Assembly: GCA_026416715.1 (NCBI GenBank)
Contig: JAOAEQ010000031.1
Coordinates: 1-31,456, forward strand
From: a bacterium
GTDB taxonomy: Bacteria; UBP4; UBA4092; JAOAEQ01
Direction of reading: 5' to 3'
Length of the DNA: 31,456 nucleotides
The notes beneath the pieces were generated by a model that ran no database searches, had not been told where the DNA came from, and was given only the letters and a program-made list of their open reading frames with translations. Shown here piece after piece: positions 1-31,456 of the stretch (its first letter is position 1; each line of letters begins with the position of its first letter). The translations under genes and the position numbers were made by a program.

Positions 1-746
1 CTTATATGTAATAACCCATCAAGTCCACCGAGGTCAATAAATGCACCATACGGAGTAATCGCTTTAACTTTTCCTTTAACAATATCACCTTCGTGGATAG
101 TAGCAAAAGCGCTCTGTCGTTTCTGTATTCGCTCTTCTTCAATCACTGCACGACGTGATAGTATTACTCGACCCTTTTGAATATCTAAATCAAGAATTTT
201 TACTTTTACCGGTTTTTGCAATAAACTATCTATTTTTTCTCCAGGATTTAAACCTAATTGCGAAATCGGAATAAATCCGGTAATATTGTCGCCAAGGTCA
301 ACAATCAATCCAGCGCGAGTGGCTGAAACCGGTGTTCCTGTAATATTTTCTTGTTTTTTATATGCTTCAGTTAACGTAGACCAACCACGGACACGGTCTG
401 CAAGTTGTTTTGATAATAGAACCAGCCCGTTTTCAGTTTCTTTTTTATAAACCGACACCTCAATGACATCGCCGATTTTAACTTCCAGTTCGCCGTTAGG
501 TAATTTTTTAAATTGTGATAGCGGCACTATCCCTTCAGACTTAAAACCAATGTCAACAAGAACCCCTTCTGAATCAATTGCTACCACAGTTCCTTTAATA
601 ATATCTCCTTCTTCGAATTGAATCAACGAGGATTGTAGTAGCTCCCAAAACTCATCTCCGTCAGCAGAAGTGTTAACCTGACCTGCTGTTTGCTGAATAG
701 AAGATGGTGAAAATAATGCTGTTTTTTGAATATTTTTTGTTCGCAT
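1..746 (-). CDS. rpsA: 30S ribosomal protein S1, N-terminal part (cut by window edge)
   Basis: Open frame from an ATG at 746 running off the left edge, about 248 residues visible. It contains two full S1 RNA-binding (OB-fold) repeats and most of a third. The repeats begin near GDIIKGTVVAID, NITGTPVSATRAG and GDIVKGKVKAITPYG, and each has the usual G-x-hydrophobic-hydrophobic-D-x-G core followed by G-hydrophobic-(I/L/H). S1 helps the 30S subunit bind and unfold mRNA. The acidic 35-residue N-terminal leader before the first repeat is normal for bacterial S1. The gene has its own consensus promoter just upstream. No clear Shine-Dalgarno precedes the ATG (bases before it read tataactggt), a trait known for rpsA in other bacteria, where S1 controls its own translation. 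The family call is very safe; the missing C-terminus cannot be judged. Confidence 0.95.
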   Translation of the reverse strand, partial: MRTKNIQKTALFSPSSIQQTAGQVNTSADGDEFWELLQSSLIQFEEGDIIKGTVVAIDSEGVLVDIGFKSEGIVPLSQFKKLPNGELEVKIGDVIEVSVYKKETENGLVLLSKQLADRVRGWSTLTEAYKKQENITGTPVSATRAGLIVDLGDNITGFIPISQLGLNPGEKIDSLLQKPVKVKILDLDIQKGRVILSRRAVIEEERIQKRQSAFATIHEGDIVKGKVKAITPYGAFIDLGGLDGLLHI

Positions 747-777
747 ACCAGTTATATATTTTCGCTATTATATCGTT

Positions 778-787
778 CCTTATAAGG
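778..787. repeat. Perfect 10-bp palindrome at the predicted rpsA transcription start
   Basis: CCTTATAAGG, fully self-complementary, lies 3 to 12 bases downstream of the -10 box, where transcription should begin. It could be an operator or a 5' mRNA hairpin. A 10-bp AT-rich palindrome can also occur by chance. Confidence 0.35.
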
Positions 788-789
788 AT

Positions 790-818
790 ATTGTAGACCG
801 ATACTAGACTTATGTCAA
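790..818 (-). promoter_or_regulatory. sigma-70-type promoter for rpsA
   Basis: Read on the minus strand: TTGACA (813-818), 17-base spacer, TACAAT (790-795). A perfect -35 and 5 of 6 at -10 with ideal spacing, 44 bases before the rpsA start codon. The promoter lies after the ispG stop codon, so rpsA can be transcribed separately from ispG. Confidence 0.85.
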
Positions 819-861
819 GATAGATGGTTGCTAGAATAGAATGATTCGGAAGGCAGGATAA

Positions 862-1944
862 CTAAAAGTTTTTTGTTTGCATCTCTTTAAGCTCGTCAAG
901 CAGTGCTGAAATAAATTCTGATTCCGGGACTTTTTTGACGATTTTCCCATGCCGGAATAATACTCCCGAACCTTTTCCAGCTGCAATACCAATATCCGCA
1001 ATTTTTGCTTCTCCAGGACCGTTAACCACGCAGCCCATAACCGCTATCGTAATTGGCATTTTGATGGTATCTAACTTCGACTCGAGTTGTTTAACAATAT
1101 TCAATAAATCAACTTCACATCTTCCGCAGGTCGGGCAGGAAATGAGATTTACTCCCCGAAGTCGAAGTCCTAACGATTTCAGAATTTCCCAACCAACTTT
1201 AACCTCTTCGACCGGGTCTGCAGTAAGTGAAACGCGGATTGTATCACCAATCCCTTCAGCTAATAGAATCCCTATACCAACAGCAGATTTAATTGTTCCA
1301 CACCAAGCTGGCCCAGCTTCCGTTATACCAAGATGAAAAGGATATTCAACCTTTTTAGCCATTAATCGGTAGCTATTGAGTGTGGTAGGAACATCAGAAG
1401 TTTTTAAGGAAATAATAATATTATTAAAATTATGTTTTTCAAATAAATCTATTTCCCAAAGGGCGGATTCAACCATTGTTTCCGGAGTAATTCCATGATA
1501 TTTAGCGATTATTTCTTGAGGTATTGACCCAGCATTTACCCCAATACGAATCGGGATTTTCTTATCTTTAGCAGCAGTAATAATAGCGATAAGCTCTTGT
1601 TTATTGCGGATATTTCCTGGATTTAACCGCAGTTTATCTATTCCTTGTTCAATAGCTTTTAACGCAAGTTTGTAATCGAAATGAATATCAGCAACAAGTG
1701 GAATCGAAATTTGTGATTTAATTTCGCTAAGATTCTCAGCTGATTTCATATCCGGAACCGCTACACGAACCAATTCACAGCCAGCTTCAGTTAAACGTTG
1801 AATCTGCTTTACCGTTGCGTCAATATCCCGAGTATCAGAGTTCGTCATCGATTGAACTGATATCGGTGCATCACCACCAATATACAGTGACCCGACTTTG
1901 ATTTTCTTGGTTTTTCGTCGTTGGAAAATTTCAGTCTTGTGCAT
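862..1944 (-). CDS. ispG: (E)-4-hydroxy-3-methylbut-2-enyl-diphosphate synthase
   Basis: 360 residues, the usual size of the short bacterial IspG (GcpE). It catalyses the penultimate MEP-pathway step, reductive conversion of methylerythritol cyclodiphosphate to HMBPP, with a [4Fe-4S] cluster fed by ferredoxin or flavodoxin. The N-terminal TIM barrel is recognised by SVQSMTNSDTRD near 29-40, LVADIHFD at 83-90 and RLNPGN at 106-111. The C-terminal reductase-like domain has the cluster ligands Cys270 and Cys273 (CPTCGRC), Cys305 (GCVVNGPGEA) and Glu312. All catalytic residues expected for the family are present. It lies upstream of rpsA on the same strand with a 115-base gap that contains the rpsA promoter. 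It implies isoprenoid synthesis by the MEP route in an organism rich in low-potential Fe-S enzymes. Confidence 0.97.
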   Translation of the reverse strand: MHKTEIFQRRKTKKIKVGSLYIGGDAPISVQSMTNSDTRDIDATVKQIQRLTEAGCELVRVAVPDMKSAENLSEIKSQISIPLVADIHFDYKLALKAIEQGIDKLRLNPGNIRNKQELIAIITAAKDKKIPIRIGVNAGSIPQEIIAKYHGITPETMVESALWEIDLFEKHNFNNIIISLKTSDVPTTLNSYRLMAKKVEYPFHLGITEAGPAWCGTIKSAVGIGILLAEGIGDTIRVSLTADPVEEVKVGWEILKSLGLRLRGVNLISCPTCGRCEVDLLNIVKQLESKLDTIKMPITIAVMGCVVNGPGEAKIADIGIAAGKGSGVLFRHGKIVKKVPESEFISALLDELKEMQTKNF

Positions 1945-1999
1945 ATTCAGCAGTCGAGAATTTGCCCTAAGTTATCAAAGTTATCATGGCTTGATTCCG

Positions 2000-3190
2000 T
2001 TAATTTTTTGTTGCGTTCATTCGTTCAATAGCCGGATGAATAAATATAGCCGCTGCTTTTCGAGTCAGCCAAGCCCGTTCCAATTCTTCTTTTTTATAAA
2101 CGATATGCCCGGTTTCTTCGGATTTCGCTGCAGGATCATTACATATCGGGTCACCTTGGGGAGTAAATCCGCGACAAACTATGATATGCCCGTTAGTAGA
2201 TTTGACGGGAGCATTGCTTAGTACCCCTTTGGGATAGGCAATGGAAAGAATAACCGGATGACCAGCTGCAATTTCTTTTTTAATTTCATCAAATCCGTTA
2301 CAATAGCGTACCCAAGCGCGATATCCTAATGTTCCTGCAAAAGCAGCATTATAACTCCAGTTACCGTAAATGCCATTATAATCATCCCAAACACAGCGAG
2401 CTACCTCGGCAGTTGGAAGATTAGTTCCGTAGTACTCTAATATCATAGCTAACGAGGTCGGATGACAAGCGCGCCAGGAAATGGTTTTATCTTCATACAG
2501 TTGCGAACGATACGGAACAGGTAAATCTTTAGCCCAATCTGGAGAAATAGATTCTGAGGTTTGAGTATCAGAGAAGGGTAGTAACCTATCAACGAGTTCG
2601 ATTCGATGTTTCATATCTGCATAGGAAACACCAAACAAATTTAAAATCGGACTTGTTGACGAATCTATGGTCATCAATGTTATACGAAATCGAAAATACC
2701 GACTGCCAACCCGCAATTTCAATTCGTCTTCTTTAACATATCCCCATAATCCGCGTTTGATTTTTTCCGGATTATCCAACTGTTTATCACCATACGTGGC
2801 AATTTCATACCATGGTGACCAACGGGAAAAATAATTTGATTTAACCTGTATTTCAATTTTTACGGCGGTTCCTTTCGGCAGGAGAGCATTCCATGAAGTA
2901 ACTAGCGTTGTCGCTAGGAATTTGGTTTTTATTGACGGAGAAACTATCATTCCCGATGACATAAATTTTCCTGTAGTGGTTTTGGCTAATTCAAATCCCG
3001 CTGCCAGGTCATTGTAAACGATGTTATACAAATGACAATATTCAAAATCAGATTTCGTTTGATATAAGATTAAATCTACTTGTGGAACCAAAAGCGGTTT
3101 TGATTCAAGATTGGTGATACCTATAGTCAAGCTACCTAACAATACCATAATCGTTATTCCTACCTTTTCAATAATAACATAATTGTTCAT
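2000..3190 (-). CDS. Exported protein with C-terminal C39-like papain-fold peptidase domain
   Basis: 396 residues from the ATG at 3190. A TTG at 3208 with AGGA five bases upstream would add six residues, and I cannot decide between them. A hydrophobic N-terminus (GITIMVLLGSLTIGIT) looks like a signal peptide or anchor. Residues about 60-195 look like a beta-sandwich module, with alternating aromatic/hydrophobic strands such as SRWSPWYEIATYG and SRYFRFRITLM. Residues about 220-385 match the Peptidase_C39_2 type. Numbered from the TTG, the candidate catalytic residues are Cys248 in RACHPTSLAM, His341 in NGHIIVCRG and Asp358 in CNDPA, with Gln236 as a possible oxyanion residue. The Gly usual after the catalytic Cys (CGPTS) is His here. 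Probable secreted cysteine peptidase or peptide-binding protein; substrate unknown. It precedes ispG by 55 bases. Confidence 0.75.
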   Translation of the reverse strand: MNNYVIIEKVGITIMVLLGSLTIGITNLESKPLLVPQVDLILYQTKSDFEYCHLYNIVYNDLAAGFELAKTTTGKFMSSGMIVSPSIKTKFLATTLVTSWNALLPKGTAVKIEIQVKSNYFSRWSPWYEIATYGDKQLDNPEKIKRGLWGYVKEDELKLRVGSRYFRFRITLMTIDSSTSPILNLFGVSYADMKHRIELVDRLLPFSDTQTSESISPDWAKDLPVPYRSQLYEDKTISWRACHPTSLAMILEYYGTNLPTAEVARCVWDDYNGIYGNWSYNAAFAGTLGYRAWVRYCNGFDEIKKEIAAGHPVILSIAYPKGVLSNAPVKSTNGHIIVCRGFTPQGDPICNDPAAKSEETGHIVYKKEELERAWLTRKAAAIFIHPAIERMNATKN

Positions 3191-3259
3191 AGAAATCGAT
3201 ACCTGCAAACAAATCCTAAACTCTATACATCATGATAACTTATTTACATAGTTGAACAC

Positions 3260-3288
3260 TTTACGGTTAATAATGTATTTATTATAAT
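3260..3288 (+). promoter_or_regulatory. sigma-70-type promoter for the B-box-like gene
   Basis: TTTACG (3260-3265), 17-base spacer, TATAAT (3283-3288). The -10 is perfect and the -35 matches 4 of 6. It lies 52 bases before the ATG at 3341, in the divergent gap with the C39-like gene. Confidence 0.6.
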
Positions 3289-3340
3289 CAAAAAGGCAAT
3301 GTATCACCAAGGTAGGTTATGATATGATTATTAGTTAAAT

Positions 3341-3775
3341 ATGGAAGCAAAGAGCCGGAATGAATTTTCTGAAATAAAATCTACTTGTTATCGGCATCCA
3401 ACTATTGTTAGTCAGACGGTTTGTTTCGGTTGTGGTAGAGCCATTTGTCATACGTGCATAACCGTAGTGGAAGGGAAAGTCTATTGTCCGAACTGTTATA
3501 TCGCCGTTGAGGTAAATAATGAACAGATAGCTGAAAGAAATGCGAATAACAAATGGTATTACTCAATCCCTTTCGTTTTATTAATGCTTTTTGCTATTGC
3601 TGGACCGTTTGCATTGCCGTTACTATGGAAAAGTCCGGAATTTAATACTACTTCTAAATTTCTACTTACAACATTAGTCATTCTCATTACGATATTCCTC
3701 ATTTGGTTCATATATTGGTTAAGTGTAACCTATCTAATTCCAAGATATAGGGATATGATGCAAATTCTGCGTTAG
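3341..3775 (+). CDS. Small membrane protein with N-terminal B-box-like zinc-binding domain
   Basis: 144 residues. The N-terminus has a Cys/His array typical of bacterial B-box-type zinc fingers: Cys16, His19, Cys28, Cys31, Cys36, Cys39, Cys49 and Cys52, enough for two zinc ions. Two hydrophobic stretches follow (about 73-96 and 107-133), so the zinc domain is probably a soluble head on a two-helix membrane anchor. Family members occur widely in bacteria, often fused to transmembrane or rhomboid domains, and no biochemical role is established. Its stop codon overlaps that of the convergent signal-peptidase-like gene: TAG at 3773-3775 against a minus-strand stop at 3772-3774. Function unknown; the zinc-binding call is from the ligand pattern. 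Confidence 0.75.
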   Translation: MEAKSRNEFSEIKSTCYRHPTIVSQTVCFGCGRAICHTCITVVEGKVYCPNCYIAVEVNNEQIAERNANNKWYYSIPFVLLMLFAIAGPFALPLLWKSPEFNTTSKFLLTTLVILITIFLIWFIYWLSVTYLIPRYRDMMQILR

Positions 3776-4875
3776 AAGAATCGTCTTCGTTGTGGCGGGT
3801 CGTAAATAAACCACAGTTTTCCAATAATTTTTTCTTTCGGAACCGAGCAGACACGTTGCCAGGTTTCTAATGGAGCAAATCTTGCATTGTGTGCCTGTGG
3901 CATTCCCGTAATAAATCCAATATGGTCAGATACGGTATCACCTGGTTGCGGAATCACCGACCGTAGAATAAAATAGGTATTCTTATTGAGAGTAACTTTT
4001 AGGTTCGGCATATTTTGAGTTACTATAGGATAATATTCCGGTAATAATGGTTGGTTATTGATATAGATTTTTCTATCTTTAATTTCTACTGTTTCACCAG
4101 GTAATCCGATAACTTTTTCAATATTAGTTCCGGCAGCAATAATCCAGAGATTATCAGCACTATCCGAGACACTAAACTGGTCGGTATAATACCAAACAAT
4201 GTCCCCGCGATTCGGTTCTCGAAACCAATAAGGGACACAATTGATACAGATACGGTCTAGCTTTTGAATTATCGGAGCCAAACTATTGTTATTTATATGG
4301 ACTAATTTGAAGGCAGCCGCTAATTCAAATTGGAGAAACATAAGCAGCAAACCGTATGCAAAAAGCGCATAAAATAATGCACTCAGTTTCTGCCGTCGTG
4401 TCGGCTGGAATTCCAAATCAAAATCCTGGTTTTTCTTGATACAGGAAACCAAACCATCGACGAATGCAATAGCTATTAAACCAATCGTAAAGTAGATAAG
4501 GTAATTTGAAACAGGGTCTTTGATTTTGATAATAATACCCAAAATTAAACAGAAATAAATAGTAAAAAAAACTAACGATTTTTTCCATTGTCGATTATAG
4601 AGTTGGCCTAAACCAGGAACAAGTGATAACCATGCTGCCCACCAGGGGCGACGGAGTAACTGCCATTGCATTTCAGCATATTGAACAGCAGATTTTAAAA
4701 CATCTGTCCGAAGCTTTAATCTGAAAGTAACATTGCGCCATCGGCGTAATGATTTTGTTCTAGGAAAAGAAGGTAATTTAATTTCCGCAGGTGGACTTGT
4801 AGTAAATTTTTCTCCGCAAACAAAACAAGTTTGATTTTCGGTAGGATTAAATATTCCGCATCGCGGACATTTCAT
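3772..4875 (-). CDS. Zinc-ribbon / multi-TM / signal peptidase I-like fusion protein
   Basis: 367 residues. A zinc ribbon opens the protein (Cys3, Cys6, Cys17, Cys20). A membrane module follows, with hydrophobic stretches near 78-118 (including VPGLGQLYNRQ, a motif common in small membrane proteins) and 125-146. A third helix at about 164-192 leads into an S26 signal-peptidase-like domain. The presumed nucleophile is Ser198 in NNNSLAPII. The GLPGE box at 257-261 (IEKVIGLPGETVEI) is clear, but where type I peptidases have Lys-Arg before the VxGLPGD box this protein has Glu253-Lys254. The C-terminal GD...SxDSR box is degenerate (PGDTVSDHIG). It is either a diverged peptidase using Lys254 or an inactive relative. 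It is the last gene of the Ycf46 cluster and 65 bases after the DUF2997-like gene. Confidence 0.75.
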   Translation of the reverse strand: MKCPRCGIFNPTENQTCFVCGEKFTTSPPAEIKLPSFPRTKSLRRWRNVTFRLKLRTDVLKSAVQYAEMQWQLLRRPWWAAWLSLVPGLGQLYNRQWKKSLVFFTIYFCLILGIIIKIKDPVSNYLIYFTIGLIAIAFVDGLVSCIKKNQDFDLEFQPTRRQKLSALFYALFAYGLLLMFLQFELAAAFKLVHINNNSLAPIIQKLDRICINCVPYWFREPNRGDIVWYYTDQFSVSDSADNLWIIAAGTNIEKVIGLPGETVEIKDRKIYINNQPLLPEYYPIVTQNMPNLKVTLNKNTYFILRSVIPQPGDTVSDHIGFITGMPQAHNARFAPLETWQRVCSVPKEKIIGKLWFIYDPPQRRRFF

Positions 4876-4940
4876 ACTAACACTAATAACACAGAAGAGT
4901 AATCATTTTGTAGCTATAATCGCTAGAAATAATCGTTATG

Positions 4941-5159
4941 TTATACCTTACGATGTATCGATTGCGTTGCGCTAGGGGTAATTCCGATTTCAGGTTCAGG
5001 TTCATATCGCTTAATATTAACTTGGTCTTCTTTCAACGTTCCAATCATTTTGGTTAATACATTTACATATTCGACAACATGTGTTCCCGCAATATCTTTA
5101 AACCGCACTACTACTTCACCGGATTTAGTTATTTCAATATCAAATTGTTCACTTGGCAT
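4941..5159 (-). CDS. DUF2997-like small protein
   Basis: 72 residues. The pattern D/E-I-x-I-x-x-x-G-x-V-x-x-x-x-x-x-x-x-G followed by an amphipathic helix and a KRYEPEPEIG tail resembles DUF2997 proteins. Those are small proteins of cyanobacteria and other bacteria found beside Ycf46 ATPases and DUF1257 (Ycf35) proteins. The family often has a Cys after the G-x-S motif; here that part reads AGTHVVEYV, with no Cys anywhere in the protein. Function is unknown for the whole family. Its place in a cluster with Ycf46-like and Ycf35-like genes supports the call, which otherwise rests on a weak short-sequence match made by eye. It lies 58 bases after the TPR gene and 65 before the peptidase-like gene. 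No clear ribosome binding site is seen. Confidence 0.6.
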   Translation of the reverse strand: MPSEQFDIEITKSGEVVVRFKDIAGTHVVEYVNVLTKMIGTLKEDQVNIKRYEPEPEIGITPSATQSIHRKV

Positions 5160-5197
5160 AGGGTAGAACCAAAATCAAAATCCTAATATAACATACC

Positions 5198-5211
5198 CCT
5201 GCAAAAGCAGG
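5198..5211 (-). repeat. Intercistronic hairpin after the TPR gene
   Basis: CCTGC-AAAA-GCAGG on the plus strand, so CCTGC-TTTT-GCAGG in the mRNA: a 5-bp stem with a four-base loop, six bases after the TPR stop codon. No T-tract follows, so it may be an mRNA processing or stability element rather than a terminator. A similar hairpin lies at 6667-6686. Confidence 0.4.
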
Positions 5212-5217
5212 AAGATT

Positions 5218-6009
5218 TTATTTTCTAAAAGGGCTGATAATCCAGAAAAATAATCGCGCAAACCATTTCGTTCTATTAACTTTTGCCCAAGCTCGAACCG
5301 CAGGTTTATATATCGGGTCAAGTTCTAACGCCTGCTGATAACATTGAATCGCTCGAGTATAAAATCCTAATTTCTGATTACATAATCCAATCATATACCA
5401 AAGATAAGGACTCTGACTATTTTTTGATGCAGCATTAGAAAAATAGGTTAGTGCTTTATTATATTGACCAGCTTCGAAGTAAGCTAATGCAACTTGCTGG
5501 TTCATAAACCAATCATTTTGAGTTAGTTCGATCGCTTTATCAAAACAAAACTGCGCATTTCGACTCCGTTTACATAAAAATACCTGACCTCGAGCAAGCC
5601 AGCAGTATGCTGTAGGAGCTTTCTGCTCTAAGGATAAATCTGAAATTCCTATTGCTTGTTTAAGCATTCCTAATCGGCAATACACCACTGATTTAGCAGC
5701 TAATAATTCTGATTCACCCGGAAATAGTTCTAACGCTTTGTTAACCCAAACATGCGCTTCTCGATACTCCCCCATACCTAATAACGCTTTAACCTGACCG
5801 ACCCAAGCGGGAACAAGCGTATTATCTATACCTAACGCACGGGAATAATAGCGTAATGCTTTTTCGTATTCGCCTTTTCGATAATATTCTTCCGCTTGTG
5901 CAAAATAATAATCTTGATTATATCCCTCTTCTATGGGTTCCGCTGGCGTTAGTAATTCTTCTTTTTTTGCTTTTTTATCTTCTAATTCTAATTTTGAAAA
6001 GCGTCCCAT
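5218..6009 (-). CDS. Tetratricopeptide (TPR) repeat protein
   Basis: 263 residues, no signal peptide and no membrane segment, so probably cytoplasmic. After a charged N-terminus (LELEDKKAKKEELL) come about six TPR units of 34 residues with the W/L-G-Y-A-P consensus. Clear ones include EYYRKGEYEKALRYYSRAL, ALLGMGEYREAHVWVNKAL, ALAYFEAGQYNKALTYFSNA and GLCNQKLGFYTRAIQCYQQA. The C-terminus ends in a basic/aromatic tail (WFARLFFWIISPFRK) that could touch a membrane or partner. TPR proteins are scaffolds; the partner is unknown. Position between the Ycf35-like and DUF2997-like genes suggests a scaffold for the Ycf46 system. A 165-base AT-rich gap (6010-6174) separates it from the upstream gene, so an internal promoter is possible. 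Confidence 0.8.
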   Translation of the reverse strand: MGRFSKLELEDKKAKKEELLTPAEPIEEGYNQDYYFAQAEEYYRKGEYEKALRYYSRALGIDNTLVPAWVGQVKALLGMGEYREAHVWVNKALELFPGESELLAAKSVVYCRLGMLKQAIGISDLSLEQKAPTAYCWLARGQVFLCKRSRNAQFCFDKAIELTQNDWFMNQQVALAYFEAGQYNKALTYFSNAASKNSQSPYLWYMIGLCNQKLGFYTRAIQCYQQALELDPIYKPAVRAWAKVNRTKWFARLFFWIISPFRK

Positions 6010-6174
6010 AAAGTAGAATCCAACTGCTAATTTTCTGTTCTATTTAAAATCTATATAATCTATTTACAATCTATGTAGTAATTATTTTTAAAATTTATAT
6101 TCAAATTTCTCAATCCAGAATCGCAATAAATTTGTTGACGCTTAAAGCTAGCTAGTGACTTCGGACTACTCTTA

Positions 6175-6645
6175 TCATCGCCATCGGCGAACGGTCAGCT
6201 GGATTGAATCCTGTTCTGTCCTCTGTTCACTGACCACCGTTAATCCTTTCGTAGGCAACTCTCTCGTGACTTTATTATATACAAACTGCTGGATAATTTT
6301 TTGCGATATTTCAGTTCCAATCTCTCGTAGTTCCTGAGCTAATTTATTTTGTCCCCAAACAGTTATATTGCATTTTCCACGATGGTCAACCCGAAAGGTT
6401 ATCACCACATCATTTTTTGCAACCTGCATTTGTGTTTCGGTTCCGAGCGATTCTCCTACCACCTCGGTATTAGGTAACTCTAATTCTACAGTGATACCTT
6501 TATTTTTCAGATCGCGTCGGACAAACTTTCGTTCGTGTAATAGTCCATAACCCATCGCTCCTGTTACAGCTAAAAGAATTGGTAGCAGAGCTGGCCAAGT
6601 TGTCGCAATTGCTGGAACGATTACGTATATCATTGGAACTGCCAT
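6175..6645 (-). CDS. Membrane-anchored Ycf35/DUF1257-like protein
   Basis: 156 residues from the ATG at 6645; a TTG at 6660 would add five more. Residues about 5-36 form a hydrophobic hairpin or one long membrane segment (ATTWPALLPILLAVTGAMGYG). The C-terminal third has the hallmark of DUF1257/Ycf35 proteins: I-x-Q-x-Y/F-x-Y-N-x-V, then a spacer, then E-Q-x-x-E/D-x-S-I-x-L-x-V-x-R-W. Here these are IIQQFVYNKV at 117-126 and SEQRTEQDSIQLTVRRWR at the end. Ycf35 is encoded by plastids and cyanobacteria and by many bacteria beside Ycf46; its function is not established. Standard members are soluble, so the N-terminal membrane segment is unusual. It follows the Ycf46-like gene by 41 bases with a hairpin between. 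Confidence 0.6.
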   Translation of the reverse strand: MAVPMIYVIVPAIATTWPALLPILLAVTGAMGYGLLHERKFVRRDLKNKGITVELELPNTEVVGESLGTETQMQVAKNDVVITFRVDHRGKCNITVWGQNKLAQELREIGTEISQKIIQQFVYNKVTRELPTKGLTVVSEQRTEQDSIQLTVRRWR

Positions 6646-6666
6646 AGTATCAAGCCCCAAATCATC

Positions 6667-6686
6667 ATACTCGCAAAAGCGAGTAT
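6667..6686 (-). repeat. Intercistronic hairpin after the Ycf46-like gene
   Basis: ATACTCGC-AAAA-GCGAGTAT: a perfect 8-bp stem with a four-base loop (TTTT in the transcript), starting at the base after the Ycf46-like stop codon. No T-tract follows, so it is more likely a transcript-stability or processing hairpin, or a partial attenuator between the first two genes. Confidence 0.55.
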
Positions 6687-8246
6687 CTATAATTCTAATT
6701 TTCGTTTTTCAACTTTTTTTATTTGTTCCGGTTCAGTTATCGAAGAAGCGCGACGCGCTCTTCCTTCCGCCCATTGCCGAAGTTGTTCGATTTCTTCCCG
6801 CATCGTTTTTGATAACGGCATGGTTTCTTTTATATTATGAAGAATCAGTGCCGTGGTTAACGGTTCGTGTGCTGCAAAAGCTTCATATAATGCAGAAATA
6901 ATTACCTGTTCGATTTCAGCACCAGAAAATCCCTCCGTTGCTTGCGCTAATTGTTCAATATCAAATTCTTCCGGTATCCGATTTCGTTTTGCGAGATGAA
7001 TCCGAAATATATCGCTTCGTTCCCAGAAATTCGGTAAATCAATAAAGAATATTTCATCAAATCGCCCTTTCCGGAGTAACTCCGGTGGTAATTGAGTAAT
7101 ATTGTTTGCGGTAGCGATGACAAAAACCGGTGCGGTTTTTTCTTGCAACCAGGTAGTGAATGTACCAAATACGCGCGCCGTAGTTCCAGCATCGGAAAAA
7201 GACGAACTATGAATTCCGGCAAAAGATTTATCAATTTCATCAATCCATAATATCGTCGGAGAAACGGATTCTGCAACTTTAATCGCTCGACGTACATTGT
7301 CTTCAGAAGAACCAACCAAACTTCCGAATAGTCTACCCATATCTAATCGGAGTAAAGGAACTTTCCATAATGCTGAAACCGCTTTTGCACTTAAACTTTT
7401 CCCACAACCTTGAACTCCGATAAACAATACGCCTTTTGGTGCTGGAAGACCAAACGAACGCGCTTGTTCACTGAATGCTAGACGTCGGGTATGCAACCAT
7501 TCTTTCAATGCATCAAGTCCACCAACTTCATTGAAATTTTCGGTTGCGGCATAGTATTCAAGAAGCCCAGATTTTCGGATTATCTGCTGTTTTTCGGAAA
7601 AAATCTCGGTGATACTCTCTTCATCTAGTTTCCCCTGTTGAACAATGGTTTTTGCGAAGACATTCTCTGCTTCTTTTATAGTTAAACCCAGGGCTGCGTG
7701 CAGAATTTTTTCTCGGGTTTCCGGTTCAAGCGCAAATCGGATATCAGCCTCTCGTGGTAAATCCGCTAATACCCGGTCGAGTAGTTCACTTAATTCGTCT
7801 AGTGTTGGTAAATCAAAATCAATTACCGTTATATCTTTTTCTAATTCTGGCGGTAATGTTAAAACCGGAGCTACTAAAACCAAGGTTTTATAACTATTTC
7901 GGAGATAATTGGATACTTCCCGCAATTTGCGTTTAACGGTAGCTTCATTTATAAACGAATGGAAATCTTTAAATAAAAATATTGCAGGTTCAACAGATTC
8001 GATTACTGCATCTAACGCTAGCAAAGGGTCTGAGGTCGGGACATTTTTATATTTTTGTGCTTGTGCAGAAACGCCGTAAGGAATTAGCCCTTGATTAATA
8101 GTCCAGGTATAAAGTTTTTTATCTCGTGACTTAACGATACTTAATAATGCAGATTCAACTCGGTCTTCTTCCCAGGTTACAATATAAAGAATTGGGTACC
8201 GGGCACGGATTAAAATTTCAATTTCTTGAATTTGTCGTTTGGACAT
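6687..8246 (-). CDS. Ycf46-type AAA+ ATPase
   Basis: 519 residues from the ATG at 8246, preceded by AAGGT. I chose it because Ycf46 proteins start shortly before an [11 protein letters not shown](I/L)xY(I/L)VTxEE segment, here [18 protein letters not shown]. An ATG at 8327 would add 27 residues but lacks a ribosome binding site. Residues about 1-230 form the family-specific N-terminal domain. The AAA+ module follows: Walker A GVQGCGKS at 277-284, Walker B ILWIDEID at 332-339, sensor-1 ATANN near 378-382, arginine finger in KGRFDE near 395, sensor-2 GFSGAEIE near 440. The GxQGCGKS form of Walker A is characteristic of Ycf46. The family is conserved in red-algal plastids, cyanobacteria and many bacteria; its client is unknown. 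First gene of the cluster. Confidence 0.85.
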
Positions 8247-8351
8247 AGACGCAGTTACCTTATCCAAGTATTCCCGGTTGCATATTCTTGTTAAAAGGCT
8301 GTTATTTCCTAATGTATAATTATACATAACAATAGCTAAATATTCATATTT

Positions 8352-8381
8352 TTGTCAAATGGTAATAGGTTAGGGTATACT
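8352..8381 (+). promoter_or_regulatory. sigma-70-type promoter for recF
   Basis: TTGTCA (8352-8357), 18-base spacer, TATACT (8376-8381): 5 of 6 at each box. It lies 70 bases before the recF ATG in the divergent gap with the Ycf46-like gene. Confidence 0.75.
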
Positions 8382-8451
8382 GTTAATAAAGAACATTGAT
8401 CGATTGATATTAGAACGATGAATGTAGCTTACGAAGGGTTTATTAGTTGGT

Positions 8452-9555
8452 ATGTATTTAACTCGATTAGTTTTACATAATTACCGGAATTTTCATACCC
8501 TATCGCTTTCGTTCGATAAACCAATGAATATTTTTTACGGTGGCAATGCTCAGGGAAAAACCAACTTACTAGAATCCATTTTTTTCGCGGCAACAGCTCG
8601 GTCATACCGAACCACGGAAGATGTGAATTTAATCCGCTGGGAGGAACCATATACCTATGTAAAAGCAGAGTTTATCCGGCGGAATCAACCGCATACGGTT
8701 GAGATAGGTTTGGCAAAAGGTGAAAAACAATTAAAACTCGATGGAAAAGTACTTCCCCGTCGAGCAGAACTTATCGGAAATCTAGTTGTCGTTTTATTCA
8801 CACCAGATGATTTATATTTGGTTAAAGGGGAACCGGCGTTGCGTCGCCGGTTTATTGATTTGGCGATAGCGCAAATTAACAACCACTATCTATTTGCGCT
8901 GCAGCAATATCATCGCGTGGTTAAACAAAGGAATTTCGCGTTTCGGCAAGTGAAATTTGAAAAGGCTCATCGGGATACGGTTACTGTCTGGAATAAACAA
9001 CTGATTCAATACGGTAGCGAAATTATCCTTACGCGAAAAGAAACACTCCTAAAGATGAATGAACGAACGCAGATGAATTATCAGCGGATTAGTGGCTCTT
9101 CACAGACATTAACCTTATACTATGAAACATCTTTTTCAGAAGAAGAAATGCTAGATTTCGAAACGTTATCAAGAGCATATCACCAAAAACTGGATGAGTT
9201 GAGTTCAAAAGAGTTCGAACTTGGGGTAACTTTGCTCGGCCCGCATCGAGATGATATTCTGATTTTTATCGACGGGCATGATTTGAAATCGTTCGGGTCG
9301 CAAGGTGAACAACGGAGTGCGGTTATCGCGATGAAATTAGCGGAAATTGAGTATATACAAAATCAGCTCGGAGAATCTCCCATAGTTGCGCTTGATGACT
9401 TCATTTCCGAACTTGATGAACGGCGGGTAGAATATATTTCTGCCGTGTTACTCCAGCAACAATGTCAAACATTTATCACAGCAGTTCATCCGTTGCGGTT
9501 AGCGGAGATTGAAGCGGTAGCCCAATATCAGATTGAAAATGGTTCAATCAAATAA
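8452..9555 (+). CDS. recF: DNA replication and repair protein RecF
   Basis: 367 residues, normal for RecF. This SMC/ABC-like ATPase, with RecO and RecR, loads RecA at single-stranded gaps. Walker A is GGNAQGKT at 30-37, preceded by the LHNYRNF motif usual in RecF and followed by NLLESIFFAATARSYRT. The middle holds the helical arm region (RRRFIDLAIAQINNHYL, LLGPHRDD). Near the C-terminus are the ABC signature GSQGEQRS and Walker B with catalytic acid, VALDDFISELDERR. The complete motif set suggests an active protein. In many bacteria recF sits beside dnaA, dnaN and gyrB; here it is away from them, followed by a response regulator with its own promoter, so it is probably monocistronic. Confidence 0.97.
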   Translation: MYLTRLVLHNYRNFHTLSLSFDKPMNIFYGGNAQGKTNLLESIFFAATARSYRTTEDVNLIRWEEPYTYVKAEFIRRNQPHTVEIGLAKGEKQLKLDGKVLPRRAELIGNLVVVLFTPDDLYLVKGEPALRRRFIDLAIAQINNHYLFALQQYHRVVKQRNFAFRQVKFEKAHRDTVTVWNKQLIQYGSEIILTRKETLLKMNERTQMNYQRISGSSQTLTLYYETSFSEEEMLDFETLSRAYHQKLDELSSKEFELGVTLLGPHRDDILIFIDGHDLKSFGSQGEQRSAVIAMKLAEIEYIQNQLGESPIVALDDFISELDERRVEYISAVLLQQQCQTFITAVHPLRLAEIEAVAQYQIENGSIK

Positions 9556-9587
9556 ACCAAGCTATTTCTATCGGCAATTAATTTTAC

Positions 9588-9616
9588 TTGACGGATAAAG
9601 TTAATTACATTATAAT
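9588..9616 (+). promoter_or_regulatory. sigma-70-type promoter for the response regulator
   Basis: TTGACG (9588-9593), 17-base spacer, TATAAT (9611-9616). 11 of 12 consensus bases with ideal spacing, 39 bases before the GTG start. Confidence 0.85.
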
Positions 9617-9655
9617 TCAATTACCTTTCAATTATATTTTTTGTTGGAGGAAAAT

Positions 9656-10720
9656 GTGAAGTATCGAATTGTTATTATAGATGATGAAAATGAGGTATTA
9701 GAATTCGTTCGGAAAACACTCGAGGGACTCTATGAAGTTGTCTTGGTCGCTGATGCGAATGAAGCGTTGAACATCGTAACCTTGTCGGAACCGGATTTGA
9801 TTTTAATTGATGTTATGATGCCAGAAAAAAATGGGCATCAGATTGCCCAATGGATTCGGTCAAACTCTGCGTTCGCAGAAGTGCCGATATTGATGCTTGA
9901 TGACCCGAAAAAACCAGATAATCTCCGAGGATTAAAAGAAAAAGAAGGCGTTCAATATTTATCGAAACCGTTATCCAGTGAAGGATTAATTCAGACGATA
10001 ACGAAAATTCTTGAAACAGAAGTCCTTTTACCGGAACATCGACTATTTACAATTGAACGAATTAACGAAATCCGAACTGTTAAATACACCCCGCCAGCTG
10101 GGGCTACAGCTAAACTCGGTATACCAAAAGTCGATGAAGCAGAAGTATCTTTTAAGTCGGCTAATATTACTCCGTCAAATGAAGTAAAAAAATCTGATGT
10201 CAATCCTGCAGAAAAGATAGTTCATCCGGCAAAGCTCGAAGCGGTTGCCCCGGAAAAAATCGCTGCGCATCATGGTCGAATTTTAGCGGTTGATGATGAT
10301 GTAGATTTGCTCCAGCTGCTTCGCGTTATTTTCGCTTCAGAATATGAATTTATAACCGCAACGGATGGATTTCTAGCGGTAAGAAAAGCAATGCTTTATC
10401 TACCGGATATCATGATACTTGATATTATGATGACAAAAATGAGCGGATTTCAGGTGATTGAAATGATTCGAAAACAACCCGCGTTAAAAAATATGCCCAT
10501 CGTATTTTTAACGGCTAAAACACATCCTACTGATATCGACCGAGCAAAAAAACTCGGTGGAACAGAATATATTACGAAACCGTTTGATCCTGGGATATTG
10601 AAATCAACCGTAGAAAAATTATTGAAACAATTTGGTATCCGTCCTCCAGGAAGTAGAATGGCTTACGAAGAAATTATGCATCGAGAAGGATTAACGCAGC
10701 CGCCCTCGGAAAAGAAATAG
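9656..10720 (+). CDS. Response regulator with two receiver domains and no output domain
   Basis: 354 residues starting at GTG 9656, chosen because GGAGG ends five bases upstream; the TTG at 9641 lies ahead of that ribosome binding site. Receiver 1 spans about 2-118 (acidic pocket Asp9-Asp10, phospho-acceptor Asp52 in LILIDVMMPEKNG, Lys104 in YLSKP). Its switch position, normally Thr or Ser, reads LMLDD, so Asp replaces it. A linker of about 85 residues rich in Pro, Ala, Lys and Glu follows. Receiver 2 spans about 202-325 (ILAVDDDVDLL, MILDIMMTKMSG, VFLTAKT, YITKPFD) and keeps all conserved residues. No DNA-binding or enzymatic domain is present, so it probably works by protein contact or phosphotransfer. 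No histidine kinase is nearby. Partner unknown. Confidence 0.88.
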   Translation: MKYRIVIIDDENEVLEFVRKTLEGLYEVVLVADANEALNIVTLSEPDLILIDVMMPEKNGHQIAQWIRSNSAFAEVPILMLDDPKKPDNLRGLKEKEGVQYLSKPLSSEGLIQTITKILETEVLLPEHRLFTIERINEIRTVKYTPPAGATAKLGIPKVDEAEVSFKSANITPSNEVKKSDVNPAEKIVHPAKLEAVAPEKIAAHHGRILAVDDDVDLLQLLRVIFASEYEFITATDGFLAVRKAMLYLPDIMILDIMMTKMSGFQVIEMIRKQPALKNMPIVFLTAKTHPTDIDRAKKLGGTEYITKPFDPGILKSTVEKLLKQFGIRPPGSRMAYEEIMHREGLTQPPSEKK

Positions 10721-10753
10721 AATAATTTTTCCGTGTTACGGGCATTTTGTTTC

Positions 10754-11344
10754 TTAAATAACCCCTTTGGTAGATGGTATCCCTTTAACCCGTTCATCTC
10801 GAGACACTGCAATGCTTAACGCTTTAGCCACCGCTTTAAATATACCTTCAATAATATGATGGAGATTTTCTCCGCGAATCAGGTCAATGTGAAGAGTTAT
10901 CCCCGCATTGGTTACAAACGCGCGAAAAAACTCTTCTGCTAACTCAACATCAAATTCACCCACTTTTCCTTTTAATTTCGGAACATTGAACACTAAATAA
11001 GCTCGGCCGCTTATATCTACAGACACTGCTGCTAATACTTCATCCATTGGTAATTGAACCGAACCAAACCGTTTAATACCGGCTTTATCTCCTAACGCTT
11101 GAGCGAAAGCTTTTCCTAGACAGATTCCAATATCATCCACAGTATGATGTGCATCAACATCGATATCTCCTTGCGCTTGAACGGTTAAATCAAATAAACC
11201 ATGTTTCGCAAATAGATTCAGCATGTGTTCCAGAAACGGTACACCAATGTCAATATGATACTCGCCAGTTCCATCAAGGTTTAGAGATAGGTTTATTTTT
11301 GTTTCCGTAGTTTGTCGCGATATCGTTGCTGTTCGTTGCGTCAT
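10754..11344 (-). CDS. hisB: Imidazoleglycerol-phosphate dehydratase
   Basis: 196 residues, the usual size of the monofunctional enzyme, which converts imidazoleglycerol phosphate to imidazoleacetol phosphate in histidine synthesis. The Mn-binding His/Glu pairs typical of IGPD are visible: FLEHML near 38-43, [10 protein letters not shown] near 64-73, and in the second half of the internal repeat TLHID and [13 protein letters not shown]. It starts at ATG 11344 with AAGGA eight bases upstream. No other his gene is in the window, so histidine genes are scattered or sit in another cluster. A 14-bp palindrome CTTATTATAATAAG overlaps the region just upstream of the ribosome binding site. It converges on the response regulator, with 33 bases between stop codons. 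Confidence 0.96.
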
Positions 11345-11404
11345 GGTTTTATTTCCTTATTATAATAAGTGGTGTAATCTATAGGTAATCGGTGTAAGTA
11401 TCCT

Positions 11405-12307
11405 TTATAAAGGTTTTTGAAATGTCCAGAAGACCCGGCTGATTTTCGCATTTACAGTATTCAAATAGAAACTAATTGGCCCTACCCAAGGTATAATCGA
11501 TATTTTATATCCTTGTTTCTTTTGGTCAGCTAAACAACGTTTAAGCAATATTTCACCGATTTTTTTACCACGTAGGTTCGGATTAGTTCCCATTGGACCA
11601 AACCAACCTAGTCCGATATTGTTTCCATCATACGCGGAAAACGCTACCACTTCTTTATCCTTTTTGGCAATATGCAGACTGATCGGATTGTTTTTGAACG
11701 TATTTGCTATTTCATGTTCCCAGCCCGGAAATTGGCAGGTAACAAAACGTAAAACTTCATCCTTATCAGCTGGTTCAGCGCGTTTAATTTCAAAACCGTC
11801 TTTAATTCGTTCTTGTTCTAATTCGGTAGTATCGAAGTTTCCGGTGACTAAATCGCAATCCATATTAATATTTTCACCAGTTCGATTAAACCCTCGCCGT
11901 AGACAAAATACCACCATTTCAGTATACCGTGGGTCTACGCCAGGCATATAGTAATTCATCGGACAATCCATTATTTTCAGTTCCGTTGCTCCAAGCGATG
12001 TTAATTTTGTTTCTAACAATTTCAACATTTCTGAACCGATTTGTTTTCGGCGGAACGATTCTTCAACTGCCATGAGTTTAATCCAGCCAATCGGTTTTCC
12101 CTTCCAGACCCGCATAACTCCTAGCAGGAATCCAATGATATTTCCATGATTATCTTTCGCCACAAAGGTTAATGCTGGGTCAAAATCAGGGTCGGCGAAA
12201 CTTTTCTCTTCAATCAATGCTGGTGTAAATTTATCATACATAATATTCCGATTACAGAAATCACTTACCGTTCCCAAATCCGATTTGGTTAATTGTTCTA
12301 TTTTCAT
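11405..12307 (-). CDS. Protein with two GNAT acetyltransferase domains
   Basis: 300 residues from ATG 12307, chosen because GAGAGGA lies nine bases upstream; a TTG at 12340 is possible but lies before that site. Two GNAT folds follow each other. In the first the acetyl-CoA-binding motif reads RRKQIGSEML after IKLMAVEESF. In the second it reads LRGKKIGEILLKRC after GWFGPMGTNPN. Two-domain GNATs often keep activity in only one half. Substrate cannot be inferred; neither neighbour (hisB, a sugar-nucleotide epimerase) gives a clear clue. The epimerase stop lies 57 bases upstream with a CTCAAT-TTAGC-ATTGAG hairpin between, so cotranscription is possible. Confidence 0.8.
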   Translation of the reverse strand: MKIEQLTKSDLGTVSDFCNRNIMYDKFTPALIEEKSFADPDFDPALTFVAKDNHGNIIGFLLGVMRVWKGKPIGWIKLMAVEESFRRKQIGSEMLKLLETKLTSLGATELKIMDCPMNYYMPGVDPRYTEMVVFCLRRGFNRTGENINMDCDLVTGNFDTTELEQERIKDGFEIKRAEPADKDEVLRFVTCQFPGWEHEIANTFKNNPISLHIAKKDKEVVAFSAYDGNNIGLGWFGPMGTNPNLRGKKIGEILLKRCLADQKKQGYKISIIPWVGPISFYLNTVNAKISRVFWTFQKPL

Positions 12308-12364
12308 AAGTAGGATTCCTCTCAAATTTGATATGCTCAATGCTAAATTGAGAATTTGAACTGC

Positions 12365-13327
12365 TTAGTTTTCGTAATATTCTATCACTTTTCGAATCAA
12401 TTCATCTAATTTAACCTGCGGTTTAAATCCAACTAGCTTTTTGATTTTACTAATATCCGGAACTCGACGTCGCATATCCTCAAATCCTTTTTCGTATGCT
12501 TCTTCGTAAGGTATAAATACAATTTTTGAATCACTATTAGCAAGCTTTTTAACTTTCTCCGCTAAATGCCGGATACTAATCTCTTCATTACTGCCAATAT
12601 TAAACACCTGACCTACCGCTTGTGGTTTATTTGCAAGCAATATCAGTGCTTTAACAATATCCCCAACATAGCAAAAGCAACGGGTTTGGTTGCCATCACC
12701 ATAAACGGTTATCGGTTGGTTTAATAGCGCAGCTTTAACGAATCGAGGTAATACCATCCCATATTTTCCAGTCTGACGTGGTCCGCAGATATTAAAAAAC
12801 CGAACGATGACTATCGGCAATTTTTTTTCGCGATAATATGCGAACGCTAATAGTTCATCAATCGCTTTCGAGTCGGAATAACCCCATCGGGCGATATAGG
12901 TTGACCCGAGAATCCGGTCATCGTCTTCTTTCAACGGAACCTTATCATTTTTACCGTAAACTTCTGATGTTGATGCTAGAATGACCTTCTTTTTCCCTTT
13001 CCGATTTGCTACGTCAAGAACGATTTCCGTTCCTTTAATATTTATTTCCAGTGATTTCAATGGATTTTCAATAACATATTTCACACCGACTGATGCAGCT
13101 AGATGGTAAACAACATCAACGTTCCGAATCAGTTTTTCCATTAACGGAACGTTCATGATAGTATCAATATGGTACTTAAACCGCGAGTTGGATATCAAAT
13201 GATTAATATTTTCCATACTTCCAGTAGATAAATCATCAATGATTTCTACTGAATGACCAGCATCAAGCAAACCCTCTGCTAAATGTGACCCGATAAATCC
13301 TGCACCACCTGTAATTAATGCTTTCAT
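12365..13327 (-). CDS. NAD-dependent nucleotide-sugar epimerase/dehydratase
   Basis: 320 residues, extended short-chain dehydrogenase family. The NAD-binding GxxGxxG is TGGAGFIGSH (Gly7, Gly10, Gly13), with Asp31-Asp32 positioned to hold the NAD ribose. The active site has ASTSEVYG (Ser119, Thr120, Ser121) and the Tyr150-x-x-x-Lys154 pair in YSDSK. RFFNICGPRQ and the YGDGNQTRCFCYV substrate-binding segment are typical of UDP-glucose 4-epimerase and UDP-glucuronate decarboxylase relatives. The exact sugar cannot be read from sequence. It acts in the cytoplasm to supply envelope or exopolysaccharide sugars. It has its own promoter in the divergent gap with rarA; no glycosyltransferases are nearby. 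Confidence 0.9.
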   Translation of the reverse strand: MKALITGGAGFIGSHLAEGLLDAGHSVEIIDDLSTGSMENINHLISNSRFKYHIDTIMNVPLMEKLIRNVDVVYHLAASVGVKYVIENPLKSLEINIKGTEIVLDVANRKGKKKVILASTSEVYGKNDKVPLKEDDDRILGSTYIARWGYSDSKAIDELLAFAYYREKKLPIVIVRFFNICGPRQTGKYGMVLPRFVKAALLNQPITVYGDGNQTRCFCYVGDIVKALILLANKPQAVGQVFNIGSNEEISIRHLAEKVKKLANSDSKIVFIPYEEAYEKGFEDMRRRVPDISKIKKLVGFKPQVKLDELIRKVIEYYEN

Positions 13328-13422
13328 AGTAGTTGAATGGTAAAATAAGTTAAATCTGGTTATTGTTTACCAGTTCGTTAACATAACCGTAACGTTCTTT
13401 GTGCATAATAATTGTGAATAGC

Positions 13423-13452
13423 ATTATATCAGTAATAAATAGGTTTGCGCAA
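13423..13452 (-). promoter_or_regulatory. Extended -10 promoter for the epimerase gene
   Basis: On the minus strand: TTGCGC (13447-13452), 18-base spacer ending in TGA, TATAAT (13423-13428). Perfect -10 with a TGn extension compensates for a weak -35. It lies 95 bases before the start codon. Confidence 0.6.
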
Positions 13453-13561
13453 GGATAATTTTCTTGAAGTTTTCTTGATATTTTGACAACCGGAGTTGGG
13501 GGGTAAAATTCCTTTATGATTAATTATACACATAAAATTCAGGAAAAATGAGATAACCTTC

Positions 13562-13570
13562 TGCTATAAT
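13562..13570 (+). promoter_or_regulatory. Extended -10 element directly before rarA
   Basis: TGC-TATAAT, a perfect extended -10 ending nine bases before the rarA ATG at 13580. No -35 is seen at the matching distance. If used, the transcript would start within a few bases of the ATG. A TTGACA at 13483 followed after 15 bases by TAAAAT is an alternative upstream promoter. Confidence 0.4.
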
Positions 13571-13579
13571 ATAGGATAT

Positions 13580-14956
13580 ATGGAATTATTTTCAAAACCG
13601 ACCGCTGAAGAAAAACGTGAGCTGGTGCCACTTGCCGACCGGATGCGACCGAAATCGTTGGATGAATTTGTTGGACAAGAACATCTCCTTGCCCCGGGGA
13701 AAGTTCTTCGGCGTGCGATTGAGACCAAACAAATCCAGTCAATGATATTCTGGGGTCCTCCGGGAACAGGAAAAACAACGTTAGCATTTATTCTCGCTCG
13801 GGCGATTGATGCGCAATTCATTGCATTTTCTGCGGTTATTTCCGGCATTAAAGAAATTAAAGAAGTTATCGCCGCTGCGGAAGACCAACTCCGGTTCCAT
13901 CATAAGAAAACTATCCTTTTCATAGATGAAATCCATCGGTTTAACAAAGCGCAACAAGATGCATTTTTACCGCATGTCGAACGCGGGACGATTATCCTCA
14001 TCGGCGCGACTACAGAAAATCCGTCGTTTGAAGTTATCTCGGCGCTGTTATCCCGATGTCGGGTCTATGTTCTCAATCCGTTAACTGAAGCGCAGATTGA
14101 GTTGATTTTGAATCGCGCGATATTGGATAAAGAACGTGGACTCGGCAATCTCAAATTAGAAATCGCTCCGGACGTCTTGAAATATATCGCGACATTTTCC
14201 AACGGCGATGCACGAACTGCATTAAATATTATCGAATTAGCGGTTATGACCGCTGAACCAGCTCAAGATGGAACGCGCCATATCACTGTTGAGTTAACGA
14301 AAGAAGCGATGCAGAAGAAAACGCTTCTCTACGATAAAATGGGAGAAGAGCATTATAATCTCATTTCTGCATTGCATAAGAGCATGCGCGGGTCTGACCC
14401 GAACGCCGCGTTATATTGGTTAGCGCGGATGTTAGAAGCAGGTGAAGACCCGTTGTATATTGCGCGTCGTATTGTTCGGTTTGCTTCCGAAGATATTGGA
14501 AACGCTGACCCGCAAGCGTTATCTATCGCCATTGCGGCAAAAGAAGCGGTCGATTTTATCGGAATGCCGGAAGGGAATACCGCACTCGCACAAGCGGTAA
14601 TCTATATGGCGACTGCGCCGAAATCGAATGCGGTTTATACTGCATATTCCGCAGCCCAGCGTGATGTCCGCGAAACTGAAGCTGAACCGGTTCCCTTGCA
14701 TATTCGGAATGCGCCAACGAAATTAATGAGTGACCTTGGGTATGGCAAAGGGTATCAATACGACCATAATGCTCCTGAACATTATGCAGGTCAGGAATTT
14801 TTTCCGGATAACCTCAAGGGTAGGGTATATTATCATCCATCCGATTTCGGATTCGAAAAAGAAATCAAAAAACGTATCGAATACTGGTCTCGCCTCAAAG
14901 CTCGATTACAACAAGAACGCACAAACTCTACTTTGCAAAATCAAAACGCCAAATAA
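13580..14956 (+). CDS. rarA: Replication-associated recombination protein A (RarA/MgsA)
   Basis: 458 residues, close to the usual 430-450. This AAA+ ATPase, related to clamp loaders and eukaryotic WRNIP1/Mgs1, acts at stalled replication forks. The N-terminus has [21 protein letters not shown], the usual opening of the family. Walker A is GPPGTGKT at 59-66, Walker B is [10 protein letters not shown], sensor 1 is [11 protein letters not shown], followed by the [11 protein letters not shown] segment. The C-terminal tetramerisation region includes [30 protein letters not shown], broken here as [10 protein letters not shown] and [10 protein letters not shown]. The tail HAPEHYAGQ-type segment ([14 protein letters not shown]) is also standard. 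Family call is very safe. It is divergent from the epimerase and followed by the longest gene-free stretch of the window. Confidence 0.96.
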
Positions 14957-15111
14957 ATTTCATTAGTCAAATTGCAAAAAACGTATTTTAGTATAATTTA
15001 TCTCGTTAGGGTTTTGACTTTAGAGCTAAAAATTCAATTTATACTTTAAAAAATTAATTTAACTTACCTATTTTCAATGTTTTCTGAAATTTTTTTGATA
15101 GTTTTTAATAT

Positions 15112-15334
15112 GAGAGCGATAGTGGAGCATAACCAGTGTGCCTTGAACCCGCACTGGTTCATCTACGGTATAGGGTCACAATTAGCCCGTGGTGTTAATT
15201 TCGTAAAAGACATATCTTGCAAACATTATGACAGGAAATCTGCCTTTTAAGGTTAAAACCTTGAAACCTTTGACTAAAGTCAAATCGTGGTTCTAGATTT
15301 AACAAGCAAGGAGCGAAATTATTTTGCTCTTTAT
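15112..15334 (+). ncRNA. Candidate structured non-coding RNA (unassigned)
   Basis: A GC-richer block within an AT-rich gap. It contains AACCAGTG (15131-15138) pairing with CACTGGTT (15152-15159), and nested within it TGAACC-CGCACT-GGTTCA. A second possible stem is CTACGG with CCGTGG around a GGG...CCC element. The CCTTGAACC...GGTTCA hairpin followed by AGGGTCACA...AGCCC recalls the 3' half of 6S RNA, but no GC-rich 5' half that could close the long rod is found upstream. A hairpin with a short T-run at 15308-15334 could end the transcript. A weak -10 (TAATAT, 15106-15111) precedes the block. Ends and strand are guesses. Confidence 0.25.
15308..15334 (+). terminator. Possible intrinsic terminator in the rarA-dinG gap
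   Basis: AAGGAGCGAAA-TTA-TTTTGCTCTTT forms an 11-bp stem including two G-T pairs with a three-base loop; the T-run after it is short (TTTAT). It could end rarA or a small RNA. Confidence 0.35.
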
Positions 15335-15393
15335 AATGCAAAGTGCAAGCAAGATTGAGCAATCCAAGAAAGACTTGATGAAATCAAAAGCTT

Positions 15394-17364
15394 CTACTGC
15401 TTATGAAAAAAAGATGAGATTTCATGAATCTGGTGAACATTTCTGCATTTGGGGAGAGAGTTAAGGAATAGCTTGCCGTAGGATTTGGTGTGTAATCTTG
15501 GGTCGAGGATAGCGACAACGCCGATATCGGTTTTATTCCGAATCAAACGGCCGAACCCTTGTTTAAACATAATAATTGCTTGCGGAACTTGGAACGCATA
15601 AAACGGATTCTGCCCTTCTTCCCGTAATCGTTGAATTCGCGCTTCAATAATCGGCTCATCCGGAACGTCAAACGGTAGTTTTGTGATGATAACACATTGG
15701 AGCGCTTCTCCCGGAACATCTACTCCCTGCCAAAAGGTTGTCGTCCCGAATAATACCGAATTGATGTCTTTTTTAAATTCTTTCAACAACCGTTCTCGAG
15801 GTGCATCTCCTTGCCGCATAATGTTAAATTGTTGCAGTTGCGGAGCAAGCAATTCAAACGCGCTGTCGAGCATTTTATAGCTGGTAAATAAAACGAACGC
15901 TTTCCCGTTTGTTGCTAGGAGAATCTCTTTAATTTTTTCTACCGATTCCTGAACATATTTTTCTGGGTCGAGTCCGGGATCAATTCCATTGCGATTGGTA
16001 TATAAGAGAACATTATTCGCATAATCGAATGGAGAATCGAGTAATAGTTCCTGAGCTGATTTTAACCCTAATCGGTCTTTGAAATACGTGAAGGTGCGAT
16101 CAGTCGCTAACGTAGCAGAGGTGAATACAATCGGTGAAACTTTTTGCCAAATGAGCTTGTTAAGTTCCGGACCGAGATGTATTGGCGCACTACGGCAAGT
16201 AACATTCATACGTTTCCGCTTCCCTTCAATTTCAACCCAATAAACAATATTATCTGCATCTTCCATTGCTAAAAACGATTCTGCAGATTGCGGGATTTCA
16301 AGGCATCGATTCGCATACGCTTCAAGCTCAATGCGATCGTCAATATTATCAGTTTGTTTTGCTACCTGATGCAAGAGTTTCGAAAGATGTTTGAATGGCT
16401 CTTGTAAAGTATCCATAACCAGAAACGATTTTGTTATTCTTTTCTTTATCGGCGGCTGACCGAGCTTGACTATCCAAGAAGTGAAAAAGGTATCCGAAGC
16501 GGTTTGAGCATCTGCTACCGCTTGCTGAAGTTCAGTTGAAATAGTTTTATCAAGTTCGTTAAGTCGGTTTATTAAACCACGATTGGTCCGTGGATTATAG
16601 ATAGAACTTAATAAATAGTTTGTAAATGAAGAAGATAAATGGATACCAAGAAAATCAGTTGCAACGTCTTCGAGATTATGTGCTTCGTCAAAAACTATCG
16701 CATCATATTTCGGTAGTAGGGATTCGTTACTAATTAAATTTGCGAAATATAAATGATGATTGACAATAAGAATTTGCGCGAAATATTGCGCTTTGCGCGC
16801 TTTAAAATAGAAACATGCGGAATACCGCGGACAGTTTTTCCCTAAACAGAGATCACTGAAACGGCATACACTTTCCCAGAGTTCATCAGGTATGGTGAAC
16901 TCTAATTCCATTTTAATTCCGGTTTGTGTTTCTTTACACCAGGTAACCAGTTTATTAAACTGTCGTGCCGTATGGAGATCTAAAAAGGAACCTCGTGAAT
17001 CTGTTCGTTCGAATCGACGTAAGCATAAATAGTTTTCGTTTCCTAGGCAGAGTTCTGCGTTAACCTCGAGCCGTAACGCTTGTCGAATTGCAGGCAAATC
17101 TTTTTCAAGTAGTTGATGTTGTAATGTTTTTGTATAGGTGGAAATAATAATTCTTTTTTTCTTATCAAGTGCCCATAAAATAAACGGAATGAGATAAGCG
17201 AGACTTTTTCCGACGCCGGTTCCTGCTTCAACAATCAGATGTTCATTTTTCAGAATCGCTTGTTCAATCCGTTCTGCCATAGCAATTTGTTCCGGTCGAT
17301 GTTCGTATCCCCGCATCCTTTGGGAGAGAAGACCATTTGGTGCAAAAATATCCGTAAGAGTCAT
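15394..17364 (-). CDS. dinG: DinG-family ATP-dependent helicase with Fe-S cluster
   Basis: 656 residues. Superfamily 2, XPD/DinG-like 5'-3' helicase involved in repair and resolving unusual DNA structures. Walker A is EAGTGVGKS (Lys53), motif II is DEAH at 226-229, then SATLATD, and motif VI is QGFGRLIRN near the C-terminus. Four cysteines for a [4Fe-4S] cluster are in place: Cys114, Cys173, Cys178 and Cys184. The last three show the spacing of the E. coli DinG cluster (5 and 6 residues). No exonuclease domain precedes the helicase, unlike the Gram-positive DinG fusions. It starts at ATG 17364, 17 bases after the rdgB stop, and is the last gene of rph-rdgB-dinG. Confidence 0.92.
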   Translation of the reverse strand: MTLTDIFAPNGLLSQRMRGYEHRPEQIAMAERIEQAILKNEHLIVEAGTGVGKSLAYLIPFILWALDKKKRIIISTYTKTLQHQLLEKDLPAIRQALRLEVNAELCLGNENYLCLRRFERTDSRGSFLDLHTARQFNKLVTWCKETQTGIKMELEFTIPDELWESVCRFSDLCLGKNCPRYSACFYFKARKAQYFAQILIVNHHLYFANLISNESLLPKYDAIVFDEAHNLEDVATDFLGIHLSSSFTNYLLSSIYNPRTNRGLINRLNELDKTISTELQQAVADAQTASDTFFTSWIVKLGQPPIKKRITKSFLVMDTLQEPFKHLSKLLHQVAKQTDNIDDRIELEAYANRCLEIPQSAESFLAMEDADNIVYWVEIEGKRKRMNVTCRSAPIHLGPELNKLIWQKVSPIVFTSATLATDRTFTYFKDRLGLKSAQELLLDSPFDYANNVLLYTNRNGIDPGLDPEKYVQESVEKIKEILLATNGKAFVLFTSYKMLDSAFELLAPQLQQFNIMRQGDAPRERLLKEFKKDINSVLFGTTTFWQGVDVPGEALQCVIITKLPFDVPDEPIIEARIQRLREEGQNPFYAFQVPQAIIMFKQGFGRLIRNKTDIGVVAILDPRLHTKSYGKLFLNSLPKCRNVHQIHEISSFFHKQ

Positions 17365-17381
17365 TGAAATAAAATAAATAG

Positions 17382-17978
17382 TTAAGACGGAGTATAGGTT
17401 ATCAATTGCTCAAGTATTTTTCTCGCGGCACGTAATGCTTTTCCGCGATGGCTATATTTCGATTTTTCAGTGCGAGATAATTCAGCAAAAGTTTTACCTA
17501 ATGGAGGATAATAAAATATCGGGTCAAACCCGAATCCATTCGTTCCCTGCGGTTCAAACGCGATAAAACCGTCACAAGTTTCTTGTACCGTTTGAATATT
17601 ACCGTTTGGTTGAACGATAGCAATCGCACAAACAAATCGTGCAGTTCGTTGTTCCCAGGGGATGAGCTTAAGTGCATCGAGTAATTTTTTATTTCGTTCC
17701 ACGTCATTTTTTGCATACCGTGCTGATTTAATTCCGGGTGCTCCACCTAATACGGTAACTTCTAATCCGGAATCATCTGCTAAAGTTAAATGCCCAGTTA
17801 ATTTTGCTACGGTTATAGCCTTTTTCGTTGCGTTTTCAATGAAGGTAGTTCCATCCTCAGGTAATTCACCAAATTCAGGATAGTCCGCTAATGTTTTTAT
17901 TTCGAAATCTAATCCTTGCAATAACTCCTTAATCTCAGCTAATTTCCCTATATTTCTTGTTGCAATCACTAACTTCAT
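17382..17978 (-). CDS. rdgB: dITP/XTP pyrophosphatase (RdgB/HAM1 family)
   Basis: 198 residues from ATG 17978. It removes ITP, dITP and XTP from the nucleotide pool. I chose this start because the family begins with MK-hydrophobic-VIATxNxxKxxE (MKLVIATRNIGKLAEI). An ATG at 18023 with AGAGGGA eleven bases upstream would add 15 residues and fits the operon spacing, so the start is uncertain. Other signatures are LPEDGTTFIENATKKA, LADDSGLEV near 65-73, GIKSARYA, GTNGFGFDPIF and ELSRTEKSKYSHRGKAL. All substrate-binding residues appear intact. rph lies just upstream, and the rph-rdgB pair is a common bacterial arrangement. Confidence 0.95.
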   Translation of the reverse strand: MKLVIATRNIGKLAEIKELLQGLDFEIKTLADYPEFGELPEDGTTFIENATKKAITVAKLTGHLTLADDSGLEVTVLGGAPGIKSARYAKNDVERNKKLLDALKLIPWEQRTARFVCAIAIVQPNGNIQTVQETCDGFIAFEPQGTNGFGFDPIFYYPPLGKTFAELSRTEKSKYSHRGKALRAARKILEQLITYTPS

Positions 17979-18045
17979 AACCGATTGTGAGAACAAGCGA
18001 ATATCGCGATTTTTAACTAACATTCGTGTTCTATTCCCTCTCGAT

Positions 18046-18765
18046 TTATTGCAATAATTCTTTTTGAATATCGATTAATCTAAAGATACCTGATTTCGCT
18101 AATTCTAATAATGAATTGAGTTCTTCTTGGGAGAACGGTTTACGTTCTGCGGTTCCTTGGACTTCAATAAATTGTCCGCGACCAGTCATGACGATATTCA
18201 TATCAACTTCAGCAACTACATCTTCGTCATACGTTAAATCTAATAATTTTTGACCATTAACAATCCCGACACTGGTTGCAGCAACATAGTCTAATATTGG
18301 GGACTGTGATATTTTCTTTTCCTGAATTAAATAATTTATAGCATCGACTAACGCAATATACGCTCCAGTAATCGATGCGGTTCTAGTTCCACCATCCGCT
18401 TGGATAACATCACAATCGAGCCAAATAGTTCGTGGACCGAGTGCAATTAAATCCGTCACTGCACGCAATGAACGACCTATAAGACGCTGGATTTCGTGGG
18501 TTCTTCCGCTTGGTTTTCCTCGAGCTGTATCACGAATTATCCGAACTTGGGTTGACCGCGGAAGCATACCATATTCTGCAGTTATCCATCCTTGACCAGT
18601 ATTAATTAAATGCGGTGGAACTTTATCTTCTACCGTAGCACTGCAGATAACTCTGGTATCGCCAATTTCAATTAATACCGACCCTTCAGCATATTTTAGA
18701 TACTTCCGAGTAATTTTAACTTGACGTAACTCGGTTTCCTTTCTTCCATCCAGACGAACTGACAC
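18046..18765 (-). CDS. rph: Ribonuclease PH
   Basis: 239 residues, full length for the phosphorolytic 3' exonuclease that trims tRNA and other RNAs. It starts at GTG 18765 with a strong TAGGAGGG seven bases upstream. Signatures: RLDGRK at 4-9, [47 protein letters not shown] (phosphate-binding arginines), [19 protein letters not shown] and [16 protein letters not shown]. The active-site Asp residues are kept. First gene of the rph-rdgB-dinG operon, with 22 to 67 bases to rdgB depending on that start. Divergent from the ECF sigma gene. Confidence 0.97.
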
Positions 18766-18782
18766 TATTATACCCTCCTAAA

Positions 18783-18810
18783 AAATGTTATTGAAATGTC
18801 TCTAACATTT
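18783..18810. repeat. 8-bp inverted repeat upstream of rph
   Basis: AAATGTTA (18783-18790) and TAACATTT (18803-18810) around a 12-base loop, 18 bases before the rph start codon. It could be an operator or leader hairpin; AT-rich, so chance is possible. Confidence 0.3.
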
Positions 18811-18832
18811 AATTTAATCATACTATGAAATA

Positions 18833-18861
18833 TTTATACAACTAATCTTTTAAGATATAAT
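18833..18861 (+). promoter_or_regulatory. Possible housekeeping promoter of the sigma operon
   Basis: TTTATA (18833-18838), 17-base spacer, TATAAT (18856-18861): 4 of 6 and 6 of 6. Lies upstream of the ECF-type promoter and could give basal expression. Confidence 0.45.
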
Positions 18862-18885
18862 AGACTTTCAGTAGAAAATTATAAT

Positions 18886-18910
18886 GGAACCGAAATAAGA
18901 TACTAACGTC
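18886..18910 (+). promoter_or_regulatory. ECF-type promoter of the sigma operon
   Basis: GGAAC (18886-18890), 16 bases, CGTC (18907-18910), followed by TA. The GGAAC -35 and CGTC -10 with a 16-base spacer are classical for extracytoplasmic-function sigma factors. It lies 20 bases before the sigma ATG, suggesting autoregulation. A near copy precedes the Spy-like gene. Confidence 0.7.
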
Positions 18911-18930
18911 TATTATTTATAGGGAATGGG

Positions 18931-19503
18931 ATGGATTCGGTTGAATTAGAACTAGTTAAACGAGCGAAAAAAAAGGATATAAACGCATTCGAGCAGTTGT
19001 TTTATAGATATCAGAAAAGAATATATAACTATATTCTAGGAATGATTCGGGATACGGAATTGAGTAGTGAATTAACTCAAGATACATTTTTACGCGCATA
19101 TCATTCACTCAGTCAATTAAAGAAGGAAGAAGCTTTTACGAGCTGGCTCCATCGGATTGCAATTAATCTCGTTCGCGATAAACTCCGGAAACATGAATTG
19201 AATACGGAAAGTATTGATACGCCTGATATCAATGAATCAGAGAATAAATATTCGGTTGAAATTCCAGATTGGGCAGCCAATCCACGTGAAATATCATTGC
19301 AAGATGAATTAAATCGGAAGATTCATAAGGCAATCTCAAGTTTGCCACCGTCCCAACGTGAAGTAGTTATCTTATATCATCTTGAAGGATATGATATTCA
19401 GGAAATAAGCCGGATGATTGATGCGCCTTCCGGCACAGTTAAATCGCGATTAGCCCGAGCGCGAGAAATATTAAAACAAAAATTAATCAATTATATTTCG
19501 TAA
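18931..19503 (+). CDS. ECF-family RNA polymerase sigma factor
   Basis: 190 residues. Region 2 spans about 8-78: FEQLFYRYQKRIYNYILG, then SSELTQDTFLRAYHSLSQLK (core binding and -10 recognition), then SWLHRIAINLVRDKLRK. A linker of about 45 residues, somewhat long and acidic, follows. Region 4 spans about 128-185: ISSLPPSQREVVILYHLEGY, then DIQEISRMIDAPSGTVKSRLARAREILKQKL, the helix-turn-helix for the -35 (shown in two parts). No region 3, as usual for ECF factors. It is the RpoE/SigW-like type by overall form. The stop TAA overlaps the ATG of the anti-sigma gene (TAATG), which points to translational coupling. Confidence 0.92.
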   Translation: MDSVELELVKRAKKKDINAFEQLFYRYQKRIYNYILGMIRDTELSSELTQDTFLRAYHSLSQLKKEEAFTSWLHRIAINLVRDKLRKHELNTESIDTPDINESENKYSVEIPDWAANPREISLQDELNRKIHKAISSLPPSQREVVILYHLEGYDIQEISRMIDAPSGTVKSRLARAREILKQKLINYIS

Positions 19504-20018
19504 TGGATATATTTATGACTTGTGAGACTATTAGACTCAAATTAGCAGATTATATACTCGATAATCTTAATCCATCTGAACAACAAGAGATAAGAGTGCA
19601 TCTCGAGGGATGCGCCGTATGCAGAAATGAACTAGAACTATTAACTCGGGTTGAGGTATTAATCAATGCGGTCAAGTTAGAAGAGCCGCCGATTGGATTA
19701 TGGGAAAAAATAGAAGCGAAGATTACAACCCAAGAAACAAAAGTTCGAGCTAGCCAAACGCTCGTTAGTTGGTTTAAAACCAGCCCGATGCCACGATTTG
19801 CTACAATAGCGATATTGCTCATTATTGTCGGTGGTGGATTATGGTGGAGATTTCATCGTTTACCAAATTATCCGGTAACCCCAGTCCAAACCGCTGAAGA
19901 GCCAATAGAAATTTATATGACACAACATACAATATCAACCCTCGAAGATCCAGTAACCGATAAAAACGGAATCGGTTTAATCATGGTCACCGCAAATGAG
20001 TTAACCGGTGAACTATAA
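19503..20018 (+). CDS. Membrane anti-sigma factor with zf-HC2 domain
   Basis: 171 residues. The N-terminal domain has the zinc-binding anti-sigma signature His33-x3-Cys37-x2-Cys40 (VHLEGCAVC) within a helical bundle (LKLADYILDNLNPSEQQEI). One transmembrane segment follows at about 98-116 (RFATIAILLIIVGGGLWW), and a periplasmic tail of about 50 residues ends the protein. In this family the cytoplasmic domain holds the cognate sigma factor at the membrane until a signal releases it. Its ATG overlaps the sigma stop, and its own stop overlaps the start of the RseB-like gene (TAATG again). An alternative start at the ATG 12 bases later is possible. Confidence 0.85.
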   Translation: MDIFMTCETIRLKLADYILDNLNPSEQQEIRVHLEGCAVCRNELELLTRVEVLINAVKLEEPPIGLWEKIEAKITTQETKVRASQTLVSWFKTSPMPRFATIAILLIIVGGGLWWRFHRLPNYPVTPVQTAEEPIEIYMTQHTISTLEDPVTDKNGIGLIMVTANELTGEL

Positions 20019-21124
20019 TGCTTATTACTATGATGAACCTAATATTGAAAAGTTTCATTTCAATCTATATTGTTTTAGTTCTGGTATCGGCAGGATATGC
20101 GGTTGAACCAATTGAACTATTAAAACATGCATGGGACAATGAAGGAACCATTCGTCTCTATGGAAAAATAAGCACATTCGGTTATTTCGGTGCACGAAAT
20201 GTATCTTCCCAGATAGAATTGTATTGGTTTCCTCCGAAAAAAATCCGCCGTGAGTTCTATGCAGATAACCAGCTTCGATTGGTTCTTGTTTCGGATGAAA
20301 CCACGGAATGGCGATACTTTCCCAGACGGAATATAGTGGTAATTTCAGAGTTACCAACGGAAGTAAAAATGACCCCGTCACGATTGCAGTTATTGATGCA
20401 GAACTACCATATCAAATCCGTCGGGCAAGAAAAAATTCTTAATCGCACTGCTGATGTTATAGAGATAATCCCCAAGTATCCGGGAAACCCATCCCGTCGG
20501 ATTTGGGTAGATATAAAACAACCGATTATTTTACGAATTGAACAATTTAACGCTGAATCTAAAAAAATATCAACCAGTTATTTTACAGAACTATCGTTTA
20601 GCAAAAAAATTGATATCTCGGCTTTTACTATTCCATCAACGGTAAAATTTATCAATCAATCCAATACGTTTAGACGTAAATATAGTATAGAACAAGCAGA
20701 AAAAGAACTAAACTATGCGATAAAAACCGCTACCTATTTACCTCCGGGCTATATTTATGAGGGTTGTTATTTATGGCAACCACGATTCCGCGGAACAAAT
20801 CAATCATTGCAGTTACGATATACCGATGGATTGAATATCCTTTCGATATTTGAGCATCCCATTGAGAAAAAAAGAACAGAACGAGATTTTAAAAAAGGCA
20901 TTGACCGCCAATTTGACAGGAGAAAATACTCACCTTTCCAACGCAATCAAGGCAGAGATATAGAATTTCGGAAACATGCTGAGGATACGACCCGCGAAAT
21001 AAGAGAATATTTTGAACGACAACATGGGAAAATAATGAGAATTAATGTTGGTTCAATCCAGTGTATTATTATAGGTGATTTACCTCAAAAAGAGTTACAG
21101 AAAATAGCACAAAGTTTACAATAA
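20018..21124 (+). CDS. Periplasmic RseB/MucB-like sigma-regulatory protein
   Basis: 368 residues with a signal peptide (FISIYIVLVLVSAGYA, cleavage near 27). Residues about 30-215 look like the LolA/RseB beta-barrel fold: repeated short strands such as TIRLYGKIST, QIELYWFPPKKIRREFY, EWRYFPRRNIVVI, TADVIEIIPK and RRIWVDIKQPIILRIEQF. The C-terminal part (about 225-368) has AEKELNYAIKTATYLPPGYIYEGCYLW and LQLRYTDGLNILSIFEHP, the pattern of the second domain of MucB/RseB proteins (first segment continues past what is quoted). RseB-like proteins bind the periplasmic tail of the anti-sigma factor and tune its release. The gene order sigma, anti-sigma, RseB-like with overlapping start/stop supports this role. 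Confidence 0.75.
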   Translation: MLITMMNLILKSFISIYIVLVLVSAGYAVEPIELLKHAWDNEGTIRLYGKISTFGYFGARNVSSQIELYWFPPKKIRREFYADNQLRLVLVSDETTEWRYFPRRNIVVISELPTEVKMTPSRLQLLMQNYHIKSVGQEKILNRTADVIEIIPKYPGNPSRRIWVDIKQPIILRIEQFNAESKKISTSYFTELSFSKKIDISAFTIPSTVKFINQSNTFRRKYSIEQAEKELNYAIKTATYLPPGYIYEGCYLWQPRFRGTNQSLQLRYTDGLNILSIFEHPIEKKRTERDFKKGIDRQFDRRKYSPFQRNQGRDIEFRKHAEDTTREIREYFERQHGKIMRINVGSIQCIIIGDLPQKELQKIAQSLQ

Positions 21125-21139
21125 TAAAATATACATTTT

Positions 21140-21164
21140 GCAACTGAAACTCAACATTAACGTC
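21140..21164 (+). promoter_or_regulatory. ECF-type promoter of the Spy-like gene
   Basis: GCAAC (21140-21144), 16 bases, CGTC (21161-21164) followed by TA. Same spacing and the same TAACGTCTA -10 context as the promoter at 18886-18910. It starts 16 bases after the RseB-like stop and lies 36 bases before the ATG at 21200. Confidence 0.65.
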
Positions 21165-21199
21165 TAGTCTTTACAAAACAGTAAAAGGAGGTGAACCAG

Positions 21200-21820
21200 A
21201 TGAAAACGAGATTAATTGCGGTTATTTCAATCATCATTATGATCGCGTTAATTGCCGGTTTCGCTATTACATATGCAAAACAGGAAAGAGAAGGTAAAGG
21301 CGAGAAAAATGAATGGGGTAAAGGAAAATTGGAGAAAGGCAAAGGAATTGCTGCTCCACTAGGTAAATCTCCAGGTATGAAGTACTGGCAGAAGCTCAAT
21401 CTTACAGATGAACAGAAAGAAAAAATAAAAGCAGCGAAATTGCAGTTTATGAAAGAAACGTTACCTATTCGAAATGAATTAAGTATTAAAAAAATAGAAT
21501 TACAGGAACTTTGGTCAGCCGAGGAACCGGATGCGAAAAAGATTATTGCGAAACAAAAAGAGATTAACGATTTAACCGCTAAATTATCTGAGAAAATGGT
21601 TTATCATCGAATTGAAATGAGTAAGATACTTACTCCAGAACAAAAACAGATGATGAAAAAAGGTATGGGCGCTATGAAGATGTCGCGTGGTAAAGATGGT
21701 TTCGGTGGTTATGGTATGGGTATGCAAGGTGGTATGGGTTGCTGTGCAGGTATGGGTGCGGGAAAAGGTCAAACTGGCATGGGAAAACATATGAATCCAG
21801 AATGCCCCATGATGAAATAA
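21200..21820 (+). CDS. Spy/CpxP-like periplasmic protein with Met/Gly-rich tail
   Basis: 206 residues from ATG 21200. A very strong AAAAGGAGGTGA fixes this start; the in-frame GTG at 21191 is part of that site. It has a signal peptide or anchor (LIAVISIIIMIALIAGFAITYA), a Lys/Gly-rich linker, and two LTxxQ-type motifs (LTDEQKEKIK near 72-81, LTPEQKQMMK near 145-154) flanking a helical region. This is the arrangement of Spy/CpxP periplasmic chaperones and heavy-metal sensors. The tail is rich in Met and Gly with Cys and His (GMQGGMGCCAGMGAG, KHMNPECPMMK), which suggests metal binding, perhaps copper; that is inference. It has its own ECF-type promoter and a strong terminator, so it is a likely target of the adjacent sigma factor. 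Confidence 0.8.
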   Translation: MKTRLIAVISIIIMIALIAGFAITYAKQEREGKGEKNEWGKGKLEKGKGIAAPLGKSPGMKYWQKLNLTDEQKEKIKAAKLQFMKETLPIRNELSIKKIELQELWSAEEPDAKKIIAKQKEINDLTAKLSEKMVYHRIEMSKILTPEQKQMMKKGMGAMKMSRGKDGFGGYGMGMQGGMGCCAGMGAGKGQTGMGKHMNPECPMMK

Positions 21821-21844
21821 TCGCAAAAGAAATAACTATGTAGC

Positions 21845-21882
21845 AAAAGAGGGTAAAATAAAAAATTTTACCCTCTTTTTTT
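21845..21882 (+). terminator. Strong intrinsic terminator after the Spy-like gene
   Basis: AAAAGAGGGTAAAAT (21845-21859) and its exact complement (21865-21879) around a five-base loop, giving a 15-bp perfect stem whose 3' side runs into seven Ts. It ends the sigma/Spy unit 24 bases after the stop codon. Being symmetrical with A-run on the other side, it could act in both directions. Confidence 0.92.
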
Positions 21883-21961
21883 ATGGTATCCAAGTTAGTT
21901 TTTGGTGAGGATATATAAAAGCGTTCCAGGTACCGGTTTCCTGAAAATCGGGTTGCTAGCG

Positions 21962-21990
21962 TTGACACAACTCGCAGTTCAGTTTATTAT
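21962..21990 (+). promoter_or_regulatory. sigma-70-type promoter for tRNA-Gly
   Basis: TTGACA (21962-21967), 17-base spacer, TATTAT (21985-21990). 11 of 12 consensus bases; predicted start a few bases before the tRNA 5' end at 22012. Confidence 0.85.
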
Positions 21991-22011
21991 ATATACATAC
22001 ATAAAGTATTT

Positions 22012-22087
22012 GCGGGAGTAGTTCAGATGGTAGAACACCAGCCTTCCAAGTTGGTCGTCGCGGGTTCGATCCCCGTCTCCCGCTCCA
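22012..22087 (+). tRNA. tRNA-Gly (anticodon TCC)
   Basis: 76 bases. Acceptor GCGGGAG pairs with CTCCCGC; D stem GTTC/GAAC; anticodon stem CCAGC/GTTGG with loop CTTCCAA, anticodon TCC; T stem GCGGG/CCCGT with loop TTCGATC; discriminator T; CCA is encoded. All four stems close, so the gene appears intact. It reads GGA and GGG codons. Confidence 0.97.
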
Positions 22088-22117
22088 TATAAATCTTGTG
22101 GTAAACCGATTTGAAGT

Positions 22118-22174
22118 GATTCAAACGGATATATCAATTTGTATACGAGTTCATCCGTTTGAATCTTGTTTTTT
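22118..22174 (+). terminator. Long hairpin plus T-tract between tRNA-Gly and the radical SAM gene
   Basis: GATTCAAACGGAT (22118-22130) and its perfect complement (22153-22165) around a 22-base loop, followed by TTGTTTTTT and then directly the ATG at 22175. It fits a terminator for the tRNA, or an attenuator in the leader of the radical SAM gene. Confidence 0.7.
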
Positions 22175-23629
22175 ATGAAGGTCGTTATCAGTTATCCGCC
22201 ATTAAACGGTAAAGGACATCCTACTCTTGGACAGAATCGGCAGTTTCAATGGTTCCATCATCCATCGTATATCTACCCGATGGTACCAGCTTCAGCAGCA
22301 ACTCTCCTTGCGAAACATGATTGTGAAGTTATCTGGAATGATGCGATCGCCGAAGAATGGGAGTATCCGCAGTATCTGAGGTTTATGGAAGAAACGAAGC
22401 CGGATTTGGTCGCTATAGAAACGAAAACGCCAACCGTGAAACAATATTGGCGGATTATCGGGGAATTAAAAGAGAAGTTACCGGATACAATTTTTGTTCT
22501 CATGGGAGACCACGTTACAGCTTTGCCAGAAGAAACGATGCAGAATTCAGTTGTTGATTATGCATTAACCGGTGGTGATTTCGATTTTCTGCTTCTATCA
22601 CTCGTTGACCATATTCGGTATAAAACCCCGTTATCTTCCGGAATCTGGTATCGAGAAAACGGACAGATAAAAAATACCGGTAAATTTGAGTTAACCGGTA
22701 GTTTAGATGCGCTGCCGATAATAGACCGAGATTTAACTAAATGGTATTTGTACGGTGAAAAGATATATCGGCGTACTCCGTTCACATATACTATGGCAGG
22801 CCGTGATTGTCCCTGGCACCGGTGTACCTTCTGCAGTTGGACGACAATATTCCCCACGTTCCGTGTCCGGTCAGTTGAATCGGTGCTCGATGAAATCGGA
22901 ATGTTAATTGAAAAATATCATGTCCGTGAGATATTTGATGATACCGGAACTTTTCCACGTGGTGGATGGCTCGAACGTTTTTGTCAGGGTATGATTGAGC
23001 GTGGATATAACAAAAAAATCTTGTTTTCTTGCAATTTCCGGTTCGATTACATTAATGAATCTATAGCGAAACTAATGAAACAAGCGGGTTTCAGGTTAAT
23101 GAAAATGGGATTGGAATCCGCAAATCAATCGACATTAGATAGGTTAGATAAAGGAATTCAGATTGCTGATATTGAAAACGGTTGCCGAATAGCAAAAAAA
23201 GCAGGTTTGGAAGTTCATCTAACAATAATGGTTGGATATCCATGGGAAACAAGAAAAGATGGAGAACGAACGTTAGATTTAGCGAAAAGGTTAATGGTTT
23301 ACGGCTGGGCAGATATGTTACAAGCAACAGTTGCAATTGGATATCCGGGAACGCCGTTATACCAACAAGCAGTAGAAAATGATTGGTTTCGATTTGACCC
23401 GAAAGAGTATGAAAGGTTCGATATGACCGAACCAGTATTTAAAACACCGGATATGACCCCGGAAGAAGTTATGGCGATTTGTGATAACATTTATAAGTTA
23501 TTTTTATCTCCACGCTATGTAGCACGTTATATAGCAGGTATAAGAAGCTGGGATGATGTAAAATTCATCGGGCGTGGCGTAAAAGCGGTGATTGGTCATC
23601 TCCGTGATTTTAAACGCTTACCAAAATAA
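22175..23629 (+). CDS. B12-binding-domain radical SAM protein
   Basis: 484 residues from ATG 22175; a TTG at 22166 lies in the T-tract of the hairpin and is less likely. Residues about 1-150 form a Rossmann-like cobalamin-binding-type domain (VVISYPP start, PMVPASAATLLAKHDCEV, VLMGDHVTALPEETM), without an obvious DxHxxG cobalamin ligand, as in many B12-type radical SAM proteins. The radical SAM core begins near 205. The cluster cysteines are Cys212, Cys217 and Cys220 (GRDCPWHRCTFCSW), a CX4CX2C spacing instead of the usual CX3CX2C. Further core motifs: IFDDTGTFP, FSCNFRFDYI, RLMKMGLESANQ and TIMVGYPWET. Relatives include methyltransferases and hopanoid or lipid-modifying enzymes; the substrate here is unknown. 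No visible Shine-Dalgarno. It converges on a ferredoxin gene 9 bases after its stop. Confidence 0.87.
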   Translation: MKVVISYPPLNGKGHPTLGQNRQFQWFHHPSYIYPMVPASAATLLAKHDCEVIWNDAIAEEWEYPQYLRFMEETKPDLVAIETKTPTVKQYWRIIGELKEKLPDTIFVLMGDHVTALPEETMQNSVVDYALTGGDFDFLLLSLVDHIRYKTPLSSGIWYRENGQIKNTGKFELTGSLDALPIIDRDLTKWYLYGEKIYRRTPFTYTMAGRDCPWHRCTFCSWTTIFPTFRVRSVESVLDEIGMLIEKYHVREIFDDTGTFPRGGWLERFCQGMIERGYNKKILFSCNFRFDYINESIAKLMKQAGFRLMKMGLESANQSTLDRLDKGIQIADIENGCRIAKKAGLEVHLTIMVGYPWETRKDGERTLDLAKRLMVYGWADMLQATVAIGYPGTPLYQQAVENDWFRFDPKEYERFDMTEPVFKTPDMTPEEVMAICDNIYKLFLSPRYVARYIAGIRSWDDVKFIGRGVKAVIGHLRDFKRLPK

Positions 23630-23638
23630 AAGGAATCG

Positions 23639-23884
23639 TCACTTTATTTCATCTACTTCGATAGCAAAATCTGGGCAACGGAGTTCACAAAGCATGCATC
23701 CAATACAATCAGCAGGTCGTGCAATTATCGGTTTCCCAGTTAGGTTTTCTGTATCATAAACTTTTGTAGGGCAAAACGCAATACAAATTCCACACGCTTT
23801 ACACCAATCGTAATTAAGAGTAATAGAATATTTTTTTTTCTTCCCGGTCGGTTTGGTTTCTATCGTTTGATTTTCAGCATCCAT
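23639..23884 (-). CDS. korD: 2[4Fe-4S] ferredoxin, delta-subunit type of 2-oxoacid:ferredoxin oxidoreductase
   Basis: 81 residues. After a Lys-rich start come two CX2CX2CX3C clusters: Cys28, 31, 34, 38 and Cys60, 63, 66, 70. The first reads DWCKACGICIAFCPTKVY, the form typical of KorD/OorD subunits, in contrast to free clostridial ferredoxins. The alpha, beta and gamma genes at 25450-27835 have no delta gene with them, while the second enzyme (porGDAB) has its own. This gene, 1.6 kb upstream and on the other strand, is the likely missing delta subunit or a dedicated electron carrier. The subunit assignment is inference; ferredoxin identity is safe. Confidence 0.8.
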   Translation of the reverse strand: MDAENQTIETKPTGKKKKYSITLNYDWCKACGICIAFCPTKVYDTENLTGKPIIARPADCIGCMLCELRCPDFAIEVDEIK

Positions 23885-24109
23885 AAAATATTTGATGAAT
23901 AAAAAATGTACTACCTAAATATTGTAACTGATTTTATTCATTTTTTAAACTATAAATCAATTTTTTAGGAACATCTGCTTCAAGGAATTAACAACTACAT
24001 AGTAAACTTCTTAATAGTTTCTTACTTAAACTTTCTATAAATAAAATTCAGGAGACAAAAAAAATTAAGTTCAAAAAGACAAATAGATATACTATAAATT
24101 TACTAATTT

Positions 24110-24126
24110 GCTAACCACCGGTTAGC
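24110..24126 (-). repeat. Hairpin 3' of the FmdB-like gene
   Basis: GCTAACC-ACC-GGTTAGC: perfect 7-bp stem with a three-base loop, 13 bases after the FmdB-like stop on that strand. No T-tract on either side, so at most a weak terminator or mRNA end structure. Confidence 0.4.
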
Positions 24127-24139
24127 TGATTTAGATTCT

Positions 24140-24355
24140 TCAGCCACCGCCAGTCTTACAGTCCGATTTATTTAATGCAGTAAAACCGCGCCCGCTGGTT
24201 CTTAATTGTCCACTGGTTGAAAAATTCGATAAAACCCGTTGAACCCGTTTGCTCTGGCAGGTAGGACATTGAACTCGCTGATTGAGTTCACTAATAGATT
24301 TAAGTTGTGTGAAACTTTTTCTACAATCTTTGCACCAATATTCATATAACGGCAT
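24140..24355 (-). CDS. FmdB-family zinc-ribbon protein
   Basis: 71 residues from ATG 24355, which has AGGGGTAAGG upstream and gives the standard family start MP(I/L)YEYxCxxC. An in-frame start 30 bases earlier would add an atypical leader. The zinc ribbon has Cys8, Cys11 (YWCKDCRKSFTQ) and Cys30, Cys33 (VQCPTCQSKRVQRVLS). A Gly/Ser-rich tail with one Cys ends the protein. FmdB-type proteins are proposed regulators or assembly helpers; the name comes from genes near formamidase in Methylophilus, and no general function is proven. It lies between two Fe-S protein genes. Confidence 0.88.
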   Translation of the reverse strand: MPLYEYWCKDCRKSFTQLKSISELNQRVQCPTCQSKRVQRVLSNFSTSGQLRTSGRGFTALNKSDCKTGGG

Positions 24356-24439
24356 AACCTTACCCCTTTCATTTATCAATATCAAGATATTAGACGCCGA
24401 GAAAAATGTGTAGATTCATAAAAAAATACAATTTATTTT

Positions 24440-24468
24440 TTGATAAATGAGAATCGTTGTAATATTTT
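24440..24468 (+). promoter_or_regulatory. Candidate promoter for the NapH-like gene
   Basis: TTGATA (24440-24445), 17-base spacer, TATTTT (24463-24468): 5 of 6 and 4 of 6. Shortly downstream, CGTCTA at 24472-24477 matches the ECF -10 found elsewhere in the window, but the base set 16 upstream (GAATC) is only a partial -35. Confidence 0.4.
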
Positions 24469-24518
24469 ATCCGTCTAATAAAATTAATTTAAAAAATTAA
24501 GGACGGAGGAATTTTTTT

Positions 24519-25199
24519 ATGTCATCATTCAAATATTTAGCTTACCAACGAAAAATCAAACAATATTTTATGGCACTATTATTTATCGGAATGTTAAGTG
24601 CTGCTTGGATATACCCGGTAGTAGGGTATTTTATTCCGGTATGTATGATTTTAGGAATAGGAATCGCTTTGTTCAAAGGCAGAAAATGGTGTGATTGGTA
24701 TTGTCCGCGGGGAAGTTTTGCAGATACCGTATTGAAAAAGGTTAGTCCTCATAAGGATATTCCTGACCTAGTGAAAACTACATTTTTCCGCGTAGCAATT
24801 ATTGTCGTACTTATGAGTATTATGACGGTTCAAATTATCATTCGCTGGCCTAACCCGATAGCGATTGGGATGTTTTTTGTGATCCTTTTGACCATAACAA
24901 CATTTATTGGCGTCATTTTATCATTTATTTTTCATCAACGGACTTGGTGTAGTTTTTGTCCGATAGGTTCACTATCAAGTTGGGTGGGAAAAACTAAACA
25001 GCTGAATCAGTTGAATTCCGATGTGTGTACATCTTGTACTTTATGTTATAAAGTTTGTCCAGTACAGATTAAACCATATATGTATAAGAAACAAGGAATA
25101 CAAAATGTGACTAATGCAGATTGTTTGAAATGTAATCTTTGCATTTCCGCCTGTCCGAAAAAGGCAATCTTGAACCAGACCACCAAATACCGTATCTGA
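24519..25199 (+). CDS. NapH-like membrane protein with two [4Fe-4S] clusters
   Basis: 226 residues, start ATG 24519 with GGAGG upstream. Four hydrophobic segments (about 17-34, 36-52, 90-108, 114-138). Each pair is followed by a conserved cysteine motif on the cytoplasmic side as in NapH/CcoG-like proteins: Cys58-x3-Cys62-Pro and Cys144-x2-Cys147-Pro. The C-terminus is a ferredoxin domain with Cys170, 173, 176, 180 and Cys202, 205, 208, 212. Such proteins pass electrons from quinol or to membrane redox partners. With a ferredoxin gene on one side and ferredoxin-reducing enzymes on the other, a link between the ferredoxin pool and the membrane is plausible but unproven. Confidence 0.85.
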   Translation: MSSFKYLAYQRKIKQYFMALLFIGMLSAAWIYPVVGYFIPVCMILGIGIALFKGRKWCDWYCPRGSFADTVLKKVSPHKDIPDLVKTTFFRVAIIVVLMSIMTVQIIIRWPNPIAIGMFFVILLTITTFIGVILSFIFHQRTWCSFCPIGSLSSWVGKTKQLNQLNSDVCTSCTLCYKVCPVQIKPYMYKKQGIQNVTNADCLKCNLCISACPKKAILNQTTKYRI

Positions 25200-25383
25200 A
25201 CTAATTACGTAGTAGTCATCTAGCTCGCGAAATTTCTCTAACCATTTGAACTAGCTAATTTATTCTCGACCAAACTCATGTTTTGGTTTCGCCGGAAAAT
25301 GTTGTTAGATTAGATAAAGATTAATTAAATCCGACAGAAAGTTATATTAACGAACATACGGTTTTTCTTACAGAGCAAGATTT

Positions 25384-25413
25384 TTGACAATTGATAGCAA
25401 AAAGAGGTAAGAT
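25384..25413 (+). promoter_or_regulatory. sigma-70-type promoter for the korABC-like operon
   Basis: TTGACA (25384-25389), 18-base spacer, TAAGAT (25408-25413). Perfect -35, 5 of 6 at -10, 36 bases before the first ATG. Confidence 0.75.
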
Positions 25414-25449
25414 AGATAGCTAATTTTATCAGAAATTCATTAAAAAATT

Positions 25450-26508
25450 ATGCTAGAAAATAAAATTTTAATGCGGGGAAATGATGCCGTTGGAGAAGGG
25501 GCGATTCGAGCAGGGTGCCGTTTTTATGCCGGGTATCCGATAACCCCACAGAATGAATTGACTGCATATATGGCAGTGCGTATGCCGGAAGTGAACGGAA
25601 CATTTATCCAAGCGGAAAGTGAATTAGCAGCAGTAAATATGGTTTTTGGTGCATCAGTTGCTGGAGCACGGGCGATGACTTCTTCTAGCAGTCCGGGCAT
25701 AAGTTTGAAGCAGGAAGGATTATCATATTTAGCTGGGTGTATGCTTCCGGCGGTTATTGTAAACGTTATGCGAGGAGGTCCAGGACTTGGAAATATTGCT
25801 GCTTCACAATCCGATTATTTTCAGGCAACAAAAGGCGGTGGACACGGAGATTATCGTTTAATCGTACTAGCTCCGAGTTCAGTTCAAGAAATGGCTTGGT
25901 TTACCTACCAAGCATTTGATTTATCGGATACATACCGTGTTCCGGTGATGATATTAGCCGATGGTATTTTGGGTCAGATGAGCGAACCTTTAATTCTCCC
26001 GGAAATGAGAAGTTTAGATACTTTACCAAGAAAAAATTGGGCGTTAACGGGATGTAAGGATCGAAAAGCACAGTCAATTCAGTCATTATTTCTTGGTCAT
26101 GGTGTACTTGAAGAACATAACCGCAAGTTACAAAACATCTACCGGCAGATTGAAAAGAACGAAATTAGGTATGAGGATTATTTAATTGATGATGCAGAAT
26201 ATGTAATTGTCGCATTCGGTTCCGTGGCGCGAATTGCTCGCGCTGCAGTAGACCGATTAAGAAAAGAACATGTTAAAGCAGGATTAATTCGTCCGATAAC
26301 ATTATATCCGTTTCCCTATCAACACATCAATGACGTTGCGGATAATGTCAAACGATTTCTAACAGTGGAAATGAATATGGGGCAAATGGTAGAAGATGTC
26401 CGATTAGCAGTTTTTGGTAAGGCACCGGTGGATTTCTATGGGAGAACCGCTGGGGGGATTCCAGAAGTTGAAATTATCGTTGAATATATTCAGCGATATT
26501 GTCATTAG
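25450..26508 (+). CDS. korA: 2-oxoacid:ferredoxin oxidoreductase, alpha subunit (KorA/VorB-like)
   Basis: 352 residues. Contains the pyrimidine-binding (PYR) domain of the enzyme, which with the beta subunit binds thiamine diphosphate and converts a 2-oxoacid plus CoA to acyl-CoA, CO2 and reduced ferredoxin. Signatures: RGNDAVGEGAIRAGCRFYAGYPITPQNE near 9-36 (two overlapping family motifs, GNDAVGEGA and YPITPQ), QAESELAAVNMVFGAS, TSSSSPGISLKQEG and VMRGGPGLGNIAASQSDYFQ. The C-terminal domain has VAFGSVARIARAAV and GLIRPITLYPFP. The length and the GGPGLGN and GGHGDYR segments match KorA/VorB proteins and not PorA, so the substrate is 2-oxoglutarate or a branched-chain 2-oxoacid. No clear Shine-Dalgarno. 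First gene of korABC. Confidence 0.88.
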   Translation: MLENKILMRGNDAVGEGAIRAGCRFYAGYPITPQNELTAYMAVRMPEVNGTFIQAESELAAVNMVFGASVAGARAMTSSSSPGISLKQEGLSYLAGCMLPAVIVNVMRGGPGLGNIAASQSDYFQATKGGGHGDYRLIVLAPSSVQEMAWFTYQAFDLSDTYRVPVMILADGILGQMSEPLILPEMRSLDTLPRKNWALTGCKDRKAQSIQSLFLGHGVLEEHNRKLQNIYRQIEKNEIRYEDYLIDDAEYVIVAFGSVARIARAAVDRLRKEHVKAGLIRPITLYPFPYQHINDVADNVKRFLTVEMNMGQMVEDVRLAVFGKAPVDFYGRTAGGIPEVEIIVEYIQRYCH

Positions 26509-26548
26509 TTGTTTTTCTAGTATGTAGATTTGTAAAAATATAAGGACT

Positions 26549-27289
26549 ATGGAGAAAATATTTAGTAAACCCGAGTCGCTAACTGATACGAAAACTATTT
26601 ACTGTTCAGGTTGTGGCCATGGAATTGTGCATCGGTTGATTGCAGAAGTTATTGATGAACTTGGATTACGTGAACGAACGGTTGGGGTGGTTCCGGTAGG
26701 TTGTGCGGTTCTCGGTTATGATTATTTTAATTTCGATACGACTGAAGCGGCGCATGGTCGAACCCCAGCGGTAGCAACAGGGATAAAGCGGGTCCTACCA
26801 CACAATCTCGTTTTCAGCTATCAAGGGGATGGCGATTTAGCGGCTATCGGAACTGCGGAAATTATCCATAGTGCTAATCGCGGTGAACGGATAACCGTTA
26901 TTTTTATCAATAATGCAGTGTATGGAATGACTGGCGGGCAGATGGCACCTACGACGATTCTCGGTCAGAAAACGGCGACTACTCCGAAAGGGCGCGATGC
27001 GCGGGTAGATGGATTTCCATTAAGAATCTCGGAATTATTAGCAAATCTTGATGGAACAGCATATATTGAGAGAACAGCGGTTAATACACCGAAAAATATC
27101 CGGAAAACTAGGTTAGCAATAAGAAAAGCATTTGAATTGCAGTTGCAAGATGTTGGGTTCACGATGGTAGAAATTCTGTCTATGTGTCCTACCGATTGGC
27201 ATTTAACTCCGCTAGAATCATGTCGATGGATTGATGAAGTTTTATCAAAAACTTTTCCATTAGGAGTTATTAAAGATTTCACAAAATAA
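26549..27289 (+). CDS. korB: 2-oxoacid:ferredoxin oxidoreductase, beta subunit (KorB/VorA-like)
   Basis: 246 residues. Thiamine-diphosphate-binding subunit. The PP/Mg site is GDGDLAAIGTAEIIHSANR with Asn at VIFINNAVYGMTGGQ, the GDGD...NN signature. Cluster-type cysteines at the N-terminus: Cys19, Cys22 (YCSGCGH) and Cys52 (VGCAV). AAHGRTPAVATGIKR and the tail MCPTDWHLTP are typical of KorB/VorA. The short length sets it apart from the 309-residue PorB further on. It lies 40 bases after korA and 3 bases before korC, so it is in the same operon. Confidence 0.88.
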   Translation: MEKIFSKPESLTDTKTIYCSGCGHGIVHRLIAEVIDELGLRERTVGVVPVGCAVLGYDYFNFDTTEAAHGRTPAVATGIKRVLPHNLVFSYQGDGDLAAIGTAEIIHSANRGERITVIFINNAVYGMTGGQMAPTTILGQKTATTPKGRDARVDGFPLRISELLANLDGTAYIERTAVNTPKNIRKTRLAIRKAFELQLQDVGFTMVEILSMCPTDWHLTPLESCRWIDEVLSKTFPLGVIKDFTK

Positions 27290-27292
27290 ATT

Positions 27293-27835
27293 ATGCATGA
27301 AGAAATAATTGCTGCGGGATACGGTGGTCAAGGGTTGGTTTTTCTCGGTCATGTTTTAGCGCATCTGGGAATGTTGCTCGGCAAAAATGTAACTTCATTC
27401 CCTTCCTACGGAGCGGAAATGCGCGGGGGAACTGCTCATTGCGCGGTTATCATTTCCGATACCGAAATTGCCTCACCAGTAGTCGAACGACCTACTTCAT
27501 TAATTGTTATGAATCAGCAATCATTGGACAAATTTGAAAAAGAGTTATTACCAAACGGGACAATCGTTATCAACAGTTCGCTAGCGAAAGTTGCTAACCA
27601 GAGAAAAGATATACAGTACAATTTCATACCAGCAAGCGAATTGGCTGATAAACTCGGGAATATTCAAACCGCAAATATGGTGATTTTAGGGGCATATTTG
27701 AATCTGATAAAGTTAGCGACAATAACTCAAACGGAACAAGCGTTACGTGCGGTTTTGTCGTCGAAACGCGCCCATTTAATTGATATAAATCTAAAAGCAT
27801 TGCAAGTAGGATTTGAGTATAGGAGTGAGAAATAA
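27293..27835 (+). CDS. korC: 2-oxoacid:ferredoxin oxidoreductase, gamma subunit (KorC-like)
   Basis: 180 residues. Gamma domain with the nucleotide-fold opening IIAAGYGGQGLVFLGHVLA, then SFPSYGAEMRGGTAHCAVIIS, the hallmark YGxExRGG motif, and the end segment TANMVILGAYLNLIKL. It takes part in the subunit core around the CoA-binding and cluster region. Three bases follow the korB stop, so translation is probably coupled. It closes the first operon; the next promoter starts 27 bases later. Confidence 0.87.
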   Translation: MHEEIIAAGYGGQGLVFLGHVLAHLGMLLGKNVTSFPSYGAEMRGGTAHCAVIISDTEIASPVVERPTSLIVMNQQSLDKFEKELLPNGTIVINSSLAKVANQRKDIQYNFIPASELADKLGNIQTANMVILGAYLNLIKLATITQTEQALRAVLSSKRAHLIDINLKALQVGFEYRSEK

Positions 27836-27862
27836 ATTTTACAAATTTCACTGGATAATATG

Positions 27863-27892
27863 TTTACAAAAGTATCTCGTATTTGGTATAAT
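27863..27892 (+). promoter_or_regulatory. sigma-70-type promoter for porGDAB
   Basis: TTTACA (27863-27868), 18-base spacer, TATAAT (27887-27892). 11 of 12 consensus bases, just after korC. Gives a leader of about 75 bases containing a hairpin. Confidence 0.8.
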
Positions 27893-27916
27893 AAATGTAA
27901 CAAAATATAAAAGTTA

Positions 27917-27948
27917 TAAGGCTTCGAGGCGAAAATCAAGAAGCCTTA
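27917..27948 (+). repeat. Leader hairpin upstream of porG
   Basis: TAAGGCTTC (27917-27925) and GAAGCCTTA (27940-27948) around a 14-base loop, between the promoter and the AAAGGAGGT ribosome binding site. No T-run suited to a terminator. Possible mRNA stabiliser or regulatory leader. Confidence 0.5.
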
Positions 27949-27975
27949 ATTTATGTTCAAAGGAGGTAGTTTATC

Positions 27976-28551
27976 TTGGCAAAGATGGTAGAGATACGAT
28001 GGCATGGTCGCGGTGGTCAAGGGGTTAAAACTGCAGCGACAATGCTTGCAGAAGCAGCGTTAAATGAAGGAAAGTTTTCCCAAGGGTTTCCAGAATATGG
28101 TCCAGAACGGATGGGAGCGCCCGTGCGAGGATATACGCGATTGAGTGATTCTGTGATTAATATCCATTGTGCAATATACAATCCACAAGTAGTTGTTGTA
28201 CTAGATCCGACCTTACTAGGCAGTGAAAATATTGCAGAAGGATTGGTTGAAAATGGCAAGATACTAGTGAATACGCCGTTATCTCCAGCGGAAGTGAGGA
28301 GACAAATTCAGTTAAATGGAACCGCAAAAATTTATACGGTAAATGCGACGCAAATCGCGTTAGATGAATTAAAACGTGAAATACCGAATATGCCGATGCT
28401 AGGCGCGTTAGTCCGGATTGCAGAAGTGCTCAAACTTGAAACGATTGAAGAAGATTTAAAAAAGAAATTCGGTAAAAAGTTCCGGGCTGAAGTTGTCGAA
28501 GGCAATCTGCGCGCAGTTCGTCGTGCATATAATGAAGTTAAAGGAGAATAA
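27976..28551 (+). CDS. porG: Pyruvate:ferredoxin oxidoreductase, gamma subunit
   Basis: 191 residues from TTG 27976, chosen because AAAGGAGGT ends eight bases upstream; an in-frame ATG lies three codons later. The N-terminus has EIRWHGRGGQGVKTAATMLAEAAL, then FPEYGPERMGAPVRGYTRLS, the conserved gamma motifs of archaeal-type four-subunit pyruvate synthase. PNMPMLGALVRIAEVL is near the C-terminus. First gene of porGDAB, the order usual for heterotetrameric enzymes. The two operons are similar in type but clearly not recent copies, since their gamma subunits differ throughout. Pyruvate is the expected substrate from the subunit set and alpha length. Confidence 0.92.
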   Translation: MAKMVEIRWHGRGGQGVKTAATMLAEAALNEGKFSQGFPEYGPERMGAPVRGYTRLSDSVINIHCAIYNPQVVVVLDPTLLGSENIAEGLVENGKILVNTPLSPAEVRRQIQLNGTAKIYTVNATQIALDELKREIPNMPMLGALVRIAEVLKLETIEEDLKKKFGKKFRAEVVEGNLRAVRRAYNEVKGE

Positions 28552-28556
28552 CCCGT

Positions 28557-28859
28557 ATGGTAAAAGATAAGAAAGAAACTTGGAAAGAATTACCGGAAGG
28601 AGTGCTTATATTAGAAGCAGGTAATGCGGATAAATATGAAACCGGTTCTTGGCGAACCTATCGTCCGAGATATATTCAAGAAAACTGTATCCATTGTTTA
28701 TTCTGCTATATATATTGTCCGGATTCAGCAGTTTTTGTAAAAGATGGTAAACGAGGTGAATTTGATTATGCTCATTGCAAAGGTTGCGGAATTTGTGCGA
28801 AAGAATGTCCGGCGAAAAATAAAGCGATTGTTATGGAGTTAGAAATTAAAGACAAATAA
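28557..28859 (+). CDS. porD: Pyruvate:ferredoxin oxidoreductase, delta subunit (ferredoxin-like)
   Basis: 100 residues. Two [4Fe-4S] motifs: Cys44, 47, 50, 54 (NCIHCLFCYIYCP) and Cys74, 77, 80, 84 (HCKGCGICAKECP). The preceding GSWRTYRPRYIQENC is the standard PorD lead-in. It passes electrons from the cluster in the beta subunit to free ferredoxin. Five bases separate it from the porG stop; the porG end supplies AAGGAG as its ribosome binding site. Confidence 0.94.
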   Translation: MVKDKKETWKELPEGVLILEAGNADKYETGSWRTYRPRYIQENCIHCLFCYIYCPDSAVFVKDGKRGEFDYAHCKGCGICAKECPAKNKAIVMELEIKDK

Positions 28860-28884
28860 AATTTTTTAAGAGAGGGAATGATGT

Positions 28885-30087
28885 ATGGCAGTAGTTAACG
28901 CTAAAGAAGAATTGATTGTATCACTTACCGGCAATGATGCAGTCGCTGAAGCGATGCGGCAGATTAATCCAGATGTGGTTGCCGCATATCCGATAACTCC
29001 GCAAACTGAATTAATGCATAAATTTGCGGAATATGTTGCTGATGGACTCGTGAAAACCGAATTTGTTCTAGTAGAATCAGAACATAGTGCAATGAGTGCA
29101 TGTATTGGTGCTTCAGCTGCAGGAGCGAGAGCGATGACTGCGACATCGGCGTGCGGTTTAGCTTTGATGTGGGAGGTATTATATGTTGCTGCGGGAATGC
29201 GATTGCCGATTGTTATGACCGACGTTAATCGCGCACTATCCGCTCCGATTAATATCCATTGTGACCATAGCGATACTATGGGAGCTCGCGATAGTGGCTG
29301 GATTCAGCTATATGCCGAAAATGCACAGGAAGCCTATGATAATGTGATTCAAGCGATTCGGATTGCTGAACATCCGAAAGTTAGACTCCCGGTAATGGTT
29401 TGTATGGATGGATTTATTATCAGCCATACGAATGAACGGCTTGAACTACTACCGGATGATGTGGTAACAAATTTTGTGGGTGAATATAAACCAGAACATT
29501 ATCTGCTTGATGTTGACCATCCGGTAACGTTTGGTCCATTAGATTTACAGGATTACTATTTTGAACATCGGCGGCAGCAAGCAGAAGCGATGCGGAACGC
29601 TGGTCCAATTATTCTTGACATCGGAAAAGAATTCGAAAAAATTTCCGGTCGTTCTTATGGATATTTTGAAGCGTATAGAATGGACGATGCGGAATTAGTT
29701 ATCATCTGTCTCGGTTCAACTGCGGGGACAACGAAAGTGGTGGTTGACCAGTTACGAGAAAAAGGGAAGAAAGTCGGATTGCTTAAACCACGGGTATTTC
29801 GTCCATTCCCATATCAAGAGTTAATCAACGTACTAAAGAACGTTAAAGCGGTTGCGGTGCTTGACCGGTCAGATTCGTTTAACGGATTCAGTGGCCCGTT
29901 ATTTAGTGAACTCCGTGGTGCACTCTACGGTTCAGAAGCAAATCCGAAAATAGTTGATTATATTTATGGGTTAGGTGGACGAGATATTGGATTAGAAGAA
30001 ATTGAACGGGTTTATACTGATTTAGATACAATTGTTAAAACCGGTAAAATCGAACAGTTAGTGACCTATTTAGGCGTTCGTGAATAA
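28885..30087 (+). CDS. porA: Pyruvate:ferredoxin oxidoreductase, alpha subunit
   Basis: 400 residues, the usual PorA length. Signatures: LTGNDAVAEAMRQINPDVVAAYPITPQTE near 14-42 (GNDAVAEA and YPITPQTE motifs), LVESEHSAMSACIGASAAGARAMTATSA, PIVMTDVNRALSAPINIHCDHSD, then VMVCMDGFIISH. The last third has IICLGSTAGTTKVVVDQLR, LLKPRVFRPFP and VAVLDRSDSF. It carries the PYR domain and forms the active site with PorB. Start ATG 28885 follows AGAGGGA. Gene spacing of 25 bases to porD and 24 to porB fits one operon. Confidence 0.95.
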   Translation: MAVVNAKEELIVSLTGNDAVAEAMRQINPDVVAAYPITPQTELMHKFAEYVADGLVKTEFVLVESEHSAMSACIGASAAGARAMTATSACGLALMWEVLYVAAGMRLPIVMTDVNRALSAPINIHCDHSDTMGARDSGWIQLYAENAQEAYDNVIQAIRIAEHPKVRLPVMVCMDGFIISHTNERLELLPDDVVTNFVGEYKPEHYLLDVDHPVTFGPLDLQDYYFEHRRQQAEAMRNAGPIILDIGKEFEKISGRSYGYFEAYRMDDAELVIICLGSTAGTTKVVVDQLREKGKKVGLLKPRVFRPFPYQELINVLKNVKAVAVLDRSDSFNGFSGPLFSELRGALYGSEANPKIVDYIYGLGGRDIGLEEIERVYTDLDTIVKTGKIEQLVTYLGVRE

Positions 30088-30111
30088 ACTTAATTAACGA
30101 GAGGGAATATT

Positions 30112-31041
30112 ATGGCAGTCAATCTAAAACAAATATCAAATAAACCGGATTTACTGACCGGTGGACATAGAGCCTGTGCAGGTTGTACCGGTCCGAGTAT
30201 TATTCGTCAAGCGTTACTCGCTTCTGATTATCCAGTAGTATGCAGTTCTGCTACCGGATGTATGGAAGTGGTTACTACGATATTTCCATATACTGCTTGG
30301 CGGGTACCGTTTATCCATAATGCGTTTGAGAATTCTGCAGCAACCATGAGCGGAGTTGAAGCAGCATATCAATCGCTTAAACGACAAGGGAAGATTAATA
30401 AAGAAATCCGATTTATCGCTTGGGGCGGAGATGGTGGAACCTATGATATTGGATTTCAGTCGTTATCTGGAGCGATGGAACGTGGCCATCGGATGCTTTA
30501 CATCTGTTATGATAACGAAGGATATATGAATACCGGAATCCAGCGGTCCGGTTCAACTCCGAAAGGAACCGCAACCACTACTACTCCGGTTGGGAAAAAA
30601 GTTGTCGGAAAACAGCAGTATAATAAAGATTTAACGTTAGCGATGATTGCGCATCATATACCTTTTGCAGCGCAAGCGTCAGTTCACAACTTCCGTGATT
30701 TCATGGAGAAAGTTCAGCGAGCGTTAGCGGTTGATGGACCATCGTTTATCAACGTTTTATCACCATGTAATCGTGGTTGGCGAGTTCCAATTGAAGACTC
30801 GATAGCAGTAGCGCGTATGGCTACCGAAACCTGTTTCTGGCCATTGTTTGAAGTAGAAAATGGTAAATGGAAACTAAACTATAAACCGAAAGAGAAAAAA
30901 CCAATTACGGAATGGTTGAAAATGCAGGGGAGATTTTCCCATTTATTTAAACCGCAGAATCAACATATAATAGATGAGATACAAGCTGAAGTTGACCGAA
31001 GATGGGCTGAACTTTTAGCGCGATGCGAACAAAATAAATAA
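30112..31041 (+). CDS. porB: Pyruvate:ferredoxin oxidoreductase, beta subunit
   Basis: 309 residues. Thiamine-diphosphate-binding subunit with one [4Fe-4S] cluster. Cluster cysteines: Cys22 and Cys25 (RACAGCTGP), Cys50 (ATGCMEVVTT) and the late Cys in LSPCNRGW. The Mg/PP site is AWGGDGGTYDIGFQSLSGAMERGH with YDNEGYMNTGIQRSGSTPKG as the second half (shown as two motifs). Start ATG 30112 follows GAGAGGGAA. It is the last gene of porGDAB. Together the four subunits interconvert pyruvate and acetyl-CoA with ferredoxin, in either direction depending on metabolism. Confidence 0.95.
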   Translation: MAVNLKQISNKPDLLTGGHRACAGCTGPSIIRQALLASDYPVVCSSATGCMEVVTTIFPYTAWRVPFIHNAFENSAATMSGVEAAYQSLKRQGKINKEIRFIAWGGDGGTYDIGFQSLSGAMERGHRMLYICYDNEGYMNTGIQRSGSTPKGTATTTTPVGKKVVGKQQYNKDLTLAMIAHHIPFAAQASVHNFRDFMEKVQRALAVDGPSFINVLSPCNRGWRVPIEDSIAVARMATETCFWPLFEVENGKWKLNYKPKEKKPITEWLKMQGRFSHLFKPQNQHIIDEIQAEVDRRWAELLARCEQNK

Positions 31042-31110
31042 ATTAGTGAATAATAATATTGTCTTACCTTAATCAGGGCTACGATACGTTAGAGTATTAA
31101 GTATAGGATT

Positions 31111-31133
31111 GAGAATGGGAACATATCATTCTC
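31111..31133 (+). repeat. Hairpin between porB and tRNA-Asn
   Basis: GAGAATG (31111-31117) and CATTCTC (31127-31133) around a nine-base loop, 70 bases after the porB stop. No T-tract follows (TGTCC), so terminator function is doubtful. Confidence 0.35.
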
Positions 31134-31161
31134 TGTCCATCGTACTTAGTACTTTCTCGGT

Positions 31162-31236
31162 TCCCCGGTAGCTCAATGGCGGAGCGAGCGGCTGTTAACC
31201 GCTAGGCTGTAGGTTCGAGTCCTACCCGGGGAGCCA
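31162..31236 (+). tRNA. tRNA-Asn (anticodon GTT)
   Basis: 75 bases. Acceptor TCCCCGG/CCGGGGA; D stem GCTC/GAGC; anticodon stem AGCGG/CCGCT with loop CTGTTAA, anticodon GTT; T stem GTAGG/CCTAC with loop TTCGAGT; discriminator G as expected for Asn; CCA is encoded. Intact by eye. Confidence 0.97.
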
Positions 31237-31256
31237 GTTTGAACGATTTTTCAAAC
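31237..31256 (+). terminator. Weak terminator-like hairpin after tRNA-Asn
   Basis: GTTTGAA-CGATTT-TTCAAAC: perfect 7-bp stem beginning at the base after the tRNA CCA. The bases after it (CTATATAAG) are not a T-tract, so it may be a processing hairpin. Confidence 0.4.
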
Positions 31257-31276
31257 CTATATAAGAAGGAATAAAA

Positions 31277-31398
31277 GAGGGTGACACTGGCTCACCGCCA
31301 GTAGTCGTCCTCGCAGTTCCACCGCTCTGGCTTTGTGCTGGAAGGTTCGCACTGTAATTCGGGAGATAAAAAGATTAACTCCTATCTCATCTTTCCCG
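31277..31398. other. GC-rich hairpin-dense island of unknown function
   Basis: A block clearly richer in G+C than its surroundings, with three neighbouring hairpins. The first (31277-31312) is nearly continuous: GAGG/CCTC, two G-T pairs, GAC/GTC, one bulge, ACTGGC/GCCAGT, loop TCACC. The second is CAGT...ACTG (31314-31354) enclosing TCC/GGA. The third is CGGGA/TCCCG (31360-31398). The G-T pairs favour an RNA read on the plus strand. On the minus strand the first hairpin is followed by TTTTATT and looks like a terminator for something to the right of the window. No open frame covers it. Confidence 0.45.
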
Positions 31399-31456
31399 TA
31401 AATTATGTCTTTAACAAGGTATTGAAACAAAAAAGGTTTTTCTTCTTGATTTATTT

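What the first reader, a model, noticed from the sequence alone, without database searches (positions are those of the whole stretch)
3772..8246. Ycf46 / Ycf35-like / TPR / DUF2997-like / signal-peptidase-like cluster
Seen: five minus-strand genes in a row, encoding an AAA+ ATPase with the GVQGCGKS Walker A of Ycf46, a protein ending in the Ycf35/DUF1257 signature but carrying a membrane segment, a TPR scaffold, a DUF2997-like protein and a zinc-ribbon membrane protein with a peptidase-like domain. Known: ycf46, ycf35 and DUF2997 genes co-occur in cyanobacteria and other bacteria, and their biochemical role is not established. Inference: in this non-photosynthetic-looking setting the module may be a membrane-linked ATPase remodelling system, with the Ycf35-like protein as anchor, TPR as scaffold and the peptidase-like protein as client or processing partner. 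The membrane anchor and the peptidase fusion set it apart from the standard set.
Basis: partly seen in the sequence, partly recalled or inferred. Interest (0 to 1): 0.75.

Follow-up and report, generated by a model that had tools for sequence, protein, structure and literature searches.

The report
Ycf46 ATPase module with dead peptidase
Five neighbouring bacterial genes, built around the poorly understood ATPase Ycf46, are part of a gene set that stays together across several bacterial phyla, usually beside a pilus-motor gene and always with a membrane protein whose signal-peptidase domain, when present, has lost its active site, which gives a testable lead on what Ycf46 does.

Summary
Five minus-strand genes at 3772-8246 encode a Ycf46-type AAA+ ATPase, a DUF1257/Ycf35 protein with a hydrophobic N-terminus, a TPR protein, a DUF2997 protein, and a zinc-ribbon membrane protein with a signal-peptidase (S26) domain.

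The neighbourhood is conserved. Of 80 Ycf46 loci from named genomes, 10 carry the long DUF1257 form. All 10 also carry DUF2997, the membrane protein and TPR; 8 carry a PilT-family motor ATPase (the other two end at a contig edge) and 7 a radical-SAM gene. Of 27 loci with classical DUF1257, none has TPR or PilT and one has an S26-like gene. The module occurs in Verrucomicrobiota, Planctomycetota and several unnamed lineages. The window has the five-gene core without PilT or radical SAM.

The S26 domain is catalytically dead: catalytic lysine 0/29 against 26/26 in real signal peptidases, serine 4/29 against 26/26. Its top structural match is SipA, a dead signal peptidase essential for pilus polymerisation in Streptococcus, tied with LepB.

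Best guess: a Cdc48-like ATPase with small adaptors and a membrane receptor that handles pilin-like or exported membrane proteins. The module is well supported; the mechanism is inference. I found no description of the extended module in the literature available.

The parts
6687..8246 (-). Ycf46-type AAA+ ATPase, 519 aa (an in-frame ATG at 8327 would give 546 aa)
7395..7418 (-). Walker A GVQGCGKS
   Evidence: aligned in all module AAA proteins
6175..6645 (-). long DUF1257/Ycf35-type protein with hydrophobic N-terminus, 156 aa (161 aa from TTG 6660)
5218..6009 (-). TPR protein with N-terminal GRF..LE motif, 263 aa
4941..5159 (-). DUF2997-type protein, 72 aa
3772..4875 (-). zinc ribbon + three membrane helices + catalytically dead S26 domain, 367 aa
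4816..4869 (-). zinc ribbon of the S26-like protein (C3-C6-C17-C20)
4327..4587 (-). predicted membrane helices, residues 97-183
3775..4314 (-). dead S26 (type I signal peptidase fold) domain, residues 188-367
4117..4119 (-). Glu253 at the position of the catalytic Lys of signal peptidases; Ser198 (4282-4284) is kept

Best explanation
The five genes are the core of a conserved multi-gene module: Ycf46 AAA+ ATPase, long DUF1257 protein, DUF2997 protein, TPR protein and zinc-ribbon/membrane/dead-S26 protein, elsewhere usually joined by a PilT-family ATPase and a PflX-like radical-SAM protein (shown). Most likely it works as a membrane-linked ATPase machine. The zinc-ribbon membrane protein is a receptor or docking platform. 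Its S26 domain, on the outer face of the membrane, can bind but not cut signal-peptide-like segments, as SipA keeps an empty cleft. The zinc ribbon and the TPR protein recruit the cytosolic Ycf46 ring. The DUF1257 and DUF2997 proteins act as adaptors of the ring, and ATP hydrolysis then assembles, extracts or recycles the bound membrane protein (all inferred). The likely clients are pilin-like or other exported proteins of type IV pilus/type II secretion-like systems, because a PilT-type motor belongs to the module in most lineages (inferred).
For: Core conserved in at least 15 other loci with shuffled order. Among 80 Ycf46 loci, 10 have the long DUF1257: S26-like 10/10, TPR 10/10, DUF2997 10/10, PilT 8/10; the TPR, PilT and S26 profiles were built from other loci. 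Module PilT proteins form their own clade apart from other PilT paralogs, except one truncated copy. Where unclustered, the parts still co-occur in a 40-genome phylum: S26-like genomes all have DUF1257 (19/19; Fisher 6e-5; 0.007 by family). Dyad loss; SPase I fold with SipA on top, Z 11.3 over 131 residues, tied with LepB. Module genomes carry a median of 8 PilT paralogs against 2 in a baseline of 95. A second DUF1257-DUF2997 pair of this genome lies downstream of GspE/GspF-type genes. Synechocystis Ycf46 loss lowers activity of an extracellular enzyme, EcaB (PMC7496141).
Against: The window's own cluster has no PilT or radical-SAM gene. Its genome's best PilT lies elsewhere in another context, and its radical-SAM homologue is an ordinary one. 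In L106, L135 and probably L140 the membrane protein has no S26 domain, so that domain cannot be universally essential. Many Ycf46 proteins, including cyanobacterial ones, live without this module. No direct interaction was tested. The AAA proteins of the module fall in one part of the tree, so the loci are not independent.
Confidence: 0.4

Rival explanations
1. General inner-membrane protein quality control, like a reduced Cdc48/Derlin pathway: dead membrane-protease folds recognise misfolded or orphan membrane proteins and the Cdc48-class Ycf46 ring extracts them; pili are only one client or none.
For: The closest solved AAA domains are the second (D2-position) domains of Cdc48/p97. In four module loci a rhomboid-like membrane gene lies directly before the radical-SAM gene, and its active-site Ser seems to be kept in only one of four. 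Derlins, the eukaryotic partners of p97, are dead rhomboids (own knowledge).
Against: Does not explain the constant PilT partner. The rhomboid-like gene is absent from most module loci and from the window.
Confidence: 0.3
2. Metal or redox-linked maturation: the radical-SAM protein, the zinc ribbon and, in cyanobacteria, a neighbouring ferredoxin point to Ycf46 as a chaperone for a modified or metal-bearing protein.
For: Radical SAM with conserved cysteines in 7 of 10 module loci; DUF2997-ycf35-fed7 cluster in Synechocystis (PMC4284462); stress response of the ycf46 operon to iron and sulfur shortage (PMC7496141).
Against: No radical SAM beside the window cluster. Does not explain the dead S26 domain or PilT.
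Confidence: 0.15
3. The S26-like protein is an active protease with other catalytic residues, a dedicated peptidase for module clients.
For: Ser198 is kept in the window copy, and a Lys (254) sits one residue from the dyad position.
Against: The Lys column is never Lys in 29 members and Ser is kept in only 4; the other active-site blocks (GDN, SxD) are lost too. The domain is missing in some modules.
Confidence: 0.05
4. Chance or passive linkage: the genes are neighbours without working together.
For: All module AAA proteins fall into one subtree of 26, so some shared ancestry of order is expected.
Against: Order is shuffled while content is kept, across deep divergences (AAA 48-60% identity); unclustered genomes keep the co-occurrence.
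Confidence: 0.04

Closest known systems
Ycf46-Ycf35(DUF1257)-DUF2997 set of cyanobacteria, plastids and other bacteria
   Same: Ycf46-type AAA, DUF1257 and DUF2997 families; adjacency of AAA and DUF1257 also seen in cyanobacteria, Myxococcota and Hodarchaeota loci
   Different: The DUF1257 here is a long form with hydrophobic N-terminus; a TPR protein and a zinc-ribbon/membrane/dead-S26 protein are added, in relatives also PilT and radical SAM
SipA of Streptococcus pyogenes (PDB 4n31, PMC4049620)
   Same: Type I signal peptidase fold without the catalytic dyad; membrane-tethered domain; top structural match, tied with LepB
   Different: SipA has no zinc ribbon or multi-helix membrane block, serves sortase-built pili, and has no AAA partner; 20% identity over the aligned part
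PilT retraction ATPase
   Same: Pfam T2SSE, close relatives of T4P PilT; partner gene in most modules
   Different: Not present beside the window cluster; the module copies form their own clade apart from other PilT paralogs
Cdc48/p97 with Derlin (ERAD)
   Same: Cdc48-class AAA domain; dead membrane-protease partners
   Different: Ycf46 has a different N-terminal region; no ubiquitin; analogy only

Membership tests
Ycf46 AAA+ family | Full-length similarity to cyanobacterial Ycf46 including the N-terminal domain | tested here: met
   about 50% identity over residues 7-510 to Leptolyngbya PCC 7375 and other cyanobacterial loci; tree
Ycf46 AAA+ family | GxQGxGKS Walker A, Walker B DEI, arginine region of classical AAA | tested here: met
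   alignment ([23 protein letters not shown])
DUF1257 (Ycf35) | Pfam PF06868 profile match | tested here: met
   window copy alone below gathering; 34/35 aligned members match; hhalign 98.3%, E 1.4e-14 over the C-terminal 71 columns
DUF1257 (Ycf35) | N-terminal MSHFS..kTki segment of the classical form | tested here: not met
   replaced by a hydrophobic segment P....W in the long form; treated here as a separate subgroup
DUF2997 | Pfam PF11211 profile match | tested here: met
   window copy alone below gathering; 29/31 aligned members match, best 3.4e-18
Active type I signal peptidase (S26) | S26 fold | tested here: met
   (Z about 10-11 to LepB, SpsB, SipA)
Active type I signal peptidase (S26) | Catalytic Ser-Lys dyad | tested here: not met
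   Lys 0/29 and Ser 4/29 in the family against 26/26 each in real signal peptidases
Seven-gene Ycf46-PilT module described here | Five core genes together | tested here: met
Seven-gene Ycf46-PilT module described here | Module-clade PilT in the genome | tested here: not met
   best PilT of this genome (C3:142067) is a nearest outgroup of the module clade, in another context
Seven-gene Ycf46-PilT module described here | Module-type radical SAM in the genome | tested here: not met
   single hit at 135 bits against 295-416 for four module copies
IetA/IteA anti-phage ATPase | Curated cutoff for NF042959 | tested here: not met
   73 bits against cutoff 510; only the AAA domain is similar

The most novel reading that the evidence does not exclude
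An undescribed bacterial membrane machine in which a Cdc48-class ATPase (Ycf46) works with dead membrane-protease folds (signal-peptidase-like, in some lineages also rhomboid-like) as substrate receptors, and with a PilT-type motor, to assemble or extract pilin-like proteins. It would be a prokaryotic counterpart of the Derlin-p97 principle, and its core would be the ancestral role of the plastid gene ycf46.
Probability: 0.2. Interest if true: 0.85.

Novelty: new variant of a known kind. Interest (0 to 1): 0.62.

Why it matters
Ycf46 and Ycf35 are conserved from archaea to plastids, yet the papers read here describe their role as unknown or only loosely tied to carbon uptake. A conserved set of partner genes, with a membrane receptor and a motor ATPase, turns this into a question that can be tested with a handful of deletions and pull-downs in a planctomycete. 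It would also add a second case, unrelated in context to SipA, of a signal peptidase fold turned into a non-cutting receptor.

Tried and rejected
Fold of the long DUF1257 protein: no Foldseek match below E 0.001, and VIA-align best Z 7.4 (KA1-like), which is within what unrelated models give, so no fold family is claimed. Anti-phage defence: only AAA-domain similarity to IetA far below cutoff, nothing for the other parts; dropped. A module PilT hidden elsewhere in the window genome: nine PilT paralogs, none inside the module clade. The S26-like hits in L139 and L175 were set aside as ordinary signal peptidases, L156 as an odd frame overlapping the AAA gene, and the distant PilT in L134 and the weak opposite-strand TPR in L192 were not counted. 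Promoter and terminator scans of the cluster are near the shuffled expectation and say nothing about operon structure. Literature: searches joining PilT with DUF1257/DUF2997, or PilT with radical SAM and signal peptidase in Planctomycetes, found no description of the extended module; subscription papers are not held.
Full report
What is there. The window holds five minus-strand genes in a row at 3772-8246, separated by 41, 165, 58 and 65 bp. Read in the direction of transcription they are: a 519-aa AAA+ ATPase, a 156-aa DUF1257-like protein, a 263-aa TPR protein, a 72-aa DUF2997-like protein and a 367-aa zinc-ribbon membrane protein with an S26 domain. The two small proteins miss the Pfam cutoffs on their own (16.4 and 13.9 bits). 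Aligned with relatives, 34 of 35 and 29 of 31 members match DUF1257 and DUF2997, and the long DUF1257 form matches classical Ycf35 profiles with 98.3% probability and E 1.4e-14. The ATPase is a Ycf46: full-length identity of about 50% to cyanobacterial loci and up to 62% to Verrucomicrobia.

The neighbourhood is conserved, and larger than the window shows. A search with the DUF1257-like protein in 386 genomes found full-length relatives in seven other genomes, in unnamed families. Their surroundings were then read with profiles of the other parts. G273, G263 and G161 have AAA-DUF1257-DUF2997-S26/membrane-TPR; G220 and G302 have DUF1257-TPR-DUF2997 followed by the S26-like gene, in G220 with a PilT gene between. 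The extra neighbours seen there were a PilT-family ATPase and a radical-SAM protein (Pfam T2SSE 6e-49, Radical_SAM 4e-10).

As an independent check, one scan of 84,980 named genomes with the AAA alignment returned 80 loci. Ten of them have the long DUF1257; all ten also have DUF2997, TPR and the S26/membrane gene. Eight have PilT (the two without, L129 and L136, end at a contig edge) and seven have the radical SAM. Of 27 loci with classical DUF1257, none has TPR, PilT or radical SAM and one has an S26-like gene. These ten come from Verrucomicrobiota and Planctomycetota (Phycisphaerae, Planctomycetaceae, Pirellula) and one unclassified bacterium. The window matches the order AAA-DUF1257-TPR-DUF2997-S26 seen in L135, but without PilT.

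Where genes are scattered they still go together. In a 40-genome phylum (unnamed; an AAA from Sumerlaeota groups with its member G013, so Sumerlaeota is likely), the S26-like protein is in 19 genomes, DUF1257 in 28 and Ycf46 in 26. All 19 have DUF1257 (Fisher 6e-5; 0.007 when counted by family), and AAA goes with DUF1257 at 6e-5. In this phylum the DUF2997 gene lies directly upstream of the S26-like gene in most loci with enough sequence, or one TPR gene further away in L080.

The S26 protein is not a protease. In an alignment with 26 real signal peptidases from the same searches, the catalytic Ser and Lys are present in 26 of 26 controls, but in 4 and 0 of 29 members of this family; the Lys site is Glu or Gln in 20. 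AlphaFold2 gives a confident model (pLDDT 84.7): zinc ribbon, long amphipathic helix, three membrane helices, S26 domain. With the zinc ribbon inside, three helices put the S26 domain outside; positively charged inner loops fit this (inference). Foldseek and VIA-align both place SipA of S. pyogenes first (E 5.7e-6; Z 11.3, 131 residues, 3.3 A), tied with LepB and SpsB. SipA has lost the dyad, keeps the peptide cleft, shows no peptidase activity and is essential for pilus polymerisation (PMC4049620). In L106, L135 and probably L140 the S26 part is absent while membrane helices remain, so the membrane part appears to be the constant one.

The 'membrane anchor' of the DUF1257 protein is doubtful. 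The hydrophobic segment aligns with the N-terminal segment of other family members, including the DUF1257-like half of a 237-aa DUF1257-DUF2997 ORF in G001 that has no hydrophobic segment. The model shows a 14-residue helix with modest confidence. It may touch the membrane; this was not shown.

Link to type IV filaments. Module PilT proteins form a clade (SH-aLRT 95, except one truncated copy) whose nearest outgroups are PilT copies of the window genome, of G001 and of the 40-genome phylum. The window genome has nine PilT paralogs but none in the module clade, and only an ordinary PflX-like radical SAM. Genomes with the long DUF1257 have a median of 8 PilT paralogs against 2 in 95 others (p 7e-6, not corrected for genome size or kinship). 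A second DUF1257-DUF2997 pair in the window genome lies downstream of GspE- and GspF-type genes and an ECF sigma factor.

How it may work. Shown: composition, conservation, dead active site, membrane helices, Cdc48-class ATPase domain. Inferred: the membrane protein is a non-cutting receptor, TPR and zinc ribbon dock the ATPase, DUF1257 and DUF2997 are ring adaptors, and the ATPase assembles or extracts pilin-like or other exported proteins. The rivals are general membrane quality control, a metal or redox maturation role, an unconventional protease, and passive linkage; each is given with its test. The Synechocystis phenotype (lower activity of an extracellular carbonic anhydrase; PMC7496141) fits an effect on exported proteins but is indirect.

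Limits. Genes were called mechanically; the named loci are mostly metagenome assemblies with short contigs; the module loci share ancestry, so counts overstate independence; no protein complex could be modelled here. Ranking: the Ycf46-Ycf35-DUF2997 set is known, the extended module with dead S26, TPR and PilT was not found in the searchable literature, hence 'new variant of a known kind'.

Noticed in passing
L006:7805-8574 (own genome, contig C9): A second long-DUF1257 + DUF2997 pair in the same genome, preceded by a 64-aa protein similar to small proteins next to (or fused to) the radical SAM in other modules, and by an ECF sigma factor, a probable anti-sigma gene and GspE/GspF-type genes; pseudopilin-like proteins follow a few kb later.
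   Followed up: partly
L123:7301-7957, L131:7295-7954, L132:1725-2408, L133:7242-7907: A rhomboid-like membrane gene directly before the radical-SAM gene in four module loci (overlapping it by a few bases in three); the active-site Ser seems to be kept in only one of the four.
   Followed up: partly
L123:6463-7062, L125:752-1324, L128:6895-7587, L131:6480-7073, L140:3-797: ECF-type sigma factors recur a few genes before the module; may be only their abundance in these phyla.
   Followed up: partly
L113:3815-5474 (G001, same class): A single 237-aa ORF matching both DUF1257 and DUF2997, followed directly by the zinc-ribbon/S26-like gene: a natural fusion that suggests the two small proteins bind each other.
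   Followed up: partly
window 5196-5213, 6666-6684: Short hairpins with GCTTTTGC core in two intergenic gaps of the cluster; the core occurs 7 times in the window against 1.4 expected.
   Followed up: partly
window 2000-3208 and L065:6738-7919: A C39-like peptidase gene lies near the S26-like gene both here and in a genome of the other phylum (G416).
   Followed up: partly
L106:4963-5685, L135:4620-5135: Module membrane proteins without the S26 domain; in L106 it seems to be replaced by further membrane helices.
   Followed up: partly
window 25450-31041: Two sets of 2-oxoacid:ferredoxin oxidoreductase-like genes close together.
   Followed up: no
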